From: Mya arenaria
Lineage: Eukaryota; Mollusca; Bivalvia; Myida; Myidae
Reading direction: 5' to 3'
NCBI RefSeq assembly: GCF_026914265.1
Contig: NC_069135.1
Coordinates: 9,708,887 to 9,772,886 of the forward strand
Length of the DNA: 64,000 bases
Shown: in pieces, positions 1-64,000 of the stretch
Layout: each line of letters opens with the position of its first letter
Numbering within the stretch: position 1 is the first letter of the stretch
The notes under the pieces: generated by a model
The model's input: the letters and a program-made list of their open reading frames with translations, nothing else
Told to the model about the DNA's origin: nothing
Databases searched by the model: none
Made by a program: the position numbers and the translations under genes

Positions 1-240
1 ATACCTAGTCACCAGACATCCACACTTGACATGATCATCGTATATCGGATACCTGGTTACCAGACATCCACACCTGACATGATCAGTGTACATCAGATAC
101 TGGTCACCAGACATCCACACCTGACATGATCAGTGTACATCAGATACCTGGTCACCAGACATCCACACTAGACATGATCAGTGTACATCAGATACCTGGT
201 CACCAGACATCCAAATTTGACATGATCATCCTACATCGGA
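1..240. repeat. 48-bp minisatellite, five units
   Basis: Five head-to-tail 48-bp units, each starting ATACCTGGTCACCAGACATC and ending near ATCGG or ATCAG. They differ by a few substitutions and a one-base deletion in unit 3. The array is cut by the window edge, so its true length is unknown. No coding signal is seen. Confidence 0.93.
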
Positions 241-446
241 TACCTTACTTCATTACACCGACTGCAAATGAAGCTATTTGTAAAAGATCCATAAAATAAG
301 TATACAGAACACCTGATCAATTGACCTTTACACTATATCCACAGCGAAAGGACGCTGCAACGCAGTCTTTCATAACGTTATTTCTACGGATAAATTACAG
401 TAACACATGAAATCAGTTGAAATAAACAAATTTGCTGTCTATTTTA
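241..446. other. Unique AT-rich spacer
   Basis: No gene, RNA or repeat structure is recognised between the minisatellite and the first MITE copy. Confidence 0.5.
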
Positions 447-800
447 TGCTGCACTCTCATAGATTGAACGTTTTGACAACTTTTTTTTTTTTTTGTCTTG
501 GAACGAGATAATGTTTGCGAAAGTCCATGGGAACCAGTTATATAAGACTGCTGATAAAAAATTAGATCGCAGATTTTTATACTTAAGTTCAAAAATTGGT
601 GTTTTATGTATTTTTCTTAACCGTTAGTAACGGTTTAAGCCAAAAAAACACATTAATTTTCGAACGGAAATATGAAAATCTATGATCTGATTTTTTTGTC
701 AGCAATCTTATATCATTGGTTTGTAGATGTTTACGCAAAAGATTTCTCTTTCCGACCCAATTTTGTTTTGTAAAAATGGTATATCTGTGAGAGTGCAGCT
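447..800 (+). mobile_element. Palindromic TTAA MITE, copy A
   Basis: First of four copies of a ~350-bp non-autonomous element whose ends read GCTGCACTCTCA and TGAGAGTGCAGC. The right end is followed by TTAA, the piggyBac-type target. The centre is the near-perfect palindrome CCGTTAGTAACGG. The two arms are imperfect complements of each other, so the whole element could fold into a hairpin. No open frame of note is present. Confidence 0.8.
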
Positions 801-804
801 TTAA

Positions 805-1830
805 AGCATTACTTTTGGAAACTTTGGGAAATCGTTGATTTAAAAATTTGTCAAAATTATTTCGTATTGAAAAAACTACACTTATATAATGAATATGTGT
901 TATAGAACACTGTGAACTAATTATTTAGTCATCAAGTTTTGTTTTATCTTTGTTAACAAACATGGCAAACCTAGCAACGAAAGAACGTCGGACATTATCG
1001 ATATGTATTTGCATATTTTTCAATGCTCATTTTAAGCAGTTAAGAGTATGCGTATACATGTGTTTGTTAAAGGGACATTATTATTTCCCATGTTACGACT
1101 TTGTCTATTTTTGTTTTGATTTGCATCTATGAACAACTTTTATTATTGATTTATTAAAATACACTGTTTCATATTTCATGCAGCTGTAAAGGGATGTAGT
1201 TTTAAAGAAATAACCTCATATATTATCATATATTGAATAAAACACAAATCTACATTTATTATTTGAATATTTTATACCAGGAAAGTTTCTAAAACCAAGT
1301 ATCATTTAAACTATTTATTTTACATCTTAGCATGTGCTCTTGATGACTTAAGCCACATGTTTTGATTTCACTGATGTAAAACAGTTTTAAGGCCCACATA
1401 ATTAAGTTTATGCAGCTAAGCAGTTATATACATGACCATGAGCAGTGTTTTTGTTTGGATTAAAAGTAAACCCTTTCATCTTATTCATCGACAAATATTT
1501 TCACAAAAATATGTCTTTTGATATGATGCTTGTATAAACAAAATATTTTCTTGATGTGCAGGATTGGGGGCGATGTTGATTTCACATATAACATAAATAT
1601 AACATATAGTGAAGATAATATTTGATGTTGAATGACTTCTCTTAACCTCTTAACCCTATAATGATAAATACAGTATCGAGTACATATGTATAACACTACT
1701 TTATGGCTTTCCATGTGCAGTTCATGTCTAAATCATGGAAGTCGACGATGACAATTTCGGAGTGCCACTATACTTTAACGTATGTCGTATGCCTTAATTC
1801 TGAATGAACATTTCCCGCCAAATTCGGTGT
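805..1830. other. Gene-poor AT-rich stretch
   Basis: Only short open frames (60-77 codons) in AT-rich sequence, without splice-site framing or recognisable protein motifs. I see nothing supportable here. Confidence 0.5.
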
Positions 1831-1837
1831 CGGGAAT

Positions 1838-3195
1838 TCTAGGATCAGACTTCGCCATCATACAGAATGCAATGTGGTTAAAACAGGTACAGTACTCTCT
1901 CATTCGATAACTCTCCGGTCTTTGAAAATCCTTTATACATTCCCTTTGTAGTTGAGTTTAAATAAACGGTAGTAATTGGGGCATTTTGAAACAGACATCC
2001 ATATCGCGGCAGCATAAGTTGTCATCTAATCATTTAATAACATTTAGATACAACTGAGAACGTAAAAATGTAATCACAAAACAACGGATAATCTTATATT
2101 GAATTCCATCATGACACGGCAATCGTATGGCCCGTCCGCCTTGGAATCGGGAGAGTTCGGTACGGGTTGTATAAGGAGTCGTACACTGCCTTTATTCGTT
2201 CAGTAGTTCTAAGTTATGATAGGCATTTTCAGAAATATTTTGGCAATTTAAACATTCATTTTTCAGCTCACCTCTCCTTGCTTTGTGAGTATTACCACAA
2301 TTTTGCAGTGAATGTAAAGGCCAACGTTTGCTACCGCTTGACCTTTTTACCTAAAATTTGATGAAATTTGAGTTTTCATATCTTGACGGGTGCATATAAT
2401 GGTTTATCTGTTAGTGGTCTTTGTAATACAGAACAAAATACTGTTTAACCCCATTCTTATATATTTCTTCCGCTTAAATGTTTTATCCGAAAGAACATAA
2501 TTGTTTGCGTACCCCAAAGTAGAACACGACCCCCTCCCTAATCGATATACATTTTGCTACGCTTAATAACCGGGGTGCTTAGGAAATATTCTTACAGCGA
2601 TAAAAAAAGATACGTTTTGGAAAGGTGCCAAACAGACAACATAAATAAATGTTTTTAAATAAACGAGACTATTCTAACAGCAAAGACCAGCAGGACCATG
2701 ACCAGAACACATAGAGTGGCAACTTCCATTACGACGTAGACACGTATATGGGCTTGTATTTCTTGTCAACGGCTTATCATTGTCTGAATGTTAAAGCAAA
2801 TGCCATTAAAAGAGCTATGATATGATTGCAACACACACCTTTAAAATTGAACGGGGAATACTAGTTCGAAGTGGATTGCTTTTTTCTAAAATACAGTCAC
2901 TCCATCTTATTTCAGAGTACCAGGTGTTTGTCAATGGAAAACGCTGATGGACTTGGCAATAGCTTGTTTCTGCACATGGGAATTGTTTATGTCGTCAACA
3001 ATGGGAATTACATTGGGAATTACGGTAGGCATCATTCATATATGCATATAAATACATGTAGAGAGACTTACAACTTGTTAATTTGGTGTAAAACTACACT
3101 TAATTATCTATCGCGACTAGTTCTATTTCTCAATGTTAACTAGTACTGGGCAACAAGAACAGGTGACTACGAATATTGTGTAACAGAATAACTAC
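1838..3195. repeat. Segmental duplication, copy 1
   Basis: This stretch matches 11,049-12,195 in the same order. Shared anchors are GATCAGACTTCGCCATCA, AAAACAACGGATAATCTT, the CAGACAAC block near 2634, a TCCATTACGACG-like block near 2725 and GCAAATGCCATTA near 2796. The last 150 bp (3040-3195) match 15,560-15,722 instead, including AGTACTGGGCAA and GTGTAACAGAATAAC. Conservation is patchy, so this is an old duplication. It may descend from a gene, but neither copy has an intact reading frame that I can defend. Confidence 0.6.
2655..2729 (-). pseudogene. Possible signal-peptide exon remnant
   Basis: A 24-codon minus-strand frame begins MEVATLCVLVMVLLVFA, a typical secretory leader with a hydrophobic core. 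A weak splice-donor-like GTTAGA follows the FA codons. The matching place in the second duplicate (about 12,040-12,105) keeps the ATG and ATTGCC but has a stop codon and length changes. The protein it would lead into is not recognisable. This is a hint, not a gene model. Confidence 0.2.
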
Positions 3196-3352
3196 CTGCA
3201 CATTTACCAATATTGAAATAAATGGTGTACAGATTGCTGTCTTTAATATGCCTACTAACAATTTTAAGCAACAAAAGTTCTTAAATGTACAGTATTCAAT
3301 AATAACAAAATGTATTACGTTGTTTAAAGACTCATTAGAACCCGTTCAATAC

Positions 3353-3775
3353 TTATATGAAAAACTACAGAAACAAGCTCAGTAGCCAAAGGTTTAAACA
3401 TAAACCCCGTTTAATGACACAGGGTCAAAGACATAAAACACAAAAACAAACGATCACAAACAAGAAGCATCCAACAACAGCACAAAACTCCACCAACAAC
3501 ACAGTACATATTATACACTATATAAAACAACTAGGTATGTTTATCAAGGATTGGTAGATTCCGCCTTGGAACGGTCAGTAAAATGTAAATTTAATGGGGG
3601 TTTAAACCCATTTGTGTGCACAACCTCACTTTCATCCAAACAATCACGAATAAAGTAAAAACGTAAATGGTAAATCTTAAGTAGGCAGTAAAAAAAAAAA
3701 ATAATAATAAAAGAAATAATAATAAACTAATAGGTCAACTCCAGGTACTTCAATGATTAGTGATCCCGTCTCTAT
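3353..3775 (+). repeat. Dispersed repeat family, copy 1
   Basis: About 420 bp that match 8,268-8,690 in direct orientation. Both copies begin TATGAAAAACTACAGAAACA, carry CCCCGTTTAATG and GGAACGGTCAGTA, and end near a GATTAG..GATCCCG..TATCTGCAGAC block. Short open frames in both copies are by-products of the repeat. The element class is not recognised. Confidence 0.7.
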
Positions 3776-3990
3776 CTGCAGACGAAGGAAAACACAAGAA
3801 AAGGCAAAACAATCGGAGGAAAACACACAAAAAACAGGTTTAAACGAATCTAAACAAAACAGTGCTGTTGAACTTCTATTGGTCCTTTACTGCTCTAACG
3901 TAATATACATGGCCAATTTGACGAATGTGCATTATCTTCAGTGTTGCAGTAACATGGTATTCACTATATTCTAACTATTTCTCTTTATAG

Positions 3991-4126
3991 ACCATACGAA
4001 GAGGCTTGTAACTTATGCTTTCGAGAGGCAGAGGCATATCCCACTACTACATCATCGACAACAACAACAACACCACCGACGCCTACCATGCAATCAGCTA
4101 GGAGGGGGAGACCTGTGAAGCGCTGA
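3991..4126 (+). CDS. Orphan terminal exon, Cys and Thr-rich C-terminus
   Basis: A good 3' splice site (a pyrimidine-rich stretch ending TTTATAG) opens a frame of one base plus 44 codons and a TGA stop. It reads PYEEACNLCFREAEAYPTTT, then a Ser/Thr/Pro-rich run, then a basic tail RRGRPVKR. It looks like the last exon of a gene whose upstream exons I cannot find with certainty. An exon-like block at 2918-3027 ends in phase 1 and does not join in frame. There is no match to a family I can name. It may be an expressed gene or a fragment left by rearrangement. Confidence 0.35.
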
Positions 4127-4984
4127 TGAGGTGAAAATTGGGCCGCCAATGAACTGTGATGTAAAAGGGTAGCTCTGATTGTCTTATTTATTGTGCTAAT
4201 GTATGACTATGTACAATTAATAAGACGTAAACATAAGTATAGTGGATCAAAATTGTTTTGTTTTTTTTTCTAAACTACGAGGTTTTCATTTGCAGGCAAT
4301 TGTTCTAATAGCAAGCTTAAGAAATTATGCGATGTAGTGCTAGTGATGAAAGGCGTAAAACAGGTTTCCCGACCTACCCTAAAATGTATCTCCGACCATA
4401 GGCTCATATTTCGTATGTATCAGATTTTTTTTCATTAATCTTAATATTTTTGTTGGAATTTCCCATTACTTTATTTCCCGTTGTATAATTCCAAACGTAA
4501 AACCATAACAATTGAATAAACAATGTGCTCTAGCTTTTTCCATATTGTTGTCAGTGTTGAACTGAAGTCCTTATTTATCACTGTTCTCTTTCAGTGAATT
4601 CAAACTTTTCTGAAAGTCTTTGGGAGGTTCCGCTATTAAGGCCATGACTTCGGTATACATGAGTAGGATTAAAGTAACTTTTTTTTATCAGTAATCCACT
4701 TCTGTTTTGCTTTGCAAAAACAATTTAAATGTCTTCTACGAACCGTAAAACACACGCTCTCCTGCTCGAGACCGACTGACATTACCTGTCGTAGGACAGC
4801 GCGCTCGACTTTACGCCGCTTTGTTTTAGAAATTTATACAAAAATGATGTAATGTGCCTGCAAAAGCAATAAAAGGTCAACTAAAAAAGAAACGCTGCAA
4901 TGCGAAAAAAAACAGGGTTTCAATGAATGGCTGAAGAACTTCGATGTGAGATCCAGTTTCAACTGTTTTTGTTTTCTTCTTTTT
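4127..4984. other. No gene seen; satellite-element end near 4784
   Basis: Mostly AT-rich unique sequence. The block near 4784-4815, read on the minus strand, contains TCGAGCGCGCTGTC. The same block ends the satellite-bearing element at 41.5 kb, so a related element may begin here and continue into the repeats that follow. Confidence 0.4.
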
Positions 4985-5480
4985 TTGTGACAGTCACCTT
5001 GACCTTGACCATAGGGGTCCCAGACGCAATGTCATGGAATTCCTCCATAAACTCTCCTACATAACTAGTTTGGTCACAATATGTCAACCCTAACTAAAAT
5101 AATTCATTACCAAAGGGTTATCTATTTTTAGTAGCAGTGATCTTGACCCTAGGAATTCCAAATGAAATCCCATGAAAGGTATCCACAAACTCCTCTTATA
5201 TGCAAAGCTTGGTCACAATATGTTAACCTAACTAAAGTTTTTCAGTAGTTACCATTTTTCTATTTTTAGCAACATTGACCTTGACCTTGACCATGGCTCT
5301 CGGGTCCCCAAACACAATCCTATGAAATGTCTTCATAAACTTTTCCTATGTACCAAGTTTGGTCTCAATGTGTTTACCCTAACTAAGGTTATTCAGTACC
5401 AATCATTTTTCCACAAACTTAACCAATTTTGGTTACTTAATGTTTAACATAACTAAAATTATTCGATACCATAGGAGAGT
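4985..5480. repeat. Degenerate satellite, ~150-bp units
   Basis: Three or more diverged units contain TGACCTTGACC(ATAGG), a block near CTCCATAAACTCTCCTA, then TTGGTCACAATATGTCAACC and CTAACTAAA. The arrangement is typical of molluscan satellite-bearing transposable elements. No coding potential is seen. Confidence 0.7.
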
Positions 5481-6114
5481 TTGATGCCTACCTCCTGCCG
5501 GCCCGCCCGAACAATGAAGCATGTCATTATAAAACAATATAATAATGTGCCTCTCAAACGCAATACAAAAGTAAATCAAAAGTAAAAAAGGGCCATAAAT
5601 TGTTCTAAGCATAATATGGAGTTATGAAACCTCATTGTGTGATGATCCTGAACAACTGTGTGAAGTATTAAGGAAGTTGAATGAAGAGTATTTGAGTATT
5701 TGAGTTATAAGTGAAAATGCCAACTTGCCCCCGCACTACATTACAATGTTTCACATTGAATTACACTTCTTTATACATTTACCTTGCTATTTGTATAATT
5801 TACCAGAAACATGAGTCTATAAAGTTTATACAATAACGCAGAACGATGTATTGACTCATAAACTCGTTTCATGTCAACCATGGCTACATTGAAACATATA
5901 GTATGTGGCCATTTACACTGAATTTTACGTCAATTGTAGTGTAACGTTTGCTGAAACAACAGTGTATTTATCATAAAATACTTTTTATTGATAATAAAAT
6001 AAATCCTAAATAAATAATCATTCTTACCTACCAACCTACCCTAATTATTTATATCTTTATTATTTATATTTGTCTGTGTATGGGGGGCGGGTATTCAGTA
6101 TCAAACGGTTATCT
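5481..6114. other. Unannotated spacer
   Basis: No gene, RNA or clear repeat is recognised. The sequence is AT-rich with short open frames only. Confidence 0.4.
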
Positions 6115-6124
6115 AGTTTTTTAT

Positions 6125-6265
6125 TAACAGTGACCTTGACTTTGACCATATAGGGGCCCTAAACACAATTCAATAAACTATCTCTATAAACTCTTCCTTT
6201 ATACCAAGTTTGATCGCAATATGTCAACCCTAACTAAAGTTATTCAGCACCAACCACATTTTTCT
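6125..6265. repeat. Satellite unit like 5.0-5.5 kb
   Basis: One further unit of the same degenerate satellite (GTGACCTTGACTTTGACCATA, then GATCGCAATATGTCAACCCT and AACTAAAGTTATTCAGCACC) is separated from the main group by about 640 bp. Confidence 0.65.
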
Positions 6266-7259
6266 TTAAAATAGCCCCTTTTTAATAATGCATTTACTTT
6301 TGCATATACTCATGCTATCATGTTTCCATGAACTCTGGTATTTGAATAAGCTTGTAAAACTGTGATTTGTCAGAATAATGTCTGTTGATTATACAGGTTT
6401 GTTTGACAAGTTCAATCCTTTTGTGGACGAAATGCAAGTCATTGAATGATAGTGCTTGTTTCGAAATCGCACTGAACGATGGAAACTACAAACCTTTTTG
6501 TATCATGCTATCACGTGGTTGCAACAAAAGGAGCCTGTATACAGTATGTGTGATTTTAACGGGCATTGCCCTCGACCAAAGCAGTTAGCATAATTCAGAC
6601 CACTCAGGACTTGACGGAAGTTGGGAATCGTTTACTTGTATTCCGTCATTTACATGTTTTATTTATATTAAGCAATAATTGAGGCGTCAGCCGAGGTCAA
6701 CCTTTATTTTGCAGACCATGAATATTACATGTTTGACAGCTTTTACACAGTAGTATGCAACCTTGTAAACACAGAATGTATTATGGTAAAAAGCGTGTAC
6801 TTAAATTTTAAATTTCAGCTGTGAACTGAATTCCAACTGATGTTCGACACTGTTCACAGATAATAATGTTGGAGTATTATTTTAGTGACATAAGAAGTAT
6901 TCAATTGAAGTATTTTGATTTTTCTTTTATGTTTTTCGATGAAATATGGAGTTTTAGCAGTGAAATAACAACAGTGAAAATATCAATCTGATCTTTTCAC
7001 TGCAAAATAAGGAGTGAAAATATCAACCTTCAGAACTACTTTTAAAATAAATTGTGATCACTTCTCCTTGATCGAAACAGAACACTTCACTTTGGACCAG
7101 AAAATGTAAATAATTTAAAATAAATATTGACGGAGATTTTAAGCAAGTTCATGACAATCATCTAGTCATCATGGTGAATGATGCATCATCGTAGAATCTA
7201 GAGAATGCATTACCAATAATAAACATGTCTGTGTTATGCTATTTCTCATAATGTATTTT
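6266..7259. other. No gene seen
   Basis: Only short frames (at most 68 codons) without splice framing or motifs. Nothing supportable. Confidence 0.45.
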
Positions 7260-8060
7260 ACCAAAAACAATATCAATAATGAAAAACAAACGTTGTATCC
7301 TAGCAAACACAAAAGGTAAGCATAATTCTTGTGTGAAGGTTGTGCCAAGATAATGCTATTGTATAAGGTTGTCACAATGCTGTTACAACGTTAGTGATTA
7401 GACTTATTTGTAACTATTTTCTTCTAATTATCATTTAAACTATGAGTAATGGAATAAATAGTTCAAGGTAAGCATCTAACAATGTTTTGCAAGCATTACA
7501 AATTTAAAATGATAAAGACATTCTAGTGATGGGACAACGTCATTCTAGTGATGGGACAACGTTATGTTAATGTTGAACTAAAGTTGTGTTAAAGACTTTG
7601 CGAGACTTTTTTCAGTTTCCTTAAACTAAATTAACGTTGTCCTAACGTTGCTACAACGTCGTCTTGGTTCTATGATAGACGCATTTAAGAATTAAGAAAT
7701 ATACAACTAAATCTCTAGATTTCTAATAACGTAAAGTTTAATTTATTATAATGATGTTAATAGATAAATGATTGTTGGAAAGAAAAAAAAATCAATCATT
7801 CGAATCTAGTTTATAAATTATGCAATTAGGTAATGGTCAAGCGTATGGGACAAGTTCGCCTTGCTGAACTAGAGCTAAAATCCTCAAATCAGCAATAAAA
7901 TGGTAAATGTACTTAAAACATTGTATGAAGGTTGCGTATTTGTTCTAAATAATGTTTTCAAAACGTTAAGGAAACACAACATTGTGATACATAACAGTAA
8001 AACAACGTTTACTGTAGCGTTGCCACAACGTGCAGACAAACATTCAATATTTTTGGCCGG
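7260..8060. repeat. ACAACGTT-rich repeat region
   Basis: The motif ACAACGTT or its complement recurs near 7385, 7535, 7556, 7635-7660, 8011 and 8026. A block reading CATTCTAGTGATGGGACAAC occurs twice in tandem near 7521-7562. Both flanks contain similar words in opposite orientation (TGTATCC..AAGGTTGTG and TTGTATGAAGGTTGCG), which suggests a decayed foldback element. The ends are not resolved. Confidence 0.45.
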
Positions 8061-8267
8061 AGGGCAATTACTTTTCACTTGGGGCAATTACTAACCATAA
8101 ACAATGGTCAACAATATCTTGTTAATTTTGCAAAATAAATTTTGGACATCTATAGTATTTTTTAACAGGATATCTGAAAAGTAAAACAATGACAAACAAC
8201 AAATAGGGTTTTGAATGGCATAAGCTATCAAAAATACCTAATAACTGGAAACAGAAAAAACATTTTT

Positions 8268-8690
8268 TTGTATGAAAAACTACAGAAACAAGCTCAGTGG
8301 TCGAAAGTATAAACATAAACCCCGTTTAATGGCTCAGGGTATACGCCAAAAACATAGAACACAAAAAACACACAAAACAATCGCATACCAGAGACATGGA
8401 ACAACAGCACACAACTCAACAAACAACACAGTGCATATATACTATATAAAAACTAGGGGTGTTTATCAGGGATTGTTAGGTACCAACTTGGAACGGTCAG
8501 TAAGATGTAAATTTACTGGGGGTTTAAACAACCTCACTCTTATCCAAACAATCCCGAATAAAGTAAAAACGTCAATGGTTTTATCGAAGTATGCATTAAC
8601 TTGAGGTAACTGAAAAATAAAACAAATAATAATAATAAACTAATAGGTAAAAGCACTTCTATGATTAGGGATCCCGATTATATCTGCAGA
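8268..8690 (+). repeat. Dispersed repeat family, copy 2
   Basis: Direct-orientation homologue of 3353-3775. A 110-codon frame across it is absent in the other copy and has no recognisable motif, so I do not call it a gene. Confidence 0.7.
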
Positions 8691-10514
8691 CTAAGAAATA
8701 CAATTCAGAATACCTAATGCAAAAAACTCTTCAAAGATATGATGCAGTTATTGTTTGAGACTATTGAAATCCCAAACAGTCTGCCTTAGCAAATAAAAGG
8801 CAAACCTTTTCTTTGTAATTTCGCAATTACACGTCCATATAACCATTATTTGATTATATCTTGATTACGTCAGATGATTTTGACGTTTATTTCAATTTGT
8901 GAGCAAAGCAACTGGTCGATCCAGATTAGGAACAGTTAGTTAGCAGAATAAGTAAAACAAAACCGTATCATTATTTTCACCGTCGGGGTTCAAATCTATA
9001 CACATGTTAATCTTCACTCACATACAAACAAATTGTCGTACAGTTAACCATTTAATATTGTGACATCGTAACCAAAATCTATGTGTTCATCAGTATTAAT
9101 TGTTTTTCTTCTAAAGATTGACGTCTCAAATTTAAACAAACAAAAACATTGACATCCATTCTATTCAAACGTCAAGTTATAGGTTAACCTAATTTGTCCT
9201 AAAATCCCAATGTTTATTTAAAGATCAATATAGCAGTTTAGTCTGCCGGTTAAAGTTGCTCCCTGTCCAAGCAGAAACAGTTTAGTTATAGATCATGCTA
9301 TAAATTTACAATTATGGTATGATATATTGAATATGGAATATAAATTACTTAATAACTGTGAACTGTAACTAGGGGGGCCCAAAACAGATGTTATACATGT
9401 ATGTATACATGTATTTGGAAAGCACTATTTTCATTGGCCAAGTTATGCTTGGAAGATCATTTCTCCGACATTGCTTTTATTCATTTAATCAAATGTGCAT
9501 TAAACAAGCAAATTACACAATCAAAGCGCTGAAGACGGCTCAGATTTAAAACTTAAAGATGAGAAAATGAATTTTATTATTGACATATAAAGGATGATAA
9601 AAAATACTATTAAAAATCATCGAAGTTAGTTTTCAATGTATTATTAAACCTCATTAAGCCGAAGTTTATGTTCTAGACATATTGGGTTTCCTTTACAAAG
9701 TTGGGTATACATATGGAGAGAGAGCGTTTGTTGTCTTAACATACATTACATAATCAACTATATGTGATAAAGATATCGTAGCAACTGGTGTCATTGTGTT
9801 TGTTTTTGCGAGTTTTCATGTTCCTTTGTGACGCTTGCGGCCAGCATATGGGAGGCTAGCCGTTCGGCTGTTGCTCCTAAATATTTAATACAGAGCCCAA
9901 ACAATTCCCATTGTTTAGTTTCATTGTTGCCTGTGACCACTGCTGGGATACAGTCAATCTTGACTCTGCAAAAAACTACATTGTTTGGGTTGTTTATCAC
10001 ATCATGGGCAATAATTCAACAGTTTATCACGATTCCGCGACATTATTTCCAAGCTAAATATCTTCTTGTCCTATGAACAAATCCCGGAAAAAATCCACGC
10101 CCGGTCCAGATATGAAACCACTCAATAGGAATCATACGCAATTGCCACTTTCAGTTCAAAGGACATTAAAAAAAATCATTTATCAAGCACAACTGTCTTA
10201 ACGGTAAGGAAATATAAATAGTTTCAAAGTATCCTCGTCAACATTTGGAATATAAGTTTGTTTGTTTTTTCAGAAAAAAAAACAACACCCGGTTCATGGA
10301 TGAATAAATTCGATACAAATGCGAAGCACACACATATGCCGCTTTCAATTCAAAGACTATTCAAAACCACATCCATCAAGCACAACAATATTTACGATTA
10401 GAAAACATCAACAGCAGGAAATTATCCTCGGCAACATCTTTTAATTGAATCATTGCATAATACCTACAACTTTGAATTTACTAACCATCCCAACATTTTC
10501 ACCCTAACGTACTA
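8691..10514. other. No gene called
   Basis: AT-rich and mostly unique. At 9791-10076 open frames of 69 and 82 codons overlap on opposite strands. Such overlap is common in anciently coding or transposon-derived DNA, but neither translation is recognised and no splice framing is evident. Confidence 0.4.
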
Positions 10515-10539
10515 GTGCAATGATCCTCTTGTGGGCTGA

Positions 10540-10740
10540 TGACGGTGGGACACGATGTTTACAGTTTCTCTGTTCTTTAACATGTGCATGTGTTGAAAAA
10601 TAACACACGGAACCCCCGTCTAATGTTCCTCTATAAATAGACGGTAAACAATTTTAATGAGGGGGTGGGGATAGAACATGCGACGCCCGGACTAACAGAC
10701 AAGTGGTTTACCACTAGACCGTGTGTTCTTCACTTGCAAA
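10540..10740 (-). mobile_element. tRNA-derived SINE-like element
   Basis: On the minus strand the head contains an A-box-like CTAGTGGTAAACCAC and, about 30 bp later, a B-box-like GCATGTTCTATCC, the spacing of a tRNA gene. A non-tRNA body with AAAGAACAGAGAAACTG follows. The tRNA-like part has no intact cloverleaf that I can draw, so a SINE or decayed tRNA pseudogene is likelier than a functional tRNA. Confidence 0.5.
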
Positions 10741-11048
10741 TAAGTACCAAATACCCCTCTTATTCGTGTAAGTTTTTATTACATATAACTTTGTATTTAA
10801 CCGTTTTTGTTTAACTTGAAATAATACGATAACATTATTGTGCATCTGTTCTTTCTGACATTCATTTATTTTTCAAACGTAGCCAAATAGTTTTGTCGAG
10901 TATAACCCTACCATTTGGTGATGATTTGTTCATGTACATTTCATGGCCTAGCGCTTTAAGACGTCGAAGACCATCTTCGGGCTAGCACTACTAATAAACA
11001 TACACCTTCATTAGGTCAAAATGTACTTTTCCCGTTGTTTGTTTGGTC

Positions 11049-12195
11049 TCGATCAGACTTCGCCATCAAACATAATTTGAGGCGGTGAACCAGATACATC
11101 TTACATCTGATAATCTTTGCTCTGTACTATAAAAGACAAGACTAATGTTGATACACGCCATCAAAACGCGGTCGAAGGTTGTAATGGAATCGTTTGATGA
11201 AATGAAACAATTGAAAACACAAATATGTGCTAGCAAAACAACGGATAATCTTAATTGGAGTTCAATCAACCAACAGTCACTTTCGTCCGCCATACGTCGG
11301 CTATATATGTGTGAACGGTGTCAGAATTGTACGGTTCGTGTTTTATTTGAAGCAGTAAACGACTTATTTTTTGCAGAAATCGTGTTGGAGTGTACAGAAG
11401 CGATCGTAACTCGGTGAGTATTACTAAAGTTTTTGAGTGAATGGAAAGATAAAAATTACGACAGAAGGTCGTTGTACTGGCTAGTTTATCTTGGGCCCAT
11501 TTCATTACAAGCCTTTTTGCTTAATTAACTGTTTGAGTTATTGCATTCTATCAAAATTTGCCCAAATTGATTTTTTCTGGTCTTAAAGCATTTAACACTT
11601 TTGACGGACACAAATTGATTTAACTCGAGGTACTCGTTGTTTTACTGCTATAAATAATATTTCACCCCATACTCGTTTTATTGACATCTATATTTGTGTA
11701 TTGTACGAACACTATTTTTTGTGCGTTCGTTAATTATATACCTCCCTAGATCCTTTTAAACCCATTCTTTGACTAATACTTCAAAATATTTTCAGGATGA
11801 ATAATAATGCTCCGTTTCATTTCCAGGATTGGATAATCACCGTGGCTTCCCCGAAGTTTTAAGAATTATTCATTTAAGCAAATATTTCCAGCTATTGAAA
11901 GAATTGGGTTTTTTTGAAAATTAGCGTGTCGAACAGACAACCTGAAAATAGATTCATATACCATAGATATATATTTAAATAAACAACAGCTAACATGTTT
12001 TGCCAGACAAATCTATCAGCAAAGACGTGCAAAACATTTACAAGGACACCGATGAACCCCCAGTACTGGCAATTCCCATAACGACATTGGCACGTGTATT
12101 GGTTTGCAGTTATAATACATAACTTACCATTTGCTAAATTTTAAGGCAAATGCCATAACACGTAGCTGAGATATAATTGTTGCATATGTTTTTTA
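11049..12195. repeat. Segmental duplication, copy 2
   Basis: Diverged homologue of 1838-2830. It contains a 90-codon plus-strand frame (11,145-11,417) ending at a donor-like CGGTGAGT. On the minus strand the peptide MADESDCWLIELQLRLSVVL parallels copy 1 (ADGPYDC then RLSVVL). Both strands keep partial frame similarity between copies, so I cannot tell which, if either, was coding. Confidence 0.5.
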
Positions 12196-12720
12196 TTTAC
12201 TTGAACATGGTCTTCCTCTACTTCAAAGTTTAATATTTATATTATGCATTATAATATTTAGGCTGGAAAACAGAAGCTCATTCAAAATGTACGGTGCGAG
12301 GCTTATTAAACCATTTTACCCTTACACTTGCAGGCCATGATATCAATATACATTTTTTGAAGTCACATTTTATTTCTTAGCGTTTTACAAAGTCGAAGAG
12401 TCAGTTTACATGAAAAAGGGAAAAATCATTCTTACATATAGGTGCTAACTATGCTCCTTTACTTCTAGACATTTTACGAGTAAAGGTACATGCACCACAT
12501 ATTTAATCTATTTATCAATATTTATCGAAAACAACCTCGGATGTATTTGGACTGTTTACATACTCAAAAACCGGTACGTTTAAGTCCGCTGCAAGTAGAT
12601 CGCGTAGTAATTTTATTTGGCAGGTACACTTTATGACAAAACTCTTTTGAATCGTAATTATGATTGCAATAAAACACTTCACTGACAATTAACTTAAAAT
12701 TAGATTAATAAATCCAACTC
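12196..12720. other. No gene seen
   Basis: AT-rich sequence with only short frames. Nothing recognised. Confidence 0.4.
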
Positions 12721-12723
12721 TTA

Positions 12724-12860
12724 AATCACAACACACCCCCGGTCATCATTTTATATAGAATAATGACCCCTTTCTGTAAAATACCGACACTCTTTATAAA
12801 ATAATGACCCCCCCCCCCCCCCGATCTTATCTATATAATATTGACCCCCACCGAACCTAT
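12724..12860. repeat. GGTCAT/ATGACCCC repeat with poly-C tract
   Basis: Short imperfect units carry ATAATGACCCC and GGTCAT around a run of C at 12,809-12,822. The same words occur inverted at 14,660-14,835, so these two blocks may be the ends or decayed copies of one element spanning about 2.1 kb. Confidence 0.5.
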
Positions 12861-13049
12861 TACTTACATACTCTATATCAGTATAAGTCACTGTCGTGTT
12901 TCTATTGCGTATATTTGTTGATGTTGTTTTTGAAAATTATGAAGCGAAAAAATAAGCTCTTTTTCCCCCAGATACTTCAATTTTTCATAAAATGTACGAA
13001 ACAGCCCTTTGCTAAACAAAAAAAGGAATAAAAAAGATCTGAATCGTAC

Positions 13050-13480
13050 AAAATGAAGGAGAGGTGTCCTTGTATATGAATACCAAATATCAGGGCAATA
13101 TGGCATCTTTACTTTTCGACCATTATTACTTCGACCGACGTCAAAGAAGACTGGCAAGCCACCTTTATGCACTCTATTCATCGAATTACGGTAGTATCTT
13201 AAAAAACCAGCTATATCGGCTGAGGCCGATGCTGCTGTTGTTGTTGTTGTTGTTATTTTCCCAGTTTTATGACCCTCCCGCCTCTTTACGGGGACATTAT
13301 GGTGAGGACATACCAGCTTTACATGGTGGAGGAAGACCCCAGGTGCCTCTCCGGGCAATTTTCAGGCTCGGATGGCCACCTTGGTAGAACCACCGACGTT
13401 CCACAAGCTAGCTGGTTAGCTTCCTCACATGAAAGATCTTGACCGTGAGCCTCGGTGGCGCAATGACAGCGCTCTTGCTT
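13050..13480 (+). mobile_element. Molluscan SINE-like dispersed repeat
   Basis: Contains a block common in bivalve repeats: ACATGGTGGAGGAAGACCCC, then GGTAGAACCACCGACGTTCC and GGTTAGCTTCCTCACATGA, followed by a tRNA-A-box-like GGTGGCGCAATGACAGCGC. A (TGT)n run lies at 13,231-13,252. The 156-codon minus-strand frame over this region spans repeat sequence and is not a gene. Confidence 0.5.
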
Positions 13481-14169
13481 ATTAAAACGGAAAAGTCGCA
13501 CCAAAGGGATATAGTTTCGCCGTATCAAACCTTTGCCAATAGAAACAGATGACTTAATGGAATAGGGGTACATAATGGAATCCTTTTGCAACTTGAAACC
13601 CCTGCAACTTTAAAGGTACACGGTAGAACATACTTAGAACATAGATCACGAAACCCTTGCTTTAAAGGTGCATGCCTTTTTGTTTAGAACACGTTTTAGA
13701 TCTAAATCTTTTTGTTACGTATAAAGGTATCGTGCTTCAAGTATTTCAACAGGCTTAAGTTTTATTTTCCAAGATTTTCCCAAGATTCGTTGAGATAGTA
13801 CCTTTATAAGCCTCGTAACTTTGTGACATCGCATTAAGTTACGCATACATGTATATAATTATTAATTTACCATCTGTACGATGTACTGTAAGCATTCTGG
13901 AACTTATAGTAACGGTGATTTTGTCCGAAATTTTACAAGAAACATCATTTTGTTATTGCATCCTACATGTTGCACTAATTTCGTAATAGAATGGGCTCGC
14001 GGGCTCATTACGAAAAAATGATATTAACGGTAAATTAGTTCATTAACTGGAGTGCAAGATTGTAAAAAAGCCAATTCATATGTGGAAAAGCACAATGTTT
14101 TATGCCACCCCTAAAAGTGATGCCAAATACTTTATTTATACCTTCTTTATGTCACCTAAAATGTCACTC

Positions 14170-14640
14170 ATATATTCCTTCAAAAATAGGCGAAACGGGT
14201 ATGGGGTAGCCCAGTGGTTTTATTACCTGTGACGCTCCTCGTCGTTAGAAGTTATTCAAATTTCAGTATATTGTTAAAGAAACATCCTTCTTTGGATATG
14301 GGGTATATGTGTCACTTTTCAGTAGAAAAAGTAAACAATTATATCAATATAAAACATAAAATATGCAAATCGGTTGTGGGGAAGTCCCATGTTTTATGAC
14401 CTGTGACGCCCATGACAATAGATGTTGTTCGAATTTAAGGGGCATAACTCCCGAACAGGTGGAGCAAATCCATTTTTTTTCTTTCTGCACAACATCGGTA
14501 GTAGTAATCCCTGAAAGTTTGAGTCAATTCCGTCCAATAATGAATGAAGAGTTGCGGTCACAACGTTGCACGTACGCACGGACGGGTGCCATTACCATAT
14601 TCTCCTCCGATGCCCATCGGTGGGGATAATTATATTGTAA
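14170..14640 (+). mobile_element. Dispersed element ending GGGGATAATTA
   Basis: Carries words that I associate with a common molluscan repeat: GGGGCATAACTCCCGAACAG, then CCCTGAAAGTTTGAGTCAAT and GAAGAGTTGCGGTCACAACG, ending CATCGGTGGGGATAATTA. Open frames inside are by-products. The class is not assigned. Confidence 0.5.
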
Positions 14641-14649
14641 GTGTACCTT

Positions 14650-14835
14650 AGATGGGTAAGGGTTAGGGTTTGGGTAAGGGGTCGTTATTCTATAGGGGGT
14701 CACAATTCTATGCGAGGGTCATTTTTTCTACGTGTGGGGGGAGTCATAATATATGACCCCCGGTCATAATATTATGACCGGGGAGTCACTATTCTATATA
14801 AAATAATGACCGGGGGTCATTATTCTATGGGAGTC
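14650..14835. repeat. Inverted GGTCATTATTCTATA repeats
   Basis: Multiple short palindromic units of the type GGGGGTCATTATTCTAT and complement. Just before them a telomere-like but irregular GGGTAAGGGTTAGGGTTTGGG (14,655-14,675) occurs once. Related units lie inverted at 12.7-12.9 kb. Confidence 0.5.
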
Positions 14836-15320
14836 AGTTTACAACGTTACACCGGCACAAGCTGCAGAGGTTCTGAGACGTACAGAACACCGGCATCGAT
14901 CTGGGTTTGCAGAGACGAAGATAAATGGATAGAAGTGCAGGTTCGTGAAACCATTAGCTGTATATACTGGCTTCAAACGCAATGAACTGTATTATTTGCT
15001 GAATCTAAAATCACGCACAACCCACGGCTGACCCGATATAAACACCAAGACCAAATGGCTCGGCAGCTTCACAGCATAGGCCCAGCTACGGAAATCTTGA
15101 CTCTCTAGTTCATAATCTTTCTGGCCCTCGCCTTGTACCTCTAAACAGGATGTATTTGTTTAGTTTTTGCCTCCCTGTAGTTTTTGCCTCCCTGTAGTTT
15201 TCATTGTTCTAGTGAAACCGCCGTTTAATTGCGATTTCAATCTAACAAAAAGTTACCGACCAAAATTTGGTTGACACATTAATCAATTAACTAATTAAAA
15301 TCCAAACCAGGCCTCCTCGC
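14836..15320. other. Spacer with one exon-like block
   Basis: A frame near 14,848-14,932 reads TPAQAAEVLRRTEHRHRSG before a stop and ends near AGTGCAG. It has no clear splice acceptor or family match, so no gene is called. Confidence 0.3.
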
Positions 15321-15428
15321 GAGTCACGTGTAGAACTGCTAGAAACAGTTACATTTTAGGAGACGTCAAACGCAGAACTTCTAGTAGGGATAACTTTGTC
15401 AAGGAACGCGTTGAAATAAATAAAATAA
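15321..15428 (+). repeat. 105-bp unit, donor copy
   Basis: This unique-looking block (starting GTCACGTGTAGAACTGCTAG and ending GTTGAAATAAATAAAA) is repeated almost exactly at 16,919-17,023 in the middle of the simple-sequence array downstream. Confidence 0.9.
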
Positions 15429-15714
15429 CATAGCCTATTGCTACGTCCCTTATGTTACAAAAATACCGTTTATGCACTGACCAATAGCTTGCATTTGCTC
15501 AAATAAATGTTTTTGTCTCCAGCAGCGGACAATACTTACGGCCCTATAGTATTCATATAATAATAATATCAATACATGTATGTTAATTTGATATAACAAG
15601 ACTAACAATGTGATAATTTGGTGTGAAGCTTCACTTTATTATTTACCTCCATTGCTGGTGCAATAGTACTGGGCAATATGAACAGTTGACGACAATGGTG
15701 TGTAACAGAATAAC

Positions 15715-17970
15715 GTGGTAGTGGTAGTGGAAGTGGTAGTGGTAGTGGAAGTGGTAGTACGTAGTGGTAGTGGTAGTTGTAGTGGTAGTGGTAGGTGTAG
15801 TGGTAGTGGGAGTGGTAGTGGAAGTGGAGGTGGTAGTGGTAGAAGAAGTGGAAGTGGAACTGGTAGTGGTAGTGGAAGTGGTAGGAGAAGAAGAAGTGGT
15901 AGTGGAAGTGGAATTGGTAGTGGTAGTGTAAGTGGTAGTGTAAGTGGAAGTGGTAGTGGAAGTGGTAGTACGTAGTGGTAGTGGTAGTTGTAGTGGTAGT
16001 GGTAGGTGTAGTGGTAGTGGGAGTGGTAGTGGAAGTGGAGGTGGTAGTGGTAGAAGAAGTGGAAGTGGAACTGGTAGTGGTAGTGGAAGTGGTAGGAGAA
16101 GAAGAAGTGGTAGTGGAAGTGGAATTGGTAGTGGTAGTGTAAGTGGTAGTGTAAGTGGAAGTGGTAGTGGAAGTGGTAGTGGAAGTGGTAATGGAAGTGG
16201 TAGTAGTAGTGGAAGTGGTAGTGGAAGTGGTAGTGAAAGTGGTAGTAGTAGTAGTTGAAGTGATAGTGGAAGTTGAAGTGGTAGTGGTAGTGGAAGTGGA
16301 AGGGGTAGTGGTAGTAGTAGTGGAAGTGGAAGTGGTAATGGAAGTGGTAGTAGTAGTGGAAGTGGTTATGGAAGTGGTAGTGGAAGTTGTAGTGGAAGTG
16401 GAAGTGGTAATGGAAGTGATAGCAGTAGTGGAAGTGGTAGTGGAAGTGGTAGTGGTAGTGGAAGTAGTAATGGAAGTAGTAGTGGAAGTGGTAGAGGAAG
16501 TGGCAGTGGTAGTAGTAGTGGTTGTGGAAGTGGAAGTAGAAGTAGTAATGGAAGTGGTTGTAGTAGTGGAAGAGGTAGTGGTAGTGGAAGTGGAAGTGGT
16601 AGTGGTAGTGGAAGAGGTAGTGGAAGTGGAAGTGGAAGTGGTAGTAATGGAAGTGGTAGTGGTAGTGGAAGTGGAATCGTAATGGAAGTGGTAGTAGTAG
16701 TGGAAGTGGTAGTGAATGTGGAAGTAGAATGGTAATGGAAGTGGTAGTAGTGGTGGAAGTGGTAGTGGAAGTGGTAGGGGAAGTGGTAGTGGAGGTAGTA
16801 GTGGAAGTGGTAGTGGAGGTGGTAGTGGAAGTGGTAATAAAAGTGTTAGTGGAAGTGGTAGTGGAAGTGGTAATGGAAGTGGTAGTGGAAGTGGTAGTGG
16901 AAGTGGAAGTGGTAATGGAGTCACGTGTAGAACTGCTAGAAACAGTTACATTTGAGGAGACGTCAAACGCAGACCTTCTAGTAGGGATAACTTTGTCAAG
17001 AAACGCGTTGAAATAAATAAAAGTGAAAGTGGAAGTAGTAGTAGTTGAAGTGATAGTGGAAGTGGAAGTGGTAGTGGTAGTGGAAGTGGAAGGGGTAGTG
17101 GTAGTAGTAGTGGAAGTGGTAATGAAATTTGAAGTAGTAGTGGAAGTGGTAGTGGAAGTGGTAATGGAAGTGGTAGTGGAAGTTGTAGTAGAAGTGGAAG
17201 TGGTAATGGAAGTGATAGCAGTAGTGTAAGTGGTAGTGGAAGTGGTAGTTGTAGTGGAAGTAGTAGTGGAAGTAGTAGTGGTAGTGGTAGAGGAAGAGGC
17301 AGTGGTAGTGGTAGTGGAAGTGGTATTGGAAGTGGAAGTAGAAGTAGTAATGGAAGTGGTTGTAGTAGTGGAAGAGGTAGTGGTAGTGGAAGTGGAAGTG
17401 GTAGTGGTAGTGGAAGAGGTAGTGGTAGTGGAAGTGGAAGTGGTAGTAATGGAAGTGGTAGTGGTAGTGGAGGTGGAATCGTAATGGAAGTGGTAGTAGT
17501 AGTGGAAGTGGTAGTGAATGTGGAAGTAGAATGGTAATGGAAGTGGTAGTAGTGGTGGAAGTGGTAGTGGTAGTGGAAGTGGTAGTGGTAGTGGAAGTGG
17601 TAGTGGAAGTGTTAGTGGAAGCGGTTGTGGAAGTGGTAGTGGTAGTGGTTGTGGTAGTGGTAGTGGTAGTGGAAGTGGTAGTGGAAGTGGTAGTGGTATT
17701 GGAAGTGGAAGTAGTAGTGGAAGTGGTACCGCAGTGGTATTGGAAGTGGTAGTGGTAGTGGAAGTGATAGTGGTAGTGGTAGTGGTAGTGGTAGTGCAAG
17801 TGGTAGTGGTAGAGGTAGTGGAAATGGTAGTGGTAGTGCAAGTGGTAGTGGTAGAGGTAGTGGAAATGGTAGTGGTAGTGGATGTGGTAGTGGTAGTTAA
17901 AGTGGTAATGAACGTGGAAGTGGAAGTGAAAGTGGTAGTGGTAGTGATAGTGGTAGTGATAGTGCGTAGT
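15715..17970 (+). repeat. 2.3-kb GTGGTA/GTGGAA simple-sequence array
   Basis: Almost pure purine-rich GTGGTAGTGGAAGTGG-type repeat. It carries nested larger duplications: a 211-bp tandem copy (landmark TACGTAG at 15,758 and 15,969), and an ~800-bp duplication that repeats the stretch from about 16,250-16,740 at 17,040-17,540. The long frames on both strands (Thr/Ser/Leu/Pro or His/Tyr on minus, Val/Glu or Gly/Ser on plus) exist only because the repeat lacks stops. I do not call them proteins. Confidence 0.95.
16919..17023 (+). repeat. 105-bp unit trapped inside the array
   Basis: Nearly exact copy of 15,321-15,428, with a few substitutions, flanked on both sides by the simple repeat. Its presence shows that the array grew by duplications that also copied flanking non-repeat DNA. 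Confidence 0.9.
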
Positions 17971-18092
17971 AGTATTTCGGGTGGCGTCATCATGATCATG
18001 ATAATGATTATCAGTTGAAGAAGTCGAATTATTATCAACAGCAATAACTGCAGCAGTACTACAAACTTTACTACTAAGACTTGTTGACTTAA

Positions 18093-18340
18093 AGCTGCAC
18101 TCTCACAGATTGGACGTTTTGACATTTTTAATTTATTTTTTGTCTTGGAAAGAACCAATTTATGTGAAAATGCATATAAACTCATGATATAAGACTGCTG
18201 ACAAAACATTAGATTGAAGATTTTTATATTTAAGTTCATAAATCGATGATTCGTGGATTTTTCTTAAACCGTTAGTAACGGTTTTAGTCACAAAACATTA
18301 ATTTTGGAACGGAAATATATAAATCTGATACTGTAGATGT
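18093..18340 (+). mobile_element. Palindromic TTAA MITE, copy B (truncated)
   Basis: Starts directly after TTAA with AGCTGCACTCTCACAGATT and continues through the central palindrome ACCGTTAGTAACGGT. It loses similarity around 18,340, before the second terminal repeat. Left arm and centre match copies A and C. Confidence 0.8.
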
Positions 18341-18638
18341 CAAACACTTCCTTACACCCGACCTAAAGGTTTTTATCTAAAACAAATATATTGTAGTATG
18401 TCTACAGTTTTAACACATGGCAGACACAACATTATTATAATACCGGACAAGTGTTTCCGGTCGCAAGACAAGTTCTTACGAACACTTCTTAGATTAGTCA
18501 CTCCCAACAAGGCACTAATTAAAAATGTTTTAATTTCTACCAGGATATAACTATGCAATTTTAATCATGACAAGGGAGAGAAATCGAAGAAATTTAACAG
18601 AAAAAAAACACTAACGTATTCAAACTCGATTAATTTGT

Positions 18639-18647
18639 GATTTTAGT
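18639..18647. repeat. MULE target-site duplication, left
   Basis: GATTTTAGT. The identical 9-mer lies at 21,691-21,699, immediately outside the other end of the element. Nine bases is the usual size for Mutator-like elements. Confidence 0.88.
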
Positions 18648-18869
18648 GGGAAACGGACAAAAGCCCTCCCGTTCAAAAATGACAGGGCGGACAAAAGGCC
18701 TCCCGTGAAAATTACAGGGCGGACAAAAGCCCTCCCGTCCAAAAAAAAAGGCGGACAAAAGGCCTCCCGTGAAAATTACAGGGCGGACAAAAGCCCTCCC
18801 GTAAAAAATGACAGGGCGGACAAAAGCCCTCCCGTGAAAATAACAGGGCGGACAAAAGCCCTCCCCTAA
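18648..18869. repeat. MULE left terminal repeat, seven tandem units
   Basis: Units of about 32 bp read ACAGGGCGGACAAAAGCCCT then CCCGTGAAAATT in this orientation. Each contains the short inverted repeat GGGC..GCCC around GGACAAAA. Some units read AAGGCC instead of AAGCCC. The outermost unit starts GGGAAACGGACAAAAG. Confidence 0.92.
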
Positions 18870-19276
18870 CATATTTGAATTCACGTAAATATGAACGGAT
18901 TATTCCCATATGAGGATTAAGATTGACAGAGTAAAATGACATACAGAAATTTAAATTCACTAAATTCAAGACGTTTTTAACGTGCCTTGTAACGAATCAA
19001 TTATTCATAAAAGTAGCTATTATATTTTTAGTTGCAAAAAAATAAATAAAAAATATAGGCATAGTTAATTAGTTTTGTAAAATCATTATCAAAAGGCAAT
19101 ATATTTAACATTATCACATTTTAATTAAATGCTGGATTACATTAAGCTTAATTGTTTGTTATTGACACTATGCAATTTAATCTCTTTAATTTGATGATAA
19201 AATTTATTAATTGCTTATAAAATATTTGTTAATTAGTTTTTTGCGCTGAATACAAACTGTTGTTTTATAAAACTAT

Positions 19277-21191
19277 ATGTATAAAACTAGTGCATACCTT
19301 GTATCACTATTCAATTATAAAGTCATTAAGAACAACAAAGGTGGCATTAAACTGTGTTATGCAGGCCATGCTTACACTAAGAAAAAACCCAACAAGACGA
19401 CCATCCGTTGGGAGTGTACCCAGCGTAAAGCTCTTGAGTGAAAAGGAGCTGTAACCACAGACATAAATGTAAGTATAGTAATAAACTATGCTGTTAGAGT
19501 GCTAAATATGTTATAAATATATAATTTTTGTTTTAATTATTATACGTTATTGTCTGAAGATATATACAAGCATTGAAATCGCTAACAGAAATAAACGTAT
19601 AAAAGTTAAACGTAATTTATAATCTGCATTTCCCAAAACTTTTCTATACACGGGATCCACACACGGGATCGATCTATTTTTTTTTTGTAATATATGTTAT
19701 ATGTATATATACATGTTGCATTTAAACATAAATGTTCAAATACTGATGATTTATAATTTGTGGTATCTTGTTACTATGTATGAAGTATGCTTGCATTAAA
19801 TTACACGTAACTTGTTTTTCATTAATCTGTTGTTGTTTTTTTATTTTTTCAGACTGTAGAGATAAAGTCGGTGTACCCTCACACGCATGACGGAGACTCC
19901 TTCAAGCTGGAAGCAATGAAGGTCCGCGCTGATATCATGTCAGCCGCAGACGCAAACAGAGGAAAACCAGGCCAGATCTTAGCTGACAAACTGGCAACAG
20001 TGCCAAAAGAGGTAATATTTATGTCCACTAAAGAACATAAACATGTTTATGTAAAAAATAGAGTGTTACGTGTATTATCACATAATAAAAACTGATTATA
20101 TATATACCAGTTATTAATCGTTAATTCAAATGAAAAGCGTACTTTATATTTTCCTATTTATAAGTAAAATATGAAAGGAAAGATCCACAAAGATTCTTAT
20201 AGATACATGATTAATATTATTTTCACAGGTGAGAGCAGCAGCTGGTAGAACAGACACTCTTAAAAGATCAGTTAGAAGAGCCAAGCGAGGAACAGCACCC
20301 TCAGAACCCAACAGTATCGCAGTCATACCCAACCCTCTTCCACTACAATACACTCAACTCCAGGAAGATCAATTCCTAATCTACGATAATGAGTCCACCA
20401 CAGAGAGGATCCTGATGTTCGTTAGCGAAATGGGTATTCAGCAGGTACCGCAGATACATGGTTCATGGATGGTACACACTCGACAGGTTTGTTTGTTTTA
20501 TCATTTCAAATATCTATTTTTCATATTTTTTGTTTAAATTATTTTTGAATCCATTTTATTTGTTTAGGTAAAATAAACAACACTAATAGCAGACTGTTTT
20601 ATTATAATAATCTTTATTTTTGTACGAATGTTATTTTGATATATTCTTATAGGTTCGTGAATTTTTTTATTAAACTGGTGCTATTTAACAAAGATTTAAA
20701 TGTTTATATTACGAGTATATTACAACTTTTTGTATATTTGCTGTTTACACTAATTAACCAATGTTGATCTCTCTATACATATATATACATACAACTACAT
20801 TAAAATATATTTATAATTAAACAGGTCAGTAGTTGGAGCAGGGGGTACACTACGATGAAGAACGCCACCCCGATTCCACCCACCGACATGGAATGTACGA
20901 GAAGCGACCCTTCAAGACCGTCAAAGGACCAACAACATGTGCGAGTATTGGAACAATTCCTTTAAACATCTGGTGGGCCACAACAATCCATCTTTATGGA
21001 CGATACTAGGGTGTCTTCAGAAAGATGCAGCAATGTCCGAGGCTGCCATTCTTAGGTACGAAGAAGGTCAACCGAAGTCAAAAAGAGTAAGGAAATCAGC
21101 AGCCAATCACCAGAAGAGGGTTAAAAACTTGTGCCAGCAACATGAAAGGGGAGAGAAGACAATGGCGCAATTTCTCATTGCCATGGGATAA
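19277..21191 (+). pseudogene. FLYWCH zinc-finger / MULE transposase gene, broken
   Basis: Four exon-like blocks: 19,277-19,468, 19,853-20,011, 20,229-20,486 and 20,825-21,191, all with AG/GT borders. Block 1 has a FLYWCH finger (GGIKLCYAGHAYTKKK, then TIRWEC), but the expected second Cys codon is TGA at 19,439. Block 2 supplies the His-x-His (YPHTHDGD) and the helical GKPGQILADKLATVPKE. Block 3 leads to DQFLIYDNE..ERILMF, the lead-in to the MULE domain. The catalytic WFMDGT is present only in a shifted frame near 20,458. Block 4 has an in-frame TGA upstream of PPRFHPPTWNV and then the conserved C-terminal TNNMCEYWNNSFKHLVGHNN. The DDE core between WFMDGT and PPRFHPP is missing. In intact relatives the protein binds element ends and moves the element. 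Confidence 0.8.
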
Positions 21192-21335
21192 TGCATACGT
21201 CTGGCAAGATAGACAGATAAATAAATGAACGGATATCTATGTGCTACGTACTATATGTGCTACTTTACTGTAGTGTATATAACTTGCATTGCTATACGTT
21301 ATGTAACTAAATTTGAACCTTGAAATTTGTTATAA

Positions 21336-21341
21336 AATAAA
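21336..21341 (+). terminator. Poly(A) signal of the MULE gene
   Basis: AATAAA about 145 bp after the TAA stop of the transposase-like gene, inside the element. Confidence 0.5.
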
Positions 21342-21551
21342 GAACGGAAAAAAGTGTTGGCTTATTCATATGTTGAATGTTCCCGAAATGTTTACAGATT
21401 TTAGCATTTTATGTCCGGAATGTTCCGATACGGCATAAGACCAAATTGAAAATATCAACAACAAATATATCTGCCTACTTTACTGTTTAAAAATATTGGA
21501 AAGAAAAACAAAGAAGCAGGTATTTAACATACATAATTATATATTTATGTT

Positions 21552-21690
21552 ACGGGAGGGCTTTTGTCCGCCCTGTAATTTTCACGGGAGGGCTTTTGTC
21601 CGCCTTGTAATTTTCACGGGAGGGCTTTTGTCCGCTTTGTCATTTTTGGACGGGAGGGCTTTTGTCCAGGAGGGCTTTTGTCCTGCTTTC
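21552..21690. repeat. MULE right terminal repeat, five tandem units
   Basis: Inverse-orientation counterpart of the left end. Three full units of GGGAGGGCTTTTGTCCGCC plus spacer are followed by two shortened units ending TTTTGTCCTGCTTTC at the target duplication. Confidence 0.92.
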
Positions 21691-21699
21691 GATTTTAGT
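21691..21699. repeat. MULE target-site duplication, right
   Basis: GATTTTAGT, identical to 18,639-18,647. Confidence 0.88.
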
Positions 21700-21874
21700 A
21701 GCAGCGAAAAGATTTTTTTTATATTATCGGCTAAAATTGATTAAGAATAATTAGTTCGACAATATTAAAAATAGTTGAATGTATCCTTGTGTATTTATCT
21801 CCCCTTGAGCGCTCTCTAATTGTAAATAGTTTACAAGTGCCTAGTAGCGAGGTGAACATTTAGGAGAAAACAAA

Positions 21875-21919
21875 ATGTTTTTCGCTTGTTTTTGCACAGT
21901 GTGTATGAGTTTCAGATGA
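21875..21919 (+). promoter_or_regulatory. Possible upstream ORF before C12orf56-like gene
   Basis: A 14-codon ATG..TGA frame (MFFACFCTVCMSFR) lies 45 bp before the main start. If it is part of the 5' leader it could lower translation of the main frame. The transcription start is unknown, so this is conditional. Confidence 0.25.
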
Positions 21920-21963
21920 TTCGATCAAGCCGAAACGTTATTTGTGTGTAATATAAGTTGATA

Positions 21964-24900
21964 ATGCAAAAGAAGAATAATAAACTTGAGAGTTTTTTGT
22001 TTAAATCCTTACCTGAGCACAAGTACGAGCGGATCCGTGGATATGAGGCCTGCATTGTTATTTCGGAGAAAGAGAACAAGGCATTTAAGTATGTGGTTCT
22101 TGGGGACCAGTGGATCTACCTGACAGAGAACCCACCCCGGGTCATCCAGGAGGCTGTCCCGCTCAATGATGTCATCTCAGTTGAGCTTGTGAGTTTTGTC
22201 CCAGAAGGCTTTTGACCCATTTGACTTGTATACTACTAGAATTCAATCTATTGTACATTTTCAGCCAAAGAAATTGCAGTTCGGCTATAATTAAGTATAA
22301 GGCTTCATCATTAAGAATTTCAACTTTTGAAAATGTTAAAATGTCTGCCTACTGCCACTCATTCAATGCACGCTAACTTTTCTGATTTTGCGTTGACATT
22401 TAATAGGCAAGGTATCTAGTGGCCAATACTAGAATAAATGAAGCATTGATAACAAATAACAATACACATATAAAACACATACAAAGTACATAACATTCAC
22501 AGGTACAAGTTCACAATAGAACCCACCGATTGTGGATCAAACTTGTGCAATAAGGCTCGCCCCGCTATCACTCATCTCTGTACTGCTACTGTTACTGTAC
22601 TGCAAAGTTAGTAATGGTGAAATAGATTTAGGTCATGACTCTATAAAAACATGCAATACATTGTTCTTCAGAATTATGCTGCGATAATGAAATATAGAGG
22701 TACAGCCATGTACATGAAATATTATTCAAAAGGATGTTAACAAACAAGGCATTGCCCATTTGCAACATTTAACAAATACAAATATGAACAGATACAAAAC
22801 TAACCTCAAAATCCACGTCAAGCACATGACAAGTTAAAAATATACTTTGGCTTCTAAAGGGACATAGTCCAAATAATTGTACGTTGACAGATTTTTTTTA
22901 CGATTTTTGATATGGCAAATCCTTCACGTACAAATTGGTTTGTACCAAAAGTGGGTAGTTGTTCTGATCGGGATTCCGGGTTAAAGCATATTATGTGATT
23001 TACGTCCATAAAATATCGTAAAAACAGGAAATATTACTAGATAATGTTATTTTATATTAGTTCCGTACACAAAAAATAAATATTCAACAAATAATTATGA
23101 GTTTGATGGGGTTTTCTTCATTTCATTCTGTCAAAACAAGGTTGCTGTTCACAGTTTCACAACAATTGGAGCACTTCGGTCATGGTCGAGTTGTTATGAT
23201 TGTATTTACGAGGTCTATCACGAAGCTTGTCGGAGGTGGCCGAGTTATTACAATTGGGTCGAGTTGTTCCGCTTGGCATAATTGTTGTCTATGTCAGTCA
23301 AGTTTCGTTTTATTGGAAAGGTAGATCATGTGTTATATGCTTGTTTTGTGCAAAATAGCTTTATACTTACATAGTAAAATATGAATATAAACCTTTATTA
23401 TCCATTTCAAACATAAAATACTTCACCTAATGCAATTTCAATATTTTTCAAACCCACCCAGTTTTTGCACAAACCCTTTTAGAAGTTAGGTTAGGGATTG
23501 AAAGAATCCCGTAAAACACATCGAAGAATGATGTCCGCTTCCTCCAAAACATTTCAACAACACTTCTTTTAATGTTGCACATCAGGTCAACGACTTCCCT
23601 GACTTCCTCATGGGTGATGACAAGAAGAATTGCCAGCATATTGCGATTACCTACTGGACCAGTGAACCAGTCAAACGCAGGTCGTTCCGTAAGAAAAAGT
23701 CCCCACGTGGATCCCAGTCTGATCTCCATGGTGATCGTTCTAATGCCTCCACCCCACTTAGTATGGCCTCATCATATGACCTCTGGGCTGATGAACACTC
23801 CTTCAATACAAGGTGAGGAACATTATATGTTATGGGTTAAGAAGGGGACCTGATTTGTGAAAAATGGAAGCTCAAACCCGAAAACGGTTTCCTGCACCCC
23901 GTATATCCAATATTGAGTCACCTACTAACCCTGTAATGTATATTTCACTTCAACAACCTGTTAACATTGATAAAGGCACCAATACTATCTTTGAAATGTT
24001 TGATTAATTCATTGGAATCAGAAAATAGACACCATTTTGATACGATATAAAGATTATAGTGACCACATATGGAAAATATGGGGTCATTTCATGACCAGTC
24101 CTGGACCAATGGCATTGCATCATTCATGTTGGAGACGTGTATATATATATATGTATATATTCACAGATATTTTTCTTTGTTGGGTTTACCATTCTTAGGT
24201 TCCACCGTATTTGTTTGTTGAAAACAGGATGTGAACAAAATTGGAGCGAGCAGGAGTAATAAAAATCATCTTTTTTTTCTTCTGTTTTGTTCAAAAACAG
24301 GAATGGGTGATTGACTGATTCAAAGGTAAAACCATAACTTATTGTCAGAATGATACTCCAGAACAATAACTTCATAACCCTCGTACATGTTAGTTAAAGG
24401 ATATACTCCACAAGGTTTTTATTTAAAATAACTCAGGCTTGAATTTAGAAAAAAATTGAACTAGCATATTTTTGCATGTGCTTAAAATGCCAGCTCGTAA
24501 AATTTGAAGTTGTCTCGAAATTTTTCTGTTCACACCTCTGTTTTTGTTAGGAATATGTAATGTGATAAAAAAACAACAACAATTTTTTTTGTGTCATAAC
24601 AATTCACCTTTTAAATTAGATTCTTAAACATAGAAAACATATTGAGGAAGTTTGATACACAGTCTACACAAAATATCTTGAAGTCATTTCCATCATTGTC
24701 TATATTGAAGGTTAATTTCATGGGGATCTTTTTCTCCCATTTAGTTTTATTATGGAAAGATTATTTAATTTAGGCTTTTATGTCAGATTAGTTTAATCAT
24801 CGCCATTTCTGATAATCTAGAAATAGTTTCAACTACATTAACGGACTGATTTTCTAAAAATAGTTTCTACATGTACATTACATGTAACTGACCACATGTT

Positions 24901-27900
24901 TGCCCTCACTGCGGGAAAATGACCATCTGATAAGCTCTGCATTTTGATAGGAATTATTGCTAAAGTTATTCGTAAAAATAAAATCCTTTTCCTTAAACAA
25001 TTAAAACGTGTATGTTCATAAAACTTGCATAACGTATGATATCTAATCAAAGCACTGAAAATCTTTAGAAGCGATTGAAAGGGGCATGCATTGTCAGCGT
25101 TATACACTTACGCATGTGCGTAACATTTATTTGAAAAATGAAAGGTCGAGGGCTATGCTAAAAATTGATATCAGAATAAAAGGAAGAGTAGCCAAAGTAA
25201 ACGTTGCTTCCCTATAATAGATAGCTTTCTGAGCAGAAATCAATCACTTGGTAACTACAAAATCGGCGGCCTCGAATCTATTAATCCTTCCAAATACACC
25301 TTAGAGCTCAACATGTTCATTCCATTTTCCACTGGGTAGACCCCCCGAACCCCCAACCGACTACAGTGATATTCCCCATCCCACACCCTCCCCCTTTAGT
25401 GCGTTACATTCGGTAAAGTCTGATTCATGATAGTGTACTGCTTCTCAACGTTGGTAATACTGCCGCCTAAAATTTGAACCCAAAAAACAATGTCTACATC
25501 GTACATGCCATATCCCCCAGTGGGGTGCGAGGGGGGAATCTCCCAGAATTCAGACCCATCCCCTGGCTATGCCGGGGGATCCATATCCCCTGGAATTTAA
25601 AAAGAAAAAAATATATTTTAAAACTTGCTTAAGGTTGACAGTGGAAAGCATCCATAATATTCAGTGTGTGTATACCTCGTGATAAATTGCGTCATAAATG
25701 CTACGTCGGAAGGCAATATTTTGATTTGAAAAACGACTTTAAACAAAGATATCTTCACTTATATAATTTCTTTACCATTTTAAATGAAACATAGCACAGT
25801 CTACACAGGTTACGGAGCCCTGCCTTCGATCTTTAACCAGATTTTGATTGAGAGTTTAGTTTCTTTAACCACTTCGACAAACCTTTTCGCAATATGGCTG
25901 TCTGACGGAGCACTGTCAAAACATTATTTTGGAAACAGCGGTTTGTTGAAGTGTTTGATGAAACTAATCAACTTATCAAACTACGGTAAGCAGCATAGAC
26001 TGCCCATTGTTTCATTTAAAATGGTGTTGTAAAAGAAAAGTTATCTTTGATTTAAGACTTCAATTTTGTTTAAATGTTGCCTTCCGACGTAGCAAATATG
26101 ATGTAATTTATTACGTGGTATACACACACTGATATTATGAGTGTGAAATTCCATGAAGGACCATGATGACTAAGTCCAAAAACTATTGTAATTAGAGTGT
26201 ATATCTGTATTTATTCTTATATTATAAATGTTGATATTGCGCAAAATTTTGCCACGTAAAAATCCCCTGGTGTAATATCAAAATCCCCTGGAATTCAGAC
26301 CAAAATCCCCTGGGAAGCCTCTCAGAAATATGGCATGTATGCTACATTATGTGTGCTTAGGGTAACAGGCTTAGGTAAATGGCATCATTTTATGTGTGTT
26401 TACAAGAAATAGAGAGTAGGCAAATTGAAAGTTGGTATCATTAAGAGTTTTCACTCACAAAATTTTAACCTTAAAACCCAACTTGCAATTTCCAATTCTC
26501 ACTTGCATTTTGCGAATGTGCAGGCGCTTAATTTGAGCCCTGATAACTGTTTCGGTGTTCCAGAAATCATCAGAGACATTTTATTATAATTATGTTTTTC
26601 GAATTCTTGGATGCAAATGTTTTGCATGAAATGCTTTTTTGGGGGGATTTTTTACAATTTTTGGTGAAAAATAGGTGTGCTTCCTTTCAATAAATTAATT
26701 ATATTTTTAGCAATTTTCTGAAAAAACCTAAAGTTGTGGTAAATTTCCCATATGGACCATCAGTGTTTGGTGTGGCCTTAGGGGTGATTCTGAACAATCT
26801 ACCACCTTTAATAGAAACAAGAATGCTCTTGTAAATATATTTAATTTCATTGCATGCATTTTGTATCAATACCTGTATAATTCAACAACTGCTATAAACT
26901 ACACGCCTGTATATTTAAAAATGATAGGAAATCCAATCAATCATGATATGACTAGCTCGCAGTAAAAAATAATAATGTATTATTATGAGGTTGATTTTAA
27001 ATAAGGAAATAGTTGTATACACATAAGTAGCAATCCGTGATAGATAAATCTGAGCTTATTAGTTTCTCATACACCACAGAGGAATGTGAAATGATAATTT
27101 AAGAGATCAATTTTCAACTATTGCATTTCATTGAAATATATATTATCAGGATTTTTTCTTAAAATTTATGGTGTACTTAAGAGAACAATTGTACAAGAGA
27201 AATTAAAAGTACAAATATTGATTTCTGGCTTTGCCAATAAAATGGTTGATGAAATATGACCTATTTCATCCAATAAATTGCACATGTATCAGTCAAGAGC
27301 ATTTAATATTTAAATGGCAAGTATTTTAATGGCATGTTATTTATATTGTTGTACTTCATAGATGTTTATAAATGTAATTAAAGGTTGTTAAAGCTGACAA
27401 AGTTACAAAATACTGGTATTACCGGTATGAATTTAGGATAGTTTAATAAGAATTTAAATATTAGTAATACCAATAAATTTCCTCTATTTCTTCTGAACCT
27501 TACCATATATTTTTTTAAATTAAAAGATTGCATCTTTGTTTGTTTTGTTTGCTGTTATATCTTGACACTCGATAGATTACCCTCACTAAGATTTCCAAAA
27601 TTTACAAAAGGTCACCAAAACATAATATAATACCAAATCAGCTAGAAAAACATCTAAAACATTCACTGTAGAAACTTTCAAAATCTTTAAAAATACTAGG
27701 TACCTGAGTTGGCATGGCAAACAAATGTTTCAAAACCATAAAACCTGGTGTAAATATTCACCATTTAGAAATATTAAATTTTGTACATGTTAAGGATGAT
27801 TTCCCCAGTCCTGTTGTAAATTTTATGAAGGACACCTTACCTCTGCCTTCAACCAAATTAATCGTGTGGAACCAAAGAAGTGAAGTGAAGTTATTAAATT

Positions 27901-30900
27901 TCACATTATTTTGCGCTAATTTAAATAAAAAAAGAGCTAAACCTTACTATAAGAAACTTGTATTCAAAAGTCAGGAAAATATTGAGGAACATCTTAGTGT
28001 TCGAGAACTACTTATTTATGGGTAAAAGGTTATATACCGGTACTTTTTCAATATTTTTATAACTCTAATATTTTTCATCGTGCCCTTTGGCCTTTTGGAG
28101 TAAAATTTATTAAATGACATTTTGGGATTTTCTTGATATGAAAACAATAATGTCATGTTTTGATTTGTTTACAAACCCAGTGTTTTTCTTAAAATTCACC
28201 TGCATCCTTTACATTTTTAAGGCAAGTTCCATGGAATTTTGCCAAAAGTAAACTAAGTAAATTCTTTACCAATTTTGAGTTATTTTACATGATCCAGCCT
28301 TCTACCAGTCACTGTCTTCCTTTATTCACCAGTCTGAGCAGCCTTCCCCATCGGCCAGACAGTCGTGGTTCTATGTCGTCAGCCCGTGAGTCACGTAAGG
28401 GGAGCATATCTGGCAAGAAATCTATCAAGAAGGGCAAACCAGCACTCCGTACCATCCAGAGTGAGTCAGAGGACATGATCCTTAAGTCTCTCAAGGAGGA
28501 GTTGGAGGAAGAAGACATTCTTGAAGATATTGAGAACCAGAGTGAGCTTGGGGAATCCCTAGCTAAGTCGTACAATACCCAGACTGCCCCTCGCTCACAG
28601 CGGTCAGCAAGGTCCACACGATCTGTCAAGTCTAGCAGGCCTTTACCCTCACCAGTACCTAACACCAAAGCTTTTGAAACACCAGTGAATGGAAACAGTG
28701 GCTCATCTGTAATAAACTCAAATGGCTTGCCAAAGAAGCAAGGAATACCACCAGATCCTTCATTTAATGATGACTCTGAGCCAACATCGTGTTGTTTAAA
28801 ATGTTGTTCATTTACTTTTGGTAAGAGTAAGGTGTCACCCCTTTGTGGGGCTGGCAAGTCCTCCTCTCCTCAGCCTGGGGACAAAAAACGATTGTTTAGT
28901 GCCTCTACTGACACAACAAATGCTCACACAAAGTCAGATGTTCATATAGAGATTACGGCAGCAAATTCAGACATTATGCCATATGGTCCTAATCGTCGGT
29001 CGTCCATTCATTCCTCAGTGACCACGCTTCGGGGCCATGGTGACAGGGCGGTCACTCCTGCCATGGATGACATTGAGCGGAGAAGGTAATATCTCTTACA
29101 TTAAGTAAAAATTGTGTAAAATGTTTTGACGCTAAATTCTCTGAAATTGCTTATTGCTTTGACCAGGTGTTGTAATGGAGTTTTCTTTGGTTCATGGGCC
29201 ATCTACAATTTACTTGATTTTGGCATTGTTGTTTTCTTTTTGCAGCATTATTGCAAATTTTAATTTGCTTTTACTCAAACAAAGTCAAATTGGGGGCATT
29301 TGTCATGTTTCTGTGACAGCTCTTGTTGTTAATCAAATTATGCCATGAGTGTGATTCTTTGATGCCTTTTATACATATGATATAACATGAAACATTTATA
29401 CATATGATATGACATGGAACATTTATATGTATGATATTACATGGAACATTTATACGTATGATATGACATGGAACATTTATACGTATGATATTTCATGGAA
29501 CATTTATAAATATGATATTACATGAAACTTTTATACATATGATATTACATTGAACATTTATACATGTGATATTACATGGAACATTTATACATATGATATT
29601 ACATGGAACATTTATACATATGATATTAAATGGAACATTTATACATATGATATTACATGAAACTTTTATACATATGATATTACATTGAACATTTATACAT
29701 GTGATATTACATGGAACATTTATACACATGATATTACATGGCACATTTATACATATGATATATATATAAACTATGAAACCATTCTGTCTGGCAGCGTTCT
29801 GAGTATAGCTTCAATGTCTGACTACGGAGGTTCGATGCAACGTCTTTCATTGCTGGGGATGGAGGGGATTGCAGAGAAGCGACGGGCTGTGCTCAACCTT
29901 TACCTGCTCAGCAGCCAGTCCCCCATGCTCATGCTGATACGGAGTGCCTGGTGCAACTGCCTTATTGTAAGTCAAGGGTTTTCCTCTGGCATGGAGATAG
30001 GGTCTCTAGTCTTCTGTTATCAGGGGACGAAAATAGCGCTTGAAATCCTGTAAGGGGATTGATCATTCCATATGAAAACTTTTTGGTAAAACTGTATGAT
30101 TTGAAAGAAATTTTTGAAAGATTAGATGTGGTTTCAGGTTTGGATTTATATTCAGATACACCAATTAGCACATCTCTACGTATCAAGTTTTATAATAAAC
30201 TTGTGACTGTCACTATCCCTTGTGACTGACGTGTCTCTCATTTATTGCATTTTTTCATTGTAATCCACTGTGATAGTTGAATATCAATTTCCGTACACCA
30301 ATGAATGGCTTCATTTTATAAAGTGCAGGCATTAATAAGCGTTGTGTGCAAAAAATACTTATTTCAGAAATCATGTGCAAAACTTTGGGATTTGCATCGG
30401 AGCATATCATAAGAGCGTTGTTATTCAATGATCGCATGTCTTTAGATATGTATATATTATATTTCATTATTCAGTTTTTGTAGAAGCTGTAAGTTCTTGC
30501 ATTTTTCAGTCAGCAACTCTAATGTTGAATCCAGAGATGTTAGAAACACCGAAAGGAAGTGTGCTGCAAACTTCACAAAGGTTTATACTTTGTTTTCTCT
30601 GTAATTATTTACCATACTAATATTAATTCAATAAAAAAATCATATTGATTTATAGCAGACTTCTTTCCATCATCCAGTACCGTTCGGGTGAAGAAGTATT
30701 AAAGAGGTCAGATAAAAAAACCTTATTGCAGCCTAAGAAAATTGTAAAAAAAATAACTTCATGCATATTTTAAATAGCTTTTAACCAAAGTTATTAGATA
30801 AAGGTATGTCGTGTCGTGGGCTGGAGTCAACAATTTGTGTATGGACTGTAAGTTGACCGAGCAAAGGGGCATTTGAATTATACTGAGCACTAATGTTTAC

Positions 30901-33900
30901 CATTCAAAACTGTCTGGTGTAAGACCCATGTCTGTAGGTCAGAGGTCAAGATTACACTGAAAGTTCATTTGTCATAATTGTTTTGCAGTTTGTCTTGTCT
31001 GGGTAATAATTTGACCTATCATAGGGGGATTTCAAAATACCTTAAAATGTACACCTGAGGAGGCAGTGTATCATGTGCAAGACCTGATCATGGCCACACT
31101 TATGGGTCATTGGTCAAAATTCCTTGTATTTTGGCTTGGACTGGGATCAGTAGCATGGATGTTGCCTTAATAACACTTGACAAGACAAGCACTTTTTTCA
31201 CAACAGAAAATTTAGTTAAAAACATGGTTTTCCTTGCATTGTGGCTTGTCTTATTTCTGTTCCCCAGGGGTCGTCAGGAGATGCTTTTTCAGGAGTTAAA
31301 GCGTGACCTTCTCAAGCCTGACAATGACATCGAGGATCTCTTCTACCTCCTCAATGAGCTCAAACTTGCTACAGAGAAAAACTTTGTCCTCAAACGATTC
31401 TTCTGGAAGGTAAGTGCACAGGCTTAAAATGTTAATGAGGTAGGGTTGAGCAAAATAAACACTGTCTGAAATAAGTTGGAGTCCAAATTCCATGCTTTGT
31501 ATTCTATTTGGCCATACTGTGAGTAAGTTGTTAATAAGTAAAGTAAAACTACTGGTGGCTCGAGGATGCTGGGGCCCGGGCTAAAACCTTGAGTGATCCC
31601 ATGTTTCAAACGCCCAAAGTTTTTGTCTGTTATGAAATGTCTTGCAATGCATTTTCAAGTTGGAAGGCGGTATACCAAATGTTTACTTCAGCCCTATTAT
31701 GTATTTGGTTGTCCGACAGCAATACAGAGTAAATGTGAAAATGTAGGAGAGAAAAACAACACAGAACAGTGACTAAATAGCAAAGTTTATTTTTACCAGA
31801 GAGCACATATTCTAAACAAGCAACATTGGAGTTATGACAGTGCTGTATCATTTAGTCAGGTGTAACAGCGCAGAATTAAGTTCTTGTCATTAACTTCTCA
31901 AAATTATCTTTTCTAATGCCCTAATTAATTAATAACGGTCATACATGAATTGTGATAATCGGTTATGCACACTTTATCGCATTTCCTTTCATCTGTCATT
32001 GCAATTTCTTCAACTTTTAAATTTTACCATCTGGCAATTGTTTGTTTAGTTTGGAACACGCTTTTCAAAAGAAGTGTGAAATTATAACCTCGAAGTAATC
32101 ATATGGTTTTGCGCATGATTTTTGTGTTTGGGACCGGCAATGGTGCTAGAGTCTTTGACTTATTTAGGTTTCAAACCATCATCAGTTGTTGTTTTTATGT
32201 CCCCGAAGGTGGACATATTAAAATCGCACCGTCCGTCCGTCCGTCCGTCCGTCCTTCCGTCCGTCCGTCCTTCCTTCCGTCCGTCCGTCCTTCCGTCCGT
32301 CCGTGTGTTCGGCTCAATAACTCTTGTCCGGGCTGTAACTTTCCCTTGTATGGACAGATTTTAAAATAACTTGCCACATGTGTTCCACATACCAAGACGA
32401 CGTGTTGCGTACAAGACCCGTGCCCCTACCTCAAAGGTCAAGGTCACACTTAGTCTTTATTCACAATGGAGTGCTGCATATAGGACAAAGAGTATAGGTT
32501 GTCGTGTCTGGGCTGTAACTTTCCCTTGTATGGACAGATTTTAAAATAACTTGCCACATGTGTTCCACATACCAAGATGACGTGTCGCGTGCAAGACCCG
32601 TGTCCCTACCTCTAAGGTCAAGGTCACACTTAGTGTTTATTCACAACAGAGTGCTGCATATAAGGACATAGAGTATAGGTTGTCGTGTCCGGGCTGTAAC
32701 TTTCCCTTGTATGGACAGATTTTAAAATAACTTGCCACATGTGTTCCACATACCAAGATGACGTGTCACGTGCAAGACCTGTGTCCCTACCTCTAAGGTC
32801 AAGGTCACACTTGGGTGTTTATTCACAACAGAGTGCTGCATATAAGGACATAGAGTATAAGTTGTCGTGTCCGGGCTGTAACTTTCCCTTGTATGGACAG
32901 ATTTTAAAATAACTTGCCACATGTGTTCCACATACCAAGACGACGTGTCGCATGACAGACCCGTGTCCCTATCTCAAAGGTCAAGGTCACACTTGGGTGT
33001 TTATTCACAATGGAATGCTGCATATATAAGGACATAACAGTGTCAACTATGGGTGGTATTTTTTATGTTTAGAGGCAATTTAAAATAACTGGCCATATAT
33101 ATTTGACATGTAAAGGCAAGATCAACTTTTCATGTACTGACCTTGTTCATAGGTCAATGTCACAATCGGGGGCATTCGTCACATACTGTGACAGCTCTTG
33201 TTTTGTATAAAAAAAAGGAATAATTGTTGGGACTAAGCTTCCACCTTGCCCTATTGCCAGTTCGCAAACAACTGCCTGTTCGAACGATAGCAGTCTTACT
33301 GTACAAACAAATGTATCTGCATTGTATGATTATTTCATTGTTTTACAATCATCGAAATATTGAATTTTGGATGAACTAGCTTGAATTCTTACATTCATTA
33401 GTGTTTTTATTCAAAAATTCAGTCCTGCTTTTTAAATCCAAAATTTGAGCAAGCTTTAGAATGTACCATGCAGTTATGGGCTTGGTCTCTATTTTACCAC
33501 TGGTTTTATGCCTCGTTTACGTTTGTTACATTTACAAAGTTCATTGAACATTTACTGCTGTAAATTCTAGATGCCACCTTGAGTTGATGACATATATTCT
33601 CTTTCCCTTATTATTCGTATATAACAATAAAAAGACAAATTAAATAAAGGTTTTGCACTGTGTTTACCTACATTTATGAGGAAATATCATCTGTAGTTGG
33701 CACAGTCTGCCGACGTGGAACATTCTTCCTTAAGTTTAATCATACTTGTAAGTTCCAGGTTGGAAATCTTGACTGATAAAAAATAACTGTATAATGAAAC
33801 ATTGTACTGTGTTGTAATATTCTATGGTATTGAATAATTCTGCTGTGTTGAAATTTTCTCTAATGTTGAAACATATATATATTCTAATCTGAAATACTTA

Positions 33901-36900
33901 TAATAAAGTGAAACATTCTGCTCTTTTAGAATGCGGACCTGTTTCACTTCTTTGTGAAGAAGCTACAGTCGTTCCTTCAGCGCTCCGCTGACAAGGCAGG
34001 CCAGCTGAGAAGGACCAATGAGTTTGAGTAAATACTTTTTTGCAACTTATATGTTCGATGGTTGCTAACAGTTTCTAGCATTGAAACTCAGTGGCATTAA
34101 CTGTTCCAATTGTTGTTTTGTTGTTTCAATAAAACAACAAAAACTACAACAATAGATAACAATAAAGCAGGTTAAGAGATGCAAATGATTTAGTTGACTT
34201 TCAGACAAGCCATAATTTTGATTAAGATGATGTGAACAATTATTATAATATTTTATTTAGTGGGTCAGAACAATTGTGCCAGACATGAGTTTACTGTTTT
34301 TGCATGTCTTTGTTTTTGTTGGTATTGGCATTTCTGGTAAAATCACTTTTACCTTGGCTGTTACTAAAAAATCATTCAATATATTCACATAGTGACCAGA
34401 TGCACATGTGAAGGAAAGCCCATAAATCTGGCTTTAATAAGTGTAAGGTTATGGCCCTTGACAGTTTGAATAAGACATGGAAAACCCTTGGCCATAATTT
34501 AATTACTGTTGAAGATAATCTCTTGAAACTGTGTTCACTTATTACCAGATACTGTGTGCACCTGTGTTGCAAGTCCCTAATCTGTGGAATACATTATTGT
34601 CGAGTTGTGCCCTTTTGTTTGACTTAAAGTTTACAGATATTGGCGATCATTCCATGAAGCTTTTGTTATAGGTCTTGCTCTTGTGATCTCAAACAGTGTT
34701 TCCCTTGATAATTTTATTAATGTTACTACCAGTTATATAACTTGAATAATCCTGATAACATGTGTGTTGCAGACTGATTACACTGCTGGTGGACATTCTG
34801 TGTATGATGTTCCACGAGTCAGAGATTATCCAGGAACGGACCCAGGCACTCAAGGCTGAGAGGTAGGGTTCAGTTATCAATGCAGAGTGAGCAAATGTTT
34901 AAAAAATTATATCCACAACTGGGGAGGCTTTTAAAGAAATTTGAGATCATATAATAAATCAAATGGTACACTACCAACCACTCGTTTTTTGCAAAAGACA
35001 CGTTGCTACCGCGGGAGAGATTGGGTCACCGGGGAAAATCGCGGCAATATATTCCGCAGAAGCCAACGCGGTGGTGAGCGTCATCCTAGTTCATCTGCTT
35101 CTATCGTGTATGACTTCCGAAAACATCCACGCTGTGTATTGCTGTGTATTTAACAGGTATAGGTTGTACAAAAAGGAAAAAAAGAACTGTGCTCGCAGAA
35201 GCAATTTCACTCAATTGCGGGGGTAAACAATCTCATCCCCCAGACTTGATAATTATGTTACAGGACTATTGAGTGTTTGTTTAAGGATTTTTAATAAGAA
35301 ATTTTACTCAATTTGGTATTAATTTTATTCACAATCAAACAAGTTTAACGAGGGCATTTGAAATTTTGGGACAAGGCGACAATAGCGTCTAAATACTTTG
35401 ACTGTTGCAACGCAGGGATCAAGCTAAAAATTGATAATTAACCAAGATTTGTACATTACGGATCAAGTTTGTATGTGTTAAAAAAGATCGACTAGAATTA
35501 TAGGAAGGGAACAAAGAAAAAGCCTTCAGAGAATAGACGGCTACCTTAATCACTGTTAATTAACACTTCGCAATGCCACATATGACTAGAGGCGGTGGAA
35601 CGCGGGGGAATTATATATATATATAAACGTGTTGGGCATTATGCTTGTGGGCATTATGCTTCAAACGCGGCTTATAAAATTAGATTAAAAAGATAACGCC
35701 TGTGGTAAGGAAAAATAGATGCCATGTGCGAACTATGCAAAAAATATGTGGTTGGTAGTGTAGGGTATTATAACAACTAACAGGGCTTTATTTTTAGTGA
35801 TTTGAGACCAAAATTTCCATCAGCTTCTCTCTGCTGAGGGCCAAATGGTTGCCTTTTGGATGTTGCCAACCTGTACACCAGAGATCCAAAAATACTCCAC
35901 CACTTTCCACAGCTAGTAGATGGAAATGCCATCATATTACTGTTATCATATTAACTTGTTTATTTTTACTCCCCCAGGGGCAAGTATGTCCTAGCCCTGC
36001 TGATGGTACTCACGTGTAACCCTGAAATCCCAGAGAAACGGCCTGGCGAGAAAACCATTATTGACAGTGAGGTAAGAGAGATGAACTAGCTGTAGATGAA
36101 ACAACTTAAGGAGCTACAAATTCAGATAAAAGAAACCCACTTGTCCACCTTGATGACAACAAATCAACCTCACGTGTGCTGAGACTGAGAATTAAAACTG
36201 GGATCCATTGGTCAAGTGGGAGTGTGCTAACCACTGCATTCACATGACATGTGGATTTGATATGTATTACTTGTTAAAGATTTCACTTTTTGTTATTATT
36301 CTTTCAAGATGAAGACATTCATGCTATAAATTGTCTGATTATAGTTATATATTGGTATTAAGCCATGGTTTCTCTCATGTCATTACAGATGATGCTGGCA
36401 GATTTCACCCGGACTTCTCTTGGCACGGTGTTCGAGTTGTTCCTGATGGCTAAACAGGTATAAGGCTGTTACTGTGAGGACATAGATGTCCTGCTATCCT
36501 GTGTGAAAGTTACTCATAGCAAGCACTCTGCTTTATTGTACAGGTTTTATAGACAATGCAGTGATTTTGTTATAAAGCAATATTTAAACTACAAAAATGG
36601 TGAACTAGTATGTATAATATAAATAAGTGAATACAAAACTTAAATTGGTTCACAAGTATCGAGTTCATTTTCATAAAACATCTTAAATATTTCCAAATTT
36701 GAGTTAATTAAACTTAATTAAGTATCTCACTGGTAATTTTTCTTTTAATAACCTAATGATATCAGAAGTACTTTATATTCATTGATTTTATTGGATATAT
36801 ACAATTTATATTTCTTTCTTTCTTTGAACTTGAATTCAAAAACCATTGGAGGTAGAAGATGATATAATTAGAAATTATTTAAAAAGTTTTATGAATATGG

Positions 36901-39900
36901 CACCTGGTAGCTTAATGAGACATTTGTATCTATTAACAAAAACATACTCCACAAAAAATAAAGAGAAAGAGATGTAAAAGTGCTGTATGCAAGTCCTTAA
37001 ATAGTCAGGTAGTATGTTAATTTGGAACTGTTACTCTCTCATAATTTTATAACACACCAACAGGCTAAGCACTGTTACATTCTCAAGTCCTATAATTACA
37101 GCTTGATCATCTAGATAAAAGCAGAAAGGTTTGATGTTTGACATAGTATGTTGTCTGTCACATGGTCACTTGCCAAGTTATTGTCTGTATTCAAAATGGT
37201 AACATATTATGGGAGTGCATTTCATTTTGATAAGAAGAGAAACTGTTTTTTGTGATTTTTTATTTTTCTCATGAAAAAGTAGAACAGCATGTGTGTAATA
37301 AATGTATGTCACTGGTTTAGGGAACCCTTTTGCCCATAAATAGAGTTTTTTCTTGAATAACTCAAGAAATGCTGAATATTTACGAAGAAAAAGATATCGG
37401 AGTAGGCCCTGATCTCAACATTTGTATGCTAAGATTAAAAATGAAGGCTTATTTGAGAATGAAGTTATGTGCCGAAGATACTAAGTAAAAACCACTGACA
37501 TGACCCTTCACTCTATAAGACCCTTCACTCTATATGACCCTTCACTCTACATGACCCTTCACTCTATAAGACCCTTCACTCTATATGACCCTTCACTCTA
37601 CATGACCCTTCACTCTATAAGACCCTTCACTCTATAAGACCCTTCACTCTATATGACCCTTCACTCTACATGACCCTTCACTCTATAAGACCCTTCACTC
37701 TATATGACCCTTCACTCTACATGACCCTTCACTCTATAAGACCCTTCACTCTATATGACCCTTCACTCTATATGACCCTTCACTCTATATGACCCTTCAC
37801 TCTATAAGACCCTTCACTCTATATGACCCTTCACTCTACATGACCCTTCACTCTATAAGACCCTTCACTCTATATGACCCTTCACTCTACATGACCCTTC
37901 ACTCTATAAGACCCTTCACTCTATATGACCCTTCACTCTATATGACCCTTCACTCTATATGACCCTTCACTCTATATGACCCTTCACTCTATAAGACCCT
38001 TCACTCTATATGACCCTTCACTCTATAAGACCCTTCACTCTATATGACCCTTCACTCTATAAGACCCTTCACTCTATATGACCCTTCACTCTATATGACC
38101 CTTCACTCTACATGACCCTTCACTCTACATGACCCTTCACTCTATAAGTAATTTGCCTACTTTAAAATATTGTAATTATATATTTTTTTAAATACCTCAC
38201 TGACAACAAAATATTTATATTTCTTTTTATTCTTAAAATTGAATATATTATTGTGTTTAAACCAGTATTTTAGTAGAAATATGGTTCATTTTGTTAAGCA
38301 GTAAATTATTGTTAATCCCCAGCTAAAGCAAATATAGGACAACCTGGTGCAATTTCCATATTTCTGATAAATTACTCATTTTCACAGATTTGTTTTTGGT
38401 TTTTCTAGTTTGAAGCTTCATTTGAACACAATCTATTGTTTGTATCAAAACTATTTTAATGGAATTGCTAACAAATAAATTTACAAGGTGGGCGAATAAT
38501 CCGTACGAGCCAAAAGGGTAGTCCCCTAACCAGCATAGTGTACTTTGTAAGTAAATATATGGATGTTTTATTGCAGATGATACCAGAGACTTTACCATAT
38601 AATATCACCAAGGTTTTTGTGCACCGCTTTCTTTGCTATTAATTTTAGGCTTCACATCTGATAAAATCAATCATTTACTTTGTGATAGCTTGACCATTTA
38701 ATACTGACCATTCAAGAATACAGATGGCTATTACAGATGCCATCAATTAAAAGCAAGTTACTGAATACTTTGGATTTAGAAATATTTAATCAGCCGTTCT
38801 ATAAGTGGCATACATCGTAGAGCAAGCTGTTTTATGGAAAGCTCATGTTTATATCATCAGAATAGCTGCTTCCCTGTAGTGGGATGGGAAGTTTGTAGCT
38901 CATCCAGGCAGTATATGTATCGTGAAAAGCTCCATTGCTCAACGCTGACTACCTCATTTGGAACATTTTCATACACCACATTGCTGTTATTGAATTATGG
39001 CATTTAGTTTCTATAGTAGTTGTTTTAAAATCTACATGCTATGTGTATCACTCAAATGTATGTACCGGTACTTTTTACATACTTTTTGCTTAAGCATATT
39101 TGTCAGAAAAAATTCTATTTTAGTTACCAGTGTGTGCACAGGTGTACTTTTTAATTTTTGTAGTATTACTTAGTCTATTAAAAAGAGATCAATCACCTAA
39201 GCATGCCATGTACTATCAGTATTGTTCAAATATAAGGTAATTTTGTAGTCTGTCTTTTCTGACAATTTAGTATATCATTCATGTTAGTTGTGTTCTTTTT
39301 AAGAGAAATAAGCCCATCCTGTACATGTAACATCTCAGGTTCATGATATGCAGCATGTTTTCAAATCTATGATAATGATAGTGGGTAGAGGTCTTGATGA
39401 CAGTGTTTGTCATCACAAGCAGACTTTTGATGCAGAAGTGAAATAGCATCACCTTTCTGGAGATATTTAACACTGATGTGTGGAGATTTGTACAAGGTTT
39501 TGAAGTGCTTATTAACTTGTCTGAAGAAAACAATTCATCCCATTGTCATAGCCTTGCATCATGTGCAGACATATAATAAATTTCGGCATAGCTCGGAAAC
39601 CATTCAAGAAACTTGGTGCACATGTCCACAATTACATCAATACAAATATTGTTTTCGAGTTATGCTCCCTTGGAAAAATAGAACAGACAGGCGTTGGGCT
39701 TGCTATGCTTTAGCTGTTCTAGTTCTATAATATGACAATTGTTTCTAGCTCGACTATTTGAAGAATAAGGAGAGCTATACTACTCACCAAAGAGTCCGAG
39801 TCGGACTCGGCGTCGGCGTCACCCCTTGGTTAAAGTTTTGCATGCAAGCACACATAGGTTAATATCTCAGCAACTACTTGAGGTATTGCATTGAGACTTT

Positions 39901-42629
39901 ATACAATGGTACTCAACCATCCAACCTACTTAATTAACCAAGTTGGATAACTCTAGTTTGCATTTAATGCAATTAATAGGCCTTCATTATTTGACTTAGA
40001 AATTCTGGTTAAGGTTTTGCGTGCAAGCACACATAGGTTAATATCTCAGCAACTACTTGAGGTATTGCATTGAGACTTTATACAATGGTACTCAACCATC
40101 CAACCTACTTAATTAACTAAGTTGGATAACTCTAGTTTGCATTTAATGCAAATAATAGGCCTTCATTATTTGACTTAGAAATTCTGGTTAAGGTTTTGCG
40201 TGCAGGCACACATAGGTTAATATCTCAGCAACTACTTGAGGTATTGCATTGAGACTTTATACAATGGTACTCAACCATCCAACCTACTTAATTAACCAAG
40301 TTGGATAACTCAAGTTTGCATTTAATGCAAATAATAGGCCTTCATTATTTGACTTAGAAATTCTGGTTAAGGTTTTGCATGCAAGCACACATAGGTTAAT
40401 ATCTCAGCAACTACTTGAGGTATTGCATTGAGACTCGATACAATGGTACTCAAACATCCAACCTACTTAATTAAGCAAGTTAGATAACTCTAGGATGCAT
40501 TTAATGCAAATAATTGCCCTTTATTATTCCACTTAGAAATTCTGGTTAAGGTTTTGCGTGTAAGCACACATAGGTTAATATCTCAGCAACTACTTGAGGT
40601 ATTGCATTAAGACTTTATGCAATGGTACTCAACCATCCAACCTACTAAATTAATCAAGTTAGATAACTCTAGTTTGCATTTAATGCAAATTAATTGCCAT
40701 TTATTATTCGACTTAGAAATTCTGGTTAAAGTTTTGCATGTAACCACATTTAAGTCAATATCTCAGCAAATATATCATGTATTGCATTGAAAGTTTAGAT
40801 ATGTATAATGCAAATTATAGGCCTTTATTATTTGACTTAGAAATTCTGGTTAAGGTTTTGCATGTAAGCACACATAGGTTAATATCTCTGCAACTACTGG
40901 ATGTATTGCATTGAGACTTTATAAAATAGTACTCAACCATCCAATCTACTTAAATAACCAAGTAAGATAACTCTTGTTTGCATTAAATTCAAATAATTAC
41001 CCCTTTTTGATTCGACACAGAAATTCTGGTTAAGGTTTTGCATGTAACCACTTTTAAGTCAATACCTCAGCGAATACATCATGTATTGCATTGAAACTTT
41101 ACACACAGGCTCCCAACCATTTAACCTTCTTATTTTATCATGTAAGATAACTCTATCTTTCATATTATATAATTTTTGCCCCTTTATTATGCGACTTAGA
41201 AATTCTGGTTAAGGTCTTGCATGTTAGCACACATAGGATAATATCTCAGCAACTACTTGATGTATTGCATTGAGTCTTTATACAATGGTATTCAACCACC
41301 CAACCTTATTGAATAACCAAGTTAAATAACTGTATTTTGCAAATAATGGCCCTATATTATTACACTTAAAAATTCTGGTTATAATTTTGCATGTGCAGTA
41401 ACCACATTTATGTTAATATCTCAGCACATTATGTATTGCATTGAAATCTAATCTAACAGTGATCCATGCATGTTTCGCCAAAACTTTTCAATCTCACACT
41501 GAAAAGCGGCGGAATAGTCGAGCGCGCTGTCTCTGTGACAGCTCTTGTTAATGACACAGTGAGGAAACTTGAGTCCTCGAAAGTTATTCATACTGACCAC
41601 CGACCTTAGTTCTTGGAAGTTTTGCATACTGACCACTAACCATAGTTCTGGGAAGTATTGCATACTGACCACTAACCATAGTTCTTGGAAGTTTTGCATA
41701 CTGACCACCAACCTGAGTTCTTGGAAGTTTTGCATACTGACCACTACCCATAGTTCTGGGAAGTATTGAAGACTGACCAATGGCCATTCTATACTGACCA
41801 CTGACCATTGCAGGCCAACTGGAGTCACCTGGAGGGAAACTTCTACAACATAAGCTGGATGATCTCCACACTGGAGGAACTACGAGACACTGTGAGTGGA
41901 CTGCTTATGTACTTCATAGAACATCATATAATAGGACTTGAATTAATGAATTTGGTGTATATTTATGGGTTTTATAGTTGTCAAATGTTATATGGATTAA
42001 CGTTATACGACTAAAGGACTACATAGAGATCATATTTAAAATTAATTTTACCAATCTGCACTGCCATATACACTATTTTATCTTGCCTCTCTTCTAGGAG
42101 AAATTCATAGCACGTGTTGTTGACATGATGTTGTCCATGATCTCCAAGTCGTCTGGAGACAGGCTATCCCCTGCGGATGCTGTGTTACTCTACCAAATGT
42201 TCTTTGTGCTCAATAACTTCCTCCAGTACAGCAGACGCATCAAGACATTCATATCGACAACATATGCCGAGGAATTTAAGTAAGCATTTTGGTTTCTTGG
42301 ATGCAATATGTAATATTTAACATATGACATGCCTAAACTAGTTACTACTACAACCAAATCTTGAGCAAGTATTCTTTTTAATTTGGAGACCAACACAAGT
42401 ACACTTTAGTATTACAGTGAGCTAATTAAATAGTTGTGTTTCGGCTTCGGTCTTGGCAATCCAAATATTGTAATCGCAATGTCTGTTGAACAAGTATGTT
42501 TCCTCTCTGTGCAGGTACTTTGTGAAGGTTCCCCTGGTGATGAGGAAGCTGCCTCAGACTTACCCCGTGTACCAGCTACTGCAGACACAGGTGGATGATG
42601 CCTACCGCAAGGTCATACCCACCATTTAA
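21964..42629 (+). CDS. C12orf56-like protein, 13 exons, 771 residues
   Basis: Exons: 21964-22188, 23586-23812, 28333-29085, 29795-29966, 30510-30580, 31268-31409, 33930-34027, 34773-34862, 35978-36071, 36389-36457, 41814-41891, 42098-42279, 42515-42629. Every border is GT-AG and every join keeps phase, giving 2,316 coding bases. An in-frame TAA 15 bp upstream fixes ATG 21,964 as the first start. Residues 1-90 form a compact N-terminal block (FKYVVLGDQWIYLTENPP, then VNDFPDFL) that I recognise from vertebrate C12orf56. Residues about 110-400 are Ser/Arg/Pro-rich and probably disordered, with an acidic stretch (EELEEEDILEDIE). Residues 403-771 are helical and Leu-rich (AVLNLYLLSSQSPMLMLIRS; YLLNELKLATEKNF). 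No catalytic motif or membrane segment is seen. Function is unknown in all species I know of. Family identity rests on recall of the N-terminal block and was not checked by search. Confidence 0.85.
22189..23585 (+). other. Intron 1 of C12orf56-like gene
   Basis: About 1.4 kb. The part from 22,857 (AAAGGGACATAGTCCAAATA) resembles the start of a short dispersed element, but the other end was not found. Nothing else is recognised. Confidence 0.4.
23880..24140 (+). mobile_element. Dispersed short element, copy in C12orf56-like intron 2
   Basis: About 250 bp clearly homologous, in the same orientation, to 47,330-47,585 inside the C1q gene. Shared blocks include AACAACCTGTTAACA/AACAACCTATTAACA, GAAATGTTT, TACGATATA and GGACCAATGGC. 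It has no coding frame. It is probably a MITE fragment. Confidence 0.75.
25494..26347. mobile_element. Complete 842-bp foldback element in intron 2
   Basis: Two arms are near-complementary over almost the whole length. The ends are CGTACATGCCATAT and ATATGGCATGTATG. Inside, CTACGTCGGAAGGCAA and TTGCCTTCCGACGTAG face each other, as do ACCATTTTAAATGAAAC and its complement, with the turn near 25,900. The element is flanked by an exact 6-bp repeat CTACAT (25,494-25,499 and 26,342-26,347), a likely target duplication. An 82-codon frame across the centre is a by-product of the palindrome. Confidence 0.82.
26348..27713 (+). other. Intron 2, AT-rich, nothing recognised
   Basis: AT-rich intronic DNA without clear repeats or exon-like splice framing. 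Confidence 0.4.
27714..28025 (+). other. 103-codon unassigned open frame in intron 2
   Basis: The frame is open for 312 bp in AT-rich DNA and reads like an ordinary mixed protein (e.g. HVKDDFPSPVVNFMKD, NKKRAKPYYKKLVFKSQENI). Exons 2 and 3 already join in phase without it. It has no recognised family and could be a transposon fragment or chance. Confidence 0.2.
29285..29335 (+). mobile_element. 3' end of satellite-bearing element
   Basis: GGGGGCATTTGTCATGTTTC followed by TGTGACAGCTCTTGTT. It is the same terminal motif seen at 33,170-33,201 and, in part, at 41,533-41,548. It appears here as a solo fragment in intron 3. Confidence 0.65.
29369..29762 (+). repeat. 27-bp minisatellite beside exon 4
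   Basis: About 14 tandem copies of ATACATATGATATTACATGG + AACATTT with small variants (TACGTATG, ACATGTG, AAACTTTT). The array stops about 30 bp before the 3' splice site of exon 4 of the C12orf56-like gene. Confidence 0.95.
30581..31267 (+). other. Intron 5 of C12orf56-like gene
   Basis: Contains diverged words of the AGGTCA..GTCAAGATTACACT type (near 30,940-30,970) like those in the satellite of intron 6. Otherwise unremarkable. Confidence 0.4.
32191..33204 (+). mobile_element. Satellite-bearing element with ~181-bp units, intron 6
   Basis: Begins near TATGTCCCCGAAGGTGGACA, then a (CCGT)n tract (32,229-32,305). Four ~181-bp tandem units follow (TTTCCCTTGTATGGACAG at 32,340, 32,520, 32,701 and 32,883; GGTCAAGGTCACACTT in each), then the end GGGGGCATTCGTCACATACT + GTGACAGCTCTTGTT. 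The head / simple repeat / satellite / tail layout matches non-autonomous elements common in bivalves. There is no open frame. Confidence 0.75.
34967..35762. mobile_element. ~796-bp MITE with TACACTACCAACCAC ends, intron 8
   Basis: Terminal inverted repeats TACACTACCAACCAC and GTGGTTGGTAGTGTA, with further similarity just inside (TTTTTTGCA and TGCAAAAAA). The outer TA could be a 2-bp target duplication of Tc1/mariner type. Two overlapping frames of 70 and 87 codons near the left end match no transposase that I know, so it is probably non-autonomous. Confidence 0.7.
36090..36255 (-). mobile_element. tRNA-derived SINE, intron 9
   Basis: Minus-strand reading GCAGTGGTTAGCACACTCCC (A-box) then GGATCCCAGTTTTAATTCTC (degenerate B-box), about 35 bp apart, followed by a non-tRNA tail. 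It fills half of the 317-bp intron 9. Confidence 0.65.
36458..37500 (+). other. Intron 10, first kilobase
   Basis: AT-rich unique sequence before the 17-bp array. Nothing recognised. Confidence 0.4.
37501..38148 (+). repeat. 17-bp minisatellite, ~38 units
   Basis: Units GACCCTTCACTCTATAT, with variants ending ATAA or ACAT. In the left part the three variants alternate in a regular order (..TAA, ..TAT, ..CAT), giving a 51-bp higher-order period. The order becomes irregular to the right. Confidence 0.96.
38149..39745 (+). other. Intron 10, middle
   Basis: No gene or clear repeat. Two 84-codon frames on opposite strands (39,279-39,533 and 39,476-39,730) have no splice framing or known motif. 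Confidence 0.4.
39748..41548 (+). mobile_element. Satellite-bearing element with 179-bp units, intron 10
   Basis: Opens CTCGACTATTTGAAGAATAA. Nine or so tandem units carry AATTCTGGTTAAGGTTTTGC at 40,001, 40,180, 40,359 and 40,538 (exact 179-bp spacing) and become more diverged to the right. The end is AGTCGAGCGCGCTGTCTCTG then TGACAGCTCTTGTT. The start CTCGACTA and the end TAGTCGAG are inverted. It has no coding frame. Confidence 0.78.
41565..41813 (+). repeat. ~36-bp minisatellite ending at the exon 11 acceptor
   Basis: Six to seven units of GTTCTTGGAAGTTTTGCATA + CTGACCACTAACCATA. The last degenerate units run into ACTGACCACTGACCATTGCAG, the 3' splice site of exon 11. Each unit carries CTGAC, a fit to the branch-point consensus. 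Confidence 0.9.
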
Positions 42630-42870
42630 GATGACACCCACGACAAGGTCATGCCTGACTTCTAGGTTGAGGTCAACCACAAGTTCATGCTTGTCAGCTA
42701 GGTTGAGGTCTACCACAAGGTCATGGTTGATATCCACTTCAGGGTCATACCTGACAACTGGAACAACCTCCACTGCAATGTTATCCTGCCCAGCAACTAA
42801 ACAAGTTCCGCAGCCATCACAAGGTCATACCCACTATCTAGGAAAGTTGACCTTTGTGAATTAGCCAGTT
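42630..42870 (+). repeat. Diverged AGGTCA-bearing repeat in 3' UTR
   Basis: About six imperfect ~40-bp units with CACAAGGTCATACC(CA) and TAGGTTGAGGTC. The last codons of the C12orf56-like frame (CGCAAGGTCATACCCACCAT) are themselves one unit of it. Confidence 0.6.
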
Positions 42871-43701
42871 CATATCTAATATGGAGCAAGGTTAACCCTC
42901 ACATCGAACCAGTCCTTTCTCCAACCAAGCATAGAACTTCTGCTATCTAACAAGATCTTTCCACTTATATGTATCTACAAAGATTACTCAAGCCATCAAG
43001 GTCAAGGCCACACATGGTAATGTCATCCACATATAGGTAGGTTTACTATGTAAATCTGCCAATGTAGTAACTCCTTACTGCTTTGCAAATATCTGCTTGT
43101 CAATGTATTAATATTCAATCCTTTTATTGGGGAATTATGCTTGGTTGTACTGCTGGTAATACAAGTATATTTTAATTACTGATGTCATTGCATTTTATAT
43201 GTACCGTTTTATTTCAAACTCAAATTAACTCATGTATTTTGCCATTTGCTGGAAGGAATTTATGTCTTCATTTATTCTTTGCAATCTTTTTTCCATTATA
43301 GTTGATTTTCATTTCATGAACTAGTCACTAATTGATATTAATATTTCATGAATTTAAAATATTTTAGTCTACTTTTGTTATATTAAAATTATATAGATTT
43401 AAACGGTAATTATATTTTATTTAATGAAAAGGGTCACATGACAACTTATTTCAATACAAACATTTTAGAATTGGATTGGAAGCAAAGTGCTTAAAAAGAT
43501 CATCTTTTTATATCAAACAGTTATGTCTAAAAAATTTAAAAAATGCTTTAGCTTGAAGAAAACTGCTTAAATCGTCAAAACGAACACCTAAAATATTTAT
43601 GACTTAAGAGACCTAACATCATGTTTCAATATTATGATGCAAAAAGTATATGCAGAATGCATTATATATTTTGCTGTATATACTTTATGTAAGAATAAAT
43701 G
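42871..43701 (+). other. Probable 3' UTR or flank
   Basis: AT-rich with no frame of note. AATAAA at 43,694-43,699 is one candidate poly(A) signal for the C12orf56-like gene. Others lie at 45,087 and 45,925. Confidence 0.4.
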
Positions 43702-43705
43702 TTAA

Positions 43706-44053
43706 AGCTGCACTCTCACAGATTAAATGTTTTGACAACTTTTTATTGTTTGTCTTGGAACGAGCCATGTTTTGCTAAAATCCATGGAAACCGGTTATAT
43801 AAGACTGCTGACAAAAAATTAGATCGCAGATTTTTATATTTTAGTTCAAATCTTAATGTTTTATGCATTTTTCTTAAACCGTTAGTAACGGTTTAAGCCA
43901 TAAAACATTAACTTTCGAACGGAAATATGCAAATCTGATCTGATTATTTGTCAGCAATCTCTTATCATTGGTTTGCAGATATTTACGCAGAAACTTGCTC
44001 TTTCCAAGACAAAAAAAAAGTTGTAAAAACGGTAAATCTTTGAGAATGCAGCT
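43706..44053 (+). mobile_element. Palindromic TTAA MITE, copy C
   Basis: Preceded by TTAA. Ends are AGCTGCACTCTCACAGATT and GAGAATGCAGCT, the centre is AAACCGTTAGTAACGGTTT (9-1-9 perfect palindrome), and the orientation matches copy A. A 65-codon frame in the left arm is incidental. Confidence 0.88.
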
Positions 44054-46216
44054 TGTTTGTCTTTACAGTTTTCCACACATTTTAATTTATGTTCTCTTCA
44101 TAAAGTCTATGAACTATTTTGATCTTTTAAGAACAGTAAGAATTTGGTCTTTAAAGGGCCATATCTTTGGCTTTAGGGGTAAATATATGAGAATGAAAAT
44201 GGTGGTCTCATATTTTGTTTTGTTTTATAATGTTATTTCAACAAGATTTTTTTTAAATCTTTTGTCATTTATTTATATACATAAAATCTGAATTTGTTAG
44301 CATATGACCACAAAATGAACATATTGAACATTCCTAATGTTACAGTAACCACTAAGGACAGGTTTCTAACTATGTAAGGAAATCAAAACACGCAGTTTAT
44401 GGAAACAAATTAAGATTAATTTAATAATAAATCATAGAGGAGATTTTTGCTTTGAATACAGCACGTGTTTGAATGCATGCATATAAAAGTGACATGCATG
44501 GTAATTTAAATACACTTAAATCACCAGCTCAGATTAATTGCATTGTTTAAATTCGTAATTATGTCATGTTTTGCTTGCATATAAACGGGGAATTTTCTAT
44601 CTTTGGAATGTAGCTGCTTGTTTAAATGATCTCTTTCTGTTTCTTTTGCTAAAACATTCATTGTAACACGTAGTTGTGTTTTTTTCCAGAACTTCAGGTT
44701 TGTACCAAAAACTACAAAATGTTGAAAGAATGCGTAACAATCTGAACTCCGATCATTTAAATGAGTCGTTATTCTGTTAGTTATCACGGCTTTATCACAT
44801 GGATGGTATAAGTTGTTTGTTTTCATGTATTATCTGTAATTGTACAAACAGACGTTCTGCATGTACATGGCCAGGATCATGGGTAGGAACAAATCTTGTC
44901 GTGTAGTTGTAAATAGGAGATGTTAATTCTTTGAGTCAAGAACTCTTTATTTATACTGATTCTTTACAAACAATAGTTTTGAAAAAAATATGTCATAAAG
45001 CAAACAATTATGTGATAGAAGTATGTTTTGATGCAATGACCAAACTGTCTCAGTGTTGTTTGACCATCCATTGTGTTTGTACTTGTAATAAATGTGCATT
45101 TCATGACATAGTTTATTTAGCAATCATTTTATTTTCATTTCTTTAGATGTTTTTTTTTATTATACAGTAACATTCTGTTTTAAACATTCATTCTGTTTAC
45201 AATTACATGTTCGCTGTATATTAACTAGATTTCAATTGTTGTAAATGATGTATGGTTTACCTGCTGTTTTGTATTTTAGTTTTGATACTTTTATTGAAAA
45301 CTTGTTATTATGATTGTGTAAGTATAGTTTCTTTAATGTTAAGATATACAAGAACAGCTTTAAGCTTTAGGGTGTAAGTCTTTTTGTTCTTAATTGACAG
45401 GGTATGAACTATAGTTACCATTGTGTGTTAGTTTGTCTCTTCAGATGCCATTTGACCGGGCAGTTTTTGTACTTCTGTTACGGATTGTCAATTCACCATT
45501 TTGAATAAACCATGCGTTTTTTTCTCAGTCATTTCTTTCAATTTGTTATCAAGTTAGAATCATTTAGGCTTTAGCTGTATATACAAATACTATAGTTGGT
45601 TTCCCTACTGCTGTAATATTGCATTTCGAAAGTTTACAAAATTAATCATTCAATGCTTACCTTCTATTGTTTTTACTGATTTTCTCTCAATGGACATTCA
45701 TCTCATCAGAGTTTATTTAAGCTTTATTAATAATTTATTATATTTCTTTTTTGAATACTGTTACATGATTTAGATATATTTATTTTATAAACAAAATTTA
45801 TTTATCTTACTGAAACACATATTGAGATTAGTGTTTTTACATGATTACGTGTGCAACAGTGTTTTTCCTATACCTTATAAACCCTCCGCATACATATTGC
45901 ATTGCTTTGTTAAACTTTTCTTATGAAATAAAATATGGCAATTCTTAAGTTGACTTGTTTTTGTTGACTCATTCAAATGTGACAGGGAATTTCATGATTG
46001 TTATGGTTGTTGTTTTTCTGAAATGATGAATGACAATGACTACAGAAGTATGAGAAGTACAAATTGATTTTTAAACTAATGCGCACATTGTTGTATAACT
46101 GAATTGGTTTCAAGGTCAGCCACTTTTATAGCATCTATTATATAATGGATCTAGGAGTATTCACCAAAGACGCCAAACAACTAGACTTGTTTTAGTACAG
46201 ACTTTTAAATAAAATA
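44054..46216. other. Intergenic, no gene called
   Basis: AT-rich sequence between two convergent genes. The frames of 101 (minus) and 107 (plus) codons near 44-45 kb show no family motif or splice framing. Poly(A)-type AATAAA motifs occur near 45,087 and 45,925 on the plus strand. Confidence 0.4.
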
Positions 46217-46222
46217 TTTATT
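46217..46222 (-). terminator. Poly(A) signal of the C1q gene
   Basis: AATAAA on the minus strand, 70 bp after the TGA stop of the C1q-domain gene. Confidence 0.6.
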
Positions 46223-46291
46223 TTCCATGACAAACATGTCAGCAACCAAAATACCGCGCAATCACCCCAAATCTCGACCCCAGGACGGGGC

Positions 46292-48509
46292 TCAGACATC
46301 TATGAGGTAGCCGGTGAAGGAGGAGGTGGACTCCCCCTGGATAGAGTTACTGTCGCTCTGGTCCGTGTGCCGCACCCACACCTCGTCACCTGCGGTCACA
46401 GATAATGCATGCATCAACACACAGCATACCCTACATCAACACAATTACGCATCTCCTTGCAGTGCACCCACCACCCCTTTCCCGTTACAGAGTGCTCAAG
46501 TATAATTGAATGAAACAAAAGACTTAAATACTGAAGTTAACATTCAACATTTCTCATTGTTGTTGGACCAACACAGACCCCCCCCCCCCCTCTCATTGTT
46601 GTTGGACCAACACAGACCCCCCCCCCCTCTCATTGTTGTTGGACCAACACAGACCCCCCCCCCCCCCCCCTCTCATTGTTGTTGGAGTTACACGTTTGTA
46701 TGCTTAGTTAAATATTAGAAAGTTGTGTTTCGTACGAGTTTCCGTATTGGTGACCTACCAGCGACGAGCTTGAGAGCGACAGCGTTGGTTCCCATGGTGT
46801 AGTAGCTGCTGTCCCCAGACTGGACCTTGGTGACGGCCTCCCCGTTTAGCACCAGCGACAACCCCGTGCTCACACCACCCCTATTCAACACCACCGCCGT
46901 AAACTCGTACAAGCCTGCGAACGGCGCCGTGAATATACCATGACGGACGTCGTACGCGTCACCGAGATTCAACGTCACCTGGCCAAAAAAAAAATAGTAT
47001 AGTTTCAAGGACCTTGCATTCATATAATTTCGTGGCTAGTTATATTTGATCGTTCAGATGCATGACAAAGAGGTTATCCTTATCGGTTAACTCGAATATT
47101 TACCTCCTCATAGATGATGGCCTGCTGTTTCCCGAGGGTGGCGATGTTGTGTCCGAGTGTGGCGGTGAAGGCCACAGGACTGCTAGACAAAGACGGACAC
47201 CCGCACGTCGCTGTTATGGACAGAAAGGTTCGGGAATATTAGGTTGTTGATGAATGTTCTAGATATTATACGTTACGGGACTAGTAGGTGACCCGATGTG
47301 GAATATACAGGGCGCAGAAAACAATATTCGGATTCGAGCTTTGCTTCCAATATATATCGGGTCACTTACTAGCCCCGAAGCGTAAATATCACACCAACAA
47401 CCTATTAACAATGACCAAGACGCCAACGCTATCTGGGAAATGTTTCATATTATTCATCGGAATCGTAAATTATACGGAATTTCGGTACGATATAGAGATC
47501 AGTGACCTAATATGGAAAAACATGGCTACCCCGCGTGACAAGCCCTGGACCAATGGCGTTGTGTCATACAAGTTGGAAGCGTGATACATTCTGAGATGTA
47601 TGGAAAATAGTATTATCTGATCGTAAAAGGGTCAGTAAGTCTGTTATGTAGATGTTAGGAGTGTCCACGTAATTGTAAACAAGGTAGCCGTTGTCAAACC
47701 GTTTTGACGGAGCGTAGTCAGTTTGTCGAGTTCACGCTCCAGCAGGTCAGCTTCCGCCTCGAGCTGCGCGCGCAGATTTCGTTCTTCCGCTACCAGTGAA
47801 AGCAGCGTCGTCCCCAGCTCCGCGGGCAGGCTCTGACCCAACACCTGAAGTTTAGTGGTGTCCACCAAGCAGTGTTTATTAAAAATAATCATTGATTTGA
47901 GCAAAAATCACACATATTGAATGGATTTACATGTAATGTAAATTGCAACTTTTTCTATTTTACTGCTAGTGTTAATTATATGTATTGCAAATTTTAGATT
48001 CATGCTAAAACACTCAAGCAAGGGCGGCTCCATGCGTTGACTTTTGGGGGAGGGACGCAGCGTTGAACATGTACGACCATTCCCCCCCCCAAAAAAAAAC
48101 AACAAAAACAACAACAACAGTCAACAACACGAAATATATATGCATGTATATGGTGTATTTAGTTTTACTCTCCGATATTCACATATTTAATTATTTATTT
48201 ATTCAGGTTGGGGGGGGGGGGGGAAAGACGGTAGTCCCCTATCACATCACTTGCTTAAAACTTTAAATTTTATGTAAAACATACACATACATATTCCATA
48301 CTGAACATACATGTATTCGTAAAGTAAGGATGTAAGGATGAACATACGGCAGATTCGCGGAGAATGAACATACGTATATATTACTACACTATTTTGCTAT
48401 ATATATATATATTTCAAGAACATAGCCAATCAGAAATATAAACGGTACAACTGACACTTACATGTACAGAAAGCTGACCAAGTAACACAAGAACCAACAT
48501 GACGGCCAT
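46292..48509 (-). CDS. Secreted C1q-domain protein, 5 exons, 205 residues
   Basis: Minus-strand exons 48462-48509, 47700-47844, 47104-47210, 46759-46978 and 46292-46389 join in phase (618 coding bases). Most splice sites are good; the donor of exon 2 (ACG/GTTTGA) is weak. Exon 1 encodes the leader MAVMLVLVLLGQLSVH. Residues 30-63 are a Leu/Glu-rich coiled coil. A linker TCGC (67 and 69 Cys) follows, with an N-glycosylation site NAT at 64-66. Residues 76-203 are a C1q domain: PVAFTATLG start, GIFTAPFAGLYEFTAVV core, and the closing DEVWVRHTDQ..SSFTGYLI. No collagen repeat is present, as in most bivalve C1q-domain proteins. Such proteins form secreted trimers that bind ligands in immunity or extracellular fluids. 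The specific role is not shown. Confidence 0.92.
46543..46690. repeat. Poly-C-bearing ~40-bp tandem repeat in C1q intron 4
   Basis: Three to four units of TCTCATTGTTGTTGGACCAA + CACAGA + a C run of 10-17. Only the C-run length varies, as expected from slippage. Plus-strand frames across it are not genes. Confidence 0.92.
47255..47590 (+). mobile_element. Dispersed short element, copy in C1q intron 2
   Basis: Homologue of 23,880-24,140, here longer. Its left part holds an inverted repeat (TAGTAGGTGACCCGAT and ATCGGGTCACTTACTAG). It fills most of intron 2. A 98-codon frame over it is incidental. Confidence 0.7.
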
Positions 48510-48744
48510 ATATAACCTTATATTCGGCTGACTCGACCTCAATTCTTCAAGATAACATGTCTATGCCTTCCTGATAATGGTCAGTTGGAACGGTTTCTAT
48601 CATATTAGACTCAATGTGATAAAAGCACCGTCTCAAATAGACATGTGCACTTTTCTATATCTGAAGGCACCTAAATCAGAAGTTAGTTTAAACTTATTCT
48701 TCAACGATTGTGAAACACATTCATGACATTACAACATTATATTA

Positions 48745-48906
48745 ATCACTTTCGGTGGCACGATGTTGCATCGGTCGTGTGGTCTTGTGTTGTGCAGGAA
48801 ACCTGGTGACCACAAACCAAACTCACATATGCGCCCAGGCCGGGAATGGAACCCGGGTCGCCTAGGTGAGAAGCGAGTGCGCTACTCACTGCCCTAACCG
48901 GACAAC
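48745..48906 (-). mobile_element. tRNA-derived SINE
   Basis: Minus-strand head GTCCGGTTAGGGCAGTGAGT + AGCGCAC is the A-box region, followed by CCGGGTTCCATTCCCGG, a strong B-box with its stem. Then comes a non-tRNA body with GTGGTCACCAGGTTTCCTGC. It lies just upstream of the C1q start codon. Confidence 0.75.
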
Positions 48907-50125
48907 AACCAATTCAGTAGTTGTCAATCTTGATTGAGTCCCTTCCCGTAGTTTAAGATTACGTAATTCAGTACTGGTACAGTTGAGCGAAAATACGAAA
49001 AAACAGCGTTTGCAAATACCCCCTCCCCACTGCTTAAAAACTATTCAACCGTCATTCTTAGCATTGAAAGAAACATTTAATTCAAATTAATCAGTAATAA
49101 ATTTTATTTTAATCCTCACTGATGCATACTTTTCACTTTCAAAAGCGTGACGTGCTTTTCATTAATCATAACGTTCGACGCTTAACCATGTGACACAAAC
49201 GCTACAAACGTTACATTAACGTGGTGACACGCTTATAACTACTTGATATTATTAAGCAAAAGCATCCATCATCGAAATAATTATAATTTGAAACTCGAAT
49301 CCCACGCCAGACTGATTTAAACAAACATAGGAAGTTTCGGATAACAAGAAATCAGGTTAGTTGATCTTTCTCCTCATATATAATTAATAAATATGTGCCA
49401 CGTTATTGTCTACCGCGAGTTCCATGACTCTATCCAACTATTCTAATACCACACTATGTATACGTTTACTGCCAGGTGGTATCGTCCGTTTAGGGAACCA
49501 TAGGAAAGCTAGCTTTTTACAAATATGTGAATTATATGACATCGATAAGTCATATTACACGAACACATAGGGTTATATATAGTTGCAGTATACATAATTA
49601 CAGTTTCGTACTTAATTCAACTAATAATCATACGTGAAACATGACAATTTTTGCTAGTTTTAAATGCCAAAAAGCTTGGTTGATCATAATAAACATATTT
49701 CTTCTTTCTTCTTCACTTACCAGCACCTTTCATTTGATACGGACATGATATGAGCAGCTTGATGTGGTGCTAAGTTGCTGTTATTTCCTAAATGCTATAA
49801 GGTCGTTGTAGACCAGAACAAATATTGTCAAAACAAAAGCAATTCATTGTGCTTGCATATTCGTTGTATGGCTTAGAATTTAACTAAGAATTAGACAATT
49901 GTTATTACATGTGTGTGTGTATGTTTATAATACATGGAAAGAAAAGGCGGTAGGAAAAGTAGTTTACTCATCTAAAACAAATAATGTAGGAACACTAGAG
50001 TTGAATCGGTAGTTTTAAAACATGATAATTCTACAAACATGTGGCTAACCTAAATTCAATGGCGAAAAGGTTTCTGATATAATGGGACTGAGGAAAGCCT
50101 GACCTAAAGTAATGATGTTACAGCT
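48907..50125. other. Divergent intergenic region
   Basis: 1.2 kb between the SINE upstream of the C1q gene and the EF-hand gene, both transcribed away from here. It probably holds the EF-hand gene promoter, but I can place no TATA box or other element with confidence. Confidence 0.4.
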
Positions 50126-53100
50126 ATGGGACTATTCACGTACATACTGCTGGGAGCGGTCATGCTGGGCTGCGAGGGTTATTCCTTCTTGGACTTTGCG
50201 CACCTGTACCACCAGTACCAACAGCAGATCCCATCGCCGTCAGCCCTCAGCCAGGTTGCCTGGGCACGCCATCACCCGCAGCCCACAACGAATCGACGGC
50301 CCATCAGTCTCCTGAACTCCATCAGGCAGTCTATGTCGCATCTGTCTAACAGGGCTCAAACAGTCAGGGGTAAGTAGTCTGACTTAATGTCCTTCGTTTA
50401 GACGCAACTGATCCAGTGTGCATAAATATAAAGTTTGAAAAAAAACTTATTTAAATTAGCTCTTTCACTAGCGAGTTTAGAGGGGGGATGCACCCTGCGC
50501 GCGCCCCTCTAAAATCTTCTGAGTTTACTTTTTATGTCAATATTGGATGTAAAAATGTATTAATACACGCTCAAAATGCACAATTTACTACTACAAATGG
50601 TCAAAATTATCTTCAGGGAGTAACTCCAAATCCCCATACAAACCGTTTATGCCATATACTTTCGGAATTGAGGGCGGGGAGCGTGTCAAAAGGTCACGCC
50701 CCTAAGTCACGCCCCCTCTAACGTCATTTCCTGGATCCGCCCCTGATACTAGTACTTTATATACTTTATAAAAAACAGTATGTTTAACCGAGAAATGAAA
50801 CAAAGACATTACCAATGTATAGGCTGATTGAACTCCTTTTACCGATGTGTTTACAATTAAAAACTACTCAATCAAAAGTATGATTGTATACTTCTCCAGT
50901 TATTTTGGTATATTTTAAATGGCTTTTACGCACATACTTTCAACTTACCGTATAACCGCAGACATTTTAATGGACGACTTCGAAGTGCGTTTGTTTGTTC
51001 ACGCCCATTTAATTGTATTTTCATTTGCTAAAAATAATTCATAAGAAAAGTCAAAAAGAAATCAACCTAGGGCCTTTGTCAACTTTCAACGTATAACGTT
51101 CACTTCATTGACATAAACAATTGTTTAAATAGACATTATAATATATGTTTTTCATAAAAGTATGTGTTTACCAACATCAGCAATTTAACGGACCAGGGGC
51201 CGTTATAGGCACCAGGGGGATGTGTTCTAGGCACCAGATTGCCGTTTTATGCACCGGGGGTGCGTTCTTGGCACCAGAGGCCATTTGAAGCACCAGTGGC
51301 CGTTTGAGGCAAAAGGGGATGCGTTCTAGGCACCAGGGGCCGTTTTATGCACCGGGGGTGCGTTCTAGGCACCAGGGGCCGTTTGAGGCACCAGGAGGTT
51401 CGTTCTAGGTACCAGGGGCCGTTTATTGCACCGGGGGTGCGTTCTATGCACCAGGTTGCCGTTTTATGCACCGAGGGTGCGTTACAGGCGTCAGGGGCGG
51501 TTTTATGCACCTGGGGGGGGGGGCGTTACAGGCACCAGTGCCCGTTTAATGCACCTGGGGGCGTTAAAGACACCAGGGGCCGTTTTATGCACCAGGGTGC
51601 GTACTAGGCACCAGGGGCCATTTAATGCACTGGGGGTGCGTTCTAGGCACCAGGGACCTTTTGAATGTATCGGGGGTGCGTTTTAGGCACAGGGGGCGTT
51701 TTAGGCACCAGGGGCCCTTTTAAGGCACCAGGGGCCCTTTTAAGGCACCAGGGGGCGATTCGTGCACCAGGGGGCCGTTTCAGTAAAGGATCATTTTAAT
51801 GAAGTCAATCTTCTTAAATCTGTATGTTTTGTTTATCTTCACCTGTGTGTGTTCACTTTAAACACTGGGAAAGGTTTAATTCCCACACATGTGTAGCACT
51901 AACAGTATTTCAATATGCAACTAAAATCGACTAAAAACTTTATTGCAACGGGTCCAAGTTCTTCAAAACTGTACTGTACGATATCAGTATGACGTCGTTT
52001 CCTTTCATTGCATTTAAATGTAATACTTATGCGTAGATCTATCCTCTAATGTAATGTGGTCATCCATGTGATGCCTTCAACCATCAAATATAATTCTTAT
52101 TTTCGGCATTCTATTACTTAAAATGTAAATATCTAGTATTGCATACATTTTGTAAGAAGTGTTTAACCAATCTGCTGTATGACATTACAGAGACAACGAC
52201 GCAGCTTCCGGGGTATACGAACGTGTGTGACGTCATATGCCCCCGTTGGTGCGCCAGCCGGTCCAGTCCTGACGTCAACGTCACTGATTGTCATTTCGTG
52301 TGCGGCAACGTCTGTAATAAACAGGTAATCAGTTACAGTATGAAGACATTTAATTAACACATTGTGTATCAGATCGATGTCATATTTGTCAACACTTTTC
52401 GGTATGAAATGTACGGCTGTTTAGATGATAATTTTATTTCCATCCACAGACTATAGCCCGGAACCCATACGTAGGAAACTCGCGCTTCGAGGTTGTTCCT
52501 AGTGAGTTCCAGTTCACGCGGTATGACGTTAACGATGACAAGCGCGTGTCGCTCGAGGAGTTCGCACGTGAGGAGGGTGTGTCACGACAGGACGCGCAGG
52601 TCATCTTCGACTTTGCCGATTTCAATGGTAGGATGTCTGGCGTATTTTGGAAATATTAGCAGTAGTCTTTGCCGAAGTCTGTACCTGTATATGTTTCCTA
52701 TTACTTATTTTAGAAAACGATGTACAGTTTCAGCCACTAGACTTGCAGATAAACCATTAAGAAAAAACTTAATCATTATGAATGTGTTTAAAGGTTCGCC
52801 TTTTACCACGTATCTGATACACACACCTTGCGTCAGAGTTTGCATTGCCAATGTGTCAGCCAGTAAGGTTGCATTCTAAGTCAGTTAGATGACCTGCGGA
52901 GTAATATCTTAATGATTAAGGAAGGTTTCTTTCGCTAAGCTCAAGCTGCCCATTCTTAATCATTAAGATTTCACTTCAAGTCATCTATTACATGTTACTT
53001 GTTTTCAAGAACACAAAGTAGAAAGGGGCACACTATAGTTATAGCCATTTTAAGTATCTTTAATAACGTTATTATTTAGACGAACGTGTTAAACATACCT

Positions 53101-56100
53101 GTTTGCAAGAGCTATGGTGAAAACTGCTCAAGGGTATTCTAATTTATACTAGTTGTGCCAGCAACGTGGTTTAACCTAACGAAAACATCCAATGTTCCAG
53201 TCATTTCTGTACACTCGCCTACTTGTTTGTAATATAAGTGAGAAGTAAGAGTAAAACACTTGATGAGGTGTGGTGTTGTTAGTGTAGTTTGGTGATGGTA
53301 ACCAGTACACTTAATGAAGTGGGTTTTATAAGCAAACCGTGCACTGGATGAAGTGTGGTTTGGCGAAAGTAACCTATACGCTGGAATAAGTATAGTAGTC
53401 TTGATAAGGTAATACACAAACTTGATGAAGTGTGTTTTTGGTTGAGGAAAGACATACACTTGATGAAGTGTGTTTTGGTTGAGGAAAGACATACACTTGA
53501 TGAAGTGTGTTTTGGTTGAGGAAAGACATACACTTGATGACGTTTTGTTTTATTGAGGTTGTTCTGACACTGGACGAAGTGGGGAAAGTGGGGATTTGTT
53601 ATGGTAGTCCAGACACTGGACGAAGTGGGGAAAGTGGGGTTTTGTTATTGTAGTCCTGACACTGGACGAAGTGGGGATTTGTTATGGTAGTCCTGACACT
53701 GGACGAAGTGGGGATTTGTTATGGTAGTCCTGACACTGGACGAAGTGGGGATTTGTTATGGTAGTCCTGACACTGGACAAAGTGGGGAAAGTGGGGATTT
53801 GTTATGGTAGTCCTGACACTGGACGAAGTGGGGATTTGTTATGGTAGTCCTGACACTGGACGAAATGGGGATTTGTTATGGTAGTCCTGACACTGGACAA
53901 AGTGGGGAAAGTGGGGATTTGTTATGGTAGGTCTGACACTTGATGAAGTGGGGTTTTGTTATGGTAGTCCTGACACTTGACGAAGTGCGGTTTTGTTATG
54001 GTAGTCCTGACACTGGACGAAATGGGGATTTGTTATGGTAGTCCTGACACTGGACAAAGTGGGGAAAGTGGGGTTTTGTAATGGTAGTCCTGACACTTGA
54101 TGAAGTGCGGTTTTGTTATGGTAGTCCTGACACTTGACGAAGTGCGGTTTTGTTATGGTAGGTCTGACACTTGATGAAGTGCGGTTTTGTTATGGTAGGT
54201 CTGACACTTGACGAAGTGCGGTTTTGTTATGGTAGTCCTGACACTTGACAAAGTGGGGTTTTGTTATGGTAGTCCTGACACTTGATGAAGTGGGGTTTTG
54301 TTATGGTAGTCCTGACACTTGACGAAGTGCGGTTTTGTTATGGTAGGTCTGACACTTGATGAAGTGCGGTTTTGTTATGGTAGTCCTGACACTTGACGAA
54401 GTGCGGTTTTGTTATGGTAGGTCTGACACTGGACAAAGTGGGGTTTTGTTATGGTAGTCCTGACACTTGATGAAGTGCGGTTTTGTTATGGTAGTCCTGA
54501 CACTTGACGAAGTGCGGTTTTGTTATGGTAGGTCTGACACTTGATGAAGTGCGGTTTTGTTATGGTAGTCCTGACACTTGACGAAGTGCGGTTTTGTTAT
54601 GGTAGGTCTGACACTGGACAAAGTGGGGTTTTGTTATGGTAGTCCTGACACTTGATGAAGTGCGGTTTTGTTATGGTAGTCCTGACACTTGACGAAGTGC
54701 GGTTTTGTTATGGTAGGTCTGACACTTGATGAAGTGCGATTTTGTTATGGTAGTCCTGACACTGGACGAAATGGGGATTTGTTATGGTAGTCCTGACACT
54801 GGACAAAGTGGGGAAAGTGGGGTTTTGTTATGGTAGTCCTGACACTTGATGAAGTGCGGTTTTGTTATGGTAGTCCTGACACTTGACGAAGTGCGGTTTT
54901 GTTATGGTAGGTCTGACACTTGATGAAGTGCGGTTTTGTTATGGTAGTCCTGACACTTGACGAAGTGCGGTTTTGTTATGGTAGGTCTGACACTGGACAA
55001 AGTGGGGTTTTGTTATGGTAGTCCTGACACTTGACGAAGTGCGGTTTTGTTATGGTAGGTCTGACACTTGATGAAGTGCGGTTTTGTTATGGTAGGTCTG
55101 ACACTGGACAAAGTGCGGTTTTGTTATGGTAGTCCTGACACTGGACGAAATGGGGATTTGTTATGGTAGTCCTGACACTGGACAAAGTGGGGAAAGTGGG
55201 GTTTTGTTATGGTAGTCCAGACACTTGATGAAGTGCGGTTTTGTTATGGTAGTCCTGACACTTGATGAAGTGGGGTTTTGTTATGGTAGTCCTGACACTT
55301 GACGAAGTGCGGTTTTGTTATGGTAGGTCTGACACTTGATGAAGTGGGGTTTTGTTATGGTAGTCCTGACACTTGACGAAGTGCGGTTTTGTTATGGTAG
55401 TCCTGACACTTGACGAAGTGCGGTTTTGTTATGGTAGTCCTGACACTGGACAAAGTGGGGAAAGTGGGGATTTGTTATGGTAGGTCTGACACTTGATGAA
55501 GTGGGGTTTTGTTATGGTAGTCCTGACACTTGACGAAGTGCGGTTTTGTTATGGTAGTCCTGACACTGGACGAAATGGGGATTTGTTATGGTAGTCCTGA
55601 CACTGGACAAAGTGGGGAAAGTGGGGTTTTGTAATGGTAGTCCTGACACTTGATGAAGTGCGGTTTTGTTATGGTAGTCCTGACACTTGACGAAGTGCGG
55701 TTTTGTTATGGTAGGTCTGACACTTGATGAAGTGCGGTTTTGTTATGGTAGGTCTGACACTTGACGAAGTGCGGTTTTGTTATGGTAGTCCTGACACTTG
55801 ACAAAGTGGGGTTTTGTTATGGTAGTCCTGACACTTGATGAAGTGGGGTTTTGTTATGGTAGTCCTGACACTTGACGAAGTGCGGTTTTGTTATGGTAGG
55901 TCTGACACTTGATGAAGTGCGGTTTTGTTATGGTAGTCCTGACACTTGACGAAGTGCGGTTTTGTTATGGTAGGTCTGACACTGGACAAAGTGGGGTTTT
56001 GTTATGGTAGTCCTGACACTTGATGAAGTGGGGTTTTGTTATGGTAGTCCTGACACTTGACGAAGTGCGGTTTTGTTATGGTAGGTCTGACACTTGATGA

Positions 56101-58939
56101 AGTGCGGTTTTGTTATGGTAGTCCTGACACTTGACGAAGTGCGGTTTTGTTATGGTAGGTCTGACACTGGACAAAGTGGGGTTTTGTTATGGTAGTCCTG
56201 ACACTTGATGAAGTGCGGTTTTGTTATGGTAGTCCTGACACTTGACGAAGTGCGGTTTTGTTATGGTAGGTCTGACACTTGATGAAGTGCGGTTTTGTTA
56301 TGGTAGTCCTGACACTTGACGAAGTGTGGTTTTGTTATGGTAGGTCTGACACTGGACAAAGTGCGGTTTTGTTATGGTAGTCCTGACACTGGACGAAATG
56401 GGGATTTGTTATGGTAGTCCTGACACTGGACAAAGTGGGGAAAGTGGGGTTTTGTTATGGTAGTCCAGACACTGGACAAAGTGCGGTTTTGTTATGGTAG
56501 TCCTGACACTTGACGAAGTGTGGTTTTGTTATGGTAGTCCTGACACTTGACGAAGTGCGGTTTTGTTATGGTAGTCCTGACACTTGACGAAGTGCGGTTT
56601 TGTTATGGTAGGTCTGACACTGGACAAAGTGCGGTTTTGTTATGGTAGTCCTGACACTTGCCGAAGTGCGGTTTTGTTATGGTAGGTCTGACACTTGATG
56701 AAGTGCGGTTTTGTTATGGTAGTCCTGACACTTGACAAAGTGGGGTTTTGTTATGGTAGTCCTGACACTTGATGAAGTGGGGTTTTGTTATGGTAGTCCT
56801 GACACTTGACGAAGTGCGGTTTTGTTATGGTAGGTCTGACACTTGATGAAGTGCGGTTTTGTTATGGTAGTCCTGACACTTGACGAAGTGCGGTTTTGTT
56901 ATGGTAGGTCTGACACTGGACAAAGTGGGGTTTTGTTATGGTAGTCCTGACACTTGATGAAGTGCGGTTTTGTTATGGTAGTCCTGACACTTGACGAAGT
57001 GCGGTTTTGTTATGGTAGGTCTGACACTTGATGAAGTGCGGTTTTGTTATGGTAGTCCTGACACTTGACGAAGTGCGGTTTTGTTATGGTAGGTCTGACA
57101 CTGGACAAAGTGGGGTTTTGTTATGGTAGTCCTGACACTTGATGAAGTGCGGTTTTGTTATGGTAGGTCTGACACTGGACAAAGTGGGGTTTTGTTATGG
57201 TAGGTCTGACACTTGATGAAGTGCGGTTTTGTTATGGTAGGTCTGACACTTGATGAAGTGCGGTTTTGTTATGGTAGTCCTGACACTTGATGAAGTGCGG
57301 TTTTGTTATGGTAGTCCTGACACTTGACGAAGTGTGGTTTTGTTATGGTAGGTCTGACACTTGATGAAGTGCGGTTTTGTTATGGTAGTCCTGAAACTTG
57401 ACGAAGTGCGGTTTTGTTATGGTAGGTCTGACACTGGACAAAGTGGGGTTTTGTTATGGTAGTCCTGACACTTGATGAAGTGCGGTTTTGTTATGGTAGT
57501 CCTGACACTTGACGAAGTGCGGTTTTGTTATGGTAGGTCTGACACTTGATGAAGTGCGGTTTTGTTATGGTAGTCCTGACACTTGACGAAGTGCGGTTTT
57601 GTTATGGTAGGTCTGACGCTGGACAAAGTGGGGTTTTGTTATGGTAGTCCTGACACTTGACGAAGTGCGGTTTTGTTATGGTAGGTCTGACACTTGATGA
57701 AGTGCGGTTTTGTTATGGTAGTCCTGACACTTGACGAAGTGCGGTTTTGTTATGGTAGGTCTGACACTGGACAAAGTGGGGTTTTGTTATGGTAGTCCTG
57801 ACACTTGACGAAGTGCGGTTTTGTTATGGTAGTCCTGACACTTGACGAAGTGCGGTTTTGTTATGGTAGGTCTGACACTGGACAAAGTGGGGTTTTGTTA
57901 TGGTAGTCCTGACACTTGACGAAGTGCGGTTTTGTTATGGTAGGTCTGACACTTGATGAAGTGTGGTTTTGTTATGGTAGTCCTGACACTTGATGAAGTG
58001 CGGTTTTGTAATGGTAGTCCTGACACTTGACGAAGTGCGGTTTTGTTATGGTAGGTCTGACACTGGACAAAGTGCGGTTTTGTTATGGTAGTCCTGACAC
58101 TTGACGAAGTGCGGTTTTGTTATGGTAGGTCTGACACTTGATGAAGTGCGGTTTTGTTATGGTAGTCCTGACACTTGATGAAGTGCGGTTTTGTTATGGT
58201 AGTCCTGACACTTGACGAAGTGGGGTTTTGTTATGGTAGGTCTGACACTTGATGAAGTGCGGTTTTGTTATGGTAGTCCTGACACTTGATGAAGTGTGGC
58301 TTTGATAAGGTATTCCTTACATTTATACGCCCTTTCAGGGGACGGGTACTTGGACACAGATGAGATGAAAGGAGGACCGTTTGTATTCACAGGTACGAAC
58401 TTCAATGATTTTTTTATTCTTTGCAATATTTATATTCTTATTGCGATGCTTTCATATTTTTAAAAGCGATTTACAAATATAAAAACATTCAATGGTTTTA
58501 GAAAAGGTAATTCTGAAAGTGATGTTTGTTTCCACGTGATCGTTAAGCACAGGAACTGTTGTGATGGACACCACACCAGAGCCGAGGCTGAACTAAATTC
58601 TCTGACAGACAAGTATTGCCTATGACTGACTTTGGATACACTAAATTCTCTCAGTTAAAGAAGATTTTCATACAAGGATAACAACATTCATTATCAACTA
58701 ATGAACTAAATATTACTCCACCTTCCTTTTATACTTTCAGTGCTTTAATTTTTGATTTTTTTGAACAAATAGCAACATAATAACAAGCACGGTTTACAAA
58801 TGTCAGAAATTAACAATTGTTTGTATATGCCAAACTTCCAATTTATTCATATATTTAACTTGTACATGTATAACACGTTTCAGTGCAAATGGCAGCGGAG
58901 TTCAGCAACATGGCCAAGGCTTTTCCCGCCACAGTCTGA
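50126..58939 (+). CDS. Secreted Cys-motif and EF-hand protein, 5 exons, 221 residues
   Basis: Exons 50126-50369, 52191-52324, 52450-52627, 58339-58392 and 58884-58939 join in phase (666 bases). Residues 1-18 are a leader (MGLFTYILLGAVMLGCEG). Residues 19-81 are Gln/Ser/Pro-rich. Exon 2 gives C94-x3-C98-x3-C102-x12-C115-x3-C119-x3-C123, a symmetric six-cysteine motif with an N-glycosylation site NVT at 111-113. Exon 3 holds EF-loop 1, DVNDDKRVSLEE (152-163), with all acidic calcium ligands. EF-loop 2, DFNGDGYLDTDE (183-194), is also complete but is split by intron 3 at Gly186. The tail is short. Calcium binding outside the cell is inferred. Secreted EF-hand proteins occur in bivalve shell matrix and haemolymph, but nothing here proves that role. 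I do not know a named family with this cysteine motif plus an EF pair. Confidence 0.9.
50400..51180 (+). other. Intron 1, first part, with transposon fragment
   Basis: The stretch 50,470-50,750 starts GAGGGGGGATGCACCCTGCG and ends CACGCCCCCTCTAACGTCAT + TTCCTGGATCCGCCCCTG, an end motif shared by many invertebrate repeats. The 77-codon frame inside is incidental. Confidence 0.5.
51193..51785 (+). repeat. GC-rich ~35-bp minisatellite, intron 1
   Basis: About 16 imperfect units of GGCACCAGGGGCCGTTTTAT + GCACCGGGGGTGCGTTCTA. Each full unit contains the palindrome GCACCGGGGGTGC. Several units are shortened towards the right. Frames on both strands are artefacts. Confidence 0.92.
51786..52190 (+). 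other. Intron 1, last part
   Basis: AT-rich unique sequence leading to the exon 2 acceptor. Nothing recognised. Confidence 0.4.
52628..53280 (+). other. Intron 3 before the array
   Basis: Contains a short inverted repeat (ATCTTAATGATTAAGGA at 52,907 and CTTAATCATTAAGAT at 52,954). Otherwise unremarkable. Confidence 0.45.
53400..58312 (+). repeat. ~4.9-kb 37-bp array with 185-bp higher-order repeat, intron 3
   Basis: On the order of 125-130 tandem units of GTAGTCCTGACACTTGACGA + AGTGCGGTTTTGTTATG (37 bp). Older units at the left read TTTTGGTTGAGGAAAGACAT. Later ones are of several types: GTAGGTC or GTAGTCC, TTGATGAAG, TTGACGAAG or GGACAAAG, and GTGCGG or GTGGGG, with some ~10 bp longer (extra GGGAAAGTGG). 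The GGACAAAGTGGGG type returns every 185 bp (54,421 to 54,606; 55,974 to 56,159; 56,908 to 57,093), i.e. every five units. The array ends 26 bp before exon 4. Confidence 0.95.
58393..58883 (+). other. Intron 4 of the EF-hand gene
   Basis: AT-rich, nothing recognised. Confidence 0.45.
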
Positions 58940-59042
58940 TAGCTACATGCAGTAAACGATACGCTGTGTCGAACATTCAGTAGAAGAACGTTGATATATT
59001 TATAAGTAAACTGGTTTTAATGAAACGCGTGGAACAACATTG

Positions 59043-59048
59043 AATAAA
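59043..59048 (+). terminator. Poly(A) signal of the EF-hand gene
   Basis: AATAAA about 100 bp after the TGA stop. A second cluster (AATAAAAC..) lies near 59,125-59,140. Confidence 0.55.
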
Positions 59049-59214
59049 TATTGTTCAGCTAAAATTCCATCACTGTAAAGAAAGGTAATTTACACTTGAT
59101 CTCTTAACTATTCCATTCCTTCAAATAAAACAAAAATAAAACATTAACATGTTTTCTTTCATGACCCGCTTGGGAGTATAAGCTATGGAGAATGTAAAGG
59201 TTAGTTGTTTGTGC

Positions 59215-60440
59215 ACAATGTGTGTTTTGGGGGCTGCCCATTGTCCGTTGAGAAAAGTCTTATTTTAAACGACATCTACCTTAGAACGGCTAGGCCAATT
59301 TTTTCAAAACTTGGCGTGAGGCTCACCAGTATCTTCAAAGGGTAATTGGTCAATGAAGAACATGACTATAATAGCCAATATATACATTGTATAGCCTTTC
59401 GAAGGGGCGGGGTGTATTGCTTTACACTTTTCGGTCCGTCGGTCGGTACACCATTTTTTGTCTGATTGATAACTAGAGGCCTATGGTCATTAAACTTGGT
59501 AGAGAGGCTGGTAATGACCAGCAGATGACCATATTGATATTGAGACCAGTCGGTCAAAAGGTTACGGTAGTGATGAACTTGAACACAAAAGTATTATCCG
59601 ATTAATAACTACTGTATGCTTGTGCATACGGTCCTCAAACTTAGCATGAAAGTTGTTCATGACAAGCAGATGACCCTTATATATGTTGAGGTCAGTAGGT
59701 CAAAGATAAATTTAGGGTCGTGGTGACTTTGGGCATAAAATGTCAGATTGCAAACAAGAGCATGCTTGCTACTAAGTATTTCAGCTCTTCGTACTTGACA
59801 GGGAGGTTGTCCATGAACAGCAAATGACCTTAGATATCGTGGTAATTGTCGCGGTGACATTGGACAAAAAAGCTTGTCCGATTAATAAATAGAGTAGGTC
59901 TTCAAACTTCATATGGAGGTTGGTCATTACCAGCAGATGATCCTTATTTACTTTGAGATCAATCTAAGGTCAATGTCATAGTGACCTCGAACACAAATAC
60001 CTTGTCCGATTGATATCTAGGGTGTTCTTTGTCCAACGGTCCTCAAACATGGTAGATATGTTGGACATTACCAGCAAATGACCCCTATTGATTTTGAGGT
60101 CAGCTTGTCCGATTGATAAATATGGTTTGTCTGGTCCTCAAAGTAGAAACGAGGTTGGTCATGACCAGCAGTTGGCCCCTATTCTTTTCGAAGTCAGTAG
60201 GTCAAAGGCCTCGGTGACCTAGCACTCAAAATATTCGGTTGAAAACTAGGGTATTCTTAGGCCTATTTTTTAAGGTCAGCATATCAAAATTCAGGACCAC
60301 AATGACCTTAACCACAAAGACCATGTCCTTCAAACTGGATTGGTTTGTCATGACTGTCAAAAATCACCCCACAAACATTTCATGCAACAAAATGACTAAC
60401 TGGTTGCCATTCGGGGGGCATCGATGTTGTTGTTTTTATA
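59215..60440 (+). mobile_element. Degenerate satellite-bearing element, ~130-bp units
   Basis: Diverged tandem units with TCCGATTGATAACTAGGG-like words (59,463; 59,597; 59,876; 60,006; 60,109), ACCAGCAGATGACCC and GGTCAGTAGGTCAAAG. It ends GGGGGGCATCGATGTTGTTG, a tail like that of the element in C12orf56-like intron 6. There is no coding frame. Confidence 0.7.
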
Positions 60441-62014
60441 AAAATAGCGTGTGCCCAATCGAGGGCATTTGAATGGTGCCCTTGAATTCCGCCTATTAGT
60501 AATAGCTTTTATTATTATGAAGTTTAGGGATAATAAAGTTGACACTCCAAGTGTATGAATATGGCGATCTGATAAATATTGGCTTTTTTGTCCAGCAATA
60601 TCAAATAATTAACTGCTTGTAACTTCAACCTCACGGGTTCAACCATATAAGCGCGTTCAGTTTTCACGGATGCAGTATTTTATTCACTTAAGTACACCAA
60701 ACCAGGTTAATGCTTGACAAACGAGCTAGGAGAATTAACCTGTTTATGTAAATGTAATTTGGTAAAAAAGTAAGATTTTAATCGTTAACATCTTCTTTTT
60801 TTCACTATGTACTTCAAACTTTTAGAATTGATCAAACATGACAGCTTTTTCATGTAAAAGAGTTCTTTAGTTTGTTTAACTCTGCATCTAAAGGATTTCA
60901 CGCAAAAATGTACACAAAAAATAATAATTGTATGATAAAGAATCACATCCAGAAAATCATACCACGAATATATGCTTGGTATTTGCTTAATTGTAAATCA
61001 GTTAATATTCTAGATAGACTGTCTTTTACTTTTTCGGCTTTAAGCCGTCTGAAATTACCCTGACTTCCTGTGAAATTGACAGAAATGAACTGAATAAAAT
61101 TAAGATTGCCATTGGTTATTATTCCTTTAAACTGAAAACACTATGAGTCAAATACCATAAAAATAAATACGAAAGTAAAACGCTAAAAATAGTATTCACA
61201 ATGTTTTATTTTCGGACATGACTGTTTTTTGTTATTACGGTCCTGCTTTGCTTCCCTTCCTGGCGTTGCGACCTACTTAACAAAAACATTGATTCGGGCT
61301 GTGCTTAAATGCTGACCAATTAGCTGACGATATAGGACTAAAGAGATACTTCTGACCCGTATAGTAAGAGAAGGACATTCTTACAAGCGAAATAAAGTAG
61401 TATGAAGAGTTATTTTATATTTCATTATGTACTTTTAGTCTGTTATATATTTTATTCATAATGATATGTCATTAAAGTTGATACTTTTTTATATTTTATA
61501 AGAGCGTTTAGTTGCAATTAAAGCCACTAGCAAACTGGCGTACGCTACTTTCAAGGTCGATCATTATAAAGTCTAAACAAATGTTATCAAGAACTCATGC
61601 AGATCCAGTTAGTCATATATATTGACCCCCTACAATGATTCTAATAATACAGCACATGGCATACAAATTTCGTTTAATTTTTAAGGCTGAACACATTTCT
61701 GTATTAAAAAATAACATGTCAAACATAAAATAATTCTGTAATACTGTGCATGGTTATGATATTCCTTTCAAAAGCTGCACTGACTAAAGTATTTCCACAC
61801 AACAATTAAACCAAAATCGATATCTGGACTATTGTAGCAATTTTAAACCATTTGAACACTAGTCAAACTCATTCCGCTGGTATATCTCGGACGAGCATTT
61901 TTTTAAAGATACTTCTTGTTTAAAGATGTCCTTGTTTGATTGAAAAGTCTGTTTACATTCTGATGTTGGAGGTTCTGTTTGTCTCCCTTTGACATGATTG
62001 TTATTGTCATGTGT
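60441..62014. other. Intergenic, no gene seen
   Basis: AT-rich with short frames only. No RNA gene or repeat recognised. Confidence 0.4.
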
Positions 62015-62018
62015 TTAA

Positions 62019-62366
62019 AGCTGCACTCTCACAGATTTACCATTTTTACAACTTTTTTATTTTTTTGTCTTAGAAGGGCAAATTTTTGGTATCTGCAAAC
62101 CAATGATATAAGAATGCTGACAAAAAATCAGATCGTAGATATTCATATTTCCGTTCAAAAGTTATTGTTTTATGGCTTAAACTGTTACTAACGGTTTAAG
62201 CAAAATGCATAACACATCATTTTTGTACTTAAATATAAAACTCTGCGATCTGATTTTTGTCAGCAGTCTGATATAACTGGTTTCTATGGATTTTCGCAAA
62301 AATTAGCTCGTTCCAACACAAACAATAAAAAAGTTGTCAAAACGTTCAATCTGTGAGAGTGCAGCT
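62019..62366 (-). mobile_element. Palindromic TTAA MITE, copy D (inverted)
   Basis: Complete copy flanked on both sides by TTAA (62,015-62,018 and 62,367-62,370). Ends are AGCTGCACTCTCACAGATT and AATCTGTGAGAGTGCAGCT. Its left arm (TACCATTTTTACAACTTTTT) corresponds to the right arm of copies A and C, so it is inserted in the opposite orientation. Confidence 0.92.
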
Positions 62367-62370
62367 TTAA

Positions 62371-63705
62371 GATTGGTGGACTTCAACTATAAATTGTATG
62401 CTTTTATTAAAAAGTGGTCTATAATCTATAACTCTTTTAACGCTTGTAAGCTCACCACAGGCAATGTTATCAGTCTAGCGCGTCAATAGCCCATCGATTT
62501 ATTTTTATAGTTCAGAAGGTTATAGAAGACGTTGTCGTTTTTCACTAAATAAATGATGGTGATTTATTTGTTGAAGGAGAAATATGAATATAAAACTGAA
62601 TTGATAAATTATATTTGTGAGAGGGTCACTTGATATGGCTCATCAATTGTGCGCTGGGATTGAATTGTCAAGTTGCTTTTGATACAGCATCAGTTTATGA
62701 TCTATAAATATTGATATTTCAATTTATTATTGGTCATGGACAAATCAGATATTAAAAGCGTGCCCTGTCATAGGGATATGACCCACTTCATCGTCCATTA
62801 AACTTAGAAAAGGATAACGAGAATATTAAGTACACCATTTCAATGTGTACTGCTCCTGCAAAATGCTAACATCACTACAATAACTACATTAAACAAATAT
62901 GGCAGTTAAATCCTCAGGTAGAAAACTTGTTTTCCCCTTTCGGTACCAATTTTATATAATACATAATATACTATTGTATAGAGCATTGGTGAGACTCGGC
63001 ATCGGCGGCCTGCCAGGCTGACGCTTTTGTGCAAATACGAAGCCTTAAGGGTTAGAACAAATATGATCGATGGGGTTGATTGTCCCCAGCTGTCTCAAAA
63101 ATGAATGTTTTACGTTTGTGACTGCAGCGCCAAAAGGGTTGAGACAAGTTAAACAATGACAATAGTACCAAGCTATCACTATGTTAACAGATTTTCACTC
63201 TCTCTTCAGAAAATCTTTACAATGTGCTTGAAAAAACAGTTATAATAACTAGATAGCGAAAATGTTCCTGATAAGTCTATTAAATGATTCAACTTTCTTT
63301 GTGAAACCGGATGACCCTTTATATTGTATCTTTTACATGGGAATGATTACCAACTTTGCTTTTGAATCAATATGATTAAAAAAATATTCTAAATATAAGC
63401 TCTGCATTACACGCGGCAAGCAAGGAAAATTTCGAAAATGGTAGATATACGACAGATGAAGCGTTCAGACCGCATTTGACATTGCGAAGGACTGATCTAG
63501 AACATAGTTATGGAAGAGATCTTATCTCATATATGAGCTATGGTTGCATAAGCCACTGTATTAAGGCAGTGGACTTGTTGTACAAACACGTGACTTCACT
63601 TAGGTCTTTAAAAGAACCAAGTCCGGGCGTTTTGATTGTCCATACTGTGCCAGAGTACTTACCTTAGTTACAATTAACTATCAAAATACAAAATTAGATT
63701 ACAAA
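62371..63705. other. Intergenic, upstream of fasciclin gene
   Basis: AT-rich, with a 63-codon frame at 63,476-63,667 that has no motif. It presumably includes the promoter of the next gene, but no TATA box is clear. Confidence 0.4.
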
Positions 63706-63865
63706 ATGAATATTCTACAAATCGCGTGTTTGTTTGTGAGCGTGTTAGTCTCCGGCAGTCTCGGAGCAAACGTAAACCTCGTGCAGCTTGCGGAGCAGCT
63801 TGGGGCCACGACTCTCGTGCAGCTCGTGCGGCGGGCTGGTTTCGAGGGCACCTTTTCCGGTGGAG
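63706..63865 (+). CDS. Secreted fasciclin (FAS1) domain protein, first exon
   Basis: ATG at 63,706 opens a leader MNILQIACLFVSVLVSGSLG. Then NLVQLAEQLGATTLVQLVRR + AGFEGTFSGGG is the typical start of a FAS1 domain (helix followed by the glycine-containing turn). A donor (GGAG/GTAGGA) ends the exon after 53 codons in phase 1. The rest lies beyond the window. FAS1 proteins such as periostin and TGFBI are secreted adhesion or matrix proteins. The identity rests on a single short exon. Confidence 0.75.
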
Positions 63866-64000
63866 GTAGGAGCTATATGAGTCCATATTCACTTAAGTCT
63901 CTATTTTGAGATTGCTTCAACAAACTCAGACAGTTTCTGGACTGTAACAAAATTACTTTATTGAGTTGTATAAGCTGAAACATATACGGATAGATGTAGA

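Follow-up and report, generated by a model that had tools for sequence, protein, structure and literature searches.

A decayed foldback-ended FLYWCH Mutator-like element and its family in the genome of Mya arenaria

The window analyzed here, a stretch of 64,000 nucleotides from the Mya arenaria genome, contains a decayed, well-bounded foldback-ended FLYWCH-MULE. The best explanation for it as a whole, to which we give a probability of roughly 0.85, is that it belongs to a family of Mutator-like elements (MULEs) with foldback ends and a FLYWCH zinc finger, as a non-autonomous copy that has undergone internal deletion, together with the mechanism proposed in the Discussion. The ends, the target duplications, the family and the variation of the arrays, which form the observed part of this explanation, were seen directly.

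Results

Boundaries and terminal arrays of the element

The element is flanked by an exact 9-bp target duplication, and the two flanking copies of GATTTTAGT (Table 1) are the only ones on the + strand of the 64 kb, while the reverse complement occurs once, at 51920. Its outermost bases are G and C, as the initial annotation had stated for these termini and for the duplication, and these ends are true boundaries, since other genomic copies have the same termini and different flanks. The description given there, of a Mutator-like element with defined bounds and inverted ends made of tandem units, is supported by the 9-bp duplications and by the termini common to other copies.

Both ends are arrays of related units in opposite orientations, and the seven units reported on the left and five on the right were confirmed: the core GGACAAAAGCCCTCC is exact in 5 left units, has one mismatch in the other 2, and is exact in 5 of 5 right units. 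Base composition alone predicts approximately 3e-5 exact cores for 64 kb, versus the 5 + 5 present. The description of the unit as 32 bp long, with GGGC..GCCC arms on each unit, was found to hold in part. A spacing of 32 bp is the commonest in either array, but spacings of 34, 33, and 16 bp also occur (34, 32, 32, 32, 33, and 32 bp on the left; 16, 34, 32, and 32 bp on the right). The arms around GGACAAAA, judged by eye, are both complete in 4 of 7 left units and 1 of 5 right units, but not in the remaining ones.

The insertion seems to be close upstream of a host gene, because a match to the N-terminal part of DUF4551 (PF15087, 1.9e-29, profile positions 2-80 of 610), located at 21958-22212, starts approximately 270 bp past the element. 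Elsewhere in the window, an array of the hexamer GTGGTA (~374 copies, 15715-17974) lies a short way upstream of the element, and a long 37-bp tandem array of ~126 copies is present at 53586-58321.

Table 1. Features of the element in the window (positions are those of the 64,000-nucleotide stretch)
Feature	Position	Strand	Basis or remark
Element, 3043 bp	18648-21690		exact bounds at both ends
Target site duplication, left copy, GATTTTAGT	18639-18647	+	read from sequence
7-bp 5' end motif GGGAAAC (A end)	18648-18654	+	
Left array, 7 units, order a b a b a b x	18655-18869	+	unit scan, TRF
FLYWCH zinc-finger exon remnant, in-frame stop at end	19319-19441	+	Pfam PF04500, 1.7e-7
Second transposase exon (TVEIKSVYPHTHDGD...VPKE)	19853-20011	+	comparison with L036; splice sites by eye; no Pfam match
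Third transposase exon, first-aspartate motif WFMDGTHST out of frame	20229-20486	+	L032 and alignment of relatives; splice sites inferred; no Pfam match
Last transposase exon, catalytic-glutamate motif (NMCEYWNNSF), two frames	20825-21191	+	L036 and alignment of relatives; start by eye
Right array, 5 units, outside inward T a b b y	21555-21683	-	unit scan
7-bp 3' end motif GAAAGCA (read inward), deviant (B end)	21684-21690	-	GAGTGTA usual elsewhere in family
Target site duplication, right copy, GATTTTAGT	21691-21699	+	read from sequence

Family copies and their target sites

A DNA search of the 1.216-Gb, 18-contig assembly yielded at least 92 matches, 32 candidates were scored, and 27 regions were retrieved, in which L031-L051 represent the family and L052-L057 represent diverged relatives with 73-77% identity to the family over parts of the arrays. 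L035 and L036 form a single copy, and flanks are common to L031/L032, to L043/L045, and to L047/L048; the family thus counted comprises 18 independent insertions, i.e. the window copy and 17 others in the same genome. The members of the three flank-sharing pairs lie ~1-1.2 Mb apart (L032/L031 at 20.39/21.46 Mb of C2, L043/L045 at 42.06/43.09 Mb of C12, and L048/L047 at 16.46/17.67 Mb of C12) and could be segmental duplications or unpurged haplotypes.

Both termini were found in 10 insertions, and 8 of these, including the window copy, carry exact 9-bp duplications, as had been anticipated for other copies; a length of 9 bp is within the 8-11 bp range of target duplications by which Mutator-like elements are recognized. 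The duplication of L034 matches in 8 of 9 bases, and that of L035+L036 also matches in 8 of 9, only after a one-base shift. The initial annotation also held that sites lacking the insert should have a single target copy, which was seen at uninterrupted related sites for two other copies. Beside L041, the target exists in a related tandem copy that is uninterrupted and contains CTTAATTGA just once (87 of 96 positions identical across the join). For L040, a related uninterrupted place exists in its own flank (124/169 identical), and two more are located in the window at 26104-26147 (40/44) and 25659-25688 (28/30).

Two insertions, of 192 bp (L047/L048) and 258 bp (L046), consist of arrays and termini alone and have exact duplications. 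Therefore, the termini and arrays appear to be enough for mobilization, which a transposase supplied elsewhere could carry out.

Eight insertions have one end only. Exact duplications on both sides were found for L041 and L044, whereas in the other six no second target copy with one mismatch or fewer was detected in the stretches searched, aside from a one-mismatch match ~500 bp away in L051 that was taken as chance. Because they lack a convincing second target copy, these six are possibly simple truncations, and in L049 seven of the nine target bases (AAATCAT), directly after the broken end, may be a remnant of that copy.

Organization and variation of the arrays

The number of units per array in two-ended copies varies from 3 to 9 (the left array of L031 being counted one short, because a unit with an inserted base fell below the threshold) and has no set ratio between the two ends. 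This agrees with the variable unit number that had been suggested, and inverted ends of tandem repeats varying in number are a feature of foldback-type elements. From the outside inward, an array is composed of a 7-bp motif, an optional 16-bp unit (T), one or more 34-bp units (a), 32-bp units (b), and a side-specific inner junction, which is x on the 5' side and y on the 3' side. With T allowed 0 to 2 times, the T-a-b order fits 27 of 33 arrays, in a tally that counts duplicates of one insertion separately. The exceptions are the left array of the window, in which the a-b pair is repeated, L043 and L045, which are without a, and one array each in L039, L040, and L050, which contain one unclassified unit apiece.

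The A motif, GGGAAAC, is exact in 16 of the 33 arrays and has a one- or two-base variant in 2 more, and the B motif, GAGTGTA, was found in 11 of 15 B arrays, with one-base variants in 3 and the GAAAGCA of the window in 1. In 11 of the 12 two-ended rows (10 insertions), an A terminus and a B terminus can both be identified, the twelfth being the window copy with its A motif and deviant 3' motif; such a difference between the two 7-bp termini is a feature of Tm1 (see Discussion). In 19 of the 22 arrays with a legible junction, the junction is x if the terminus is A and y if it has the 3' motif, and the three off-pattern pairings are in both arrays of L039 and the single array of L044. In L039, each array bears the inner junction of the opposite end and the exact duplication is kept, which indicates that the interior was flipped relative to the termini. 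We interpret the flip as a result of recombination between the two arrays of L039, the alternative being conversion of both termini.

Variation was also found between L031 and L032, which have the same target duplication and are 95.8% and 96.4% identical over two long pieces that include the flanks. The differences are one 16-bp terminal unit at one end and one 32-bp unit at the other, and the extra 32-bp unit is evidently a copy of its neighbor, which bears the same variant. Whether L031 and L032 are duplicates or represent two haplotypes that the assembly placed separately, the change of units came after insertion. Among the diverged relatives, L052 and L054 keep the 32-bp period (~23 copies in L054), one end of L052 reads GAGTGTA-GGACAAAA and one of L057 GAGTGAA, and a target duplication was looked for in L052 and not found.

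The unit had been described as hairpin-forming, and arm pairing was counted in 159 units, with L048 dropped as a duplicate and both members of L031/L032 and of L043/L045 kept. That the units act as hairpins, in extruded DNA or in RNA, would be consistent with the pairing of all four arm bases that is possible in 60 of the 97 units lying inside the first two, and with the GGGC/GCCC stem in the fold of one unit. However, the four-pair stem is possible in none of the 31 outermost and none of the 31 second units, the changes in the 5' arm are one-sided, a G-T pair being retained in five cells, and the 159 units include no case in which both arms changed and pairing was preserved. In addition, the folding energies of four sequences are similar to those of shuffled ones (z -0.44 to -0.87). 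Hairpin formation was thus not borne out in general, and we reject hairpin function as a general feature and regard it as highly improbable. The core is better conserved than the tails and is kept in outermost units that have no hairpin arm; what is conserved is the linear core, GGACAAAAGCCCTCCCG, which resembles a protein site.

Transposase remnants and relatives

The interior of the window element consists of transposase remnants (Table 1). The FLYWCH/MULE gene of the initial annotation could be recognized in part: the FLYWCH finger is present in the window, but as a remnant, and the MULE domain was seen solely in sister copies. No MULE domain was detected by Pfam in five stretches of the window, four of which are the transposase exons, including the FLYWCH exon. 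The joined pieces of L036 score 29.8 bits with MULE PF10551, versus a cut-off of 27.6; the joined piece of L032 (13.9 bits) is under this cut-off, as are all single stretches scanned (best 18.3 bits). A MULE/DDE transposase was thus found at the family level only, in the joined L036 pieces and in the motifs of relatives, and an N-terminal FLYWCH finger combined with MULE, which is a Phantom feature, was likewise found at that level by domain content. The second aspartate and the C..H motif are encoded in L036 by a stretch (within 3211-3924) that is without counterpart in the window element. The window copy is non-autonomous, because its FLYWCH exon is broken by a stop, its first-aspartate exon is out of frame amid other frame shifts, and the exon or exons with the second aspartate are absent. 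A family copy with an intact transposase was not found among the candidates of the DNA search (32 scored, at least 92 matches).

The extra interior DNA of L031/L032 and of L035+L036 was considered as the missing catalytic region and rejected. The former reads as a nested inverted-repeat insert, because near-identical peptides are encoded on opposite strands; as to the latter, L036 has a nested integrase-type ORF. Neither is an intact family copy. The nested ORF of L036 (4819-6024, 402 aa) lies inside the 13.8-kb copy and matches an integrase core and H2C2 just under the Pfam cut-offs. Weak Pfam scores for ELYS, lipase, W2, and CA109-like were taken as chance.

When the L036 pieces were used as a protein query, 241 proteins were matched, 120 of which were listed. 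The best relative, P0001, is 480 aa long, contains FLYWCH and MULE, and has 62% identity over 73% of the query, and other relatives of ~480 aa carry both domains as well. The hosts of the relatives named among the matches listed include Ruditapes, Mya arenaria, Dreissena, Mercenaria, Mytilus, gastropods, crustaceans, and a tick. In 12 relatives picked by hand from the 120 listed and aligned, D187, D253, C275, H278, and E393 (P0001 numbering) are invariant in 12 of 12. By their position and by analogy with D214, D283, and E419 given for Muta1 (PMC5225508), a protein outside this alignment, D187, D253, and E393 would be the catalytic triad. Three stretches of viral contigs matched a pattern, and none of them encoded a relative of P0001.

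Discussion

We propose that a transposase provided by another copy would bind each end at several copies of the 16-bp core GGACAAAAGCCCTCCC, probably via its FLYWCH finger, would cut at the 7-bp termini, which differ between the two ends, and would paste the element into a new site with a 9-bp staggered cut. After insertion, array units would be gained or lost by slippage or unequal exchange, and recombination between the two arrays, which can occur because they are inverted copies of each other, would flip the interior. Incomplete repair after excision might sometimes leave only one end, with an intact target copy on each side. It is plausible that the unit arrays are a multi-site binding platform for the transposase, as had been suggested, with a precedent in Galileo, the repeats of which bind the THAP domain of its transposase (PMC3688188); the same paper, from 2013, describes such a role for the tandem repeats of Foldback and Phantom elements as untested at that time. 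More tentatively, and at rather long odds, the ends might be an ordered docking platform, in which a cutting site composed of the 7-bp terminus, the 16-bp half-unit, and the 34-bp unit is followed by interchangeable enhancer units of 32 bp (~three helical turns), the strength of an end would be tuned by how many of them it has, and array inversion would re-pair interiors and termini.

Alternatively, the arrays could be a by-product of slippage and have no role past the outermost unit. The variation from 3 to 9 units in two-ended copies without a fixed end-to-end ratio, and the gain or loss of single units in place between L031 and L032, are what slippage would produce. On the other hand, the T-a-b order is kept in most arrays, conservation of the core exceeds that of the tails, the 32-bp period also occurs in the diverged relatives L052 and L054, and every end of the two-ended copies has at least 3 units, and we consider that a mere by-product is unlikely. 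It is less likely still that the one-ended L041 and L044 are products of transposition by a single array instead of failed repair. Each has only one array between exact duplications, as such products would, but L041 keeps ~150 bp of interior past its array, which fits copying that stopped, and the other six one-ended insertions have no convincing second target copy. Binding of the transposase to repeated cores, with later changes in the arrays and occasional incomplete repair, remains our preferred reading.

The layout of the clam family resembles that of systems described in other animals. Tm1 of root-knot nematodes, classified by its authors as Mutator/Foldback of the Phantom subclass (PMC3169594), is described there as having 9-bp duplications, termini with differing 7-bp motifs followed by GGA, inverted arrays with a variable number of tandem units and a distinct inner motif, copies that are mostly short and non-autonomous, and an intron-bearing FLYWCH + MULE transposase, all like the clam family. 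However, its unit sequence and host are different, and its units are ~14 bp long with 1-9 per array, compared with 16, 34, and 32 bp in the clam family. Muta1 of Aedes aegypti (3198 bp), a type 2 Foldback element according to its authors (PMC5225508), is similar in its 8-9 bp duplications, its FLYWCH + DDE transposase, and its inverted ends with subterminal tandem repeats, which vary in number among its derivatives. In contrast to the clam family as known, intact copies of Muta1 are reported to exist and to transpose in yeast, and each of its ends has nine 12-bp repeats, its 10-bp terminus being palindromic. Subterminal tandem repeats are reported for 10 of the 12 long-ended mosquito families. 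Drosophila FB and Galileo also have long inverted ends with internal tandem repeats, and FB4 has duplications of 9-10 bp, but the ends of FB4 are ~700 bp and the FB/Galileo units differ from those of the clam (PMC8277862, PMC4079207), and the Galileo transposase is P-type (PMC3688188) rather than MULE.

Since Tm1 and Muta1 share this layout, the array-ended architecture is already known. For molluscs, a table in PMC6446971 gives two MULE groups, for which ends of 48 and 296 bp, or no ends, are listed without their structure, and no mollusc host is named for its Phantom group; PMC10294476 provides 39 curated bivalve MULE consensus sequences, the ends of which are outside the present comparison. 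The initial annotation knew of no described molluscan MULE with this layout, and none was found among the open-licence literature matches listed, a scope that excludes RepBase and closed papers; the layout as such was not new.

The present finding extends the foldback-ended FLYWCH-MULE layout to a clam genome. The family is most useful as a naturally occurring set of end variants, and its array-only copies, together with the public full-length relatives of the transposase, would allow the binding of the repeats to be measured.
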